From contig JAITUR010000061.1 of assembly GCA_031286205.1 (NCBI GenBank), positions 1 to 64,000 of the forward strand: a stretch of DNA of 64,000 nt. Direction: 5' to 3'. Under the pieces are notes generated by a model. That model searched no databases. It was given only the letters and a program-made list of their open reading frames with translations, and was not told the DNA's origin. The DNA comes from Treponema sp. GTDB lineage: Bacteria; Spirochaetota; Spirochaetia; Treponematales; Breznakiellaceae. Of the stretch, positions 1-64,000 are shown in pieces; within the stretch, counting starts at the first letter, position 1, and each line of letters begins with the position of its first letter. Position numbers and translations under genes: made by a program.

Positions 1-1064
1 TCAATAATACGATCTTTTGCCTTTTTCATTCCAAAATGATCTTCGTCCAGAATATTTTCCGCATCCGTTAAATCGCCTGAATCAATCGAATATGTACTCC
101 AGGGTAAATCCGCTATCCATTCCAGATAACCGCGTAAAACACCTGCTTCCGGGGAAAGCGCCTGTAGTTTTTTTAACCGTTTTATTTCTTTTGCAACTTT
201 TTCTTTTACTTCTTCCGGAGGATTTTTTTCCAAGATTCTTTTTTCTAAAATGGCGTATTCATCTTCCAGTTTGTCCTTGCCAAGTTCCTTGTTAATTTCC
301 CTTAATTGCTCGTTAAGAACATACTCGCGGTGGCGTTTTTCCATTTTATTTCTAACTTTGCCGGTAATGCTTCTTTGTATGCCGTAAATTTCGTTTTCTT
401 TTTCCAATGTTTCCAAAATTGCCAAAAGTCTTTTGCGGGTATCTGTGTATCTTAAAAGCTCCAGTTTCTTTTCCGATTTTAAATAAGAAGAATTACAAAT
501 AAGGTTTGCAAGGCGTTCCGCATTTTCAGTTTTTTCCACGGCAGATAAAGTGTCGCTGCTTATTCTTTTGGATAAATCGGAATATTTGGTAAATGATTTT
601 TGAACGCTTCGTAAAAGAGCAAGATCGTCCGCATTTAACGGATCAGACAATCCTGTTAATTTTACAGGTTCTACCCTTACCATTGTAAAATCATTATTTG
701 GAAAGGATTGTAAAATAGCGCCTCGATATTCGCATTGTATTACAACACGGTAAGTATTATCGGGAAGCTTTAATCTGTTAATGATTCTTACTACAGTGCC
801 CGTTTCCCAGGGTTCATTCGATGAAAAGCCGGTATCTGTTTTTTTCATACATACGGCAAACATCCGGTTTTCGCGGGAGCGGGCTTCGTCAAGAGCGGCA
901 ATGTCAGACGCTGCTTTTAAAAAAATGGAAATTACGGTGTCAGGAAAAAGAACAAGGTCTCTAAGGGGAAGCATTGGGAAATTTTCTGTTTTAAGTTCTC
1001 GTTCTTCCGTGTAATAATTGTCAATACCGGAATTCTTGCCAAATAATTTTCGAAAAATTCCCAT
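1..1064 (-). CDS. lon: Lon protease, N-terminal part (3' end runs off window)
   Basis: Reverse-strand reading from ATG at 1064 gives MGIFRKLFGKNSGIDNYYTEERELKTENFPMLPLRDLVLFPDTVISIF..., then KMEKRHREYVLNEQLREINKELG, a typical Lon N-domain. Not in the ORF track because it is open at the edge. Confidence 0.9.
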   Translation of the reverse strand, partial: MGIFRKLFGKNSGIDNYYTEERELKTENFPMLPLRDLVLFPDTVISIFLKAASDIAALDEARSRENRMFAVCMKKTDTGFSSNEPWETGTVVRIINRLKLPDNTYRVVIQCEYRGAILQSFPNNDFTMVRVEPVKLTGLSDPLNADDLALLRSVQKSFTKYSDLSKRISSDTLSAVEKTENAERLANLICNSSYLKSEKKLELLRYTDTRKRLLAILETLEKENEIYGIQRSITGKVRNKMEKRHREYVLNEQLREINKELGKDKLEDEYAILEKRILEKNPPEEVKEKVAKEIKRLKKLQALSPEAGVLRGYLEWIADLPWSTYSIDSGDLTDAENILDEDHFGMKKAKDRII

Positions 1065-1070
1065 ATTATT

Positions 1071-2348
1071 TTAAGCGCTCTTCTGCAGATAAATAATCTC
1101 GGGCGGCTCGGATTTTTCTACCGTATCGTGTGTAATAATTACCTGTTTGCGCCCCTGTATCGAAGGAATATCAAACATAATATCTGTCATAAGTCTTTCC
1201 ATTATGGCGCGTAACCCGCGGGCTCCGGTTTTTTGTTTAATAGCCATATCTGCAATGGCATCAATTGCTTTTTCCGTAAACTCCAGTTTTACATCGTCAT
1301 AGGCCATACTTGCCTGATACTGCTTTATAATCGCATTGCGGGGTTCCGTAATAATTCGTTTTAATTCATCTCGCTGTAATTCTTCCAAACCTACCGTAAT
1401 TGGAAGCCTGCCTATAAATTCGGGAATCATGCCGTATTGGATAAGGTCGTCCGGATGAATCGAATCGTACAATTCCTTAAGTGTTTTTTCTCCGGTTCTT
1501 CTGTTAGAACCAAAACCTAAAGGATTTTGCACAACACGGCGCGAGATTAATTTGTCCAGCCCTACAAATGCGCCGCCGCAGATAAATAAAATATTTGTGG
1601 TGTTAATGCGAATTAATTCCTGATTAGGATGTTTCCTTCCGCCCTGTGGAGGTACAGAAGCAATTGATCCTTCTATTATTTTTAACAAAGCCTGCTGAAC
1701 GCCTTCGCCGGAAACATCGCGGGTAATGGAAACATTTTCGCCCTTTCGCGTAATTTTATCGATCTCGTCGATATAAACAATGCCTCTTTCTGCGGCGGGA
1801 ATACTTCCGTTTGCGTTTTGCAATAATTTTAATAAAATATTTTCTACATCTTCGCCGACATAACCTGCTTCGGTAAGAGTTGTGGCATCTACCAGGGCAA
1901 ACGGCACTTTAAGTTTTTTTGCAAGGATTTTTGCAAGCAGGGTCTTTCCGGTTCCTGTAGGACCTATTAATAAAACATTTGATTTTTCTATTTCTACATC
2001 TTCGCTGTCAGTGTTTTTTTGCAGTGATTTTTTTTCGCCCAAAGGACTGGAAATTCTTTTGTAATGATTATAAACCGCAACCGAAAGCGCTTTTTTTGCA
2101 TTGTCCTGTCCAATAATAAACGAATCTAGATAATCTTTAATTTCGCGCGGGGTTGGAATGTCGCCGGTAAATTGACTTGTAAGCTCTTGGTCTCCTTCGT
2201 GCAGAATCTTCCGGCAGACTTCTATACATTCATCGCAGATAGCAATATCGTTGGGGCCGGCGATAAGTTTTCTTTCCATGTCTGCGGCTTTTCCGCAAAA
2301 CGAACAATTTTTTTCAAATGGCTCGGGGCCGTTACGAAGTCTTGCCAT
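1071..2348 (-). CDS. clpX: ATP-dependent Clp protease ATP-binding subunit ClpX
   Basis: N-terminal zinc finger CSFCGK...CDECIEVC, Walker A GPTGTGKT, downstream of clpP. Confidence 0.97.
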
Positions 2349-2946
2349 CTTTTTCCCTCGTTAAAATAGAATCGACTACGCCGTAGTCTACCGCGTCTTC
2401 TGCGGACATATACAAATCTCTTTCCATATCGGATGAAATCTGCTCTACGGTTTTACCTGTATGTTTTGCAAAATATTTAATTGTCATTTTTTTAAGCCGG
2501 ACAATCTCGCGCGACTGTATTCCAATATCTCTAGCTTGTCCCTGAGCGCCGCCCCAAGGCTGGTGAATAAGAACGCGCGAAGAAGGAAGAATCTGCCTTT
2601 TGCCAGCCGCCCCTGCCGATAAAATAAGAGCTGCCATGCTTGCTGCCTGCCCAAGACAAATTGTCTGTACCGCGCTTTTTAAATATTGAATCGTGTCGTA
2701 AATGGCAAGCCCCGCTGTAACAGATCCGCCGGGGGAGTTAATGTAAAGATTAATATCTTTTTCCGTATCCTGTCCGTCCAAAAATAAAAGCTGGGCAACA
2801 ACTAAATCGGCGGAAATGTCGTTAATCTCGCCGTCTAAAAAAACAATACGGTCTTTTAACAAACGCGAATAAATATCATATGCTCGTTCTCCCATTCCTG
2901 TTTGTTCTACAACCATTGGGACAAGGTTACTCATCTTAATATTCAT
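2332..2946 (-). CDS. clpP: ATP-dependent Clp protease proteolytic subunit ClpP
   Basis: [24 protein letters not shown], catalytic GQAASMAA and [11 protein letters not shown]; overlaps clpX by 17 bp. Confidence 0.97.
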
Positions 2947-2956
2947 AATATATAAT

Positions 2957-4315
2957 TTAACTATTCTGGTTCATGAAATCCAGAAAATTCTCCTTTTTTC
3001 CCTGTTTTAGGGTATTTTCTTTAAACATCAAATCTATAAGCTGCCGTTCTTTAATTTCTTCTTTCAGGTATAAAATACCTTGTTCGTCGTAATGTTTTTT
3101 AATTTCTTCCGCCGTAGAGTTATTTTCCGCGGCTATTTTTTCGAATTCTTTTTCTACATCATCGTCGGAAACATCGATTTTTTGTTCTTCTATTAAGGTT
3201 TCTATTATTAATCTTGAATGAAGAGCTTTTATTGATATATCCCGCCATTCTTTTTGCCGATCGTCGCCTTCGCTGTTTTTCATAATCTGAACCATTGTTT
3301 CCGGATCCATATTGTAATACCGCGCCATTCTTCTCCAGCGGCCTTCGACTTCGGCTTGGATCATGGATTCCGGCAGGATTATGGGAGTATTTTCCATTAT
3401 CTTTGCAAGAAGCGCGCTTGTTTTGGTATCTCTTATGCGGACTTCCAAAGCTTTTTCCAATCTTTCTTTTATATTGATTTTAAGATCTTCCAGGGTTTTG
3501 AATTTTTCATCGACATCTTGGGCTAAATCGTCGTCTAGGTCGGGCAGCTTCTTTTCTTTAAGAGATGTAAGCGTGATAACTACTTTTCGTTTTTTTCCCG
3601 CAAGGGAAGCTTCGAAATAATTGTCATCGAACTTTTTATCGAATTCTTTTGTTTCGCCTTTTTTCATGCCGGCAATATCATCATCAAATTGATAAGGATT
3701 GGTGTTGGATCCCAGTGTAAAAACAAAGTCTTTTCTTTGCAAGGTTTCTGATGGGCTGCCGTCTTCTTCGAATACTTGATAATCTATTGTTACAACATCG
3801 CCTTTGGCAGCCTTTGCATTATCGTCCTTGTCCATGACTATGGCGTTTCGGTCGCGGATACCTTCCAGCTCTTTATCGATATCTTCTTTTTTGACTTCTG
3901 CATATGCGTACTCAGCTTTAAGACCTTTCCACGAGCCGATTTTAACTTCGGGAAGGACATCGTAAACTACGGAAAACTGGAAATCCTTGTCCAAGTCTAG
4001 TACGGGTTCGCCCTGAAGCTCCGGGGAGGTGTAGGGCAGGGGTTTTTCCGTTCTGGGCAGGTCTTTGTCTTCGAACACTTCGTGCAGGGCAGCTTCCAGA
4101 ACTCTGCCAAGGGCATCTTGTTTAAGGGCATCCCCATATTTGCGTTCCAGCACATCCTGAGGCACATGCCCCTTGCGAAAGCCGGGTAACTGCATATTTT
4201 TTGAATAATCCTTGAGCATATCCCTGTAAATGGTATTTACCTCGTCTTTTGGGACGGTTAAGGTTAAATCGACATTGGATTTATCCAGGCGCTTTATTTG
4301 CTTAGTAATAGCCAC
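2957..4315 (-). CDS. tig: Trigger factor
   Basis: Ribosome-binding signature [16 protein letters not shown]-like middle domain, tig-clpP-clpX-lon order. Confidence 0.95.
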
Positions 4316-4392
4316 AATTTTCCTCTTTTTGCTTAATATAAGTAATAATATAGGAAAAAGGGCTGCAGGTCAAGGGCTAAGCAAAATGAATG

Positions 4393-5787
4393 TTATTTAA
4401 TTCCGGAAGCACGGCGGGTCTGTTTTTCGCAGGATTTTAACAAAACTTCTTCGGAACCGAAAATCTGACATTCCTTTTTGGCTCTTGTAATCGCGGTATA
4501 TAAAAGTTCTCTTGTAAATATTGTCTGTTCATCGTCGTTTATATCAGTGTCCGGATATACTACCGCAAGTTTATTATATTCAGACCCTTGGGATTTATGT
4601 ATAGTTATCGCGAATGCGTCATCAAAAGCGGGAAGACCGGAAATCGGGTATTCTCTTGTTTCGTTTTCGCCCGAAAAATATGCCGTTTTGTCGTCTCTAA
4701 CTCCGGCATCGCCGTTATAAAGATTTAACATATAGTTGTTTTCTGTAATTATAATGGGAGTAAATTTTACTCCATTGCTTTTAGCTCTTGCAAGCAATGT
4801 TTTGTTTATATGCCTGGTTCCATTCCTTCCGCCCTTTATCGCGCATAAAACCTGGAATTCCTGCAAAGACTTTAACGCTTCTTCTTTGTTATCTGCACTT
4901 AAAAGAGAACCATATCCTGAATATAAATCATCTAAAGAAATTAGATTTTTAAATTTAACATCTTCGTTAGATAAGTTTGATACTTTTCCGCTTAAAATTT
5001 CCGCGCTTAACTCTATTATACCTTTGCAGTCTGTTCTGTATATTTTTGTAAGTTCGTTATAAACATTTTTATCGTAATTTTTATATTTTCTGCAAATATC
5101 CGCAAATACTGTTCCTGCTTCTACGGGAGAAAGTTGATTCTTGTCTCCCAATAAAAATAAATGACAGCTATCTGGAATTGCGTCCAGTAACTTTGCCATC
5201 ATTGGTATATCTATCATAGAACATTCATCGATTGCAATTATATCTGCATCCAGCGGGTTGTCGTTATTATGTTTAAAATTTACGGATAAATATTTGCTTC
5301 CCAGCAGGCGGTGTATTGTCTGCGCTTTTAAGTTAAAACCCTTGCCTGCAAGGCTTTCTGTCATTCTGAATGCGGCTTTTCCGGTAGGGGCTGCCAAAAG
5401 TATTTTTTCTTTTGTTTTATTTTTTAGAATTTCCGATAACGATGTTGTCTTTCCTGTCCCGGGACCGCCCGTAATAATCTGAAACAATCCGTTTTTTACC
5501 AGTTTATCTATTTTATTTATTATTTTAGTTTGATACACAAAATATCTTTGTATATATAAATATTCGCCGTCAAATACCAAAGGCGTATCGTTATTAAAAC
5601 TATATTCCTTAATATTAAAATCCGGTATTAATTGTTTTAGATCGTTTACAGAAATACAAATACTATTCTGCCATAATCTTTGCAGTAAAAAATAAGCAGC
5701 TTTGTATAACGGAGATGTTTCCGAAATATTGTATCGTTTTTTTATATACGACAATAAAAACTTATCGTTGTTAGAGAGTATAGTCAT
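4393..5787 (-). CDS. recD: Exonuclease V subunit alpha (RecD-like helicase)
   Basis: Walker A ITGGPGTGKTTSL, AFAITIHKSQGSEY motif, adjacency to recB. Confidence 0.9.
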   Translation of the reverse strand: MTILSNNDKFLLSYIKKRYNISETSPLYKAAYFLLQRLWQNSICISVNDLKQLIPDFNIKEYSFNNDTPLVFDGEYLYIQRYFVYQTKIINKIDKLVKNGLFQIITGGPGTGKTTSLSEILKNKTKEKILLAAPTGKAAFRMTESLAGKGFNLKAQTIHRLLGSKYLSVNFKHNNDNPLDADIIAIDECSMIDIPMMAKLLDAIPDSCHLFLLGDKNQLSPVEAGTVFADICRKYKNYDKNVYNELTKIYRTDCKGIIELSAEILSGKVSNLSNEDVKFKNLISLDDLYSGYGSLLSADNKEEALKSLQEFQVLCAIKGGRNGTRHINKTLLARAKSNGVKFTPIIITENNYMLNLYNGDAGVRDDKTAYFSGENETREYPISGLPAFDDAFAITIHKSQGSEYNKLAVVYPDTDINDDEQTIFTRELLYTAITRAKKECQIFGSEEVLLKSCEKQTRRASGIK

Positions 5788-8700
5788 TTATATTCTCTCC
5801 AAAACAATTATCCAAATTAATAATATCGCCGGCAATTTCTTCCGAACTTGCAAAATATATTCCATCGTAATTATTTTCTATATTTGATATACCTCTTATA
5901 AATAAATAATATACTCCTCCAAATTGTTTTGCAAAATCAAACTTTTTCTTGGTTCTTTCCAGCCATCTTTTTAACGCAACAGAATAAATATAATATTGTA
6001 AATGATACCCATGCGGTATCATGGCTTCTTTTTCCATGCTGTCTTTGGTAAAATTATTAAGACTGTTCGATTTCCAGTCCAAGATATAATATTTACCGTC
6101 TTTGCCCAAAAATACAAGGTCTATAGCTCCCTTAATATATTCGGCAATAAAGTTATCCTTTTCAAAATTATTTATTTTATTACCCAATATCTCTTTTATT
6201 TTTTCCAGCTTCATATCGGGAGAGCTCATAAAAAAGTTTAATTCCGTAACTTTATTTGCATCTTTTATATCGCATAACCTGCCCGCTTCATGCAGATTTT
6301 TGTTTAAAATAGTACGAACCTTATCTATTATCCAATTTTTTCTTGCTTCGCCTTTTTCTAGGGTAAATTCCTTATAACCGCCTAGTTTAATATCCACCAT
6401 ATTTTGAATATCTTTTTCTTTTGCATCAAAATCCAGATTTTCGAAAATACTATGCAGCAATGTACCCATTCTTTTTCCGGCAGGAGGCTCTTCTTCCGTT
6501 TTTTTTATTACCGGGATAAAATCTGATTGCTGTAATTTTAATGAAATACCCGTAAAGCTTGTTCTGTACCAGGATGGTTCTATTTTTTTATTAAATTGTT
6601 TGGCTTCTTTTTTAATTTTTATATCTTCGTTTTTTTGTTTATATTCGTAATTATTTAATACGATCTTTTCCAAATCTTCTATTTGAATATTCTGTGAATC
6701 TGTATTGGAAGCGCAAAAATCGTCTAATATTTTTCTTAAATATGAATTGGAACGGGGGTAACACGGATTATGTGCAATATATAATCTGAATTTTGCGCGA
6801 GTTATAGCTACATATAATAATCTTGCGGTTTCTTCGTTTTCTTCGGTGTCATTTAACTCCTTTTCGCCGTTTTTTGATTCTTCTATATATGCTATGTTTT
6901 TTTTATCGTTTTTATAAAACATATAAACATGAGGAAACCTGTGTTTATTCGGCTGCCTGGAAATATCGGGAATAAAAACAATATTAAACTGCAAGCCTTT
7001 CGAACTGTGCAATGTCATTATTTTTAACGCTTTTTCATCTGTTTCCAGTTTTTCTTTATATTCATCATTATATTCTTGTTCACTGCAATAAACGCCAAAA
7101 CAATTAATAATTTTTTCCGGAATATTTCCTTGTTTTATTTCATCGTTATTTAAAATTTCCATAATATGACGAATATTTCTTATATTCCTTTCCCCGTCTA
7201 CGGAAGCCGCAATATTGCTCCACAATGTTTTTTTTGTTAAAATAAAATCGACGGCATTCATTACGCCGTTTTTTTCCCATTCGGCTCTTGCTGACTGTAA
7301 ATTATCAATCCATTCTATAAATAAATTATCGTTAATATCTTTTGGTTCAAAGGAACAAAAATAATGTGTAAGCAATGCCCTTACAAAACCTGTTTTATTA
7401 AAAAAGCAGATTGCGTTTAACAGTATTCTTAAAAAATACGCGGCTTCGCTTGCAAAAACCGACCCTCCCGAATATAAAGCATGTATCCCCTCTTTAGCCA
7501 GAATGTTTTTATATTCAAGACAATCCGCATTTTTATTCAGTAAAATTGTAATTTCCCCGGGTTCTATTTTTTCTGTACTTAACAATCTTTTTATTTCTGA
7601 TACTACAGCTTTTTGCGCTTTTTGGGAAAAATCGTCGTTGTTTTTTCCTGAAACGCCTTTCCAGATTACAAATGGCTTATAATTGCTGTCTTTTTCGTCA
7701 TTAATGGGCAATAATTCAGAATTTCCGCAGTCTATTTTATAATAATCTATTCCGTCTCCCATTTTGTCTCTAAACGAAGTGTCTGTAAAAAAAACATTCA
7801 TGGCATCCAATAAGGTTTTTTCCGAACGGTAATTGGTATTCATGGAATATTGATTCTCTTTTGCAGATTCCCTTGCTTGTTTATATGCGTTAATATCTCC
7901 GCCCCTGAATCTGTATATTGCCTGTTTAGGATCGCCAATCATTATTAAAGGTTTATTTATAAATAAATAATTTATTATTTCGTATTGAATTTTATCCGTG
8001 TCCTGAAACTCATCTACCATTATTGCGTCAAATCTTTTTTTAATGGCATTCTGTAATATATTGTTATTTTGACTGTCATTACGAATTGCCTTATGGCAGT
8101 CTTCTATCATATCATTAAAATTCATTATTTTAAGTTTTTGTTTTTCTTTTGTTAATCTTTTATTTATTTCTTTTGCCAATTTATAAGCAATTGCATATTG
8201 CAATGCTTTGTCTTTAAGATTCGGATTATTATAATCTTCTCCAGTAATTTCCGCATCCGGATGATTCAACACAATATCTATAGCACTGGATAAAGTATCA
8301 ATGCTAAGTTCTATGGACATATCTCTGTCTTTAATGTTCTCCCGCCAAAAATCTGCTATAACTCTGTATTTTATGTCGTTTACATTTGCTATTACTTCTT
8401 TTTCTTCGAAATTTCCGGTTTCAAAAGCAAATTCGCTTAATAATTTTCTGCAAAAACCATGAATGGTAAAAATGGGCATTTCGTCTATTCTTGCAATTGC
8501 ATCTAACAAGTTATTTTCTTTATCCTGCGCATTTTCCTTTTTTGCATTTTCTATAATTTTGGCAAAATCGTCCGGTTTATTGCTGCCGTTTTTCCATATA
8601 TCATATGCTTGTCTTATTTTTTCCGCGGTATTTTTTTTAAGTTCGTTTGTTGCTGCTTCTGTAAATGTAATTAATACAATTTTTTCTATAGGTATAAGTT

Positions 8701-8818
8701 TTTCCAAAAGCAGCCTGACAACAAGGAGTCCTATTGTATATGTTTTTCCGGTACCCGCACTGGCTTCTATAAGAACTTTATTATCTAAAGGCAGGGTTAC
8801 AACATTAAGAGTCTTCAT
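5771..8818 (-). CDS. recB: Exonuclease V subunit beta (RecB helicase-nuclease)
   Basis: LIEASAGTGKTYTIG, VDEFQDTDKIQYEI, C-terminal nuclease motif GAIDLVFLGKDGKYYILDWKSN. Confidence 0.93.
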   Translation of the reverse strand: MKTLNVVTLPLDNKVLIEASAGTGKTYTIGLLVVRLLLEKLIPIEKIVLITFTEAATNELKKNTAEKIRQAYDIWKNGSNKPDDFAKIIENAKKENAQDKENNLLDAIARIDEMPIFTIHGFCRKLLSEFAFETGNFEEKEVIANVNDIKYRVIADFWRENIKDRDMSIELSIDTLSSAIDIVLNHPDAEITGEDYNNPNLKDKALQYAIAYKLAKEINKRLTKEKQKLKIMNFNDMIEDCHKAIRNDSQNNNILQNAIKKRFDAIMVDEFQDTDKIQYEIINYLFINKPLIMIGDPKQAIYRFRGGDINAYKQARESAKENQYSMNTNYRSEKTLLDAMNVFFTDTSFRDKMGDGIDYYKIDCGNSELLPINDEKDSNYKPFVIWKGVSGKNNDDFSQKAQKAVVSEIKRLLSTEKIEPGEITILLNKNADCLEYKNILAKEGIHALYSGGSVFASEAAYFLRILLNAICFFNKTGFVRALLTHYFCSFEPKDINDNLFIEWIDNLQSARAEWEKNGVMNAVDFILTKKTLWSNIAASVDGERNIRNIRHIMEILNNDEIKQGNIPEKIINCFGVYCSEQEYNDEYKEKLETDEKALKIMTLHSSKGLQFNIVFIPDISRQPNKHRFPHVYMFYKNDKKNIAYIEESKNGEKELNDTEENEETARLLYVAITRAKFRLYIAHNPCYPRSNSYLRKILDDFCASNTDSQNIQIEDLEKIVLNNYEYKQKNEDIKIKKEAKQFNKKIEPSWYRTSFTGISLKLQQSDFIPVIKKTEEEPPAGKRMGTLLHSIFENLDFDAKEKDIQNMVDIKLGGYKEFTLEKGEARKNWIIDKVRTILNKNLHEAGRLCDIKDANKVTELNFFMSSPDMKLEKIKEILGNKINNFEKDNFIAEYIKGAIDLVFLGKDGKYYILDWKSNSLNNFTKDSMEKEAMIPHGYHLQYYIYSVALKRWLERTKKKFDFAKQFGGVYYLFIRGISNIENNYDGIYFASSEEIAGDIINLDNCFGENINDYTL

Positions 8819-11771
8819 GGCTTGCCTCTATATAATTTGTATAATCGTTAAATAATATTTTAGAATAATCGATAAACTCTTTTTTAATTTCTCCTTCTAT
8901 AGTATTGATATTTCTAAAAGCCATTTTCGCGTATTGCGAATAATTAATAAACGCATCTACTTCTTCTATTTTGCCTTCGTTTATATATTTCCACGCGGTA
9001 TCCGGAAAAACAGGAAGCAGTCTATATTCCAATTCTTCCGCTAACTGCCGTAATTTATCCAAATTTGTTTTTGCCGCTTTTTTTGACATACCTTTTAATT
9101 TTATAATAACCGGCTCTTTATCTTTTAAAAACATTTTTGTATTTTGATTTTCTTTATTTAAATTTAAATCCAGGTGGTAAAGCCAATGTTTTAGGCGGTA
9201 TTTTCCCTTATCCTTGCTTGGATAAATCCAATAAGTACCCTTAGGTTCTTCTTTTGCCAAATATTTTAATTCGTTTGCTTTACCAATTATTTTATTAATA
9301 TGATGCTCTGCATATATACCATCCGGCAGCTCGCCTCTTCGTTTCATAATTTCTATTTCGTTTATGTAATTTAAATTATCGTCGTTAATAATCATATCCG
9401 ATAATATCCATTTATCCAGCGCGCTTTCTATGCTAAAAGGTTCCAGATTTTCCAATAAATCCGTATTTTCAGGCAGGTTTATATTGCATATATTTTTAAT
9501 AAAGTATTTTGGAGCGTCTTTTAAGATATAAAATAAATTATCTATACTGCTGTTTTTTTCTTCCTTGTCGTTTTTTTCCACTCTCCATTTCCAAATATCA
9601 AAACTATTAACTTCATTTTCTATATTCCATCTAACATCGTATGTTTCCAGCTCTCCGTTAATATATTTTTTGGAAAATGGCTGCAAGGGATACTTTGTAA
9701 TAATTTTTTTAAAATATTTTAACAGCATAACAACAACGCTGGAGGGCTCAAGATCGTCCATTGTATTTTCGTTTTGCCCAATCCAGCTGATATAAAAGTT
9801 TTCCTTTGCGCTGCACAGCGTTTGTAAAAATATTAATCTGTCTTCGTTTGCAATATCTTTATCGCCCAATTTTTTATCCGGCATAAGACTTATTTCTTTA
9901 TATATGTTTTGACGGGGATATTCCTTGTTATTCATTCCAATACAGCAAATAACTTTATGCGGAACAGCTCTTATTGTATCGATATTAGAAAACGAAATTC
10001 TGCCGCTTAATGTGTATGAATATTTAGCCTGTCCTTCCAGATTATTCTGCAAAGCCATTTTTAATACAGGAAAACCAATTTTATAATTTTCATTGCCGCC
10101 AAATCCAATAAGCATTTCTTTTTTAAGGGAATCCCATGCGCCAATTACAGTTTGATACGGGTTTTCGTCTTCTTCGTTAAAATCCATCTCGTCTGTACCA
10201 AAAAATGATTTTAAGTTTTCTCTAAAAAAATCATCCCAGTCATTAATAGTTTTTTCCTTTCCGCTTTCTTCTTCGAATTTTTGCAAGGATTTTACAAAAT
10301 CAGCAAAGTCGCCCAACATATCAACATAGTTTCCCTCTATATCGGGATAACAGTAATCGTTTTCAGAAAAACCGCTCTCGGTTATCATAAAAAATCCCGC
10401 AGAAAGCTGCTCGAACCCGGTTTTAAATGAATAGTTTGGCGGATTACCGGGATTATCAAACCCGTATCTGACTGCGTTTTCTTTTATACATTTTTTTAGA
10501 TATTCAATATCGTTTGAGTCGCGCTCTTTATCCTGCACATACAGGGAATATTCGTAAAGAGCCGCAATATCGGATGCCTCGTATCTGGAGCCGGCAAGCG
10601 AAAAAAGTAAATTTAAAAGCTGCGCCGTTTTATTATGTTTTTTTACATCGCGGTCTGCAATTATTATTGGTATGTTGTATCTTCCAAAGACAGACTCTAT
10701 GGCATTGGCATATTTTTCTATATCAGGAGATACAACAGCAATATCCTGCGGAGTTAAATTTTTGCTATCGAATAGATCCAGTATATAATCGCATAACACT
10801 TCTACTTCCCTTAACTCGGAAAAGCAGCTATTGGCGGTAAAAGATTTATCTTTTAAATTTTCGTCTAAATTGATACTTTCTATATTAGTATCGGAAAAAA
10901 TACTATCTTGTATTATTTTAAGCAAGGTTTTTGGAGTTGAATTACCGGTACTGTCAATATTCATATCATGTTCCAGATTTTCCCAGCCTATTTGTTCGTA
11001 TAAATATTTTGCAGATTTGCCTAAACCCGACAATAAATGATTTTCCTGCCCGCTAAAATATTCATTGCTAATTTGATTTATATATATATTAACTTTACAC
11101 CCTGCTTCAGACAAATACTCCAAAGCTTTAAGCTGAACAGGAGCTATAGAAATTGGGCAGAAAATAAATATCTGTTTTGGCAAAACATTTTTGTCGCTTT
11201 TGGAAAAAAGTTTGTAAAGCTGTGTTATATCCTGCTCGTCCCTGTATTCTTTTTTTAATTTTAACCAAAGGTCTCTTTGAAACTTTTCGTTATTTATAAA
11301 ATTGCTGTCTGCATCGGGAATTAAATATTGTTTTCCATTATTCCAGTTGTTAATTAAATCGGGTCTGTATATCTGATACGCAAAAAAAAGAGACGCAAGC
11401 TCGCTTGTAAAAAAGTAAGTTTTTTTTTCTCCTTCCAGCAGCCTGTAAATTGCCCAAATTAAATTACACCTGTTAAAAACATTGTCGCTTTCGTCTTTTT
11501 TATCTTTGGATAAATTGTAGGCGCACTGCATTAAAAGACCCGCAAGCGGCTTAAAAGACAAAGCTGTCCATATTCCATAATAAGCGGCGCAGGTTTTCTG
11601 GATATACTCCTGCAGCCCTCTGGATTCGCAGACGATTATACTTCCGCCTGTAAGAAAACTTCCCTTGGAAGCGGACATTCCTTCGAAGTTTTCTTTATCC
11701 AGAACATCATTTAAAAATTGTTTGGTCAGGTTTTCTATACAGGTATTTGCATGGATTATCATATTACTCAC
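8805..11771 (-). CDS. recC: Exonuclease V subunit gamma (RecC-like)
   Basis: GRISFSNIDTIRAVPHKVICCIGMNNKEYPR motif, length and recC-recB-recD order. Confidence 0.87.
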   Translation of the reverse strand: MSNMIIHANTCIENLTKQFLNDVLDKENFEGMSASKGSFLTGGSIIVCESRGLQEYIQKTCAAYYGIWTALSFKPLAGLLMQCAYNLSKDKKDESDNVFNRCNLIWAIYRLLEGEKKTYFFTSELASLFFAYQIYRPDLINNWNNGKQYLIPDADSNFINNEKFQRDLWLKLKKEYRDEQDITQLYKLFSKSDKNVLPKQIFIFCPISIAPVQLKALEYLSEAGCKVNIYINQISNEYFSGQENHLLSGLGKSAKYLYEQIGWENLEHDMNIDSTGNSTPKTLLKIIQDSIFSDTNIESINLDENLKDKSFTANSCFSELREVEVLCDYILDLFDSKNLTPQDIAVVSPDIEKYANAIESVFGRYNIPIIIADRDVKKHNKTAQLLNLLFSLAGSRYEASDIAALYEYSLYVQDKERDSNDIEYLKKCIKENAVRYGFDNPGNPPNYSFKTGFEQLSAGFFMITESGFSENDYCYPDIEGNYVDMLGDFADFVKSLQKFEEESGKEKTINDWDDFFRENLKSFFGTDEMDFNEEDENPYQTVIGAWDSLKKEMLIGFGGNENYKIGFPVLKMALQNNLEGQAKYSYTLSGRISFSNIDTIRAVPHKVICCIGMNNKEYPRQNIYKEISLMPDKKLGDKDIANEDRLIFLQTLCSAKENFYISWIGQNENTMDDLEPSSVVVMLLKYFKKIITKYPLQPFSKKYINGELETYDVRWNIENEVNSFDIWKWRVEKNDKEEKNSSIDNLFYILKDAPKYFIKNICNINLPENTDLLENLEPFSIESALDKWILSDMIINDDNLNYINEIEIMKRRGELPDGIYAEHHINKIIGKANELKYLAKEEPKGTYWIYPSKDKGKYRLKHWLYHLDLNLNKENQNTKMFLKDKEPVIIKLKGMSKKAAKTNLDKLRQLAEELEYRLLPVFPDTAWKYINEGKIEEVDAFINYSQYAKMAFRNINTIEGEIKKEFIDYSKILFNDYTNYIEASHEDS

Positions 11772-13188
11772 TTTCTTCGTCTTGATTAAACTCTAAATCT
11801 CCAAGCAGATCAAAAGTTTCAGAAGCAGGCAGCCCCTCGAACGATTTTAATTTTCTTTCTATTGTTCTGGATTTTGTTTCTACATTATCGATTTCTTTGG
11901 TTGCCGAAATAAGTTTTTTCTTTGTATTTGCCAAAGCTTCTCCAAAATTTCTAAACCCTGTTTTAACTGCGTTTAATGTATTTAATATTTCGTTTGATTG
12001 TTTTTCTATTCCTAGAGTATCAAACCCCATTTTTAAACTGTTTAGAAGAGCAGAAAAATTAGTGGGACCAACAACGGTTATCCTGTAATCGTTGTATATA
12101 TCGACACAAAGAGAATTTCTTTTTATAATTTCTGCAAATAAACCTTCCGTTGGAACAAACATAAGAGCAAAAGGCGTAGTCATGGGAGAATTTATATATT
12201 TTTCTTTTATTCTTTTTGCTTCTTTTTTTATTGTAGATTCGAACTGTCCAGAAATTGATTTTATTTCTTCTTTTGAAATTCCGCCCTCGTAAGCTTCTAC
12301 CAATCGTTGATAATCTTCCAGCGGGAATTTGGAATCGACAGGAAGAAGAAGCGGTTCGTTTCTTTCGTTTTTGTTGGGAAGTTTTATTACATAATCCACC
12401 CTTTCGGAAGTTTCTTTATTAACGATTGCCTGTTTTTCGAATTGATCCGGAGCCAGAATTAACTCCAGTATGGAGCCTAATTGATTCTCTCCAAAGTTTC
12501 CGCGCTGGCTTACATTTGTAAGTACTTTTTTTAAATCCCCTACACCGGTAGCCAGAGTCTGCATTTCGCCAAGACCTTTTTGTACTTTTTCCAGTTGATT
12601 ATTAACTAATTGGAAAGAATCGTTTAATCGTTTTTCCAGTGTATCGTGTAATTTCTCGTCTACTGTCCGGCGCATTAATTCCAGTTTATCGTTGTTATCT
12701 TTTTGAATATCCTGTAATTTTCTTTCTACTGTAGATCTATTATTTTCCAGACTGTCTTTTGTCTCTTTGGCAAGAGCTTTAAGTTCCGAATTCATGTGTT
12801 CGGAAAATTTTGTCAGATTTCTTGTTAACCAGTCGCTTAGATCTTTTATGGATTTGCTTAATTCTTCTCTGTTATTTTTTAGTCCATCTTCCAGAAGTTT
12901 AGATATACCCTGCATTTTATTGTCGATTATTCCCGTGATATTTGTAATTTGGGACGATAATTTTGTTTCCACAGGTGTAAGGGTTTTTATTAATTCGTCT
13001 CTATTTTTGGAAAATTCGTCGCGGATTGCTCCTTCATTTTTTTCCAGCCTGTCTTTAAAATCGATTAAATTCTTGGAAATATCTTCCTGTGAACCTTTCT
13101 GGCTTTTAAGAGCGGAATAAACAGCGATTATTATTTGAATAATAGACAAAACAATAAGGGTAAAAATAAGAAATAGACTAATTTCCAT
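11764..13188 (-). CDS. rmuC: DNA recombination protein RmuC
   Basis: N-terminal TM plus coiled coil, LPVDSKFPLEDYQRL, FALMFVPTEGLFAE. Confidence 0.92.
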   Translation of the reverse strand: MEISLFLIFTLIVLSIIQIIIAVYSALKSQKGSQEDISKNLIDFKDRLEKNEGAIRDEFSKNRDELIKTLTPVETKLSSQITNITGIIDNKMQGISKLLEDGLKNNREELSKSIKDLSDWLTRNLTKFSEHMNSELKALAKETKDSLENNRSTVERKLQDIQKDNNDKLELMRRTVDEKLHDTLEKRLNDSFQLVNNQLEKVQKGLGEMQTLATGVGDLKKVLTNVSQRGNFGENQLGSILELILAPDQFEKQAIVNKETSERVDYVIKLPNKNERNEPLLLPVDSKFPLEDYQRLVEAYEGGISKEEIKSISGQFESTIKKEAKRIKEKYINSPMTTPFALMFVPTEGLFAEIIKRNSLCVDIYNDYRITVVGPTNFSALLNSLKMGFDTLGIEKQSNEILNTLNAVKTGFRNFGEALANTKKKLISATKEIDNVETKSRTIERKLKSFEGLPASETFDLLGDLEFNQDEESE

Positions 13189-13235
13189 AGAGGCTCCTTT
13201 TTATCAATTTTAACGGAAACCTCAAAATCATGCAA

Positions 13236-13264
13236 TTGACAAAACCGGTTAAAAATAGATACAT
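13236..13264 (+). promoter_or_regulatory. Predicted sigma70-type promoter of tRNA-Leu
   Basis: TTGACA at 13236-13241 followed after about 17 nt by an AT-rich -10 (atacat) just upstream of the tRNA. Confidence 0.5.
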
Positions 13265-13273
13265 TATAAGAAA

Positions 13274-13355
13274 GCGAGAGTGGTGGAACTGGCAGACACG
13301 CTAGACTTAGGATCTAGTGCCACTAGGCTTAAGGGTTCAAGTCCCTTCTCTCGCA
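13274..13355 (+). tRNA. tRNA-Leu (anticodon TAG)
   Basis: Acceptor gcgagag/ctctcgc, anticodon arm ctaga-cttagga-tctag, T arm gggttcaagtccc, variable arm present. Confidence 0.95.
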
Positions 13356-13418
13356 GGAATTAATAAAAAAGATAAATATTTTTTATTAAAATGAGTATAA
13401 ATTGTCAAGGAGTTATAT

Positions 13419-14801
13419 ATGAAAAAATTAAAATTGATTGTATTTATTATTTTATTAAGGATGATAGGAGCTTCTGTAATTCCCTGTACCCATATTATGG
13501 CTCAGAGCGCAAGGGTTCCGGAATCGCTTAGGGGTACGGAAATTGTAATTGGTAATTGGTTTTATGATTATGACACAAACACTTTCCAGCCGCGAGATGA
13601 ATCCGAGAAAAGAGTTCTTGATTGGCGTATCAAGATACAGAGAGAAAATGGCTTTACTATGCGCGAAAGAAACATTGCAAACTGGAACGAAATGCTCCGG
13701 TTAGCCGATACATCCATTAGGAGCGGAACTCCCGCTGCAACAGTGTTTTTGCTGCAGGGAAATTGGGCAATGTCTTTAATTACACAGGGTCTTGCGTATC
13801 CTGTCAGCGAAAGCAAGGTTGTAAATTTAAGGAATCCACGGCCTGTAGAAAGAGGCCAAAAGCCGCCTGAATGGAATCCGTTAACCAATGATATATATAA
13901 TTTTGGCGGAAAATCATACGCTTTTAGTGTCGGCGTTAACTTATACAATGCGCAAGTTGTTTTTTTTAATAAAAGGCTCTTTCGCGAAGCCGGTCTCGAT
14001 CCTAATCTTCCCTATGATATGCAAAAAAACGGAACATGGACATGGGGAAATTTTATTGATATTTGCAGAAAGCTTACCCGCGATACTAATAATGACGGTA
14101 TTATTGATACCTATGCTCTGCCCGCAGATCTTTCTACAGATATTCTTGATGCTGTTGTTTCCAGTAATGGAGCGCAGTATGTCAGAAGGGATGCAAGAGG
14201 CAGATTTGTTAATGCGACAGGCAGACCGGAGTTCCTTGAAGCTCTTCTATTTACCATAAGATTAAAAAACGAAAATATTATGAAACCGAAGCCTGAAAGA
14301 TCCGACTGGAATTGGTATAAAGCCGAATTTACCGGTGGCAATGTTGCAATGCTCATAGATGAATCATATGTTTGGAATGAATTACGCAACATGAGGGACG
14401 ATTGGGGCATGGTATTATTTCCCAAAGGGTCAAGGTCTCGAACATACCGTGTTTTTACCCGCGAAAATGTAATGGTCATTCCTTCGACATTCAGCCCTGC
14501 CGATGTAGACAGGATTATGTATGCCCTGACTTTATGGTATACACCTCAGACAAATCCAAATGATTGGAAGTCGGGAATGTATGATCATTTCCGCGATTCT
14601 CGTGCTGTGGATGAAACCCTGGAACTTATTCGAGACACCAGATTACATATACACAGAAATTACACTTTTATTCCCGGTATGAATCGCGGACATATTGCCT
14701 GGGAAATGTGGCATCATGAAGGAGACCCTGCACAGTTAATCGAAAGAGTTGCCGAAAACTGGAACAGCTTGATTACTGATGTTAATGATGCTCTTTTCTG
14801 A
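13419..14801 (+). CDS. Extracellular solute-binding protein (carbohydrate ABC transporter type)
   Basis: Signal peptide; FNKRLFREAGLDPN and GTWTWGNFIDICRKLTRDTNNDGIIDTYAL are typical of SBP family 1. Confidence 0.88.
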   Translation: MKKLKLIVFIILLRMIGASVIPCTHIMAQSARVPESLRGTEIVIGNWFYDYDTNTFQPRDESEKRVLDWRIKIQRENGFTMRERNIANWNEMLRLADTSIRSGTPAATVFLLQGNWAMSLITQGLAYPVSESKVVNLRNPRPVERGQKPPEWNPLTNDIYNFGGKSYAFSVGVNLYNAQVVFFNKRLFREAGLDPNLPYDMQKNGTWTWGNFIDICRKLTRDTNNDGIIDTYALPADLSTDILDAVVSSNGAQYVRRDARGRFVNATGRPEFLEALLFTIRLKNENIMKPKPERSDWNWYKAEFTGGNVAMLIDESYVWNELRNMRDDWGMVLFPKGSRSRTYRVFTRENVMVIPSTFSPADVDRIMYALTLWYTPQTNPNDWKSGMYDHFRDSRAVDETLELIRDTRLHIHRNYTFIPGMNRGHIAWEMWHHEGDPAQLIERVAENWNSLITDVNDALF

Positions 14802-15195
14802 ATTCTGGGGAAAACTTGTTCAGGAATTCTTTAGGTGTTACTATTTCTTTTTCTTTCGGAAAATGCTTAATATTGCCGGTAATAAAATATTGAGTTCCTG
14901 TGGATTTATAGACTTCATAGAATTTTTTATCAGATTTGTCGGAGAAATCTATTTTTACAGATTCTGCAAGAATAAATACCCATTCTTTCTTAATGAATTC
15001 AATAATTATTTTAACTAAATCTTTGTTTATTTTGAATTTATCTCTATTTAGGACATCAATATACTCAACTAATATTCTATTGTCGTAAGAAATAAATAAT
15101 TTTTTATTAAATACTTTTAAGAAAATTTCGCCCGGTGTGCTTGAAGAATTTAGCAGGGCAGAAACAATGACATTTGTATCTATGACGATTTTCAT
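14782..15195 (-). CDS. PIN-domain toxin (PIN_3 / COG1569-like)
   Basis: MKIVIDTNVIVSALLN...; overlaps an antitoxin-like gene by 4 bp. Confidence 0.85.
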   Translation of the reverse strand: MKIVIDTNVIVSALLNSSSTPGEIFLKVFNKKLFISYDNRILVEYIDVLNRDKFKINKDLVKIIIEFIKKEWVFILAESVKIDFSDKSDKKFYEVYKSTGTQYFITGNIKHFPKEKEIVTPKEFLNKFSPEFRKEHH

Positions 15196-15479
15196 TTTTT
15201 ATATTCTTTTCTAGACAGATTTATTTCATTGTTTATTTCTTGCAGAGTTATTTTATTTGTACCATTTTCTATGGATTGCTGTTGAATTTGCTTTAATGCC
15301 ATTATTGTCTGAGCCTGCCTGATAGCGGATAAATTTTCTTCCAGGTTTCTATCGGTTAATGGCGTTAATAAAGCTATAGGTTTTCCGTTGTTAGTTATAA
15401 TCATTTCTCTTTCTTTTGGCAGCTCTTTCCAAATTTTGGCAGAAGATGTTCGAAAATCTCTTACACTGATAAATTGCAT
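15192..15479 (-). CDS. Phd/YefM-family antitoxin
   Basis: MQFISVRDFRTSSAKIWKELPKEREMIITNNGKPIALLTPL; start chosen at 15479. Confidence 0.85.
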   Translation of the reverse strand: MQFISVRDFRTSSAKIWKELPKEREMIITNNGKPIALLTPLTDRNLEENLSAIRQAQTIMALKQIQQQSIENGTNKITLQEINNEINLSRKEYKK

Positions 15480-15542
15480 AATTTTACCTCTAAGTAACAT
15501 GGTGCACAATTGTCCCTCATTTGCCAACAGGAAAATGCGCAT

Positions 15543-15596
15543 AAAAAAAGACGATGTGCCTGGACGTCAGGGTCAAAGACCCATTGCACACCGTCT
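15543..15596 (-). terminator. Strong intrinsic-terminator-like hairpin on the minus strand
   Basis: Minus strand AGACGGTGTGC...GCACATCGTCT followed by TTTTTTT; inner hairpin GGGTC-TTT-GACCC. Confidence 0.75.
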
Positions 15597-15815
15597 GATT
15601 TAGAGAGGTTACCCTCCCGGTACTATAATATCGGCTTAATTCCTACGGGACTTTAGGGGGAAAACACGGTAAAACCGGCAAAATCCGGCATTTAAGGGCT
15701 GAATATTGATGCTGGGATTACACTTCTCCCTGAACAGGGTTTTCGTGGGCAAAGTGCGCTGTATGTGTTTTTGATCCATAAATCCCAAGCAAGGGGCGAC
15801 AGCACTGAGTCTCCA
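15547..15815 (-). ncRNA. Candidate structured intergenic RNA (class unknown)
   Basis: About 270 nt non-coding, GC-richer than its neighbours, interleaved complementary segments (pseudoknot-like), ends in the terminator above. Confidence 0.4.
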
Positions 15816-15831
15816 AAATAATTAAAAATTT

Positions 15832-16908
15832 TTATTCCACAAACTCGTTATACGAAGTGTGTTTTTTATTTCTCTCATTACATTTTTTCCTATGGTACTC
15901 TAAATAATGTATTCTTTCTTTTGAAAAATCAAAATATTTTTGCTTTTCGTTAATACTCCATTTTTCTAATATTTCTTTTACTTTATTATTATAAACTAAT
16001 ATTTTACCGTCATCTGAAAATGAAATAAAATATTTATCAAATATTTTATCTATATGCGGAGATAGTAAAATGCCATTATTTCCATTTAAACGCTCTTCGT
16101 TGGAAGATTCTTTCCAGGGTTTAATGTGACTTGCAATTAAGATCTCTATAAAATCAATATCAGTTACTTTGCATTTTTTATCAATTTCCACAACTCTTTT
16201 CCTGAATAGTCCTTGCCCTTTTCGAGCTAATACCAATTGCTCCTTTTCTGTATTAGATATGTTTTGAGAATGTATTTGCGCAATATCAAGATCAATTAAT
16301 TCATTTTTCTTTAGTTTTTGTAATTCATCTTTGAATTTTGGTTTACCTATGATGAATTCGTTAATTGCATCAACAATAAAATAATTATTTAAAATATCAT
16401 ATTCATTGATTAAGCCTGTTTGAATTTCATGAATTAAGCAATAGTTTTTCCAAGAATTTATTGTTTCAGAAATATTATATCCCAATGCTTTTAATGAATC
16501 TATTGTTTTATTGTTTATTATTGAATATTTATTCTTATTTACTCTATTTAAATATATCGAAGCAATTCCTAAGCCCCACCCGCGAAATTGACTTCTTTTA
16601 GAGAATAACCAATTTTCTATGCCAAAAGTTTCAGAAAAAGGTTCTAATATGTACTCTCTAAATTCAACATATTTTTTTATTAAAGAATTCCTTTTAAATT
16701 CATTTACAGTTCTTTGCCCTCCACTTTGAATTTTTCCTCCATCACGGGTAAAATCATAAAAAAAATCTATAAATTCATCTTTTGACAATGATTCTATATT
16801 TTCTTTTGTTATCTTTTCCGAGTAATAGTCTTCAAATTTACCATGATTTTTTTCATACCACTTGTAAAATTCTTCAAGTAATATATAAAAATATTCTTTG
16901 CGTTCCAT
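15832..16908 (-). CDS. HNH endonuclease, restriction-endonuclease-like (HNH_2 type C-terminus)
   Basis: C-terminal pattern GLFRKRVVEIDKKCKVTDIDFIEILIASHIKPWKESSNEERLNGNNGILLSPHIDKIFDKYFISF. Confidence 0.85.
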   Translation of the reverse strand: MERKEYFYILLEEFYKWYEKNHGKFEDYYSEKITKENIESLSKDEFIDFFYDFTRDGGKIQSGGQRTVNEFKRNSLIKKYVEFREYILEPFSETFGIENWLFSKRSQFRGWGLGIASIYLNRVNKNKYSIINNKTIDSLKALGYNISETINSWKNYCLIHEIQTGLINEYDILNNYFIVDAINEFIIGKPKFKDELQKLKKNELIDLDIAQIHSQNISNTEKEQLVLARKGQGLFRKRVVEIDKKCKVTDIDFIEILIASHIKPWKESSNEERLNGNNGILLSPHIDKIFDKYFISFSDDGKILVYNNKVKEILEKWSINEKQKYFDFSKERIHYLEYHRKKCNERNKKHTSYNEFVE

Positions 16909-16927
16909 AAATAAACCTCCTTGCTTC

Positions 16928-18319
16928 TTATTCTATATACTTAATATCAAAGCTTACGGTGCCGTAAGCAGCATTTTCATCAACAAAATCAGTACCGTTC
17001 CACCCTTTACCCCTAAATCCATTGCCCCAGTTTACGGTTACATCAGAGCCGGAATATCTTGCAGGTATTGAACCATAACCTATTGCTCCCTGTGGTACAC
17101 GAATAGTTGTAAAACTTCCCGATACTACAGGACCAAGCAACGGAGCATTACTTCCCATAGTGATAACACGGTTGCTGGTACCACCACTACGGGTGAAAGC
17201 TCCCGTACCTATGTAAGTAACCGCCGGAAAATTCATTTCTTCTTCAAAACGAGACTCATTGAAAGCATTATCGCCAATGTAAGTAACTGCTGAAAAGTTA
17301 ATTCTTTCTAAGCGACGATACTGGAAAGCATAACCTCCAATGGAAGTTGCCGCAGGAAAGTTAGTGACGTGTAAAGGAATTCGGCTGGATGTAATACTAT
17401 AAAGACGATTGTCCTCATACATATAGGGACTAATAGCGAAAGCATAATCGCCAATGGAAATTGTCGCAGGAAAGTTTACAGATAGTAACTTTACACAGTT
17501 CAAAAAAGCATAATCGCCAATGGAAATTGCTGCTGGAAATTTTGCGCTTAGTAAATTTCCAAGGCTTCCTAAATTTACACAGCTAGCAAAAGCCCAATCT
17601 CCAATAGAAATAACCTCTGGAAAGTTTATGCTTTGCAATACACCACAGCCACCAAAAGCATAATTGCCAATAGAAATTGCCGCCGGAAAGTTTGCGCTTC
17701 TTAAATAAGAATTTGTGAAAGCATAATCTCCAATGGAAATTGCCGCCGGAAAGTTTACGCTTTGTAAAGCGCTACAGGTAGAAAAAGCATTATCGCCAAT
17801 AGAAGTAACTGATTGAGAACTCACGCTCTCTAAAACAATATATCTACTACTAATATGATAATGATGAGCAGACTCATCAGAAAGCACACCCCCAAAAGCA
17901 TTATCACCGATGCTTCTTGCAACATTAGGCAGAACAATAGAAACTATTCTTTCTTTTCCAGCGGAAAGAGTACTAGCATTAGGAGAATAGAACGAAGTAC
18001 TATTCATCTTGCAAGGAGAAAGATCCAGGTTAACATATTTTCCTGTCGAACCAATTGTAGCAAGCAGTTGACCCCAGCCGCTGCTTTCGCTCTGCGTATC
18101 CCCAAGATTAATATTTATGGTAAGAAATATAGGATTTTTTGCTGTTCGCCCACCAGTATGCCTTGAAAGATAATCAGACACAGCAGAAATACTGGTAAAA
18201 ACAGGTGCTTCGGATGTCCCGGATTTATTTGAAGTTGATTTAACCGGATCATCACAAGTAACAAATACCAGCGAAAAAATCACTGCCAAAATCATCGTAA
18301 ATATTGCGTTTTTCTTCAT
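16928..18319 (-). CDS. BspA-like leucine-rich-repeat (LRR_5) surface lipoprotein
   Basis: Lipoprotein signal MKKNAIFTMILAVIFSLVFVTC; multiple AxSIGDYAFxxCxxLxSxNFPAA repeats. Start chosen at 18319. Confidence 0.88.
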   Translation of the reverse strand: MKKNAIFTMILAVIFSLVFVTCDDPVKSTSNKSGTSEAPVFTSISAVSDYLSRHTGGRTAKNPIFLTININLGDTQSESSGWGQLLATIGSTGKYVNLDLSPCKMNSTSFYSPNASTLSAGKERIVSIVLPNVARSIGDNAFGGVLSDESAHHYHISSRYIVLESVSSQSVTSIGDNAFSTCSALQSVNFPAAISIGDYAFTNSYLRSANFPAAISIGNYAFGGCGVLQSINFPEVISIGDWAFASCVNLGSLGNLLSAKFPAAISIGDYAFLNCVKLLSVNFPATISIGDYAFAISPYMYEDNRLYSITSSRIPLHVTNFPAATSIGGYAFQYRRLERINFSAVTYIGDNAFNESRFEEEMNFPAVTYIGTGAFTRSGGTSNRVITMGSNAPLLGPVVSGSFTTIRVPQGAIGYGSIPARYSGSDVTVNWGNGFRGKGWNGTDFVDENAAYGTVSFDIKYIE

Positions 18320-18432
18320 ATTTGACCTCTCTTTTTTTGCCGTAAAGGGCAATTTTAATCTAACGATGGCGCAACGCACCGGTAATTTCCCTTAAAACTA
18401 TAGACCATGTCAAGAGCTATATAATTATATAA

Positions 18433-18451
18433 TAGACCGTAAAATGAACTA
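18433..18451. promoter_or_regulatory. Operator-like half-conserved palindrome
   Basis: TAGACCGTAAAATGAACTA, matching the perfect palindrome at 18571. Confidence 0.45.
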
Positions 18452-18570
18452 TTGTCAAGTTTTTTAGTTTATTTTTTAGCTGTAAATTGCAATTAAATCG
18501 TACAAATTTCCGGGAAAACTTGCTAAATCCGATTTAACTTCCGAAAATAACTTATTTAAGGTTAACTTAG

Positions 18571-18589
18571 TAGACCTTAAAATGGTCTA
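18571..18589. promoter_or_regulatory. Operator-like palindrome
   Basis: TAGACC-TTAAAAT-GGTCTA immediately upstream of an XRE regulator. Confidence 0.6.
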
Positions 18590-18615
18590 TTTATAAAATC
18601 AATCTATACTATAGT

Positions 18616-18996
18616 ATGGTTAAGAAAACAATCGCTCAAATTTTCGCTGAAAATGTAATTCATTACAGGAAAAAACATGGGCGTTCTCAGTATGATTTGG
18701 CTATTTTAAGCGGAATTAGCAGAACCATGATTAGCCATTATGAAAGAGAGGGGATTTTACCAACTTCCGATCGTTTACAGGCTTTAGCAGATTCTTTGAC
18801 AATTCCGGTATATAAGCTTTTTATGGAAAGCAAGAAAGACATAAACCCCGAAACAGATTTATCAAATATCGATCCCAGAAGCGTAAAAAAACTCCGGGAT
18901 ATCCTTTCCCTTCCACCGGAAGATCGCAATGATCTTTATCGTATTTTGAATAAAATGCTTCGTAAAAATCAACTGGAAAACCAAAACCGGAAATAA
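18616..18996 (+). CDS. XRE-family transcriptional regulator
   Basis: HTH_3: IHYRKKHGRSQYDLAILSGISRTMISHYEREGILPTSDRLQALADSL. Confidence 0.88.
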   Translation: MVKKTIAQIFAENVIHYRKKHGRSQYDLAILSGISRTMISHYEREGILPTSDRLQALADSLTIPVYKLFMESKKDINPETDLSNIDPRSVKKLRDILSLPPEDRNDLYRILNKMLRKNQLENQNRK

Positions 18997-19019
18997 GTTT
19001 TAAATCCAACAAATTCCCA

Positions 19020-19048
19020 TTGACAGTCCTGTCAAAAAATGTTAAAAT
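19020..19048 (+). promoter_or_regulatory. Sigma70-type promoter with overlapping palindrome
   Basis: TTGACA-N17-TAAAAT; the -35 lies in TTGACAG-TC-CTGTCAA. Confidence 0.7.
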
Positions 19049-19083
19049 ACTCTTATAAAATAACCCAAAAGGGAGGCCAGCAG

Positions 19084-20190
19084 ATGGCAAAAGTAGAAAT
19101 GAAATCCATTTCAAAGGTTTATGATGGCGGCGTCCGCGCTGTTGACAATGCCAACATAACAGTCGAAGACAAGGAATTTGTCGTTCTTGTAGGTCCGTCC
19201 GGTTGTGGTAAATCTACCACTCTCCGTATGGTCGCCGGTTTAGAGGATATCACCGAAGGTGAACTCCTTATAGACGGCGAAAAAATGAACGATGTTCCGC
19301 CCAAAGACAGGAATATCGCAATGGTATTCCAGAACTACGCTCTTTACCCCCATATGTCAGTCTATGAAAACATGGCGTTCGGTCTGCGCATTAAAAAGGT
19401 TCCAAAAGCCGAAATTGATAAGCGCGTTAACGAAGCCGCCCGTATTCTGGATATAGAAAAATTCCTGGATCGCAAGCCAAAGGCTCTTTCCGGCGGTCAA
19501 AGACAGCGTGTCGCGGTAGGCCGTGCCATTGTCCGTAACCCCAAGGTCTTCTTGTTTGACGAACCTCTTTCCAACTTGGATGCCAAGCTGCGCGTACAGA
19601 TGAGGGCGGAGCTTTCCGACCTTCACCTTCGCCTTAATGCAACCATGATCTATGTAACCCACGACCAGGTAGAAGCTATGACCATGGCAAGCAAAATCGT
19701 TGTTATGAAAGACGGAAAAGTTCAGCAGATTGGCGCGCCGTTATTCCTTTACAACTGGCCGGTAAACAAATTCGTAGCAGGATTTATCGGATCCCCGCCC
19801 ATGAACTTCCTTACCGTAAAAGTAATGGAAGAAGGCAGCTCCATTGTTTTGGACGAAGGTTCGTTTAAAATTAAAGCCGACGATTCCCATATCGAACATC
19901 TAAAAAAATATATCGGTAAGGAAGCGTTCTTTGGCATTAGACCGGAAGATTTAATCTATTCCGACAAAGAAGTTAAAAACAGCATGACCGTAAAGGTAAC
20001 AGTTGTAGAACCTCTTGGCGCGGATATTCATCTGTGGCTGACAACAGAAACCCAGCCATTGGTAGCACGCACAGAGCCCAACCATGTATTTAAAGTTGGC
20101 GATACCGCATACTTTACCCCAAAAATGGACAAGGCGCGCTACTTTGACAAGGAAACAGAACTGGCAATTATTCCTTCGCCCGGGTCATGA
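19084..20190 (+). CDS. Carbohydrate ABC transporter ATP-binding protein (UgpC/MsmK/MalK type)
   Basis: Walker [10 protein letters not shown], signature [18 protein letters not shown]-terminal TOBE domain. Confidence 0.95.
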
Positions 20191-20213
20191 TCAATTAATT
20201 AAGTCACGAATAA

Positions 20214-20251
20214 AAGGGCTGTCCAAGAAGTATCTTGGACAGCCTTTTTTC
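20214..20251 (+). terminator. Intrinsic terminator
   Basis: GGCTGTCCAAGaagtatCTTGGACAGCC-TTTTTT. Confidence 0.85.
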
Positions 20252-20252
20252 A

Positions 20253-20367
20253 TGCTGCTTTCCGTATGCTACTTCCCGCCCTGGTTGCGGTATTTCCCCG
20301 GACTGACCCCGGTGTAGGCTTTAAAGATTTTAGAGAACCAGCTCTGGTCTTCGAAACAACAGTTGGT
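20253..20367. repeat. 115-bp direct repeat, copy 1 (duplicated 3' end of AraC-family gene)
   Basis: Identical to 23514-23628, which contains the last 33 codons of the AraC-type gene plus flank. Confidence 0.95.
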
Positions 20368-20543
20368 GGCAAGCGATCTGTTGAACAACTAGATGACTTT
20401 CTATTTACATTGAATACTCACAAACGCAATTCTGCCACCATTAGTGGCAGAAATATGCTGGACAAAAGATGTTTTGATTACTTTATTCCCTTTTCTTTTT
20501 TTCTTTCGTTATGTTATACTAAAAATCAAGGAGAGAAAGATTT

Positions 20544-20774
20544 ATGCCCCAAACAATGACCCTTGATGAAAAACTCGCAATATCAATGAAGGCTTGTGCT
20601 TTGTATCAAGCTGGTGATACAGAAGGATTTAGCCGAGTTATAAGGACAGCTCCTATGCCTCCATATCTTGCTAAAATATTTAAGGAAAAAGTAGGTGTTG
20701 AACCCCTATTAAAAGCTGGATATAATTTGTCGGAAGCAGAGGCAGAGTTTGGACATAACTGGCTTAATACTTAA
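20544..20774 (+). CDS. Conserved-looking small hypothetical protein, gene 1 of a two-gene unit
   Basis: SD aaggagag upstream of ATG; overlaps the next ORF. Confidence 0.65.
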   Translation: MPQTMTLDEKLAISMKACALYQAGDTEGFSRVIRTAPMPPYLAKIFKEKVGVEPLLKAGYNLSEAEAEFGHNWLNT

Positions 20775-21312
20775 AATAAATGACGCTGCGATTGCCATTG
20801 ATTTCGGTCGAAAAGGTTTTGCAACAAGAGGCAAAGCAGAAGAAGGGCGTATCTCCTATGAAACAGGCATAGTTGCGGCTTTGTCCGCTTTTAGAGATGC
20901 CCAATCAACCACCGATCCAAAAACAATAATCCTTGCAGAATACACCTTCCTAAATCAAGAATTACAATTTTGCGAACCAACAGATAAAGACAGCCTAAGC
21001 AGCCTTACCCAAGCCATACAAAGTTTTGACGATGCATTCCTTGCACTTCAAGCAGTAGAAGATAACAATCTTTATAAAGGGGCTGAATTAACCTACCCCC
21101 ACAATAAAAAATATCGGATCAGCGGTTTTCCAAAAGACGCTTTCCACATTGCCTGTATATCACATAAAACAAGACTACAAAACATACTCAGATCCCCCGG
21201 CATAGACCCCATCGAAAAATCCCTACTCAAACAGCGTTTTGCCAATCTCTCCACCGCCCAAAACGGCTATATCGAAAAACAGAAGAAAGCCTTACAAATA
21301 AATGAGCAATGA
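20749..21312 (+). CDS. Hypothetical protein, gene 2 of the unit
   Basis: 187-aa ORF overlapping the previous one by 26 bp; no recognised domain. Confidence 0.6.
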   Translation: MDITGLILKINDAAIAIDFGRKGFATRGKAEEGRISYETGIVAALSAFRDAQSTTDPKTIILAEYTFLNQELQFCEPTDKDSLSSLTQAIQSFDDAFLALQAVEDNNLYKGAELTYPHNKKYRISGFPKDAFHIACISHKTRLQNILRSPGIDPIEKSLLKQRFANLSTAQNGYIEKQKKALQINEQ

Positions 21313-21350
21313 GAAATTAGAAGTGATAAATGACAAGAAGGTCGCCAGCT

Positions 21351-21382
21351 GCTTAGAAAGCCACCCGCTTAGAAAGCCACCC
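21351..21382. repeat. 16-bp tandem duplication
   Basis: gcttagaaagccaccc x2. Confidence 0.9.
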
Positions 21383-21601
21383 GCCGTTTTCTAGCCCATT
21401 TCTCACTGCTAATTGCTCATTTTAACTGCCCTCTGTTCCCTGTTAATTGTTCTCTGTAAAGGCTTGCCAATCCACCCCAAAAATGATAAAATAATACCAA
21501 TGACCGAAAAAACATGGTGCGGCATGGAAGCCGCTGTTACCAACGCAATTCGGCAACACCGAATTGACACGCAGAGCCAAACCATGATAAACTGGAAAAT
21601 G

Positions 21602-21645
<44 letters not shown>

Positions 21646-21705
21646 TACATATTAGAAGAGACTTTTCAAAATTTAGCCTCAAAAACCCATTTTCTCTGGA
21701 AAAGC

Positions 21706-21734
21706 ACCGTCTGTAAATCTACAGGCGGTTTTTT
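21706..21734 (+). terminator. Intrinsic terminator
   Basis: ACCGTCTGTA-aatc-TACAGGCGGT-TTTTT. Confidence 0.75.
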
Positions 21735-21767
21735 ATATATAAACCAAGTAATAAAGGAGCGTAAAAC

Positions 21768-23264
21768 ATGAAACACACAATCAAATTATTCGCAGTTATA
21801 GCATTGGCTGCGCTAATCGGAATTGCCGCAATATCCTGCCCCAACGGCGGACACACGCACACAGGCATCCCCTGCACCGAATGCGGATTTGCAATCGGCT
21901 TCACAGTCGGCGTGAATGCAGCCGCTGCGGCGCAATCACACTTCAGCAACTTCGCCGCTGCGCTTGGTTACGCAAAAGACGGCGACACAATCTTTGTCTG
22001 GGAAGCAGTAACACACACCGAACAAATCTCTATACAGGGAAAAGCGCTCATCATAGAACTGAACGGCTTTACGTTTAACCTCAATACTGATGATACAGCA
22101 CTTTATGTACAGAGCGGCACATTCACAACTCGAGGAGGCGCTTTCAACATCACCGTTACAGGCGAAGGAAGCTACGGCGTGCGGGCATTCGAGCAGGGCG
22201 AAGTAACAACAACAGGAGGCTCTTTCAACATCACCGCTACAGGCGAAGGAAGCACCGGCGTGTCGGCAGAAGTCAACAGCGAAGTAACAATAACAGGCGA
22301 CATCACCGCTACAGGTGGAGTCAACATCGGCGTGTGGGCATTAGACAACAGCGAAGTTATTATAAACGGTGCGTTACAAGTAACTGAAGTAAATAGTGTC
22401 TACATCTCTTTTGCAGCCATTCATATGGAAAAAGGTGATGGCACACTAATCAGCGGCTACTTTGTTTACGAAGACGGGAATAGCATTGTTAAGATAAGGG
22501 ACGACTGCACCCACAGCTGGGGTGCATGGACAAATATCAATCCCGAACCAACATGTGTTGCAACAGGAACAGGCACAAGTGTTTGTACCGCCTGTGGAGC
22601 AAGAGACACAAATGCAGTGATTCCCCCAGACCCCAACGCCCACGGCGAGTGGGTGCATAGAATAGTTGATCCCCCAACCTGTGTAGCCACCGGATCTGGC
22701 TACAAGGACTGCGGCAGAGACAGGGAAAACTGTAAATATTCCGAGCCATTTACTTTTCAAATAGACCCGGACAATCACGCTCAAGGCGGCGTATGCACCC
22801 TATGCAGCAACGTCGTCCCATTTACAATGGTTTCGGCAGGATCTCAGCACAGCCTTGGCATAAGGGACGGCAGGCTCTACGCATGGGGGTTGGCTGATGA
22901 CGGCAGGCTTGGCAACGGCGCAACAAGCGGCAATGTTACTACACCTGTGCAAATTGGTACAGATACAGATTGGACATTTGTCTCGGCAGGAAATTCGCAC
23001 AGCCTTGGCATAAGGGGCGGCAGGCTCTACGCCTGGGGGTCCGCTTTTATCGGCAAGCTTGGCAATGGCGCAATAAGCGGCGATGTTACTACACCTGTGC
23101 AAATTGGTACAGATACAGATTGGACATTTGTCTCGGCAGGAGTACAGCACAGCCTTGGCATAAGGGCCGGGCTCTACGCATGGGGGTTGGCTAATGACGG
23201 CAGGCTTGGCAACGGCGCAACAAGCGGCAATGTTACTACACCCACGGGGATTACGGTTCCATAG
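21768..23264 (+). CDS. RCC1-repeat lipoprotein
   Basis: Lipobox signal (ALIGIAAISC); C-terminal WTFVSAGxxHSLGIRxGRLYAWG repeats; 150-bp DNA periodicity at 22831, 22981 and 23131. Confidence 0.85.
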   Translation: MKHTIKLFAVIALAALIGIAAISCPNGGHTHTGIPCTECGFAIGFTVGVNAAAAAQSHFSNFAAALGYAKDGDTIFVWEAVTHTEQISIQGKALIIELNGFTFNLNTDDTALYVQSGTFTTRGGAFNITVTGEGSYGVRAFEQGEVTTTGGSFNITATGEGSTGVSAEVNSEVTITGDITATGGVNIGVWALDNSEVIINGALQVTEVNSVYISFAAIHMEKGDGTLISGYFVYEDGNSIVKIRDDCTHSWGAWTNINPEPTCVATGTGTSVCTACGARDTNAVIPPDPNAHGEWVHRIVDPPTCVATGSGYKDCGRDRENCKYSEPFTFQIDPDNHAQGGVCTLCSNVVPFTMVSAGSQHSLGIRDGRLYAWGLADDGRLGNGATSGNVTTPVQIGTDTDWTFVSAGNSHSLGIRGGRLYAWGSAFIGKLGNGAISGDVTTPVQIGTDTDWTFVSAGVQHSLGIRAGLYAWGLANDGRLGNGATSGNVTTPTGITVP

Positions 23265-23285
23265 GAAGGAGCAGAGGGAACGCCC

Positions 23286-23318
23286 GGTGTCAGACATCAA
23301 TCGCTGATGTCTGACACC
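23286..23318. repeat. Perfect 14-bp inverted repeat (hairpin)
   Basis: GGTGTCAGACATCA-atcgc-TGATGTCTGACACC downstream of the RCC1 gene; no T-run on the + side. Confidence 0.85.
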
Positions 23319-23513
23319 ACTGCGATGTACCCAAATTTTACAACTGAAGCCTTGCTCTCTTTTTTTAATTGTTCCCTGTTCATTTGTATTATCTTCTCAA
23401 AACACCCAAATTGTGATAAAATAAATACATGGCAAAATGATTACTTCTTGGACACCCCCGCACGGTGGTGTGAGAGGACGGCTGTTCAAATAATGAACAG
23501 CCTCCTACTCGAT

Positions 23514-23628
23514 TGCTGCTTTCCGTATGCTACTTCCCGCCCTGGTTGCGGTATTTCCCCGGACTGACCCCGGTGTAGGCTTTAAAGATTTTAGAGAACC
23601 AGCTCTGGTCTTCGAAACAACAGTTGGT
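23514..23628. repeat. 115-bp direct repeat, copy 2
   Basis: Identical to 20253-20367. Confidence 0.95.
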
Positions 23629-24795
23629 AGCAATTTCGCTGAGGGTCATTTCGGTATCCAGTAAGAGCCGGCTGGCTTTTTCTACCCTAAGACGGTTTAG
23701 GTATTTAGAAAGGTTTTCCCCCATTTCTTCTTTAAAGATGGTGCTAAAATAAGGCGGAGAAAGACCGGCAACATCCGCTATTTCTTTTAGGCTTATCTTC
23801 TTGGTGTAATTTTCCAAAATAAAGTTTTCCGCCTTTCTAAGGGCTGTAGCATGGGGAATTCCGCGGAAAGAAGAAATAGTGCCGGACACACGATCCACAA
23901 TTTTATGGAGAGTGTCGGTTAATTCTTCTATTGTTTTGGCTTCCTGGACAAGCTTAAGATTTTGGCTGTTAATCTCCATAGAAAGACTGCCGCTCTTAAC
24001 CGGGCTTATTTCTACTCTGGATATAAGCACCACAATTTCTATTATTCTTAACTGAATGTGGTTAAACTGTTCCGTATTAGAAAAAATAATCATTGCCAAA
24101 AGCTCGTTTAGGATTTTCTTGGCTTCTGTCGCATCCCCTTTTCGCAGGGCAGCCATTAAGCTTTTTTCCTTGTCCAAAGGATATCCGGGCTTGTCGCTTC
24201 CGTATTGTTTCGTAAGCTGCTCTATAATTTTAGCTATTGCTTGCTGTTGCTCCGCTCTTCGCCTGATTATTTCGTGATAATCCTCGCTTCCTGTACTAAG
24301 GGATTCTGCGCATAGCTGCATCATCTCTGCCATGGACTGGACTTTTTCCTCGTCTGCCGTTGGGGTTGCCTCTATGCGTTCTTTTAAATCTTCTTTTACT
24401 TTTTCACTATTGCACATAACAAGAGTATCATTTGCATTTGAAAAAATGTCAACTCTTTTTTGCGATTCTTTTTGTAAAAAACCCCCGCCCCTGATAGCCC
24501 CAGAAAAACTGCCCTGAGTATATATTGGGCTAACCCAGAACATAATCCCCATATTGCATTTATAAATATGAAAAGTCCCTTTTTTCTTAACTTCCTCTAT
24601 AGCATTAATATGTATATCATGGCACGGAAAATAAGGACAATATGGGCAAATGGTTTCTTCCGGCTCGTTTTTAAAGCCCTCTGGGTAGTATGGCTTCAAA
24701 TTGCTGTCATAAATACATATACTGCAGCCTGTAGCCTGACTGTAGTCCAACATGGTTTTTTCGGCTTTTTCGATGAAATTTAATTCCTTGTTCAT
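23530..24795 (-). CDS. AraC-family regulator with N-terminal PocR-like sensory domain
   Basis: C-terminal HTH_AraC (AGLSPPYFSTIFKEEMGENLSKYLNRLRVEKASRLLL...AYTGVSPGKYRNQ); N-terminal Cys-rich CSICIYDS...CPYCPYFPCHDIH. Start chosen at 24795. Confidence 0.88.
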   Translation of the reverse strand: MNKELNFIEKAEKTMLDYSQATGCSICIYDSNLKPYYPEGFKNEPEETICPYCPYFPCHDIHINAIEEVKKKGTFHIYKCNMGIMFWVSPIYTQGSFSGAIRGGGFLQKESQKRVDIFSNANDTLVMCNSEKVKEDLKERIEATPTADEEKVQSMAEMMQLCAESLSTGSEDYHEIIRRRAEQQQAIAKIIEQLTKQYGSDKPGYPLDKEKSLMAALRKGDATEAKKILNELLAMIIFSNTEQFNHIQLRIIEIVVLISRVEISPVKSGSLSMEINSQNLKLVQEAKTIEELTDTLHKIVDRVSGTISSFRGIPHATALRKAENFILENYTKKISLKEIADVAGLSPPYFSTIFKEEMGENLSKYLNRLRVEKASRLLLDTEMTLSEIATNCCFEDQSWFSKIFKAYTGVSPGKYRNQGGK

Positions 24796-24808
24796 AAATA
24801 CCCCCTTA

Positions 24809-26005
24809 CTATGCAGATAACCCGAAAATACTGCCTTGATCCCTGTATTTTCCCGGAGTGTATCCTGTGTTATTCTTAAATATTTTTGAGAACCAGCTTT
24901 GATCCTCAAACCCGCATATTTTTGCAATTTCACTGATCGATTTATTTGTTGTTATCAGTAAAGTTGCCGCTTTTTCTATTCTAAGCCGGTTTAAATAATC
25001 CGATAAATTTTCTCCCATTTCTTCCTTAAATATTGTGCTAAAATATGTGGCAGAAAGCCCCGATGCTTTTGCAATTTCCCTTAGGCTGATTTTTCTTGTG
25101 TAATTATCCCAGATATAACGCTCTGCCTTTCTGAGTGCGGGGAAATGACGAACACCATGAAAAGAAAAGATTCTTTCTGACATTTTATCCGTAATATCCG
25201 TAAGAATGGATTCTATTTCTCCTAAACTTGTACTTTCTTTTATCTTTTTTTGGTACCGGCTGTTTACTTCCAGTATTGCATTATCGTTTATATCATCCGG
25301 GTTAGATGTTGCCCTGGTTAGCAATACTGCCAATTCCAATGCTCTTAAACGGAAAGCCGGAAGATTAGATTTTGCCTCGTTGAATCGAATATTAACCAGT
25401 TTTATAAGTAATTTTCTAGCTTCTACGGTATCGCCGCGCCTAAGATTTGCAAGTAACATTCTTTCCATATCCAGCGAAAAAGCTTCGTTTATTTCGTCTT
25501 CCGGCGAGTATTCGCCGGAGTTTAAAAAAATGTCCGAATTATACGGTATTTCTTCTATATTTTTTTGTGTAAAACTTTTTCCCGAGATTTGATCCGCGCA
25601 AATCTTCATCATTTTTACAAGTGCTTTTATTTTATTGCTATTCTTGCTTGTTTCCTTTATACCGCCGGATAATAGCGCCCCTGCGAATCGTTCTCCCGAA
25701 TAAAATGGGCTTGTCCAGTAAACAAGATCGTTTGGGCATAAATAAATATTGGAGCTTCCAAGTTCTTTTGCCTTATCTACAGATCTAAGATGCATTAATG
25801 CGCAGACATTTTTTCCGTCATTATCAATTTCTTTTTTACAATATTTACAGAAAAAATTAAACAGGTTCATGTCTAAGGAATAATTCGGTTTTATAACAAA
25901 TACGGCAGTATTTGTAGATTTTTCATAATGCCGGGCTATTTTATTCGCTTTATGAAGTAGTGGCTCCAACTCACGGCGTTGAATTATGTTTGGTAATTTT
26001 GACAT
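24809..26005 (-). CDS. AraC-family regulator with PocR-like domain (paralogue)
   Basis: Same architecture and strong similarity to the adjacent gene. Start chosen at 26005. Confidence 0.88.
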   Translation of the reverse strand: MSKLPNIIQRRELEPLLHKANKIARHYEKSTNTAVFVIKPNYSLDMNLFNFFCKYCKKEIDNDGKNVCALMHLRSVDKAKELGSSNIYLCPNDLVYWTSPFYSGERFAGALLSGGIKETSKNSNKIKALVKMMKICADQISGKSFTQKNIEEIPYNSDIFLNSGEYSPEDEINEAFSLDMERMLLANLRRGDTVEARKLLIKLVNIRFNEAKSNLPAFRLRALELAVLLTRATSNPDDINDNAILEVNSRYQKKIKESTSLGEIESILTDITDKMSERIFSFHGVRHFPALRKAERYIWDNYTRKISLREIAKASGLSATYFSTIFKEEMGENLSDYLNRLRIEKAATLLITTNKSISEIAKICGFEDQSWFSKIFKNNTGYTPGKYRDQGSIFGLSA

Positions 26006-26142
26006 ATTTTTATCTCCTATAATAAAAAACTTAATATAATTAAATTGGACAAAATACACCCTTTTTTTGACTTTGTTTTTCGTGAAATACGCCCATTTTT
26101 AGGCGTTTCCCTTGTTAAAAAATTATGATAGTATATATGTAT

Positions 26143-28020
26143 ATGGCAACAAAACAGGACATAAATACGGCTCTTAATAAAATGATATTATCCGCCTCGG
26201 GCTGGAGGGGGGTATTTGCCGCCAACGGCGATGAAGAGAGCAAAACAGCAGAAATTACCGAGGCTTACGGGATAATTGCCGGGGCAGCGGCATTTGTTTT
26301 TGCAGAGTATTTAAGATCAAAAAACGCTTACGCAAGACCCGAAATACTGCTTGCTGCAGATACCCGTCCTACAGGGCAGGCAGTTATTGATACAGTAATA
26401 CCCGTCTTGCTTTCCGCCGGCTGTGATATTTTATATGCCGGTGTATGCGCCGCGCCGGAAATTATGGCATGGGCACGCAGCGAAAGAAAAACAAGCATGA
26501 TATTTGCCGAAACAGATGATAGTGTTATACCGATAGGCTTTATTTATATTTCTGCTTCGCATAATCCAATTGGCCATAATGGCATAAAATTTGGCCTTGC
26601 AGACGGAGGCGTATTAACAGTCGAGGAAGCCGAAAAACTTATAGATGCTTTCCGTTCGTTTTTAGACAGTGACAGCAATATAGAAAAAATTAAAAATATG
26701 ATTTCAGAAATTCCAGAGGATCAAATACAGGCAGTAAAAGCTGTTTCTGAAATTTCTAAAGTTGATGCATATAAAACATATTATGAATTTTGCACCGGGA
26801 CTGCCTTTGGAGATACCGGATCGTCCGACAGCCTTTCTTTTGTGCTTTCTGTATCTTCTGTAGTAAATAAAAATCTTGGCATTGTCTGCGATTTTAACGG
26901 CAGTGCCAGAACTGTTTCTATAGATAAAGATATTTTTACTTCATTGGGGTTAAAGTTCGATTCTATAAACAACGAGCCGGGAGCTATTGCGCATCGCATT
27001 GTGCCGGAAGGCGAATCCCTTGAACCTTGCAGAATTTTCTTGGAAGAAGCGCACGCTAAAGACCCGTCATTTGTAATTGGCTATGTGCCGGACTGCGACG
27101 GCGACAGGGGTAATCTTGTTATATGGGACAACTCCATTAACAAAGCGCGCGCTCTGGAAGCCCAGGAAGTTTTTGCTCTTGCCTGTGTTTCTGAATTGGC
27201 TTATCAAGTTTGGACAGGAGAAGAAATAAAAAAAGCGGCTGTAGCAGTTAACGATCCAACTTCCATGCGGGTAGATCGTATAGCTCAGGCATTTGGGGTA
27301 GAAGTTTTCCGTGCGGAAGTGGGGGAAGCCAATGTTGTAGGTCTTGCCCGTCGTTTGCGCGAAGAAGGTTACACCGTCCGCATTTTGGGCGAAGGTTCCG
27401 CGGGCGGGAATATTACACATCCTTCTGCGGTTCGCGACCCAATGCACACAGTGCTGGCACTTGTAAAACTGCTTTGCATTAGGGACAGAAGAACAGAGCT
27501 TAGAGAAGAGGGGTCGGAACGGCCGGGGTTATTTGAAATTTGGTGCGAACATTCCGGACAGATGGATAAATACCACGAAGATTTTACTCTTGCAGACATT
27601 ATCGCAAGCCTGCCCCAGTTTATTACTACCGGTGTATATGAAAAGAATGCTGTTTTGTGTATACAAACTGCGGATCATACAGTATTAAAAAATAAGTATC
27701 AAAAAGTTTTTGAGCGGGAATGGGAAAATAAAAAAGACGAACTAAAATCCAAGCTAGGTATCTGTAAGTGGGAGGCAATTGCATATAACGGGCTGGAAGA
27801 AAAGCGCAGTATAAAACAGTTTGGAGAAGCGGGCAAGGGCGGGTTAAAGCTGCTGTTCCTTGACAGTAACAATAAACCTGCCGCCTTTATATGGATGCGC
27901 GGCTCTGCTACAGAACCGGTTTTCCGCATTATGGCAGATGTAGAGGGTACGAATAAAGAAGCGGAACAGTTGTTATTAAATTGGCAGCGTAGTATGATAA
28001 TGGAAGCCGATAAGGAGTAA
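26143..28020 (+). CDS. Phosphoglucomutase/phosphomannomutase family protein
   Basis: ISASHNPIGHNGIKFG (phosphoserine loop), PDCDGDRGNLVIWD (metal-binding loop). Confidence 0.9.
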   Translation: MATKQDINTALNKMILSASGWRGVFAANGDEESKTAEITEAYGIIAGAAAFVFAEYLRSKNAYARPEILLAADTRPTGQAVIDTVIPVLLSAGCDILYAGVCAAPEIMAWARSERKTSMIFAETDDSVIPIGFIYISASHNPIGHNGIKFGLADGGVLTVEEAEKLIDAFRSFLDSDSNIEKIKNMISEIPEDQIQAVKAVSEISKVDAYKTYYEFCTGTAFGDTGSSDSLSFVLSVSSVVNKNLGIVCDFNGSARTVSIDKDIFTSLGLKFDSINNEPGAIAHRIVPEGESLEPCRIFLEEAHAKDPSFVIGYVPDCDGDRGNLVIWDNSINKARALEAQEVFALACVSELAYQVWTGEEIKKAAVAVNDPTSMRVDRIAQAFGVEVFRAEVGEANVVGLARRLREEGYTVRILGEGSAGGNITHPSAVRDPMHTVLALVKLLCIRDRRTELREEGSERPGLFEIWCEHSGQMDKYHEDFTLADIIASLPQFITTGVYEKNAVLCIQTADHTVLKNKYQKVFEREWENKKDELKSKLGICKWEAIAYNGLEEKRSIKQFGEAGKGGLKLLFLDSNNKPAAFIWMRGSATEPVFRIMADVEGTNKEAEQLLLNWQRSMIMEADKE

Positions 28021-28026
28021 TTGTTT

Positions 28027-28467
28027 ATGGGAGTCCGTGGAGAAGTTTTTTCTACAAAGGTAGCTTTACCTAACAGAACATATTTTTTTAATGTTAAAGA
28101 AAACCGCATGGGCGATCTTTATCTTAATATTGTGGAAAGCAAAAACCGCGAAACCGGCGGCTTTGACAGGCAATCCGTTATTTTGTTCGCCGATGATTTA
28201 CAGGAATTTCTAAAAGGCTTTGATGAATCCTTGCGCGTACTGGAAAAATCGGTACGGAACAAGAAAAAAGGCGGCAGCGAAAAGAGGGTTTTGCGCGGCG
28301 ACACAGAAACGCAGAGACCGCAGAGAGAAAACAAAAAAGACGACAGGGGTTTTAGGAAAGACAAAGATTTTAAGAAAGACAGGGATTTTAAAAAAGATAA
28401 AGAATATAAAAAAGACAAGGGCTTTAATAAAGATAAAAAAATTGTGGTTAAGAAACGGAAAAGCTAA
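28027..28467 (+). CDS. PUR-domain (DUF3276/PurA-like) nucleic-acid-binding protein with KD-rich tail
   Basis: MGVRGEVFSTKVALPNRTYFFNVKENRMGDLYLNIVESK; resembles spirochaetal PUR proteins (BpuR family). Tail is KDKDFKKDRDFKKDKEYKKDKGFNKDKK. Confidence 0.8.
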   Translation: MGVRGEVFSTKVALPNRTYFFNVKENRMGDLYLNIVESKNRETGGFDRQSVILFADDLQEFLKGFDESLRVLEKSVRNKKKGGSEKRVLRGDTETQRPQRENKKDDRGFRKDKDFKKDRDFKKDKEYKKDKGFNKDKKIVVKKRKS

Positions 28468-29050
28468 TTCTTTGAATAGGCGAAGGTCCGTATTTTTTAA
28501 TTAATTCCCTGTGTGCTTTTGTAGGGTATCCTTTATGTTTTTCGTATAGATACTGAGGATACAATTTTGCCATTTCTTCCATGTAGGTATCCCTTGCGGT
28601 TTTGGCTAAAATAGAGGCTGCCATTACTTCCGGAACCTGCATATCCGCTTTTACCAAAGCTGTGCATGGAACAGGAAGGTCAGGCGTTTTATTGCCGTCG
28701 ACAATTACGGATATGCCCGAATCTGGCAATACAATATTTTTATTTGCCGCTTCTTCTATCATTGTAATATAAGCCCGCTTCATTGCCAGTAAGCTTGCCT
28801 GTAAAATATTTATTTTATCGATTTCTTCGTAAGTCGATAATCCAATACCCCAAGCCAATGCATTTTCTTTTATTTCTTTTTCCAACTGCTTGCGTTTTTC
28901 TAAAGATAATTTTTTTGAATCATTTAGCATTTCAAATACAGAATTAAATTTAATTTTAAAATTATCGCCAAGAATTACGGCGCCGGCATAAACATGGCCT
29001 GCCAATGGTCCCCGTCCGGCTTCGTCGATTCCGCAGATAATGGCAGTCAT
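28448..29050 (-). CDS. rnhB: Ribonuclease HII
   Basis: IICGIDEAGRGPLAGHVYAGAVIL; MAASILAKTARDTYM. Confidence 0.96.
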   Translation of the reverse strand: MTAIICGIDEAGRGPLAGHVYAGAVILGDNFKIKFNSVFEMLNDSKKLSLEKRKQLEKEIKENALAWGIGLSTYEEIDKINILQASLLAMKRAYITMIEEAANKNIVLPDSGISVIVDGNKTPDLPVPCTALVKADMQVPEVMAASILAKTARDTYMEEMAKLYPQYLYEKHKGYPTKAHRELIKKYGPSPIQRISFSVS

Positions 29051-29649
29051 GTTATAATGCTCATTATGTCCTGCAATTCAGGATTATGTTTGCTATAATG
29101 ATCTTCGATCTCTGCCTTTGTAAGCCCGACAAGTTCGTGGCTTAAATAGTGTATCCAAAGGTCTTCGTCGTGGATTGACATTTCGTGTTTGTGGCACCAG
29201 TAATCCGGCTGATACGGCAGTTGAGGCACTTTATCTGTGTAAAATTTATAGTCGTGAACAGCAATTTTTAAGTCGTTTCTGGGAATACCTTTATCTATAA
29301 TAATTTGCGCAAGGTGGTTAATGGTATTGCCGGTATCAAAAATATCGTCTATTAAAAGCACTTTGTCTCCAACCCGAAGGTGCTCCGGCGAATATGTCCA
29401 GCCGTCAACTCTTACCTGTTCTGCCTGTCCTACACCGGTGTATGAACGGGCAACTACTGCGGCATAATAGACAGGGCGTTGACCTTTGCGGATAAATTTA
29501 AAATATTCGCTTATTACATTCCCTGGATACGCTCCGCCGCGCAGAGAAACATAAATTACATCGGGGATAAACCCGTCTGTGTAAATACGATGTGCAAGTT
29601 TAAGGGCATTGTTGCGTACAGTATCGAAATGTAAAAATATCTTTTTCAT
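29047..29649 (-). CDS. Phosphoribosyltransferase (xanthine/hypoxanthine type)
   Basis: PRPP-binding motif VLLIDDIFDTGNTI; start chosen at 29649. Confidence 0.85.
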   Translation of the reverse strand: MKKIFLHFDTVRNNALKLAHRIYTDGFIPDVIYVSLRGGAYPGNVISEYFKFIRKGQRPVYYAAVVARSYTGVGQAEQVRVDGWTYSPEHLRVGDKVLLIDDIFDTGNTINHLAQIIIDKGIPRNDLKIAVHDYKFYTDKVPQLPYQPDYWCHKHEMSIHDEDLWIHYLSHELVGLTKAEIEDHYSKHNPELQDIMSIIT

Positions 29650-29650
29650 G

Positions 29651-30217
29651 TTAAACGCGCCTCCTTTCCGGACGGAAAAATCCAAAAAAACTTCCGCACA
29701 AGCCGCCAATGATATGCGCAAATTGGGAAATATTATCATTATTAAAAAATTGTAAAACCTGTCCGCCCATGTATAAAATTAAAACAAGTATAAATGTCAG
29801 GGGAACTTCTCCTTTGGAAAAATTTGTAAAAGATGACAGAAGAATCATCATAAATACAATACCGGATGCTCCCAGAAGAAAGGTGGAAAAAAGAAGCACA
29901 TTTAATATTCCCGTAACTAAAGCGGTAATAATAATCATTATAAGCAGCTTTGTAGAACCGTAATTTTCTTCCAGCATGGGGCCAATAAGTAAAATTATTG
30001 TTAAATTTCCGGCAAGATGTGACCAGCTTGCATGGCCAATGGCATGGGTAAACAGCGTAATCCAGTTTTTGATACTGGCAGGATTAAAATGATCTTTTCC
30101 CGGAACCGCAAATAAAAAAAAGTTAAGATTAATTATTAATGTTTCGGATAAAAGCATTACAAGGGCGCAAATTAATGTAAAGGTAAGCACTGTAGGTGCA
30201 TTGTATCGAACTTTCAT
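29651..30217 (-). CDS. Rhomboid-family intramembrane protein
   Basis: HASWSHLAGN, LLGASGIVFMM, HIIGGLCGSFFG. Confidence 0.85.
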   Translation of the reverse strand: MKVRYNAPTVLTFTLICALVMLLSETLIINLNFFLFAVPGKDHFNPASIKNWITLFTHAIGHASWSHLAGNLTIILLIGPMLEENYGSTKLLIMIIITALVTGILNVLLFSTFLLGASGIVFMMILLSSFTNFSKGEVPLTFILVLILYMGGQVLQFFNNDNISQFAHIIGGLCGSFFGFFRPERRRV

Positions 30218-30226
30218 ACAATTATT

Positions 30227-31006
30227 TTATACGATATTAAGCTCGATTTCTACAGGGCAGTGATCCGAGCCTGTTATTTCAGGCCTGATAATCGAAGATT
30301 TTACCGACGGCAAAAACCCCTTGTCCACACAATGATAATCTATTCTCCAGCCGATATTTTTTGCCCGAGCCTGTCCCATATACGACCACCATGTATAGTG
30401 TTCGGGTTCGTTTGGATGAAAATGACGGAAGGTATCAATATGACCGGCTTTAATAAATTTGTCCATCCATGCCCGTTCTTCCGGCAGGTAACCTGCGCTT
30501 TTTTCGTTGGCTTTTGGGCGGGCAAGGTCTATGGGGGTATGGGCAATATTGTAGTCGCCCGAAAGTATAAAATGGCTGCCATTTTTTACCAGAGTATTGC
30601 AAAGATTAAGTATTTCGCCGCAAAACGCAAGTTTGTAACCTAATCGTTTTCCTTCGTCTTGGGAATTGGGAAAATATGCAGCAATTACCGTAAAATTGAT
30701 ACCGTTAATGCAGTAGTCTGCCGCTAAAACACGCCCTTCGTTGTCAAATTCCGGGTTTCCCAGAAAGCGTATATTCTGCGGCTGTTTTTTGCTGTAAATA
30801 GCAACCCCAGAATACCCCCTTTTTTTTGCGCTTGCCCAAAAAGTAGAGTAGCCTGCAGGATTTAACAGCCCTGCTGACAGTTGTCCCGGTTCTGCCTTTG
30901 TTTCGTTCAGACAGAGAATATCGGGGCTGGTTTTTGCAAGCCAATCTGTAAACCCTTTTTTCTCTATTGCCCGAATACCGTTTACATTCCACGAAATAAT
31001 ACGCAT
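30227..31006 (-). CDS. xth: Exodeoxyribonuclease III (AP endonuclease)
   Basis: MRIISWNVNGIRAIEKKGF, LNETKAE, ITGSDHCPVEIEL. Confidence 0.93.
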   Translation of the reverse strand: MRIISWNVNGIRAIEKKGFTDWLAKTSPDILCLNETKAEPGQLSAGLLNPAGYSTFWASAKKRGYSGVAIYSKKQPQNIRFLGNPEFDNEGRVLAADYCINGINFTVIAAYFPNSQDEGKRLGYKLAFCGEILNLCNTLVKNGSHFILSGDYNIAHTPIDLARPKANEKSAGYLPEERAWMDKFIKAGHIDTFRHFHPNEPEHYTWWSYMGQARAKNIGWRIDYHCVDKGFLPSVKSSIIRPEITGSDHCPVEIELNIV

Positions 31007-31048
31007 GACCAATTATACGATATTATGATAAAAAAGCAAGGAAATCAT

Positions 31049-31077
31049 TTGACAAAACCTGTAAAATGTGCTATTAT
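31049..31077 (+). promoter_or_regulatory. Sigma70-type promoter
   Basis: TTGACA-N17-TATTAT upstream of the response regulator. Confidence 0.7.
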
Positions 31078-31116
31078 ATTAGACAAGCTGTGTTTTTTGC
31101 TTAAAGAGGAGATAAC

Positions 31117-31503
31117 ATGTCAGAAAAGAAAAAAATACTCTTTGTTGACGATGATGCAATTCAGCATGCTATTGCGGAAAATATGCTTAAAGACGATTAT
31201 GAGGTTTTTAAGGCAAAATCCGGAAGCGAGGCTTTGCAGTATTTGTATAGTAATGAATTTATCCCTAACTTAATTTTGCTGGATATTATGATGCCGGACA
31301 TGGACGGCTGGGAAGTATTTAACAGAATTAGAGGTATTAGTCTGCTTAAAAAAGTCCCCATAGCGTTTATAACCGCTTTAACGGAATCTTCGGACGAAAA
31401 ACGCGCATTCGAAATAGGGGCGGACGACTATATCAGGAAACCCTACGAAAAAGAAGATTTGTTAAACAGAATTAAAATAGTTTTAGATAAAGCTTCGGAA
31501 TAA
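31117..31503 (+). CDS. Response regulator receiver-domain protein
   Basis: FVDDDAIQHAIAE, LILLDIMMPDMDGWEVF, GADDYIRKPY. Confidence 0.95.
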   Translation: MSEKKKILFVDDDAIQHAIAENMLKDDYEVFKAKSGSEALQYLYSNEFIPNLILLDIMMPDMDGWEVFNRIRGISLLKKVPIAFITALTESSDEKRAFEIGADDYIRKPYEKEDLLNRIKIVLDKASE

Positions 31504-31505
31504 TA

Positions 31506-32903
31506 TTAAATTACCCGTTTACTCATCCATTTTCCGCTTATCCAGCGCGAAGAAAAGAAAATTCCCCGGAATATAAAGTCGGCTCCCATTGCAAGCGAAA
31601 CTGCCATAGGCCCAAGCCCCAGCGGGAATGCCATAAGATATGCCGAACATACCCTGATAAGCCACATTGATACTGCCGTAACCACCATTACATAGCGGGC
31701 ATCGCCTGCGGCTTTTAAGGCGTTTGGAAGTACAAAGGATGTACACCAGAATAAGGTGGATGTTACAAGGTGGATTTGCAGGAATATTCTGCAAAAAGCT
31801 ACAGCTTCGCTGGAAAGTTTAAAAATACCCATTATTGGGTTCATAAAAATAAATATATTAATATTGATAACCAAATATGTTGCATAAGCCAAAAGCATTA
31901 CTTTTTTTGTGTGTCTTTTTGCTCCCGCATAATCCTGCGCTCCTATACATTGCCCTGCTACAACTAAAAGTCCCATGCCATACCCCGAACCCGGCATAAA
32001 AGCAAGCGAATTAATTGTTGCTGCTACAGCATTGGCGGCAATGGCGGCTGTTCCAAAAGCGGTAAAAATTCTTGTTACCAATATTTTGCCAATCTGAAAC
32101 ATGGAAGTTTCCAGCCCGCTTGGTATTCCGATATTTAGAATACGCTTTATCATGGCTGTTTCCGGTTTAACTTTTAATATTCCTTTTAAGTGTATTATTC
32201 TTTCCGTATTTTTTGTTAAAAGATACATTAGTATAAAAGCCGAAACTGCTTTGCCAATAACTGTAGCAAGCGCGGCTCCGGCAACTCCCCAGTTAAAGCC
32301 GTAAATAAACAGCGCGTTTCCCCCTATGTTAATTATGTTTACAAGTATTGTAACACGCATGGGGTTTTTGGAATCTCCCATGCTTCTGAATAAGGCGGCG
32401 CAGGAAGTGTATATTGCCAAAAATGGATACGATATAGCTCTTACAAAAAAATAAGTCTGAGCCGCCTGCATTACATCTTCTGCAATATTACCGTAAATTA
32501 ATCTAAGAATGGGACCGCATAATGCCATTGTTAATGCCATAAGTATAAGAGAAATAAATACGCTTATGTAAACAAGCTGGCGGGCGGAACAGCGGGCGTT
32601 GTTTCCGTCTTTGCGTCCAATGTATTGGGCTGCTACAACAGCGCCGCCTGTTGCCAGCGCGTTAAAAGCCGTTATAAATAAAAAATTAACATGATCCACA
32701 AGGGAGACACCGGACATGGCGTGTTCGCCTACCGAGCTGACCATAATCATATCTGCCATTCCCATTGCTACAACTAAAAGCTGCTCGACAATAAGCGGCC
32801 AAAATAAGGCGAATAACTGCCTGTTGTTCCAGTCAGGTGGCGTAACTGTTACCGGTACTTCAGGATTTATGGGTACTGCTGTTGTAATTATATTCGGCTT
32901 CAA
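31506..32903 (-). CDS. MATE-family efflux transporter
   Basis: 12-TM topology, MGMADMIMVSSVGEHAMSGVSLV. Confidence 0.93.
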   Translation of the reverse strand: MKPNIITTAVPINPEVPVTVTPPDWNNRQLFALFWPLIVEQLLVVAMGMADMIMVSSVGEHAMSGVSLVDHVNFLFITAFNALATGGAVVAAQYIGRKDGNNARCSARQLVYISVFISLILMALTMALCGPILRLIYGNIAEDVMQAAQTYFFVRAISYPFLAIYTSCAALFRSMGDSKNPMRVTILVNIINIGGNALFIYGFNWGVAGAALATVIGKAVSAFILMYLLTKNTERIIHLKGILKVKPETAMIKRILNIGIPSGLETSMFQIGKILVTRIFTAFGTAAIAANAVAATINSLAFMPGSGYGMGLLVVAGQCIGAQDYAGAKRHTKKVMLLAYATYLVININIFIFMNPIMGIFKLSSEAVAFCRIFLQIHLVTSTLFWCTSFVLPNALKAAGDARYVMVVTAVSMWLIRVCSAYLMAFPLGLGPMAVSLAMGADFIFRGIFFSSRWISGKWMSKRVI

Positions 32904-34018
32904 TTTGGTTCCTTGTGTAATAAAGTATTTATGTTGTTTCTGGCAGAACGGAAAAGCCCCGCAATTGTTTTTAATGTCAGTACCCTGGTGGATTCATCTA
33001 TATTACCCAGAGATTTTAATATTCTTCCCAAAGATAAAGGCCACGAGCTTTCCATTTCGTGAACAGATTTTACTTCCGACGAACGCAGAATTCTATAAAC
33101 TCCTTCTATAAACTGTTCGCGTTTTTCGTTATCCAATTTACCAACCCATTCCCGGATAGTTTTATCGACATAGCGGCTTTTAAGATTAACTTTCTCTGCA
33201 CGAACAATATCGTTATGTGTAACTTCCCACGAAAAAAGAAAATGCTGCATAAGACCGGTCTGAGAACTTTTTACGACATTAAAACGGCAGCCTTGTTCCA
33301 GCATCATTCCTATAATAGATGCCTGCGGAATATAGCAATATATTTTATCTTTTATTTTTGTGTAGCTGTCACTTTTAATTACAGATTCGTGGAAGCCCGG
33401 CGCGTCATAGCTGTGTACTCCGGTTATTCGTCTTTGCATTTTTTTGCCGCAAAAAGAGGCTGCATAAACTGCAAGGTTTCCGCCTTTTGAATGTCCGCAA
33501 ATATGCAAGCTCCTTTTTAAGGGAGGAAACATTTTTACAAGGTATTTTACCGCTTCTTGCTGCGAGGGGACAACTTCCTTAAAAGCCATGTTAAAATTTT
33601 CTTTCCAGCCGACAAACGAAGAATCTGTTCCGCGGAAAGATATAATGCAGTCGCCGTGCCCTGTGTATATGCAAAGAGCGGAAAATTGTATTTCTCTTTC
33701 AGTATCGATATGATTAACATATCCAAGAAGGCGGCAGTTTCCAAAACGGTTTGAATTTATAAGGGCATTTATAAAATCCGGATCTTCCTTAAAACCCAAA
33801 ACCGGACCAAAGCCTGCTTCTGTTGTGTGGAGTTTTTCCAATATAATTTCCAAAGCCGACTGCAGGCTGATTTCTTCTTTTTCTTCGGGCGAGGGAACTA
33901 TGCCGTCAAAAGGGAGGTAAGAAAGCTGCGAAAATATTAGAAAATCCACAGGATTAAGGGGGGATTTTTTACAATCCAGATCCCCCCGCCATGTGATATA
34001 GTCAAAAAGATTTGCCAT
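32900..34018 (-). CDS. Mbeg1-like (DUF2974) alpha/beta-hydrolase family protein
   Basis: FRGTDSSFVGWKENFNMAF, HICGHSKGGNLAVYAA, GVHSYDAPGF. Confidence 0.85.
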   Translation of the reverse strand: MANLFDYITWRGDLDCKKSPLNPVDFLIFSQLSYLPFDGIVPSPEEKEEISLQSALEIILEKLHTTEAGFGPVLGFKEDPDFINALINSNRFGNCRLLGYVNHIDTEREIQFSALCIYTGHGDCIISFRGTDSSFVGWKENFNMAFKEVVPSQQEAVKYLVKMFPPLKRSLHICGHSKGGNLAVYAASFCGKKMQRRITGVHSYDAPGFHESVIKSDSYTKIKDKIYCYIPQASIIGMMLEQGCRFNVVKSSQTGLMQHFLFSWEVTHNDIVRAEKVNLKSRYVDKTIREWVGKLDNEKREQFIEGVYRILRSSEVKSVHEMESSWPLSLGRILKSLGNIDESTRVLTLKTIAGLFRSARNNINTLLHKEPN

Positions 34019-34027
34019 ATTAATATA

Positions 34028-35590
34028 CTACAATAATGGCGCAATAATACGCAACACATCCTGGACGATTCTTTGGGCGGCGTTTCTGGCGCAATCTTTA
34101 ATTGTCATCTCCTGGCAGATTGGAATGGTGCGGATAAAATCATCTTTAATTGCTGTAATTTCGTCGCTTGCATAGATTAATACGCCGCATTCGAAGTGCA
34201 GGTAAAGACTGCGGAAATCCAGGTTTGTAGTGCCGACTGTGGCTATTTTATCGTCGGAAACAAATGTTTTACCATGATTAAAACCGGAAGAATATTCGTA
34301 AACCTTTACCCCTGCCTGTATAAGCCTGCGGTAATAAGAACGCGATGTTATTGCGACAATTTTTTTGTCCCAGCGGTGCGGGGTAATAATACGAACATCG
34401 ACGCCGCTTTTGGCGGCAAGAGTCAGGGCGGATAAAAGGTTGTCATCAACAATTAAATAAGGCGTATTAATATATACATAATCTTTTGCCTGATTAATTA
34501 TTTGAATATAAACATGCTCCCCGACATTTTCTTTATCTATAGGGCTGTCTGCATAAGGCTGGACAAACCCCCAGGCTTTTGTGCCGGGCAGTGCGTCTTT
34601 CTGTTTTGAAGGATAATAAGAAGCATAACCTTCTGTTTCTTCGTTATTGTCATGATTGCCAAGATTCCACATTTGTAAAAAGATTAAGGTAAGCGACCAT
34701 GCGGCATCGCCCTCTATCATTATTGCGGCATCTTTCCAGTGCCCAAACCTTTCTACTACATTGATATATTCGTCCGCAAGATTTAGCCCGCCTGTAAATG
34801 CCACTCTTCCATCTATGGAAATTATTTTTCTATGGTCGCGGTTATTTTGCAATGAAGAAACAATCGGTTTAAACGGGTTAAATACAAAAGTTTTTATACC
34901 TTTTTTCTTTAATTCTTCCCTAAAATCCTGAGGCAATGTGTAAAAGCAGCCAAGATCGTCGTACATAATTCTTACATCCAGACCGTTTGCAGCTTTCATT
35001 TCCAGAATTTTTAATATGGAGTTAAGCATCATTCCTTCTTTTAAAATAAAAAATTCCAAAAAAATATATTTTTGCGCCTTCTTTAATTCTTCCAATACCC
35101 TGTAAAAAAAAGCTTCTCCGGATGGCAGGTATTCCTGTCTTGTATTTGTGTAAATGGGAAATCCCGCGTATTCCTGAAGATATTGCGCGTTAATTTTGTA
35201 TTCAGGATGAGCCACTTTAAATTCTTCCAGACGGTTGCCGGGAAGATAAAAAGCAGTGTGCGAATTTGCCATGTTAACATCCAGCGCCATTCTTAATTTT
35301 TTAGGGCTGGAAATAATATTTAATAATATATAAAGGATGCCGCCAAAAATTGGCACAAGCATTATAATAAAAATCCATATTAGTTTGTATCCGGCTTTTT
35401 CTTGTTTGTTTATTACATAAATACATACAATGACGCTTAAGACGGGCAGAATCCAGTAGATAAATTTAAGGTACATTCTGGTACCAATAATAAGGAAGAT
35501 GGTAAGCGCAATTTGGGTAAGCAGGGCAAGTATAATTAAAGCCCTTCTTCTGTAGACCAATTTAAATTTTTTCTGCTGCTTCATCCTCAT
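34028..35590 (-). CDS. cls: Cardiolipin synthase / phospholipase D family
   Basis: Two HKD motifs: RDHRKIISIDGRVAFTGGLN and FNHGKTFVSDDKIATVGTTN. Confidence 0.93.
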   Translation of the reverse strand: MRMKQQKKFKLVYRRRALIILALLTQIALTIFLIIGTRMYLKFIYWILPVLSVIVCIYVINKQEKAGYKLIWIFIIMLVPIFGGILYILLNIISSPKKLRMALDVNMANSHTAFYLPGNRLEEFKVAHPEYKINAQYLQEYAGFPIYTNTRQEYLPSGEAFFYRVLEELKKAQKYIFLEFFILKEGMMLNSILKILEMKAANGLDVRIMYDDLGCFYTLPQDFREELKKKGIKTFVFNPFKPIVSSLQNNRDHRKIISIDGRVAFTGGLNLADEYINVVERFGHWKDAAIMIEGDAAWSLTLIFLQMWNLGNHDNNEETEGYASYYPSKQKDALPGTKAWGFVQPYADSPIDKENVGEHVYIQIINQAKDYVYINTPYLIVDDNLLSALTLAAKSGVDVRIITPHRWDKKIVAITSRSYYRRLIQAGVKVYEYSSGFNHGKTFVSDDKIATVGTTNLDFRSLYLHFECGVLIYASDEITAIKDDFIRTIPICQEMTIKDCARNAAQRIVQDVLRIIAPLL

Positions 35591-35627
35591 TTATTAAATA
35601 TAACACATATCGTATAAAAAGTGTTGT

Positions 35628-36260
35628 TTAAACAGGCCAAAGACCGGCGCCTTTTCGAAGTATTTTAATTTCTTCTGTAGTCATATCTAAAATTGTAGAA
35701 AAAATCCGCTCCCGTTCTTCTCCGGAGTCCAGAATTAAATCTAAACCTTCTATATCTTCCAATTCCCACCCGCTTTCGAAAAGTTCGTCCTCTTCCTTGT
35801 CTGCCGGTTCATTGTCGCCGGTAAGACTTTTCTTTGCCGTTATGGAATAAAGCGGGTGTTGTAAAGTTTCGATTAGGCGGATGGGAACAGGGTAGTCGGG
35901 TATTCGTACGCCAACCTCCCGCCTGCGAATGTCCAGTATTTTTTCGGTTCCATGCAATGTAGTTAAAATAAACACATATGGTCCCGGGGTTAATCGTTTA
36001 ATCAGCCTAAAACGGGTGTTGTCGATACTGCATACTTCTCCAAACTGGGAAATATTCGAACATAAAAGGGTAAAGTGCTGTTCGTCCCTTTGTGTGGAAA
36101 TTTGCCGGAGTTTTTTTATTCCGGCAGGAGATTTTAATGAACAGACAATACTCCAGCTTGTATCGGTAGGAAGGGCGACAAGAGCGCCATTTTCCAGAAG
36201 CCGCACCGCACGGGCAAGTACTCTGTCATCAATATTGGAAGGGGTTATATATTCAATCAT
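35628..36260 (-). CDS. Sua5/YciO/YrdC-family protein
   Basis: ENGALVALPTDTSWSIVCSLKSP; KRLTPGPYVFIL. Confidence 0.88.
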   Translation of the reverse strand: MIEYITPSNIDDRVLARAVRLLENGALVALPTDTSWSIVCSLKSPAGIKKLRQISTQRDEQHFTLLCSNISQFGEVCSIDNTRFRLIKRLTPGPYVFILTTLHGTEKILDIRRREVGVRIPDYPVPIRLIETLQHPLYSITAKKSLTGDNEPADKEEDELFESGWELEDIEGLDLILDSGEERERIFSTILDMTTEEIKILRKGAGLWPV

Positions 36261-36269
36261 ATCTTATAT

Positions 36270-36716
36270 TTATGGAACCCAGATTAATTTATCCGGCTCG
36301 GATTCCTTTATAAATACTTCTTTGTAACGGCCGGAATGTCTTAGATCTTCTTTTTCCGGAAAATATCTTTGCATAAAAAACCAAACTACATCCGCCATAA
36401 TATTAGAAGAATCGGTGGTGGAGTATCTGTACCAAATTTCGTTATCTTCCAGTATTCTTTTGGTTTTTTCGTCGTTGGAGCAAAGTTCCGGATCTGTCAG
36501 CCGTCTTATTTCGCTTCTTAGACCGCCAAAAATAGTCTGACCCACGCTAAAAAGGCGCAGGCGTTTTTGATCATCCATCCAATAAAGTTCGAAAACCCCG
36601 CCTACAGACGGGACTTTTGCGTTAATTTCGTAGCGGTCGGCTTTTGCCAGCGGAGACCAATTTACATAATAGTAAACATTTTCTTCTTTTTCCAAAAATG
36701 TTATTCCAATATTCAT
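36270..36716 (-). CDS. Hypothetical protein
   Basis: ORF packed between neighbours; no recognised domain. Confidence 0.6.
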   Translation of the reverse strand: MNIGITFLEKEENVYYYVNWSPLAKADRYEINAKVPSVGGVFELYWMDDQKRLRLFSVGQTIFGGLRSEIRRLTDPELCSNDEKTKRILEDNEIWYRYSTTDSSNIMADVVWFFMQRYFPEKEDLRHSGRYKEVFIKESEPDKLIWVP

Positions 36717-36911
36717 ACGACACTTTACCACAAAGAAAAAAAAATGAATATAGTAAAAAATATAATATAAGTGTATCTTTTTTTATACATAAACAGGCAT
36801 TTTTTAAATATTCATACGGTTAAAATCAATATAAATCCTTATCTAATAATGAATTAACCTGAAATATCGCTGCCTTACCGGACTTGGCACAAGAATTGCT
36901 ATATAAAAGGT

Positions 36912-37754
36912 ATGTTTAATAAAACAATAAAAGAAGACAGCCTCTTGGACACATACTTTAAGCAGATTAAAGTTTATCCTCTATTAAACTTTGATGAAGA
37001 ACAAAAACTATCAAAATTGATTCAAAACGGCGACGATAATGCCCTGCATAAACTTGTAAATTCCAACTTACGCCTTGCGGCAAAAATAGCCGGTTCGTAC
37101 AATATACCCGAAATTCCTGTTATGGATCTTATCCAGGAAGCCAATATGGGTCTTATTCAGGCTGCCAAAAAATTCGATTACAGAAAAAATGTAAAATTTT
37201 GCACCTATGCCGGCTGGTGGATACGGCAGTTTGTATCCCGTTTTATTGTAAATAAACGAAGAATGGTGCGTTTGCCTCAGCGCAAGGAAGACACTTTTAG
37301 AAGAATTAAACAAACATATAATATTCTATGCCAGTCGATGATGCAGCAGCCACAAACCGCGGATATTGCAAAAGAGCTTGGTCTTTCTGTTCAGTATGTT
37401 GATTCTATCGTTAACATGACTGCGGATTCTCTCCCTCTGGAATTATATGTAATGAATGACGAAAATACCGGCAGCATGGATGTTCACGAAGATTATACAT
37501 ATTGCCCGGAAAGAAATTTACTAAAACAATTTTCCCGCGACGGCACCATGAATATCCTGAACAAATTAAAAGAAAGAGAAAGGCGGATAATAAGCTACCG
37601 GTATCAATTAAACGGATGCAAGCGGCACACTTTAAGAGAGATAGGCAATAAGTTAAATATTTCTCCGGAAACTGTCCGCCAAATAGAACTTAAAGCTCTT
37701 AAAAAAATACGCAGTCATGCCAACGAACTAAAAGAATGTGTGTATGCGGTATAA
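36912..37754 (+). CDS. RpoD-family sigma factor (alternative / group 2-like)
   Basis: NLRLAAKIAGSYN...DLIQEANMGLIQAAKKFDYRKNVKFCTYAGWWIRQ; region 4 TLREIGNKLNISPETVRQIELKALKKIR. Confidence 0.92.
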   Translation: MFNKTIKEDSLLDTYFKQIKVYPLLNFDEEQKLSKLIQNGDDNALHKLVNSNLRLAAKIAGSYNIPEIPVMDLIQEANMGLIQAAKKFDYRKNVKFCTYAGWWIRQFVSRFIVNKRRMVRLPQRKEDTFRRIKQTYNILCQSMMQQPQTADIAKELGLSVQYVDSIVNMTADSLPLELYVMNDENTGSMDVHEDYTYCPERNLLKQFSRDGTMNILNKLKERERRIISYRYQLNGCKRHTLREIGNKLNISPETVRQIELKALKKIRSHANELKECVYAV

Positions 37755-39638
37755 TTACTCCTGAACAAATACGGCTTCTCCGCGCGAAATATTTACAGAT
37801 TTTAAAATTAGTTTAATTTCTTCGTTTGGGTAAACATCTTTATTTAATGCAGCCTGTGTTTCCAGTGCAAGCGCAGGAATAATTACCAGCCAGCGGTTTC
37901 CCTTTTTCTCCAGAGCAGCCGCATTCCAGACTGATTCTTTTTTTTCGGATAAATAAACCATTTTCCAATGATTATCTGATGCGCGTTCGGCTTGAACACA
38001 GGCAGCAGCAGCGGCTTCGCTATAACCAAACCGCGCGGATATTTCATCGGCAGAAAGAGGTGTATTGCCTTTGGCAGTGTTTAAAAAAGCGCGTATTTGC
38101 ATATGCGCAAGAAGGTCTGTGTAACGGCGCAATGGACTTGTAACCTGGGTGTAAATATCCAAACCTAAACCCTGATGCCGCCCCGGCTTTGTAGAAATAA
38201 CTCTTGGCCTCATGCCTTTACGAAGCTGCATGGAACCTGCATAACCGGGAAGTATATTATTAGAAGGGAGCTCTGTTTCCTGGCTTATGTACGGCATAGC
38301 TAAACCTCTTTCGCTTGCCCAATTTCCCGCGCCTTCGCCTGCGGCAATCATACATTCCCTTACCATAATGGCTGATATATTTTTATCGTAGGGTTTAATA
38401 GATACTTCTCCATTTTCTATACTGATATGTACATCGGGAAGATCTATATTTACCGCGCCCTGTGCCATACGCCGTTTTAATAAAAGCATGGCAAGATTAT
38501 TCAGAGTTTGTAAAGCTGTTCCTTCCGAAGAATCCGTATTATCCATTAATTTGTCCGCTTCATTGTAAGTAAGGCGGCGTACTTTTACTGTAGAAGGAAA
38601 TATTTCTGTCTTTTGTATTTCGCCATTTTCGTTTACCGTTAATTTAAAAGTAAGAGCTGTAGATTTCTCGCTTAAACCAAGCGCGAATATAGATAAACAT
38701 TCGTCGGATATCATGCGAACGGTTGTTTCCGGCAGATAAAGCGTAGCCCCCCTGTCGCGCGCTTCTTTTTCCGCCGGGCTGTCAAAATTGATAGAGGAGG
38801 CAGGGTCTGAAACATGAACATAAAGGATAAAACATTTTTCTTCTATCTCTATAGAGACGGCATCGTCCGGGTCATTGCTCCACGGGCTGTCGATAGCGAA
38901 TGAATCAAGATGGCAAAGATCGCGGCGATCTTCTGCAGGAGGATTACTGGGACAGATATTTACGCTATTAAGCGAAATTCCAAAGCGTACGGGGTGGGGG
39001 TTTATTTCTGTTGTCCAAATGCCGGTTTTTAATAAAAGTGCATGAGCGTCCTCCGGCGTTTCTGAAAGTCCAAGCTCTTTCATGGTACGGCTTTTTACAG
39101 ATTTGCCGTAAGCAAGAGCTTCTACATCCTGCATAAACCGCGACGATGCCTGCTGTAAATCCTCTTCTGTTAACCGGTTGTTTTTACATCTTTCCAAAAA
39201 TTTAGTTCGTTCTTCGCCGTCACGCTGTTTTTCGCTGCGTTTGGCTTCTTCGGTTTCTATCTCTTCCTTGCTGCGCAGTTTAATATCTGTAATTGTTCCC
39301 GTAAAATACAGGCCATCCTGTAAAATGCAATATACGGTATAAGCGGAGGAAGGTGTAAAATCTCCAAATACAATGGAAGCTATTTCTTTATGGGTTAATT
39401 GTGTATTGTCTTCGTCCAATAAAAGTTCCCATGCTTCGCGAATTGCGGAAATATCGGGTTTATGTGTATCCAGCTCGCCAAAATTTTTAACAGGCCCGGG
39501 GTGTAATTGCTCTATATCTTTGTCTCTTACTTTTATATGCGATCCGTCTGCAAGGGAAATATTGTATTTGTCGTCAGAATGTTCCTTTACAATGGCAGGT
39601 TTACCTTTATAAAGAACAAGCGCGTTAAGCTGTGCCAT
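37755..39638 (-). CDS. RNB-domain ribonuclease (RNase II/R family)
   Basis: DSPWSNDPDDAVSIE, YTQVTSPLRRYTDLLAHMQI; start chosen at 39638. Confidence 0.92.
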   Translation of the reverse strand: MAQLNALVLYKGKPAIVKEHSDDKYNISLADGSHIKVRDKDIEQLHPGPVKNFGELDTHKPDISAIREAWELLLDEDNTQLTHKEIASIVFGDFTPSSAYTVYCILQDGLYFTGTITDIKLRSKEEIETEEAKRSEKQRDGEERTKFLERCKNNRLTEEDLQQASSRFMQDVEALAYGKSVKSRTMKELGLSETPEDAHALLLKTGIWTTEINPHPVRFGISLNSVNICPSNPPAEDRRDLCHLDSFAIDSPWSNDPDDAVSIEIEEKCFILYVHVSDPASSINFDSPAEKEARDRGATLYLPETTVRMISDECLSIFALGLSEKSTALTFKLTVNENGEIQKTEIFPSTVKVRRLTYNEADKLMDNTDSSEGTALQTLNNLAMLLLKRRMAQGAVNIDLPDVHISIENGEVSIKPYDKNISAIMVRECMIAAGEGAGNWASERGLAMPYISQETELPSNNILPGYAGSMQLRKGMRPRVISTKPGRHQGLGLDIYTQVTSPLRRYTDLLAHMQIRAFLNTAKGNTPLSADEISARFGYSEAAAAACVQAERASDNHWKMVYLSEKKESVWNAAALEKKGNRWLVIIPALALETQAALNKDVYPNEEIKLILKSVNISRGEAVFVQE

Positions 39639-39717
39639 TGGATTATTATAACATATTTTGGATAAATAATTAGTAAATTGCTTTGACAAAAAAGAATAAA
39701 AATGACAAAATTATACA

Positions 39718-40719
39718 ATGTCTAATATGTCGTTATTAACTGTAAAAAATCTACGCAAACGCTTTAATTTGGAAGCGGGCTTTTTTGCCCGTTTTGGAAA
39801 ATTTGTAAATGCGGTTAATGATATTTCTTTTTCTATTGGAAAAAACGAAGCTTACGGGCTTGTAGGAGAGTCCGGCTGCGGAAAAACCACCACCGCGCGT
39901 TTATTGGTACGAATGTACGAGGCAGACTCCGGGCAGATTCTTTTTTACGACGGGGATAATGCCGGCACTGCGGATACCGGTATTGTAGATGTCAGTATGT
40001 TAAAAAAAGATGCATTGCAAAATTACCGCGAAAAAGTCCGCTATGTTTTTCAGGATCCCGCAAGGTCGCTTAACCCCCGAATGAGCGTGTATGAAGTTTT
40101 AGTTTCCGGATGCAGGAAGCCGCTAAGAAAAAAAGGCGTAAAAGAAAAGGAACTGCGCGAAAAGGCTGCCGCCATTTTAGAAGAAGTAGGACTGGGAGCA
40201 GTAGATTTAGAAAAACGGCCGTCTGAATTTTCCGGCGGGCAGCGGCAGCGTATTTCCATTGCGCGCGCTCTTTTAATGGAACCGGAATTATTAATCTGCG
40301 ACGAAGTTGTATCCGCGCTGGATGTATCGATTCAGGGGCAAATATTAAACTTGCTGCTGGATATTAGTAAAAAAAGAAATATATCTTTTTTGTTTATTGC
40401 TCACGATTTAAAAGTAGCCTGCTATTTCTGCGACCGTATTGGCGTTATGTACAAGGGAGAATTAATGGAAGAAGCGCCCGCCGCCTATTTATACAAAAAA
40501 GCAATGCATCCATATACCAAATTATTGTTTTCTTCGGCTGCGGGAAATAAGGAAACCGCTTGTTTAACGGAAACCGGACATATCGAAAAAAGAAAAAATA
40601 CTTTAGGCTGTTCATTTGCTCCAAGGTGTCCGCACGCTCTGGATCGCTGCCGGAACGAACACCCCCAATTAACAGAAAAAAACAGCGGACATTTAGTCCG
40701 CTGCCTTAATCTAATCTAA
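39718..40719 (+). CDS. Oligopeptide/dipeptide ABC transporter ATP-binding protein (OppF-like)
   Basis: GESGCGKTTTAR, FSGGQRQRISIARALLMEPELLICDEVVSALDVSIQ, C-terminal oligo_HPY. Confidence 0.93.
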   Translation: MSNMSLLTVKNLRKRFNLEAGFFARFGKFVNAVNDISFSIGKNEAYGLVGESGCGKTTTARLLVRMYEADSGQILFYDGDNAGTADTGIVDVSMLKKDALQNYREKVRYVFQDPARSLNPRMSVYEVLVSGCRKPLRKKGVKEKELREKAAAILEEVGLGAVDLEKRPSEFSGGQRQRISIARALLMEPELLICDEVVSALDVSIQGQILNLLLDISKKRNISFLFIAHDLKVACYFCDRIGVMYKGELMEEAPAAYLYKKAMHPYTKLLFSSAAGNKETACLTETGHIEKRKNTLGCSFAPRCPHALDRCRNEHPQLTEKNSGHLVRCLNLI

Positions 40720-40753
40720 TTTAATTTAATTTCCAGTCTCTAACTTACAGCAA

Positions 40754-41986
40754 CTAATTCCCCAATGCGTTTAAGGCATTCCTTGCCATTGTGCGTTCCT
40801 GTGAAGTATATTGATCCGACCTCTGAATGGTAGAAAGCAAGAGCCTGACTTCCGGAGAACGAGTGCCTGTAACGCCAACGCTGGAAACAACCCATTCAAA
40901 AAGCTGTCTTTCTTTATTTCTCCAAGGTCCTGATCTTCTTCTTGAGTGAAGTTCGAAAAGGAATTTATGCAGAAGCGCGACAGCTTCTTCGGTTTTTAAT
41001 GCCGCAAGAGTATTCAGCACGCCTGCAATTTCATCGAAGTCAGGCTGATTACTTATAAAGTTATTGCTGTATGATTTTTCCAAATCTGCATAAACAGTTT
41101 CGCCTGAAGCGCCAAATTGACGGATAATATCAATCGCGCTTTTGCGCATTTCTCTTAAATTATTTTGATGAGGGCGGGAGGTCGTCTGAACAAGCCATCC
41201 AATTTCCAGAGCCACGCTTGCAACTTTTGCTTTAGAAGCATTTGGCGCTCTTGTTTTAAGCATTTCTCTCCATGCTTCTAGTTTGATAGGCGGCTCGACA
41301 GAAGGATCGCGGATAATTTCTATAATTACATCTGCGGGGTCTTCTGAAATATTGGGAAGGGCATTGCCTGCAATTTGTTTTATCATTGGATCCCAACTGC
41401 CGGTATATGCAAAGAACACCGGTCTGTAGCCGGAAGCATCTTTAAAGGTTTCCAGCGCCCGTATGCATCCAATTACGGCGGTTTGTACCCTGCGTCTGGT
41501 TTCCGCATTTCTGTAGGTTTGTGTGTTGTAATCTGCTAATCTTTGAACGATATGCGGAATATAAGCTTTTCCGTCAACATCTCCCAAAGCAATAATGGCA
41601 GCCTGCATGGCAAGACCTTCGCTTGGGTCTTTTGGGGGTTCTCTTACAACATCAAAAACTTCGGCAGCATGCCAAAGGTCTGCGGCGGCGGCAGTATGTT
41701 TTGCCGCTCCCAATGCCTGCGCCAAAATAACGACAGATTTTTCCGCGGCTTCCTGTTCCCTTCTGGAATCAATATCGGGGGCTCTAAGCAGCAAAAATTT
41801 AAGGGCATTATTGTAAAAAACCCCTGTTGCCTGCACCCCGGCTTCCTGGAGAGTTTCCAAAACCGCCAACCGCTCGGCAAAAGAGCCGTCCCCTCGTTCG
41901 TATTCTCTGGTATAGTATGACAAATCCTGAGCAAAGACCGCCATCCCGGCTAATAATAAGGTAACTGTTAAAATTATTCTTTTCAT
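40754..41986 (-). CDS. Exported HEAT-repeat-like protein
   Basis: Signal peptide MKRIILTVTLLLAGMAVFAQ; alpha-helical repeats. Confidence 0.65.
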   Translation of the reverse strand: MKRIILTVTLLLAGMAVFAQDLSYYTREYERGDGSFAERLAVLETLQEAGVQATGVFYNNALKFLLLRAPDIDSRREQEAAEKSVVILAQALGAAKHTAAAADLWHAAEVFDVVREPPKDPSEGLAMQAAIIALGDVDGKAYIPHIVQRLADYNTQTYRNAETRRRVQTAVIGCIRALETFKDASGYRPVFFAYTGSWDPMIKQIAGNALPNISEDPADVIIEIIRDPSVEPPIKLEAWREMLKTRAPNASKAKVASVALEIGWLVQTTSRPHQNNLREMRKSAIDIIRQFGASGETVYADLEKSYSNNFISNQPDFDEIAGVLNTLAALKTEEAVALLHKFLFELHSRRRSGPWRNKERQLFEWVVSSVGVTGTRSPEVRLLLSTIQRSDQYTSQERTMARNALNALGN

Positions 41987-42107
41987 ATAGATATTATATC
42001 ATAATTTTTGTTATATAAACAAGGTATGTTTAATTGAGGGTTTTTTAATAATTAGGTATCCTTGACTATTGCCTGACATTATGATAAAAATACACTTACC
42101 TTGATTC

Positions 42108-42180
42108 GGACCGCTAGCTCAGTTGGTAGAGCAGTAGACTCTTAATCTACGGGTCGATGGTTCGAATCCATCGCGGTTCA
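42108..42180 (+). tRNA. tRNA-Lys (anticodon CTT)
   Basis: Acceptor ggaccgc/gcggttc + a; anticodon arm gtaga-ctcttaa-tctac; T arm gatgg-ttcgaat-ccatc; 73 nt. Confidence 0.96.
42138..42180 (+). repeat. attL core: 3' 43 bp of tRNA-Lys (R1)
   Basis: Exact 43-bp match to 51752-51794. Confidence 0.95.
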
Positions 42181-42309
42181 GAGTGTTAATTTCTTATGTA
42201 GTAAGGAGTTAGCGCAATTAAAAAGTAACACTACCATACAAATGGCGCGTTACCTTCAAATTAAAATCGGGAATAAAATCGGAAAGACTTATTCCCGGAC
42301 GGAGGGTAT

Positions 42310-43641
42310 ATGCGCGGTTTTAACCTTTACAGACAATCAAAAACAGGTAACTACGCGGCGGAAATTCTTAATCCTGAAACAGGGCAAAGAATTTGTTATC
42401 GGTCAACTATGACCAAAAATAGAGACGAAGCACTTATAATCGTTTCAGGATGGCTTCAGGACGGTATCCCAGAACGCAAGCGCGGGCGCATACCGGTATA
42501 TAAAAAGCCCGAACCACAAACATTGGAAGCGGTATCGAGTTTGACAGGTATTCTTAAAATCATTGAAAATATCGAGTTAGACACTGCCGGAGCTTTACGG
42601 ATTGCGGAAGTATTAAGAAATAGAGGGCTTTTATCCCTTCCGGCAACAGATGCGAAGCGTGGAAGTATAGAATTTATAACTTATCTTAAAAACTTTTTTG
42701 ACTATGAAAAGTCTGCTTATGTACGCGAGAAACTGGCTCACGGGCAGTCGATAGGGCGCGGATATTGCATGGAAGCAACGAGAAGGATAGAACGATTCTG
42801 GGCTCCACAGTTTCAAGGGCGCCAAATGGCAAGCATTACAAGGAAAGACTTAAAAGATTTTTCCCTTCATATTGCCGGCATGGGTTATTCTTCATATCAC
42901 CTGAATTCAATCTTGAAAGCCGGAACGGTTCCATTGGGATACGCGGCACAGGAAGGGTTCATTCCTTCCAATCCCGCCGCCGGGCTTAAAATGTATTCAA
43001 ATAATGAACAGAAGCGCGGATGCCTCACTCCGCAGGAAGTAGAGATGGTTTTTTCCCACTACTGGAAAGATAAAGCGGCATATGCCGGAAATGCGCTTGC
43101 AATGACAACAGGGTTAAGATTAGGTGAAGTACTTGCCATAAGTAAAAATGACATTGATATTGAAAAAAATGTTTTACATATAAGGCACTCATGAAATAGA
43201 AAATATAAAGATGCATTAAAGCTTCCTAAAAATGGGGAAGTCCGCAGAGTTCCATTATTGCCGGATGTTAAAAAAGGACTGCTTGAACTACTGGCGGATA
43301 ATCCGCACAAAACAGATAATCCGTTTGTTTTCTATGGACTTGATCCTTACTTACCGCGTTATGACGGACATTTTATTTATAAAGGACTGAAAGAAGCATT
43401 TATAAGATATGGAATAGACTATAAGGCAAGAAAAATTTGCTTTCACTCATGGCGGCACTATTACGCCGCCCGCATGACGGATGTAATGACAGCGGAACAG
43501 GTACAGCGCGTTACTGGGCATAAATCAAAGGCGGTATTTGAAGCCTATGCGGATCATGTCATTGATGAAAATATCGAGGTTATGGGAAGGGCGGCGGCTG
43601 AAGTGTTTGGGAGTATCTTCCAGTTTAAGAAAAGCGCGTAA
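42310..43641 (+). pseudogene. Tyrosine recombinase/integrase interrupted by a single in-frame TGA (43192-43194)
   Basis: ORFs 42310-43194 and 43258-43641 share a frame. Reading through gives ...LHIRHS[TGA]NRKYKDALKLPKNGEVRRVPLLPDVKKG... . Catalytic FHSWRHYYAARM and VTGHKSKAVFEAY lie downstream. Confidence 0.9.
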
Positions 43642-43721
43642 ATTTTGCGCCTTCTGGGCTACTCCGAAGGCGCTGCTTTATTAAGGGGTGTTAGGGGAAA
43701 TTGTTAGTTTCACCTACCCCC

Positions 43722-44021
43722 TTATGCCGCTTTTGGCTCCGGTCTTACTTGTAAGCCAAAACCCAAAGAAAGTAATACTTTCATAATTGTTTCAAAAGAC
43801 GGATTGCCGCCCTGCGAGAGAGATTTATACAGACTTTCCCTGCCGCGATTTGTATCATCTGCTATTTTTGACATTCCCCGCGCTCGGGCTACATCACCAA
43901 TAGCGGCAATGATAAGATCGGGATCATCGCTTTTGAATATATCGTCAAGATATACGGCGATCTGCTCCTCGGTTTCAAGGTATTCTGCCGGATCCCATAC
44001 AGTTGTTTTTACTGGCTTCAT
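43722..44021 (-). CDS. HigA-like addiction-module antidote (HTH)
   Basis: PVKTTVWDPAEYLETEEQIAVYLDDIF...AIGDVARARGMSKIADDTNRGRESLYKSLSQGGNPSFETIMKVLLSLGFGLQV. Confidence 0.88.
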   Translation of the reverse strand: MKPVKTTVWDPAEYLETEEQIAVYLDDIFKSDDPDLIIAAIGDVARARGMSKIADDTNRGRESLYKSLSQGGNPSFETIMKVLLSLGFGLQVRPEPKAA

Positions 44022-44320
44022 ACTATGCCTCCTAATTTGTCCGCGATTTGCTTCGCGGTCTCTATATCCCTACTCTGCGAAGATTTATTTCCTCCGCAAA
44101 GCAATATGATAATTTCCCTACCCCTTCGGGTGTAATACACACGGTAACCGGAACCGTAATCAATACGCAGTTCTGAAACATTGCCGCCGACTGGCTTAGT
44201 ATCCCCAAAATTGCCGGAAGAGATACGGCGGATACGGGCGTTAATAATGGACTGTGCTATTTTGTCTTTTAAGTCTCTTATCCAAGTCTTAAAATTATCC
44301 GTTTCCTGAACCTTTAGCAT
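44018..44320 (-). CDS. RelE/ParE/HigB-like toxin (TA operon 1)
   Basis: MLKVQETDNFKTWIRDLKDKIAQSIINARIRRISSGNFGDTKPVGGNVSELRIDYGSGYRVYYTRRGREIIILLCGGNKSSQSRDIETAKQIA; start set by promoter position. Confidence 0.88.
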   Translation of the reverse strand: MLKVQETDNFKTWIRDLKDKIAQSIINARIRRISSGNFGDTKPVGGNVSELRIDYGSGYRVYYTRRGREIIILLCGGNKSSQSRDIETAKQIADKLGGIV

Positions 44321-44326
44321 ATCTCT

Positions 44327-44355
44327 ATTGTATCCTGAAAGATACAATATGTCAA
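44327..44355 (-). promoter_or_regulatory. Promoter of TA operon 1
   Basis: Minus strand TTGACA-N17-TACAAT-AGAGAT-ATG; palindrome ATTGTATC-ctgaaa-GATACAAT overlaps the -10. Confidence 0.8.
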
Positions 44356-44370
44356 GAGGTTTCCCCTAAT

Positions 44371-44428
44371 AGTTATTCACTCATTCACATATATATAGGG
44401 AAAAGTGAATGAATGAATAAGGAATGAG
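44371..44428 (+). repeat. TGAATGAA hairpin repeat, copy A
   Basis: agttattcactcattcacatatatatagggaaaagtgaatgaatgaataaggaatgag. Confidence 0.9.
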
Positions 44429-44467
44429 ATAGGGTGTCCAATTTTGCCCCGTACGAACAAGAGGTAA

Positions 44468-44653
44468 TTAAATATTTTGCTTATTTTTCTTGTATGCCCT
44501 TATCCCAATTATTATAACAATAACCGATGCCGCAAACAAAATTAGCCATAGTATAACGCGGAAAAGCAAAGATTTTACGAAAAAATACGCAAATATAAAA
44601 ACACAAATAAGTAGAATTGCCGCCAGTATAAGGGTTTTTATTAATTTAATCAT
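44468..44653 (-). CDS. Small two-TM membrane protein downstream of hicB
   Basis: MIKLIKTLILAAILLICVFIFAYFFVKSLLFRVILWLILFAASVIVIIIGIRAYKKNKQNI; 10-bp gap to HicB. Confidence 0.6.
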   Translation of the reverse strand: MIKLIKTLILAAILLICVFIFAYFFVKSLLFRVILWLILFAASVIVIIIGIRAYKKNKQNI

Positions 44654-44663
44654 ATTGTTACCT

Positions 44664-45065
44664 TTATAATGAAATACTTAACTCCCGACCATAAACGCTA
44701 GCTATTTTTTCCAATGTTTTTACGGTCGGGTTCGCTTTCCGCGGGTTTTCAAGGCGTTGGTAGGATTGATAAGAAAGTCCAAGCCGTTTAGCAATATCGG
44801 TCTGACTTTGTTCTCCCCTGAGTTCCCGAAGCCGGAGAGACAAAATGATATGGCTTGCTACAGAAATTGGATAACCATCTTTATATATGGGCGCAGGAAT
44901 TGCGTTTCCTTGGGAGATGTCGGCTTCAAGACACCCTTCAAGGGCTTCTTTTGCCATTTCTAGAGCGTGTTCGTGAGAAAAACCAAAAGTTAATACATTT
45001 GGCATATCAGGAAAGTCCACTACAAACTTATCCCCATCTTTTTCTATATTGCAACGGTAAATCAT
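44664..45065 (-). CDS. hicB: HicB-like antitoxin with C-terminal XRE domain
   Basis: MIYRCNIEKDGDKFVVDFPDMPNVLTFGFSHEHALEMAKEALEGCLEADI + HTH. Confidence 0.9.
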   Translation of the reverse strand: MIYRCNIEKDGDKFVVDFPDMPNVLTFGFSHEHALEMAKEALEGCLEADISQGNAIPAPIYKDGYPISVASHIILSLRLRELRGEQSQTDIAKRLGLSYQSYQRLENPRKANPTVKTLEKIASVYGRELSISL

Positions 45066-45074
45066 ATAAACCTC

Positions 45075-45254
45075 CTATTTGATACCAGCTTGTTTAAGTA
45101 TCCTTTTTCCCAAAATACCCAAATCAATATTACCATGAAACGGAACAGACACAGAGCGACAGCTTTCTTTGACAAAAATATGATGAGAACCTCTAATTCT
45201 GTTTAGGTTCCACCCATTTGCTTTAAGTATTTTTATTATTTCTTTTGCTGTCAT
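45075..45254 (-). CDS. hicA: HicA-like toxin (YcfA family; TA operon 2)
   Basis: MTAKEIIKILKANGWNLNRIRGSHHIFVKESCRSVSVPFHGNIDLGILGKRILKQAGIK; start set by promoter. Confidence 0.9.
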   Translation of the reverse strand: MTAKEIIKILKANGWNLNRIRGSHHIFVKESCRSVSVPFHGNIDLGILGKRILKQAGIK

Positions 45255-45260
45255 AGAATG

Positions 45261-45289
45261 AATATACAACATATATATTGTATTGTCAA
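45261..45289 (-). promoter_or_regulatory. Promoter of TA operon 2
   Basis: Minus strand TTGACA-N17-TATATT-CATTCT-ATG. Confidence 0.8.
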
Positions 45290-45304
45290 TAGGGCTTCCC
45301 CTAA

Positions 45305-45358
45305 TAGTTATTCACCTTATTCACCTGTATATAGGGAAAAGTGAATGAATGAATAACT
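45305..45358 (+). repeat. TGAATGAA hairpin repeat, copy B
   Basis: agttattcaccttattcacctgtatatagggaaaagtgaatgaatgaataact. Confidence 0.9.
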
Positions 45359-45467
45359 ATTACACACACACACACACTTATATATAGGTATATATGTGTG
45401 TGTGTGTATCATAGCCGGAAGCGTAAGGATTGGCTCTACGGCGTTCGTGAGGATAGAACAAGCCTTG

Positions 45468-45764
45468 TTACCCGCTCTGCGCCATGGGAACCAAGGTTAT
45501 TTTATACCCAAGGGAAAGCGCAACTTTTGCAACGGTATCAAAGGCGGGCTTCCCATTTTTTGAAAGAGATTGATATAGACTGGTACGGGTAACGCCTGCG
45601 GCTTTTGCGGCGGGTGTCATTGCCTTGCGTGCCCGCGCAATATCCGCAAGGGCTACCGGTAAATAGTTATAGTCTTTTTCTTCAAGGACTACTTCTAAGT
45701 ATTCGTGTATGTCGTCATCTGTTTTAAGGTAATTAATAACATCGAATTTCTTGGTTTTAATCAT
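45468..45764 (-). CDS. HigA-like addiction-module antidote
   Basis: FDVINYLKTDDDIHEYLEVVLEEKDYNYLPVALADIARARKAMTPAAKAAGVTRTSLYQSLSKNGKPAFDTVAKVALSLGYKI. Confidence 0.88.
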   Translation of the reverse strand: MIKTKKFDVINYLKTDDDIHEYLEVVLEEKDYNYLPVALADIARARKAMTPAAKAAGVTRTSLYQSLSKNGKPAFDTVAKVALSLGYKITLVPMAQSG

Positions 45765-46054
45765 ATTAAATCCTTTGCCATGTTTCTGGCTTTTATAATA
45801 TCTTTATTTTGCGTAGACTTATTACCACCGCAGAGCATGATAATAATTCTTTTTCCATGGTTCACAAAATAAAGCCTATATCCTTGACCGTATCTGATTT
45901 TAGCTTCAAAAAGACCGTCATTCAGGGATCGAACTTCGCCAAGTGAACCAAGCGACATTGTCCTGATACGCTTAATGATAATTTTTTGAATTTTGCTATC
46001 TGTTAACCCCCTGAGCCAGTTGTCAAATTCATCGGTCAATTCAATATCGTACAT
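45761..46054 (-). CDS. RelE/ParE/HigB-like toxin (TA operon 3)
   Basis: MYDIELTDEFDNWLRGLTDSKIQKIIIKRIRTMSLGSLGEVRSLNDGLFEAKIRYGQGYRLYFVNHGKRIIIMLCGGNKSTQNKDI. Confidence 0.9.
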   Translation of the reverse strand: MYDIELTDEFDNWLRGLTDSKIQKIIIKRIRTMSLGSLGEVRSLNDGLFEAKIRYGQGYRLYFVNHGKRIIIMLCGGNKSTQNKDIIKARNMAKDLI

Positions 46055-46060
46055 ATATAT

Positions 46061-46089
46061 ATTGTATTATATATAAGACAATCTGTCAA
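46061..46089 (-). promoter_or_regulatory. Promoter of TA operon 3
   Basis: Minus strand TTGACA-N17-TACAAT-ATATAT-ATG. Confidence 0.8.
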
Positions 46090-46113
46090 GAGGTTTTAAG
46101 ATAAACCAGTAAG

Positions 46114-46172
46114 TAGTTATTCACTCATTCACCTGTATATAGGGAAAAGTGAATGAATGAATAAGGAATGAG
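46114..46172 (+). repeat. TGAATGAA hairpin repeat, copy C
   Basis: agttattcactcattcacctgtatatagggaaaagtgaatgaatgaataaggaatgag. Confidence 0.9.
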
Positions 46173-46194
46173 GGGGATTTCCTTGATAAAGCCC

Positions 46195-46383
46195 TTATTG
46201 CTCAATGGTGTCCGATAACCCGTTATCAAGGTATCGTATATATTCGGATTTTGGGATAATTTTTCCCCCTATTCCATTTTTAATAATCAGCACACCCCTT
46301 TCGCCGAGCTTGTATAGATAAGATCTGCTTTTTCCCGTAAGTTCCGAAAACTCTTTTATTGTGTACCAGTTTCTATCGTTCAT
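46195..46383 (-). CDS. Small helix-turn-helix protein
   Basis: WYTIKEFSELTGKSRSYLYKLGERGVLIIKNG... Confidence 0.6.
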   Translation of the reverse strand: MNDRNWYTIKEFSELTGKSRSYLYKLGERGVLIIKNGIGGKIIPKSEYIRYLDNGLSDTIEQ

Positions 46384-46428
46384 TTTTACTCTCCTGCACC
46401 GCTAGGGGATATTATTATATATAATTAG

Positions 46429-46647
46429 CTATATCTCTTCCCCGGTGTCGTTTAGGACAAATTTTGCCTTAAATGTGCAATTTAGTACATCGGCAATTTC
46501 TTTCAACTCTTTTTCTGAAAAATTATCCCGTTTCATTTTATTAGACATATTTTGTGGGGATTGTCCAGTTTTTTTTGCAAGGTCGGTAATCGATAATCCC
46601 CGCCTTCCGATTAAAACCTTAATTTTTTCACCAAATGTAAGTGGCAT
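46429..46647 (-). CDS. XRE-family regulator
   Basis: GEKIKVLIGRRGLSITDLAKKTGQSPQNMSNKMKRDNFSEKELKEIADVL; SD ggaggg upstream. Confidence 0.8.
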   Translation of the reverse strand: MPLTFGEKIKVLIGRRGLSITDLAKKTGQSPQNMSNKMKRDNFSEKELKEIADVLNCTFKAKFVLNDTGEEI

Positions 46648-46738
46648 TATTACCCTCCAAATCTATTTATATTATACATCTTATAATGTATTTTCGTCAA
46701 TAATATTTGAAAAATAAATAAAAAAGTGTAAATAATGC

Positions 46739-46767
46739 TTGACAAGCTAAATTAAATAGTGTATAAT
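46739..46767 (+). promoter_or_regulatory. Consensus sigma70-type promoter
   Basis: TTGACA-N17-TATAAT upstream of the 46803 ORF. Confidence 0.85.
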
Positions 46768-46802
46768 TAAACTATAAAATTTAAGACAAGGAGATAATAA
46801 CT

Positions 46803-47207
46803 ATGACAAGAGAATTGAAAAGCAAAGTAATGGCGTTGGGCAACAGGCTAGCCCCTCGCATGGACGGCGACCGCGGCGCGGCATTTGTTCAGGCTTGGAC
46901 AATCGTAAAAGCTGGCGGTCTGGAATTAGCGGTTCGGGGTGTTTCATTCGGCAACCGCCAAGAAGCCCTCCGCAGGCTGGCAAAATACAGCCCTGACCAA
47001 ATACGGGCTTTCATAGTGCCGGAACCCTGCAACAAGGCAGACAAGAAAGCCGCCGCCGTTTGGGTAGGTGTCCAGTACGGGCGTGGATTGTACCGTCTGG
47101 GCTATTTGCCGGCACAATACGCGCCAGCAGCGGTAAGTTTGAAAGCCGCAGGGCTTCGGGTGATAACCGGGGATATTAACGGCGCAAGGCTCCGGGTGGC
47201 GGTGTAA
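46803..47207 (+). CDS. Hypothetical protein of integrative/phage-like elements
   Basis: Strong promoter and SD aaggag; no recognised catalytic motif. Confidence 0.65.
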   Translation: MTRELKSKVMALGNRLAPRMDGDRGAAFVQAWTIVKAGGLELAVRGVSFGNRQEALRRLAKYSPDQIRAFIVPEPCNKADKKAAAVWVGVQYGRGLYRLGYLPAQYAPAAVSLKAAGLRVITGDINGARLRVAV

Positions 47208-47289
47208 GGAACAGTATAGGGGCGTAAACAGCCCCGAACTGATATTTTTGCCTTACCTGTATGGGTGGGAACAATACAAGGGGGATATT

Positions 47290-47520
47290 ATGACAGATAA
47301 AGCGTATGAAAAAAAAGTTAAGAGTTTGGGCGGAGTGGCAGAATACCCAAGCTGTACAGTGGATTTTCCTAAAGATTTCCGCATAAATACTAAAAAGGAA
47401 GCATTGGACTTAATGGATATTCTTATTAGTAACGAAACCAAGAGCGGAAATCTTTACACTGTTACATTAAACGAACCTTTTACAGCATTACGGGAATTCA
47501 TGGAAAGGGTTTTAACATGA
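47290..47520 (+). CDS. Hypothetical protein
   Basis: ATG MTDKAYEKKVKSLGGVAEYPSC with upstream aagggggat; 4-bp overlap with the next ORF. Confidence 0.55.
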   Translation: MTDKAYEKKVKSLGGVAEYPSCTVDFPKDFRINTKKEALDLMDILISNETKSGNLYTVTLNEPFTALREFMERVLT

Positions 47521-47690
47521 ACAAAAAAAGAAAAAAGTACTTAAATCATAAGTCCATTAAAAAAGGGCTGAATAGGTATATTAAGGAATCAATAGAAGCG
47601 TACGAGATAGCTAAAAAAATAAGGGAAAACAACCCTTACGCGGAAAAGGCATATAATGACGGAATAGCCGCCATATTGCGGAGATTGTAA
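47517..47690 (+). CDS. Small hypothetical protein (57 aa)
   Basis: ATGA stop-start overlap with the previous gene: MNKKRKKYLNHKSIKKGLNRYIKESIEAYEIAKKIRENN... (below ORF-track cutoff). Confidence 0.5.
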   Translation: MNKKRKKYLNHKSIKKGLNRYIKESIEAYEIAKKIRENNPYAEKAYNDGIAAILRRL

Positions 47691-47696
47691 AATAAT

Positions 47697-47758
47697 AATG
47701 ACGGGTAAATGGAACTATCCATGCCCTGCCGTGAGGCACTGCCGCCCGTCATTTTTTA
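47697..47758 (+). terminator. Intrinsic-terminator-like hairpin
   Basis: AATGACGGG ... CCCGTCATT-TTTTA. Confidence 0.65.
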
Positions 47759-47922
47759 TTCACCGCGCCCGTATGGGATGCGGATATTCGTTTACAGGGG
47801 GAAGCCATAAGGAACGGATAAAAACGCTATGCCGGGAGAGCAGAACCCGGCAATTTTTACTTATTCTACGGGAATGGAAAATATGATAAAATAGATATAC
47901 CTACCAAAATGAGGAGGGGGGA

Positions 47923-48648
47923 ATGAAAAAGAAAGTCAAAGCAATATGTATTAACGGAGAGCCATTTCCTGATCTTGGAATAAAACCCGAATTAGAATTA
48001 AATCCCGATGAAGATATAATTACAGGCAAATTCAAGGGTGTAAAAAAAGAAATATATAATAAAGCAAATACAGACTTAAAAGCAAAATGCGACACATACG
48101 GTAAAATATATGAAGATGCGTTCCTTGGTAAAACAGACAAAAACAAAGCTATCTTATTACTTGAAAATAAAAAAAATGATGTTGCCGGAAAACTTGAAAG
48201 AATAGAAAAATTGCGAAACCCATGTGAAAAGGGAATTACGGTTAGCGGAAATGACATAAACCTTGTAACGAATAAGGGTTATTATAACTTACAGCATGAT
48301 GTATACACTGGTTTATTAAAAAGTTTGAATTATTGGCAGGACAGAATAAGAAATATTCCGGCAAATAAGATAGAGCCTGAAAGCCTTGAACCTATAAAAT
48401 ACCCCAAAGACATAAAAAATGAATATAGAGAAATATTAAAGGTATTGTACGGTAAAAAATATATTTCGCAATTAAAAGACGGAAAATATCCTTTAATATC
48501 TAGAAAAGGTAGACCAATAGTAAGAGAATTAATACATAAAGGAATGGGAGGAGGTACTATTTTATTATTTATTAAATATATTGATAATATACCAGCCGAT
48601 ACCGCAAGTCGTTACTACCGAGAATTGAAAGTCGATAAACCGTCTTGA
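47923..48648 (+). CDS. Hypothetical protein
   Basis: 241-aa ORF with SD aggagggggg; no recognised domain. Confidence 0.65.
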   Translation: MKKKVKAICINGEPFPDLGIKPELELNPDEDIITGKFKGVKKEIYNKANTDLKAKCDTYGKIYEDAFLGKTDKNKAILLLENKKNDVAGKLERIEKLRNPCEKGITVSGNDINLVTNKGYYNLQHDVYTGLLKSLNYWQDRIRNIPANKIEPESLEPIKYPKDIKNEYREILKVLYGKKYISQLKDGKYPLISRKGRPIVRELIHKGMGGGTILLFIKYIDNIPADTASRYYRELKVDKPS

Positions 48649-48761
48649 GAGCGGAACATAAATATTTTATCTTCCGTTAGTTCCGTTCCAAAAAACAAAA
48701 GAAATAGCCGTATACTACCCATAAATCAATTTACTGTCGTGGAGACAGAAAAGGAGCGTTT

Positions 48762-48956
48762 ATGATGTTATTAGACAAGAAGGGAGCGGCTGAATTATTG
48801 CAGGTTTCAACAATCTCAATTGACCGCTTCAGAAAAGACGGATTATTGCCATTCCGGCAACTTGGATCGCTTGTCAGGTTTACCCAGGAAGACATCGATG
48901 TTTTTCTCAAAAGAACCCTTACGGAAGATGTAAGGAGGTACAATGAGGTACAATGA
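48762..48956 (+). CDS. Excisionase-like helix-turn-helix (HTH_17) protein
   Basis: MMLLDKKGAAELLQVSTISIDRFRKDGLLPFRQLGSLVRFTQEDIDVFLKRTL. Confidence 0.82.
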   Translation: MMLLDKKGAAELLQVSTISIDRFRKDGLLPFRQLGSLVRFTQEDIDVFLKRTLTEDVRRYNEVQ

Positions 48957-49022
48957 GAGGACACTGGTTAATAAGAACATAGCTTGCGGCTCTGCTATAA
49001 AGGAAGAGATTGGAGGGTGGGC

Positions 49023-49220
49023 ATGAGTTTTGAAATTAACCATGAAGCAGAGGGAATTGCTTACATCGCGTTCCATAGAGAACTCATGAGTTTGGAATTT
49101 GGTAAGGTTACCCTTGAGTGTTGTGTCCATGATGGACACCCAAAATTTAGGATAATAAAAGAAACAAGTATCATGCCCGGCAAAGCGACTTCAGGATCAC
49201 AAGGAAGCTATGATATTTAA
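49023..49220 (+). CDS. Small hypothetical protein
   Basis: MSFEINHEAEGIAYIAFHRELMSLEFG...; SD ggaggg upstream. Confidence 0.5.
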   Translation: MSFEINHEAEGIAYIAFHRELMSLEFGKVTLECCVHDGHPKFRIIKETSIMPGKATSGSQGSYDI

Positions 49221-49444
49221 TCGGGAATAAATTACTGTCGCAAGACAGAAGGAGAGTCAATGAAAAGTAAAAAATTAGCCGTCCGGGGCAAGGCGTATCC
49301 CGAACGGCAAACGACAAAATCAACAAAATCTAATTACATAATAAACGAAAAACGCCGTTGTGTCAATCCGCCGCCGTATTTAAGCGCACTTAAAGCCCCG
49401 AAAATAAATGCCATGACAGCTAACGCCGCTAGAAGGGGGATTTA

Positions 49445-50824
49445 ATGGACAGAATAGAAATAGAACAATGCTATTTGGGGAGCCTTTTACATTCCGAAGG
49501 AAAGCCTGAAACACGCCTTAATGTTAAAGACTTCCAAAGTCCGGCAAATGCTAAAATATTCAGAGCTATATACGATTTATGGGATAATGGAGTACAGCCC
49601 GATCTTACAACTGTGTTTCATGAGCTCCCCGGTGAGGCTTCGCGTATTCAAGAACTGACGAATACTGTATCGAGTGCAGCCAATCTTGTGTATTATGAAG
49701 ATCAAATATTATTGGCAAGCCAAAAACGCAATATAGAGACGGAACTGGATTTATTTAGAAGCACTATTGAAACATCTGATAATATGGCGTTGGAAACGAA
49801 TGTAAATGATTTGTTATTGAAACTTGAAAAAATTAAATTTGCCGGCACTGGTAAAAAACCTTGGCAGACCGGAAAGACGGCAAGGCAAATAATGAAAGCG
49901 GATTATCCGCCGTTGAAGTGGACGGTTGAAGGAATAATCCCTGAAGGTCTTACAAAGATTGACGGTGCGCCGAAAATGGGCAAGTCATGGTTTGCTTTAC
50001 ACTTAGCGACAGCCGTTTCTTGCGGCGGTTACTTCATGGGATCGGAAAAAATTAAACAGTGTAAAAAAGTTCTGTACCTTGCGTTAGAAGACGGAGAGAG
50101 GCGCATTAAAGACCGTCTGGAAAAACAGGGTAGTATTAGCAATGATAATCTAACCTTTATAACAGCTACTACATGGGAAGGGAGCTTATCCTCATTGAAG
50201 GGATACTTAACAGAATTCCCGGAAACAGGGTTAGTCATCATTGATACTTTATACAAATTTTGTCCTATGGAAGATAGCAATAAGTATTCTGAAACTTATA
50301 GGGCTGTTTCCGCAATTCAAAAAATAGCTATTGAAAAACATATCTCTATTGTTTTAATACACCACACTAGAAAAGGGAGCGGGAACAGAAACGGCGAAAC
50401 TTCATGGGCAGACGAAGGAATGGGATCACAGGGTATAAATGGCGCAGTCGATACCATTATCCAGTTAAGGAGACCTGACGGCAAACCGGACGGGGAAATG
50501 ATTATTAAAGGTCGGGATGTAGAAGAAAATTGTTATAATATAGCTTTTAATGCTGACATTTGCGCATGGAAAATTACAGGTAAGGGAAACATTATAAAAG
50601 AACGCAGTATGCCGCCTGAGCAAAAACGCATATACGATTTAATTGTCGGTGCCGGAGAGGTTGGAATAACAGCCAGCACTATCGCGGGGTTTTTGGGAAA
50701 GAAACAAAATACTGTCTTAAATACATTAAAGAGGCTGGAAGATCAAAACAAGGTTTTTAAGACAGGCGGCAGGGACGGCGTTTATTCCTGTTCACCTGTT
50801 CATTCCTGTTCACAAAGTGAATAG
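49445..50824 (+). CDS. DnaB-N domain + RecA-like (AAA_25/RepA) replication ATPase
   Basis: N-terminal IEQCYLGSLLHSEG (DnaB_N-like); GAPKMGKSWFALHLA Walker A; LVIIDTLYKF; ISIVLIHHTRKG; C-terminal winged helix. Confidence 0.85.
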   Translation: MDRIEIEQCYLGSLLHSEGKPETRLNVKDFQSPANAKIFRAIYDLWDNGVQPDLTTVFHELPGEASRIQELTNTVSSAANLVYYEDQILLASQKRNIETELDLFRSTIETSDNMALETNVNDLLLKLEKIKFAGTGKKPWQTGKTARQIMKADYPPLKWTVEGIIPEGLTKIDGAPKMGKSWFALHLATAVSCGGYFMGSEKIKQCKKVLYLALEDGERRIKDRLEKQGSISNDNLTFITATTWEGSLSSLKGYLTEFPETGLVIIDTLYKFCPMEDSNKYSETYRAVSAIQKIAIEKHISIVLIHHTRKGSGNRNGETSWADEGMGSQGINGAVDTIIQLRRPDGKPDGEMIIKGRDVEENCYNIAFNADICAWKITGKGNIIKERSMPPEQKRIYDLIVGAGEVGITASTIAGFLGKKQNTVLNTLKRLEDQNKVFKTGGRDGVYSCSPVHSCSQSE

Positions 50825-50846
50825 TGTGAATAGTGTGAATAAGGAT

Positions 50847-50904
50847 AGTTATTCATTCATTCACTTTTCCCTATATACAGGTGAATGAGTGAATAAGGAA
50901 TAAC
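50847..50904 (-). repeat. TGAATGAA hairpin repeat, copy D (inverted relative to A-C)
   Basis: gttattcattcattcacttttccctatatacaggtgaatgagtgaataaggaataac. Confidence 0.9.
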
Positions 50905-50977
50905 ACCCGTCCGGGGCAAAATATAGGTTTTTCCAATGATAAAAGGAATAAATGTTGAAAAATGCAAGGAGGGAAGT

Positions 50978-51346
50978 ATGACAATAAAAGAAAGGGAACA
51001 AAAATTGTGGGATAAATTCGCACTGAAGGCTTTAGGGGAAATTTTGAGAACAGAATGTAAGAATGACGGTTATTGTATAAGGAATGTTGTCGCAAGAGCC
51101 TATGAAGCGGCAGATGTTTTTTTCTGGGGGCGGTATGAACGAGTATTGTCAAAGTATCAAGGGATAGATGCCTTAAAGCGAATTATGACATTAGATGGTA
51201 ATACAGAGAGGGGGCTCGCTCGATATAAATCAAAGCCATGTCCGTTAAGGGCTTATGCCGCCGATTTTACCCCCGGATATGAAAAATCTGCCGGGAAAGT
51301 TGCGATTGATAATTATTTTAAAGCAAAAAAATGTTTTATTGATTAA
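50978..51346 (+). CDS. Hypothetical protein
   Basis: ATG preceded by aaggaggg; MTIKEREQKLWDKFALKALGEIL... Confidence 0.6.
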   Translation: MTIKEREQKLWDKFALKALGEILRTECKNDGYCIRNVVARAYEAADVFFWGRYERVLSKYQGIDALKRIMTLDGNTERGLARYKSKPCPLRAYAADFTPGYEKSAGKVAIDNYFKAKKCFID

Positions 51347-51690
51347 AACTGCCAATACTACCCCCCCCCCCATAAAAGGTACTGTAAAAAAGTTCTAAAA
51401 CTCGTAGAGACCTGTCGCCATGCCTGCCCGCTCTCGCTCACAACAATTTTTTTTCTGGGTGTTAAAACAGCGAATTACTGCCTGAAGCCCCGTAAACTGC
51501 AAAATTGCTTTGCCAGAATAGACTGAACAACACAGACAAAAATTTTCCTTACATACCCCTTTGAAGCTGTAAAATTATATTTATTTTTGTAAAATCAAAT
51601 GTCACATAACATTTCTAATTATTAGGCAAATACATAAAAAAATGTAATAAGGTTTCTATTTCGGAAAAGCATAGATAAACAAATATAAGT

Positions 51691-51720
51691 ATTGACAAAT
51701 ACAGCCCTGTATAGTAACAT
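51691..51720 (+). promoter_or_regulatory. Outward-facing promoter at the right end of the island
   Basis: TTGACA-N17-TAACAT (attgacaaatacagccctgtatagtaacat), duplicated at about 52795. Confidence 0.65.
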
Positions 51721-51751
51721 ATATATAAGAAGGTTATGTGCGTTATGTGCA

Positions 51752-51794
51752 ACTCTTAATCTACGGGTCGATGGTTCGAATCCATCGCGGTTCA
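51752..51794 (+). repeat. attR core: tRNA-Lys 3' 43-bp repeat (R2)
   Basis: Exact match to 42138-42180. Confidence 0.95.
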
Positions 51795-51803
51795 AGAAAA
51801 AAT

Positions 51804-51926
51804 GCGATGGATTCGAACGGTTAAGCCCGCCGACAGGAAAAGGCGCCATGGAGGGCGCCGGCAGGGTTTAACCGCGGCCTGGAAGGAGGCAACAGGAAGT
51901 TGCTGACTGGAAGGCGAATCCATCGC
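51804..51926. repeat. 123-bp structured element with tRNA-3'-derived terminal inverted repeats
   Basis: Ends GCGATGGATTCG / CGAATCCATCGC; internal GGCGCC-atggag-GGCGCC, GGTTAAgCCC/GGGTTTAACC and GCAAC-aggaa-GTTGC hairpins. Confidence 0.7.
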
Positions 51927-51932
51927 GGTTCA
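51915..51932 (+). repeat. tRNA-Lys 3' end fragment (R3)
   Basis: CGAATCCATCGCGGTTCA identical to the tRNA 3' end; followed by gagagttaatt, similar to gagtgttaatt after the real tRNA. Confidence 0.85.
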
Positions 51933-51966
51933 GAGAGTTAATTCCCCTATATAGTGAGGTAAGTAA

Positions 51967-52734
51967 GTGATAAAAAAACGCACTTTCGAGATACTAGAAA
52001 AAGCCGAAGAAGGCGACACCCCCAGTTTTATTTTTGATATATTTATAATTACCCTTATCCTGTTAAATGTAGTAGCCGTTACTGCCGCAACTTTTGATGA
52101 TTTTGCGGAGAAATACAAGACACCCCTTCATTATTTTGAGGTATTCTCTGTAGCAATATTTACAGTCGAATATTTATTGCGTTTATGGACATCAAAATTA
52201 AAATACCCGCAATCAAAAATCCCTTACATCGTTTATATTTTTTCTATTGGCGCGTTAATAGATTTGGCGGCAATACTTCCGTTTTACCTGCCTTTTATCA
52301 TAGCCGTCGATCTTAGATTTTTAAGAGTTTTAAGAATATTGCGAATGTTCCGTATTTTAAAACTTGGAAGGTACAGCGAAGCAATGGTTATAATCGGCAA
52401 AGTGTTAAAAAAAGAAAAAGAAAAGCTGCTTGCTACAATTATATTAACAATGATAATGATTTTTATTGCATCTACCGTAATGTATCACGCCGAACACACA
52501 GCCCAGCCGGAATATTTCTCGAATGTCATAGAAACTGCATGGTGGGCGGTAGCTACTTTAACAACCGTATGGTACGGAGATATTTATCCTATCACTGTTG
52601 CAGGTAAAATATGCGGAGGCATAATAGCCATTCTTGGCGTTATGTTAATTGCCCTGCCAAGCGGTATAATCTGTTCGGGCTTCATGGCAGAATTAAAAGA
52701 AAGAAAATGCCCGCACTGCGGCAAGGTTACTTAA
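51967..52734 (+). CDS. Voltage-gated potassium-channel-like ion channel with altered selectivity filter
   Basis: S4-like LRFLRVLRILRMFRILKLGRYSEAM, pore WWAVATLTTVWYGDIYPIT; GTG start with gagg upstream. Confidence 0.88.
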   Translation: MIKKRTFEILEKAEEGDTPSFIFDIFIITLILLNVVAVTAATFDDFAEKYKTPLHYFEVFSVAIFTVEYLLRLWTSKLKYPQSKIPYIVYIFSIGALIDLAAILPFYLPFIIAVDLRFLRVLRILRMFRILKLGRYSEAMVIIGKVLKKEKEKLLATIILTMIMIFIASTVMYHAEHTAQPEYFSNVIETAWWAVATLTTVWYGDIYPITVAGKICGGIIAILGVMLIALPSGIICSGFMAELKERKCPHCGKVT

Positions 52735-52855
52735 AAGGGCAGAGATTTATAGCAGGGGTGCTGACGGAATTCGCTGCCGCTCAGCCTAAATTTCATTGAC
52801 AAAAACAGCCCGGTATAGTAACATATATACATGAAGGCAAAATGCGTTAAGCGCA

Positions 52856-52896
52856 ACCCTAATCTGCGGGTCATGGGTTAATCCCATTGCGGTTCA
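52856..52896 (+). repeat. Degenerate tRNA-Lys 3' fragment (R4)
   Basis: ACCCTAATCTGCGGGTCATGGGTTAATCCCATTGCGGTTCA vs ACTCTTAATCTACGGGTCGATGGTTCGAATCCATCGCGGTTCA. Confidence 0.8.
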
Positions 52897-52922
52897 GTAA
52901 AGATTTACAAAGAAGGTGTAAA

Positions 52923-53855
52923 ATGAAAATATTTATTACGGGCGGAACAGGCAATATCGGACAATATGTTACTTTGGCAGTTACAGAAAGCGGACATGAA
53001 GCCGTTGTTCTGTCCAGAGATCCAAAAAAATATTCCGGCTTGGCAAAGAAAGCCAAACTTGTAAAAGGCGAAATTACCGATTATAATCTTCTAAAAAAAT
53101 TAGTAAAAGATTGTGATGCAGTTATTCATATTGCGCTTGGCTGGGGGAATGAACCTATATCAATGTTAATGAATGATACTGCCGCAACAGTTAATCTTTT
53201 GGAAATTTCAGAAAAAGCCGGAGTAGAGAAGTTTATTTATACTTCAAGTACAGCTGCTATGGGTCATATGCGCCACAACATGAACGAAACCTTTGTTAAT
53301 CTTCCTATTGATCTTTACGGAAGCACAAAAGCGGCATCCGAAGCCTATGTTTTGGGGTTTAAAAAATATTACGGCAACAAAAAAGAAGTAACAATGAAGC
53401 GGAATATTATACGACCCGGTTATACATATTCAAACCCGCCTTATCCGGGCGGATCTACAGAGCCGGACAATCGTTTTAGGAATATTGCCGACGCAGTTGT
53501 CAACGATAGACCGATAGTTCTTACAAAATACGATGGCACACAATTTATTTCCGCCGAGGAAATAGCTCTGGTTTATTTAAAGCTGCTGGAAAGCGATATT
53601 AACGAAGAAATCTATCTGGCTCTTGGAAATACCTGGTTTTCGTGGGAAGACATCGCGGACACAATGCTTCAATATTGCCCGGAATCCAAGTCCAGGGTTG
53701 TGCTAAACGACTTAGGGTGGAGCATTAACCCCTTCTTGTACAGTGTTAAAAAAATGGAAAATGACCTAGGTCTTTCCTTTGACACCCGCCCCGAACTCCA
53801 CGAACATATTAAATGGTGTCTGGAGCAAGCCGGTAAGAAAGGCAAAAAACAGTAG
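52923..53855 (+). CDS. NAD-dependent epimerase/dehydratase (extended SDR)
   Basis: MKIFITGGTGNIGQYVTLAV; YGSTKAASEAYV active-site region. Confidence 0.9.
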   Translation: MKIFITGGTGNIGQYVTLAVTESGHEAVVLSRDPKKYSGLAKKAKLVKGEITDYNLLKKLVKDCDAVIHIALGWGNEPISMLMNDTAATVNLLEISEKAGVEKFIYTSSTAAMGHMRHNMNETFVNLPIDLYGSTKAASEAYVLGFKKYYGNKKEVTMKRNIIRPGYTYSNPPYPGGSTEPDNRFRNIADAVVNDRPIVLTKYDGTQFISAEEIALVYLKLLESDINEEIYLALGNTWFSWEDIADTMLQYCPESKSRVVLNDLGWSINPFLYSVKKMENDLGLSFDTRPELHEHIKWCLEQAGKKGKKQ

Positions 53856-53902
53856 TAGACAACTTGACCTTTTCCGTTTTTTTCATCATTATTGTAAGTA
53901 AT

Positions 53903-53975
53903 GCCACCTTAGCTCAGTTGGTAGAGCACTTGACTTGTAATCATGAGGTCTTCGGTTCGATTCCGGAAGGTGGCT
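53903..53975 (+). tRNA. tRNA-Thr (anticodon TGT)
   Basis: Acceptor gccacct/aggtggc + t; loop cTTGTaa; T-arm ccgg-ttcgatt-ccgg-like; 73 nt. Confidence 0.93.
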
Positions 53976-54013
53976 ATCGCCGAATGGCGATAAGTAAAAT
54001 AACTTCCATCGCC

Positions 54014-55432
54014 CTAACTCAACGATTTCCCAAAAACCAACCCGAATACAAGGATTATTAAAATTGCCGCTATTGCGATATATTTTAGCGAAACGCTCCA
54101 TATACCGGCAAGTTTAAATCGAAATTTACCGTCTTGGCGGATTTCGTTTATGCCGTTTTTTGTGTCCCATACCCAGCCGACTAATATACAAACTGTTAAC
54201 GCATTAAGCGGGATTAATAATCGATCAGTAATATATTCCATAAAATCGCCAAACGAGGGGAAGAAAATACCGTTTTCATAATCCGCCCACACGCCTGTCA
54301 TATCCACGGAAACCTGGGATATCGTATAGAAGATTCCAATTAAAAACATAATCAAGGCAAGACCAATAGCAGCTATTTTACGATCGATTTTTAATTGTTC
54401 TGTCATTGCAACAACAGAACCTTCAAGAAGAGATACAGCGGAAGTAATAGCCGAGAAAAACAGCAGAAGATAAAACAATATCCCAAATAAAACACCCGCG
54501 GGCATTTTTTCAAACACTCCCGCCAAAGCAATAAACGCAAAGCTGCCGCCCTTGCCTACATTTTCCGAACCAATGGTAGCAAAAACAGCCGGGACTATCA
54601 TAAAAACCGCCAGAAAAGAAACCAGAGTATCCATTCCGCAAATTATGGCTGTACTTTTCGCAAGGTTTTCTTCTTTTTTAACATAAGAGCCGTAAGTAAT
54701 CATAATTGCCATTCCAAGAGAAAGCGAAAAAAATGCCTGCCCCAATGCCAAAAGCACAATATCCGGTGTTATTGTAGAAAAGTTTGGAGTAAGCATAAAT
54801 TTTATACCTTCACCTGCACCCGGCAATGTAACAGAGCGAATCATCAAAATAATAAGAATGATAAACAAAGCAGGCATTCCGAACTTGTTAAAATTTTCTA
54901 TACCTTTATTAACCCCGCGGATAATGATATATACCGCAATTCCAATAAATAACAATGGACACAAAACAGCGCCAAGCCAGGGAAAAAATACCGTGCCATT
55001 TACTGTATCTGATCCCAGCATATTTAAAAAATAATTTGTTGGATTTGCAAAAATTTCCGCTGGTTTTAAGATATAGCCAAAAATATAATAAATAACCCAG
55101 CCGCCTACCTGTATATAGTAGCAAAGTATAATAAACGAGGTTACGATGCTTAAAACACCCCAGCCCGCCCATTTGGGACGAAGCTGTCTATATGCGCCTA
55201 TGGTATTTTTCTGGGTATTACGGCCCATTACAAGCTCTGCAAGCATTACAGTGGAGCCAATAACGGCAACAATAGCGATATAAATGATTAAAAACGCCGC
55301 CCCGCCGCCTTCATAAGCCTTGCCGGGAAATCTCCAAATATTACCCAGCCCTACAGCAGAACCGGCTGCTGCCAGAACAAACCCGATACTATTTGTCCAT
55401 TGCGCGCGCTTACCGGAATTGATATTCGACAA
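54014..55432 (-). CDS. Sodium:neurotransmitter symporter (SNF) family transporter
   Basis: WTNSIGFVLAAAGSAVGLGNIWRFPGKAYEGGGAAFLIIY. Confidence 0.93.
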   Translation of the reverse strand: MSNINSGKRAQWTNSIGFVLAAAGSAVGLGNIWRFPGKAYEGGGAAFLIIYIAIVAVIGSTVMLAELVMGRNTQKNTIGAYRQLRPKWAGWGVLSIVTSFIILCYYIQVGGWVIYYIFGYILKPAEIFANPTNYFLNMLGSDTVNGTVFFPWLGAVLCPLLFIGIAVYIIIRGVNKGIENFNKFGMPALFIILIILMIRSVTLPGAGEGIKFMLTPNFSTITPDIVLLALGQAFFSLSLGMAIMITYGSYVKKEENLAKSTAIICGMDTLVSFLAVFMIVPAVFATIGSENVGKGGSFAFIALAGVFEKMPAGVLFGILFYLLLFFSAITSAVSLLEGSVVAMTEQLKIDRKIAAIGLALIMFLIGIFYTISQVSVDMTGVWADYENGIFFPSFGDFMEYITDRLLIPLNALTVCILVGWVWDTKNGINEIRQDGKFRFKLAGIWSVSLKYIAIAAILIILVFGLVFGKSLS

Positions 55433-55547
55433 TTATATCTCCTTAAAACAAACAACTGTTTGTTTATACTAAAATAAAGCGGGGGTTAAAACAAGTCAAG
55501 CATTATCTGGTGTACAAATATCAATATTTCCATTATATTAAAAATAT

Positions 55548-55841
55548 ATGCCTACTTATGAATATGAATGTAAAAGCTGTAGCCATGGTTTTGAGGTTTT
55601 TCAATCCATGAGCGACAATCCTCTAAAAGACTGTCCCAAATGCGGCAAGGAAATCCGCCGTCTTATTTTTGGCGGAAGCGGTGTTATTTTTAAGGGGTCA
55701 GGATTTTATGTTACCGATAAAACCGATAAGACCTCTGCAGATTCCAAGCCTGCCGAAAAGCCCGCTTCCGGCGCGTGTGCGTCCTGTCCGGCTGCTTCAT
55801 CGGGCGGCTGCCCCGCTGCGACAGAGTCAAGAACCGCCTAA
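55548..55841 (+). CDS. FmdB-family zinc ribbon protein
   Basis: MPTYEYECKSCSHGFEVFQSMSDNPLKDCPKCGKEIRRLI. Confidence 0.92.
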   Translation: MPTYEYECKSCSHGFEVFQSMSDNPLKDCPKCGKEIRRLIFGGSGVIFKGSGFYVTDKTDKTSADSKPAEKPASGACASCPAASSGGCPAATESRTA

Positions 55842-55843
55842 TT

Positions 55844-56170
55844 ATGAAAAAACTTAAACCGCGTTTTTTTTGCGATAATTGCGGCTTCGAGGTAGACGGC
55901 GATATAAAAGCCTGTCCCCATTGCGGACGGTATTTTGCCTCCGTTCGCTGCCCGGTATGCGGCTATTCAGGCCCGGATAAAATGTTTCAAAGCGGCTGCC
56001 CCTTATGCGGATATTCTGCACCGCCTGTCCCAAAAACAGCGAAAAACAGCCCAAAAAAGGTCAAAAAAGAGCATATTCCCAATGAACCCCTGCCTTTTTG
56101 GGCACTGATAATCGCCTTTATTTCATTTTTCGCCGCCCTGATATTTCTTTTCCAATTTTTAACCAAATAG
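55844..56170 (+). CDS. Zinc-ribbon membrane protein
   Basis: Repeated CxxC pairs (CDNCGF, CPHCGR, CPVCGY, CPLCGY) + C-terminal TM. Confidence 0.75.
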   Translation: MKKLKPRFFCDNCGFEVDGDIKACPHCGRYFASVRCPVCGYSGPDKMFQSGCPLCGYSAPPVPKTAKNSPKKVKKEHIPNEPLPFWALIIAFISFFAALIFLFQFLTK

Positions 56171-56217
56171 AGAAAATGGGGTTTGTGAATTTTTTTTCAA
56201 AAAAAATTAAAAACCTC

Positions 56218-56246
56218 TTGACATTATTTTTCATTTTTGATAACTT
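56218..56246 (+). promoter_or_regulatory. Predicted promoter of the ribosomal gene cluster
   Basis: TTGACA-N17-TAACTT upstream of rpsL. Confidence 0.6.
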
Positions 56247-56336
56247 AAAAATTAATCCTCTTGTTTTGTAAAGAGGGGGTATTTATGCGCCTGGCAAATT
56301 ATATAAATGACAGGTAAATTTAGGAGTTTTTGACGA

Positions 56337-56711
56337 ATGCCTACTATTAATCAATTGGTTCGTTTTGGACGGAAAAAGATTACTTCCAAGACGAAATCTC
56401 CGGCTCTAAAATCATGTCCGCAAAAACGCGGCGTTTGTACTCGTGTTATGACAGTAACACCCAAGAAGCCCAATTCGGCTCTTAGGAAAGTTGCCCGTGT
56501 ACGCCTTTCTCATGGAACCGAAGTTACCGCCTATATTCCCGGAATTGGCCACAATTTACAGGAACACTCGGTAGTACTTGTAAGGGGCGGACGCGTAAAG
56601 GACCTTCCCGGTGTTCGCTATCATATTGTACGAGGCGCTAAAGATACCTTGGGTGTAACAGACCGCAAACAGGGTCGATCAAGATACGGCGCTAAACGGC
56701 CCAAGGCATAA
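56337..56711 (+). CDS. rpsL: 30S ribosomal protein S12
   Basis: [27 protein letters not shown]. Confidence 0.98.
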
Positions 56712-56726
56712 GGAAGCAGGAATATC

Positions 56727-57197
56727 ATGGGAAGAAAGAAGAAATCGATAGATCGTGGAATTTTACCGGATCCAAAATACAACAGCGTAGTTGTATCAAA
56801 ATTTGTAAACAGGATGATGTGGGAAGGCAAGCGTTCTTTGGGCTTGCGCATCGTTCACCAGGCAATGGAAGTACTTAAAGGAAAAACCGATAAAGAACCC
56901 CTTGAAGTTTTTCTTAAAGCTTTAGATAATGTAAAGCCTGTTATAGAAGTTAAGTCCCGGCGCGTAGGCGGGGCAACTTATCAGGTTCCTGTAGAGATTC
57001 GCGAAACCAGGCGCGAAGCTTTGGGTATGCGGTGGATAATTTCCGCGGCACGCGCCCGTTCAGGAAAAGGCATGGGAGAAAGGCTTGCCGCCGAACTTCT
57101 GGATGCCTTTAACAATACTGGTACTGCCTTCAAAAAGAAGGAAGACACACATAAAATGGCAGAGGCGAATAAAGCCTTCGCTCATTACAGATGGTAG
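56727..57197 (+). CDS. rpsG: 30S ribosomal protein S7
   Basis: S7 family; [14 protein letters not shown]. Confidence 0.98.
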
Positions 57198-57385
57198 TAG
57201 ATTGGTTTCCAAACCACTCACTATTGTGAGACAGGTGGAACAAAGTATAGATTTGCGTTAGGTTTTAATGCTTCCTCTATATTTAAGTTTCCCCCTCATA
57301 TTGTATTTTTCGTTGATTAACGCATGTTATGTGTTATACAGCGATTTAATATTGTAAATAAATGTGCCCATAAGGAGGACACAAA

Positions 57386-58576
57386 ATGGCAAAGGATAAA
57401 TTTACTAGAGCAAAAATCCACATGAATGTCGGAACGATAGGCCACGTTGATCATGGCAAGACCACTCTTTCTGCGGCTATTACTCAGCACTGTGCAAAAA
57501 AGTTTGGCGACAAATTAATGAGTTACGATCAAATTGACAATGCTCCCGAGGAAAAAGCACGCGGTATTACAATTAATACCCGCCACCTCGAGTATCAGTC
57601 AGACAAGCGTCACTATGCGCATATCGACTGTCCGGGGCACGCCGACTACATCAAGAACATGATTACAGGTGCCGCGCAGATGGACGGAGCGATCCTCGTC
57701 GTTTCTGCTCCCGACTCGGTCATGCCTCAGACAAGAGAGCATATCATTCTCTCCCGCCAGGTAGGCGTTCCCAACATGATCGTCTTCCTTAATAAGGTTG
57801 ACCTTGTTGACGATCCCGAACTTCTGGAACTTGTAGAAGAAGAAGTAAGAGATGTTCTTAAAGCAAACGGTTTCCCCGGCGACAAAATCCCAATTATTAA
57901 AGGTTCAGGTTTTAAAGCCATGTCCGAACCGGACAATCCGGATGCTATTAAATGTATCGATGAACTTCTCGAAGCTATGGATACATATTTCCCCGATCCT
58001 GTCCGTGATTCCGACAAACCCTTCATCATGCCGATCGAAGATGTCTTTACCATTCAGGGACGCGGTACTGTAGTAACCGGTAAGGTAGAACGCGGTGTAC
58101 TTAAACTTAACGAAGAAGTCGAAATTATCGGTATTAAACCCACAAAGAAAACAGTTGTTACCGGTATAGAAATGTTCAATAAATTGCTTGACGATGCTCA
58201 GGCAGGCGACAATGTCGGCACCCTTCTTCGCGGTGTCGACAAGAAAGAAGTTGAACGCGGTCAAGTATTGGCCAAACCCGGCTCGATCCAGCCCCACAAA
58301 AAATTCAAGGGTCAGATTTACTGTTTATCCAAAGAAGAAGGCGGCCGCCACAGTCCGTTCTTTACCGGTTACAGGCCACAGTTCTATTTCCGTACCACGG
58401 ATATTACAGGAACTGTAAACCTTCCGGAAGGCAAGGAAATGGTTATGCCGGGCGACAACTCCGAAATTATCGGCGAGTTGATTCACCCGATAGCCATGGA
58501 AAAAGGACTTCGTTTTGCTATCCGCGAAGGCGGCAAAACAGTAGCTTCCGGCCAGGTAACAGAGATTGTTGAATAA
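57386..58576 (+). CDS. tuf: Elongation factor Tu
   Basis: [46 protein letters not shown]. Confidence 0.98.
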
Positions 58577-58589
58577 AGGAGTTTTCCAA

Positions 58590-58617
58590 CCCAGCACCTA
58601 AGAATTTAGGTGCTGGG
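58590..58617. promoter_or_regulatory. Perfect 12-bp hairpin between tuf and rpsJ
   Basis: CCCAGCACCTAA-gaat-TTAGGTGCTGGG; no T-run. Confidence 0.8.
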
Positions 58618-58637
58618 TGGATTCATAAGGAAGGAAT

Positions 58638-58946
58638 ATGGCAAAGGAAGGAATTCGCGTAAGGTTGCGCGGTTTTGATGTAGAATTAATTGATCAGAGC
58701 GCGAAATCAATCGCAACTGCAGTAAGAAAAGCCGGTGCGAAAGTTACCGGTCCAATTCCGCTGCCTACACGAATCAACAAGGTGACTGTTTTAAGGTCGC
58801 CGCATGTTAACAAAAAAGCCCGCGAACAATTTGAAATGCGGACTCATAAAAGGTTAATCGATATTGTCAATCCGTCCGCGGAAGTTATGGATTCTTTAAT
58901 GAAGCTGGAACTTCCTGCAGGTGTTGATGTAGAGATTAAGCAGTAA
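58638..58946 (+). CDS. rpsJ: 30S ribosomal protein S10
   Basis: Gene order; [18 protein letters not shown]. Confidence 0.97.
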
Positions 58947-58959
58947 ACGGAGTAAAGTA

Positions 58960-59586
58960 ATGTTAGGGCTATATGCTAGAAAAATTGGAATGACGCAGGT
59001 CTTTGACGAAGAGGGCAATCTTTTGCCGGTAACGGTAATGCGTTTCGACCCAAATGTAGTTGTTGCAAAAAAGACTAAAGAAGCGGATGGTTACGCCGCT
59101 GTTGTTGTTGGTATCAATGATGCAAAGAAAAACCGCGTAACAAAAGCCCGCGCCGGTATTTTTCCGGAAAACATTTCGCCCAAGAAAAATGTCCGCGAAT
59201 TACGCGATTTTGAAAAAGAAGTAGCCATAGGAGATAGCCTTGGAGTAGAAGTTCTGGAAGGAACAAGATATGTCGATGTATCCGGTATTTCCAAAGGCAA
59301 GGGTTTTCAGGGTGTTTTAAGGCGTTGGGGTTATTCGGGCGGACCTAGCAGTCACGGATCCAAGTTTCATCGTGCCGCCGGTTCTACAGGACAGAATACA
59401 TATCCTGCCAGAACTTTTAAAAACAAAAAAATGCCGGGGCGCATGGGACGGGAAAATGTAACAATGTTAAGCCTTAGGGTTGTAAAAATCGATGCAGAAA
59501 AACAACTTCTTATGGTTAAAGGCGCAGTTCCCGGAATTAACAAGGGACTTGTTTTTGTCCGCAGCGCTGTAAAGAAAGGACGGTAA
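58960..59586 (+). CDS. rplC: 50S ribosomal protein L3
   Basis: GLYARKIGMTQVFDEEGNLLPVTV. Confidence 0.97.
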   Translation: MLGLYARKIGMTQVFDEEGNLLPVTVMRFDPNVVVAKKTKEADGYAAVVVGINDAKKNRVTKARAGIFPENISPKKNVRELRDFEKEVAIGDSLGVEVLEGTRYVDVSGISKGKGFQGVLRRWGYSGGPSSHGSKFHRAAGSTGQNTYPARTFKNKKMPGRMGRENVTMLSLRVVKIDAEKQLLMVKGAVPGINKGLVFVRSAVKKGR

Positions 59587-59589
59587 GCA

Positions 59590-60225
59590 ATGAACGCTAA
59601 AGTGTATTCGATGTTTACAGGCAAAGAATTGCGAACTATAGATATTGATGACAAAGTTTTTGGTCTGCCTTTTAACGAAGAACTGGTCTGGTATGCAGTA
59701 AAGAACGAACTTGCCAATAAAAGACAGGGTAATGCAAGCACCAAGGGGCGCGCGGAAGTTAACGGATCCAATGCAAGACCATTTAGGCAAAAAGGTACAG
59801 GTCGCGCCCGTCAAGGCGATAAAAAATCCCCTTTACTTGTCGGCGGCGGTACTATTTTTGGTCCCAAGCCAAGAGATTTTTCTTATTCAATGAATAAAAA
59901 AGCAAAGCGACAAGCTTTAAAATCCATCCTTAGCTTAAAAGTTCAAAGCGAAATGTTAAAAATAGTAGAAGACTTTTCCGTAGAATCCGGAAAAACAAAA
60001 GACCTTGCAAAGTTGTTCGAAAACTTTAATCACGGTTTAAGAACAGTTTTAATCCTTAAAGATAATGATCCTATTCTTAAAAGGGCGGGCGCTAATATTC
60101 CGTGGCTTTCATTTTTATCTTTTAACCGCCTGCGCGCTCACGATTTATTTTATGGCCGCCAGGTAATAATGCTGGAATCTGCCGCTAAAAACTTAAGCGA
60201 GTTTTACAGCGAGGGGGATAAATAA
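59590..60225 (+). CDS. rplD: 50S ribosomal protein L4
   Basis: RPFRQKGTGRARQG. Confidence 0.97.
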   Translation: MNAKVYSMFTGKELRTIDIDDKVFGLPFNEELVWYAVKNELANKRQGNASTKGRAEVNGSNARPFRQKGTGRARQGDKKSPLLVGGGTIFGPKPRDFSYSMNKKAKRQALKSILSLKVQSEMLKIVEDFSVESGKTKDLAKLFENFNHGLRTVLILKDNDPILKRAGANIPWLSFLSFNRLRAHDLFYGRQVIMLESAAKNLSEFYSEGDK

Positions 60226-60509
60226 TGCAGTACGAAGATATATTACTTGAGCCTGTATTAAGCGAAAAAGCAAATAAATTGCGCGAAGAAGGAAAATATG
60301 TTTTTAGGGTAAATCCTAAAGCTACAAAAATACAAATAAAGGAAGCGGTAAAAAAACTGTTTAATGTTAACCCCGTTTCCTGTACGACTATGGTGGTAGG
60401 CGGCAAGCCAAAACGCTTGCGCTATCGTTCTGGCTATACCTCTTCCTGGAAGAAAGCGATTGTGCGCCTTTCCAAGGACGAGAAAATTGCAATCTTCGAT
60501 GGCGTGTAA
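60225..60509 (+). CDS. rplW: 50S ribosomal protein L23
   Basis: ILLEPVLSEKANKL...YVFRVNPKATKIQIKEAV. Confidence 0.96.
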   Translation: MQYEDILLEPVLSEKANKLREEGKYVFRVNPKATKIQIKEAVKKLFNVNPVSCTTMVVGGKPKRLRYRSGYTSSWKKAIVRLSKDEKIAIFDGV

Positions 60510-60522
60510 GGAATAAAGAATT

Positions 60523-61353
60523 ATGGGTATTAAGAAGTATAAGCCAATAACACCGGGAATGAGGCAATACATAAGCCTTGATTTTTCTGATCTGACAAAA
60601 GGAAAAAAACCGGAAAAGAAACTGACAAAAGGTAAAAAAAGAGGATCGGGGCGCGATTCTTTTGGCCGTATTACTGTTTGGCACAAAGGCGGCGGACACA
60701 AACGCCGTTACCGCGATATAGATTTTAAGCGCGACAAGATCGGTATTCCCGGAAAAGTTGCATCTATCGAGTACGATCCCAACCGCAGCGCCAATATTGC
60801 TTTAATTAATTATAAAGACGGCGAAAAACGATATATCATAGCGCCCAAAGAATTAAAAGTGGGAATGACAGTTATAAGCGGTCCGGGTTCTCCCATAGAG
60901 CCGGGCAATGCTCTTCCTTTGGAAAATATTCCATTAGGATTTACTGTTTACAATATAGAATTAACACTTGGCAAGGGCGGTCAGATGGCTCGTTCTGCCG
61001 GAACCGGCGCTCTTATTGCAGCCAAAGAAGGAGAATATGTAACAATTAAACTTCCTTCCGGCGAGACGCGCATGGTGTTTAAGAAATGTTTTGCTACAAT
61101 AGGAACTGTGGGCAATGAAGACCACATGAATACAGTAATGGGCAAAGCCGGACGCAAACGCTGGAAGGGTATTCGCCCTACAGTCCGCGGTATGTCCATG
61201 AACCCCGTCGATCATCCGCACGGAGGCGGTGAAGGCAAGAGCAAGGGTAAACATCCTGTTACACCTTGGGGTCAACCAACCAAGGGTTATAAGACCCGGA
61301 AGAAAAATAAACCGTCTTCAAAGTTTATTGTAAGCCGGGCAAAGAAGAAGTAG
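60523..61353 (+). CDS. rplB: 50S ribosomal protein L2
   Basis: [25 protein letters not shown]. Confidence 0.98.
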
Positions 61354-61368
61354 GAGTAGGAAGGGAGT

Positions 61369-61650
61369 ATGTCAAGATCTGTAAAGAAAGGTCCTTTTAT
61401 AGAAAAGAGTCTTTATAAAAAGGTACTGGAGTTGAACAAATCCGGGGAAAGGAAAATGATTAAAACATATTCCCGTTGTTCTACAATTATTCCTGAAATG
61501 GTAGGCGGAACAATCTCCGTTTACAATGGTAAAACATGGGTTCCGGTTTATGTTACGGAAAACCTTGTCGGTCATAAACTTGGCGAGTTCGCGCCTACCC
61601 GCATTTTCCGCGGACATTCGGGCTCTGACAAGAAAGCGTCGGCGAAGTAG
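61369..61650 (+). CDS. rpsS: 30S ribosomal protein S19
   Basis: [27 protein letters not shown]. Confidence 0.98.
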
Positions 61651-61657
61651 GTAGATT

Positions 61658-62065
61658 ATGAAAGAAACAAAAACAGGTTACAGGGCAGTTACAAAATACC
61701 TTATCGGTTCGCCCTTTAAAATTCGCCCGGTTGCAGACCTTATACGCCGCCGTCCATACCCGGAAGCTGTTTCCATTTTGGAAAATATGCCCCAAAAAGG
61801 CGCGCGTCTTATTGGCAAAACAGTAAAGTCGGCAGCGTCTAACGCGCTTACAGGCAACAAAAAACTGGACGAAGACATGCTTTATGTAAAAGAAGTATAT
61901 GTAGATGAAGGACCGCGGCTTAAAAGAGTTTGGTTTCGCGGCAGAGGACGCGCGGATATGCAGTTAAAACGAATGTGTCACATAACCGTAGTAGTTGACG
62001 AAACGAAAAAGGTATCGCTGGAAAAACCGGCGGTTAAAAAACCTTCCAAAAAGGCGGCTAAATAA
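61658..62065 (+). CDS. rplV: 50S ribosomal protein L22
   Basis: Gene order; [34 protein letters not shown]. Confidence 0.96.
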
Positions 62066-62769
62066 TGGGACAGAAAGTTAATCCTACAGGGCTTAGGATC
62101 GGAATAAATAAAACATGGGGTTCCCGCTGGTATGTTGACCCTAAAGAATATGTCGATGCTTTACACGAAGATTTACTTTTGCGAAAGCTTATTATGGATA
62201 TGCCGGAAACAAAAGGCGCGGATATTGCAGAGCTGGAAATTATTCGTCATCCGCAAAGAATAACAATTACTATTCATACGGCAAGACCTGGTGTAATTAT
62301 CGGTGTTAAAGGCGCAAATATAGAAAAAATCGGCAACGATCTGCAAAAGAAAGTAAGCAAAAAAGTTCAAATAAAAATTAAAGAAGTACGCAATGCAGAT
62401 AACAATGCGCAAATTATCTCGCAAAATATTGCGCGGCAGCTTTTGGCGCGATCTTCGTTTAGAAGAACAATGAAGCAGGCAATTACAAACGCAATTAAAA
62501 AAGGAAACGCACAAGGAGTAAAGGTTCGTCTTTCAGGAAGGCTTGGCGGCGCGGAAATGTCCAGAACCGAAGAAGCCAAGGAAGGCCGTATCCCGCTTCA
62601 TACCTTGCGTGCAGATATCGATTATGGTTTTTCTGAAGCCCACACACCCTTTGGAGCAATCGGGGTTAAAGTTTGGGTTTATAACGGCATGAAATACGGA
62701 AAAGAACAAAAAGAAGATGCAGGTGCTCTGGTTCGCAAACGACGCGAAAGAGCTCCTGCCAGGGGTTAG
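62065..62769 (+). CDS. rpsC: 30S ribosomal protein S3
   Basis: [23 protein letters not shown]. Confidence 0.98.
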
Positions 62770-62779
62770 GAGTTAGACT

Positions 62780-63208
62780 ATGTTAAGTCCGAAACGAGTA
62801 AGACGCCGTAAGGTGCAAAGAGGCAATATGCCCGGAAACGCTACACGGTGTAATAGTGTAGTATTTGGTGATTACGGTCTTGTTGCTTTAGACAGGATTT
62901 GGCTTACCAACAGGCAAATAGAAGCGGCTCGTGTTGCCATTAACCGCCATGTAAAGCGCGGCGGAAAAATGTGGATACGGATTTTCCCGGATAAACCTTA
63001 CTCCAAAAAACCTGCGGAAACACGAATGGGCAAAGGAAAAGGAGCTCCGGAATACTGGGTAGCGGTAATCAAACCGGGAACAGTAATGTTCGAGCTAGGC
63101 GGCGGTGTCAGCCGCGCTATGGCGGAAGAGGCTATGAACCTTGCAGGATCAAAGCTTCCAATAAAAACAAAGTTTGTCGCAAGGGCCGACATGGAACTTG
63201 GGGCTTAG
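62780..63208 (+). CDS. rplP: 50S ribosomal protein L16
   Basis: [32 protein letters not shown]. Confidence 0.98.
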
Positions 63209-63216
63209 GAGGAAGG

Positions 63217-63411
63217 ATGAAAAATTCATTCAAAAACTTGAGCTATCAAGAATTGAAGACTAAAAAAGATGAACTTAGTAAGAAATTTTTGGAATTTCGT
63301 TTTAAGAATGTTATAGGTCATGTAGATAACCCTCTGCAAAAACGAACTATGCGAAGGCAAATAGCGCGCCTTAATACTTTAATTCACGCGCATGAAATGG
63401 GAGCGAAGTAA
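63217..63411 (+). CDS. rpmC: 50S ribosomal protein L29
   Basis: Gene order, L29 pattern. Confidence 0.95.
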
Positions 63412-63683
63412 TGGCAGAACATAGTACAGCCGGAAAGAGCGGAACAAAAGAATTCATTGGAACAGTAAAGAGTAACAAGATGGAAAAAACCATTGTTGTA
63501 AGCGTAGAAACCCTTACTCTTCATCCTCTTTACAAGAAATATGTTAAGCGCCTTAAAAAAGTTAAAGCGCATGACGAGAAAAACGAAGCCAAGATAGGCG
63601 ACCGTGTCCGTGTAATTGAGTGCAGGCCAATCAGCAAAGAAAAATGCTGGAAGCTTGTAGAAATTATAGAGCGCGCCAAATAA
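63411..63683 (+). CDS. rpsQ: 30S ribosomal protein S17
   Basis: [40 protein letters not shown]. Confidence 0.97.
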
Positions 63684-63697
63684 GGGGAGAGAAGAAG

Positions 63698-64000
63698 ATG
63701 ATTCAAGTAGAAAGCTTCCTGAATGTGGCGGATAATTCAGGCGCCAAAAAGGTTCAGTGTATAAAAGTTTTGGGCGGAACCAAAAGAAGATATGCGGGAA
63801 TCGGCGATATTGTTGTAGTTGCTGTTAAAGAAGCTTTACCCACATCGACTATTAAAAAAGGTGCTGTGGAAAGAGCAGTTGTAGTGCGCACCCATAAAGA
63901 GTTCTGCCGTCCGGACGGAACCTATATCAGGTTTGACGATAATGCCTGTGTCCTTATTGATCCTGCGTTAAATCCAAAGGGAAAGCGTATTTTCGGACCG
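63698..64000 (+). CDS. rplN: 50S ribosomal protein L14 (partial, runs off window)
   Basis: [45 protein letters not shown]. Confidence 0.96.

Follow-up and report, generated by a model that had tools for sequence, protein, structure and literature searches.

Predicted leaderless toxin mRNAs in toxin-first toxin-antitoxin operons of the HI1419 and HicA types

Introduction

Three toxin-antitoxin (TA) operons of a Treponema genomic island place a promoter directly against the start codon of the toxin gene, which raises the question of whether the toxin is made from a leaderless mRNA and, if so, whether this is a property of the island, of the lineage or of the toxin genes. The window analyzed here, a stretch of 64,000 nucleotides, had been the subject of an earlier sequence-only reading, in which the shared promoter geometry was taken to predict leaderless toxin mRNAs and the island was proposed to favor such modules. 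Both proposals were followed up by comparing the three operons with the remainder of the genome, with related genomes and with homologs from other bacteria and from viral contigs.

Results

Three toxin-first operons in the window

The pattern TTGACA-N17-TAnnnT-N6-ATG was read at all three minus-strand TA promoters, and the three promoter sequences given in the sequence-only reading proved exact as written (Table 1). TA1, TA2 and TA3 each have an exact -35 element, a 17-nt spacer and 6 nt between the -10 element and the ATG. As had also been claimed, the toxin stands first in each operon; all three toxin genes start with ATG and no Shine-Dalgarno (SD) sequence precedes any of them. Predicted folding of the toxin 5' ends was weak (-1.2 to -4.3 kcal/mol over 48 nt).

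Table 1. Positions of the TA operons, their genes and promoters, and the associated hairpin repeats within the window.
Feature	Position	Strand	Remarks
TA1 operon	43722-44320	-	promoter immediately upstream
TA1 antitoxin, HI1420 type (TIGR02684, PF21716)	43722-44021	-	4-nt overlap with toxin stop; SD TAGGAGG before ATG
TA1 toxin, RelE/ParE family, HI1419 type (TIGR02683, PF05973), 100 aa	44018-44320	-	no SD
TA1 promoter, TTGACA-N17-TACAAT-N6-ATG	44318-44355	-	24-nt palindrome TATTGTATCTTTCAGGATACAATA across spacer and -10
Hairpin repeat upstream of TA1	44370-44428		stem -19.6 kcal/mol; one of four copies
TA2 operon	44664-45254	-	promoter immediately upstream
TA2 antitoxin, HicB-like with HTH domain (PF15919, PF01381)	44664-45065	-	SD AGGAGG before ATG
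TA2 toxin, HicA (PF07927), 59 aa	45075-45254	-	no SD
TA2 promoter, TTGACA-N17-TATATT-N6-ATG	45252-45289	-	palindrome ATACAATATATATGTTGTAT within spacer
Hairpin repeat upstream of TA2	45306-45364		near-identical copy
TA3 operon	45468-46054	-	promoter immediately upstream
TA3 antitoxin, HI1420 type (TIGR02684, PF21716)	45468-45764	-	4-nt ATGA overlap with toxin stop; weak SD-like AAGGA
TA3 toxin, RelE/ParE family, HI1419 type (TIGR02683, PF05973), 97 aa	45761-46054	-	no SD
TA3 promoter, TTGACA-N17-TACAAT-N6-ATG	46052-46089	-	palindrome ATTGTCTTATATATAATACAAT across spacer and -10
Hairpin repeat upstream of TA3	46114-46172		near-identical copy
Hairpin repeat, fourth copy	50846-50904		inverted

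The toxins of TA1 and TA3 scored 132.4 and 109.9 bits against TIGR02683 (curated cut-off 62.85) and their antitoxins 110.8 and 89.4 bits against TIGR02684 (cut-off 53.7). The TA2 toxin scored 58.4 bits against PF07927 (cut-off 27) and its antitoxin 29.5 bits against PF15919 (cut-off 27), in addition to a match to HTH_3. By these profile matches TA1 and TA3 are HI1419/HI1420-type type II TA modules and TA2 is a HicAB module. The name 'HigBA-like' that had been given to TA1 and TA3 was loose, as their toxins match only PF05973 and TIGR02683 at the thresholds used and no HigB family; the predicted leaderless layout is present in unrelated toxin families, the HI1419 type and HicA, as had been noted. 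A sequence search for relatives in the PDB found none.

In the window the pattern TTGACA-N15-19-TANNNT-N6-ATG was observed four times, against 0.05 expected from dinucleotide shuffles (sd 0.22). The fourth match (52796, plus strand) was set aside, being a duplicated tRNA-type promoter that lies beside tRNA 3' fragments and has no gene downstream. An independent scan of the region placed the TA1, TA2 and TA3 sites with the top sigma-70-like candidates, at 11 of 12 positions each. Each promoter also carries a palindrome, which was equaled in quality by 0 (TA1), 5 (TA2) and 3 (TA3) of 300 shuffles. The TA1 and TA3 promoters are 78% identical across 45 nt and the hairpin repeat is found upstream of all three operons, so that the window provides two independent cases, one of the HI1419 type and one of HicA, rather than three. 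The earlier statement that the geometry is not simply a copied block was therefore only partly correct, given that TA1 and TA3 are paralogs and that the upstream hairpin is common to all three operons.

Initiation signals of toxin and antitoxin genes

With an SD match defined as at least 4 nt, matches were found at 12 of 133 toxin starts of the HI1419-type family (9.0%). Random 12-mers give the same rate (9.0%), whereas 100 of 133 antitoxin starts (75%) have a match. The antitoxin starts mostly lie -14 to +10 nt from the toxin stop. That the antitoxin would be translated by internal initiation or coupling, as previously suggested, is supported by these SDs and by the close linkage to the toxin stop, with TA3 having a weak SD. 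The predicted leaderless toxin mRNA is likewise consistent with the spacing, the missing SD and the ATG start.

From the promoter spacing, the missing toxin SD, the SD at most antitoxins, the palindromes and the conservation described below, all of which are read from the DNA, we infer that these are probably autorepressed sigma-70-type promoters, from which one mRNA would yield the toxin without a leader and the antitoxin from an SD, by different initiation routes. With the -10 element of a strong sigma-70-type promoter ending 6 nt ahead of the toxin ATG, transcription would start from the A of the ATG, and the toxin would then be translated from the leaderless mRNA via its 5'-terminal AUG. 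Through the palindromic operator, which is located between -35 and -10 and in the HI1419 family overlaps the -10 element, the antitoxin or the TA complex would shut the promoter. The antitoxin gene is second in the operon, overlaps or lies near the toxin stop and usually has its own SD; the likely effect would be an antitoxin excess in normal growth and a ratio that moves to the toxin when canonical initiation is impaired.

Conservation among HI1419-type and HicA homologs

HI1419-type (TIGR02683) homologs were gathered from genomes (80) and viral contigs (80), and 135 of them had non-redundant upstream DNA. Prophages and more than ten phyla are represented among them. In 54 of the 135 homologs the distance between a full promoter (two mismatches at most in the -35, spacer of 16-18 nt, TAnnnT) and the start codon was exactly 6 nt, and in 70 it was 5-7 nt; such spacing was seen at one of 784 flanking ORFs of the same loci, a rate that is somewhat understated by taking the first ATG as the start of each flanking ORF. 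About half of the homologs lack such a promoter by the strict definition. Among the homologs derived from genomes, 44 of 78 had it at 5-7 nt, and the strict cases included Alpha-, Beta-, Gamma- and Deltaproteobacteria, Nitrospirae, Actinobacteria, Chloroflexi, Spirochaetes, Marinimicrobia and Hydrogenedentota (phyla assigned by hand from record titles). The start codon was ATG in 119 of the 135 homologs and a pyrimidine preceded it in 79%. Copies from Xenorhabdus were an exception, with a leader that contains an SD-like stretch. Viral scans with the C21-type toxin (see below), an MNT protein and the antitoxins of both ParE operons found no relatives.

Column counts of the upstream DNA showed TTG at -35 to -33, TGTA at -26 to -23 and TACA at -12 to -9. 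The last two are the arms of an 18-bp palindrome, TGTA-N10-TACA, the right arm of which is the start of the -10 element. Together with the palindromes between -35 and -10 in general, this arrangement would also fit a compact form of autoregulation, in which operator and promoter sit tightly against the gene to make repressor and polymerase compete, the lack of a leader being a side effect without a role in the toxin:antitoxin ratio. We regard this explanation as possible but rather unlikely. The 6-nt spacing is kept both in homologs with the common palindrome (27 of 55) and in those without it (27 of 80), and HicA relatives keep similar palindromic promoters with leaders of 20-36 nt and an SD, which indicates that a leader is compatible with the operator.

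The closest relative of TA2 (L337, 78% identity) keeps TTGACA-N17-TATGTT-N6-ATG and the palindrome. Viral HicA homologs were bimodal, with little between the two classes: in the first (n=14) the -10 element lies at 5-8 nt, all starts are ATG and none has an SD, while in the second (n=26) it lies at 20-36 nt, with an SD in 19 and a GTG start in 14. A split between ATG starts without an SD and leaders with one is expected if the 6-7 nt spacing truly means leaderless. A further set of HicA relatives (L338-L367), which we take to be Firmicutes phages, was mostly leadered.

Leaderless-type promoters in the genome and the genus

A promoter survey covering 1.99 of the 2.34 Mb of the genome considered every ATG that begins an ORF of 60 codons or more and measured how far upstream the -10 hexamer ends. 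This distance peaked at 6 nt, with 16 cases against about 1-2 per position elsewhere for an exact TTGACA, and 48 against about 8 when up to one mismatch was allowed in the -35 element. No 6-nt peak was found in the same 1.99 Mb with GTG or TTG starts or with decoy spacers. After subtraction of the level at other distances, the leaderless-type excess corresponded to ∼3% of the 1,228 genes encoding 150 aa or more (up to one mismatch in -35, distance 5-8 nt) or ∼7% (up to two mismatches, 4-8 nt). A pyrimidine occupied position -1 in 72 of 87 candidates of this genome, as at real start sites, and an excess of the pattern over a reversed-pattern control was present in 36 of 36 genomes of the same genus. 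Predicted leaderless-type promoters are thus general in this genus, much as mapped leaderless transcripts are in Leptospira (PMC5243855).

These numbers speak for an alternative in which leaderless mRNAs are simply frequent in the genus and its TA operons share the usual layout, with nothing specific to toxins. Within the genome, however, gene order separates the TA operons. All five PF05973 toxins lie on an exact TTGACA-N17-TAnnnT-N6/7-ATG (two on contig C15 and one each on C21, C81 and C124), and both HicA-first operons (C15 and C81) carry the geometry, which gives seven of seven toxin-first operons. Ten antitoxin-first operons were inspected (two ParE, five PIN and three HicB-HicA); one more PIN operon and two MNT genes, which were outside the analyzed sequence or not clear operons, do not enter the tally. 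The geometry was found in none of nine, most of which have an SD, and the tenth (C97, Phd-PIN) was counted as ambiguous, as it has a strict site at 6 nt, but a later ATG behind a G-rich stretch suits the protein better. Fisher's exact test for toxin-first versus antitoxin-first operons gave P = 8.7e-5, or 4e-4 with C97 counted as leaderless, values that are indicative only because the tally was made after the pattern had been seen and TA1 and TA3 are paralogs. The MNT genes of two antitoxin-first operons have a leaderless appearance too, which makes gene order a strong predictor but not a perfect one. The operator palindrome was at chance level at the C81 higB gene (127 of 300 shuffles equally good) and weak at C21 (40 of 300). 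In related genomes strict promoters coincided with four of ten PF05973 matches in the three genomes listed in full, and with only one HicA match, these coincidences being joined by hand from coordinates.

An explanation by lineage habit is also at odds with the homologs in many phyla, which keep the geometry next to flanking genes that lack it; it was already disfavored and we consider it improbable. The sequence-only reading had named a spacing common at ordinary promoters of this genome as evidence against its case. Such promoters do occur, which removes island specificity, but the toxin-first TA operons still lie far above the background.

That the toxin mRNAs are not leaderless at all, either an unseen upstream promoter providing a leader or the true toxin start lying downstream behind an SD, is very improbable: leaders with SDs do exist in the Xenorhabdus-type copies and in many HicA relatives, and in C97 the start at 6 nt is less convincing than a later one, but the window toxins lack an SD, the family SD rate is at chance, an SD-led alternative start within 25 codons is present in only 3 of 135 homologs, and no better minus-strand promoter-like match lies upstream within any of the hairpin-to-toxin intervals.

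Toxin families rather than the island

The proposal that the island favors leaderless toxin modules was not supported, as other island genes with equally good promoters have leaders and SDs. One such gene has a minus-strand promoter at 46700-46671, a -10 element ending at 46671 and its ATG at 46647, giving a 23-nt leader with the SD GGAGG; another has a plus-strand promoter at 46739-46767, a -10 element ending at 46767 and its ATG at 46803, giving a 35-nt leader with the SD AAGGAG. Nor is the geometry limited to the island, since it also occurs on further contigs of the genome, in additional species of the genus and outside the phylum. Judged from the sequences compared, the leaderless geometry is a feature of the toxin families and not of this genomic island, and the predicted layout travels with the TA family. 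What is particular to the element is the hairpin repeat, which was confined to it when the own genome and 60 relatives were compared. A reading of this repeat as an integron cassette was dropped, in view of this confinement and of the recombinase, which adjoins a tRNA gene and att-like repeats.

Discussion

In E. coli, leaderless mRNAs are translated at low efficiency and best with AUG (PMC8485053, PMC9031893), and they are spared by kasugamycin (PMC5230787). Taken together, these properties would favor the antitoxin during growth and the toxin when canonical initiation fails. The low efficiency in E. coli may not carry over to this genus, where leaderless genes are common. The link to a MazF 'stress ribosome' was not used as support, as a review states that it could not be reproduced in other laboratories (PMC9031893).

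We put forward only tentatively, as an extension that may well not hold, that toxin-first TA operons belong to a broad class found across phyla, with leaderless initiation built into the toxin and SD-led initiation into the antitoxin, so that their ratio would report the state of canonical initiation. If this were true, a failure of SD-dependent initiation could release the toxin without proteolysis of the antitoxin. The antitoxin excess in toxin-first operons is only partly understood, and a leaderless/SD split would be a simple answer that applies to a widespread TA family. It predicts that kasugamycin-like conditions shift the ratio towards the toxin.

Leaderless TA transcripts are already known, notably in Mycobacterium tuberculosis. 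No published tie of leaderlessness to the HI1419 or HicA toxin and no published conserved promoter-operator-ATG block for either was found, which is weak evidence given the thin coverage of subscription journals. The toxin-first mqsRA operon has the same need for antitoxin excess, but there separate promoters for the antitoxin are located within the toxin gene (PMC6918082), whereas only weak promoter-like matches (9 of 12 positions) lie inside the toxin genes of the window. For paaR2 of paaR2-paaA2-parE2 and for lambda cI the promoter adjoins the ATG, the start has been mapped at the ATG and leaderless translation has been shown; there the leaderless gene is the repressor, and here it would be the toxin (PMC8630535). 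A 17-nt spacer and 6 nt from the -10 element to the mapped start predominate in Methylosinus sporium 5, distances equal to those of the window promoters, and its leaderless transcripts are mainly those of regulators and TA systems (PMC12403871). The mapped leaderless transcripts of Synechocystis 6803 include TA systems as well (PMC4963859). In M. tuberculosis leaderless transcripts predominate among TA pairs, with 32 of the 37 pairs that have a mapped primary start being leaderless (Cortes et al., 2013; PMC3898074). Leaderless genes make up a quarter of the total in that species, and the passages of that study consulted make no tie to the toxin gene, whereas the geometry described here goes with toxin-first modules and is found again in phyla whose flanking genes are without it.

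Leaderless-type promoters in the window and across the genome

The leaderless-type promoter, a class inferred from sequence in which the -10 element ends about 6 nt before the ATG, occurs genome-wide in the 1.99 Mb of this Treponema genome that the analysis covered, and also in 36 genomes of the genus. Among the 87 own-genome leaderless candidates, position -1 was a pyrimidine in 72 and a G in none. The class includes apparent housekeeping genes, for example those of proteins that, from their N-termini, we take to be HtpG-like and LepA-like. Two promoters on contig C93 of the same genome have the palindrome TTGTACTAGTACA in common; one lies 9 nt upstream of the ATG of its gene, presumably a GntR-type regulator, and the other precedes a leadered gene that we assume to be ABC-transporter-like. 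In the window, the fourth match to TTGACA-N15-19-TANNNT-N6-ATG, at 52796 on the plus strand, is explained by the second copy of a duplicated promoter and tRNA-like sequence.

Features of the window and of contig C93 (sequence handle L123)
Feature	Position	Strand	Remarks
tRNA-Lys gene	42108-42180		adjoins recombinase gene
Copies of tRNA-Lys 3' end (n=2)	51729-51795, 51909-51943		about 9.6 kb from tRNA-Lys gene
Tyrosine-recombinase gene	42310-43641	+	interrupted by in-frame TGA at 43192-43194
Predicted membrane protein, 61 aa	44468-44653	-	immediately 3' of hicB, TA2 segment; weak DUF4199 match
Hairpin repeat copies	44370-44428, 45306-45364, 46114-46172, 50846-50904 (inverted)		near-identical, 48-59 nt
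Promoter + degenerate tRNA-like 3' sequence, two copies	51691-51756, 52795-52860		83% identity between copies
Promoters with TTGTACTAGTACA	L123:1336-1376, L123:2885-2924		C93

Hairpin repeats and the putative integrated element

One hairpin copy precedes each of the toxin-antitoxin operons TA1, TA2 (HicAB) and TA3, and the inverted fourth copy lies 4.7 kb off; no further copies were found in the own genome or in 60 relatives. The repeat may act as a terminator, an insulator or a recombination site. The hairpin upstream of TA2 is separated from the TA3 antitoxin by a (TG)n/(CA)n tract (45357-45414) that forms an 85% inverted repeat.

As TGA is an ordinary stop codon in this genome, the tyrosine-recombinase gene is likely to be either broken or programmed in another way. 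The tRNA-Lys gene and the two copies of its 3' end have the look of att sites belonging to an integrated element, which would span about 42.1-51.8 kb.
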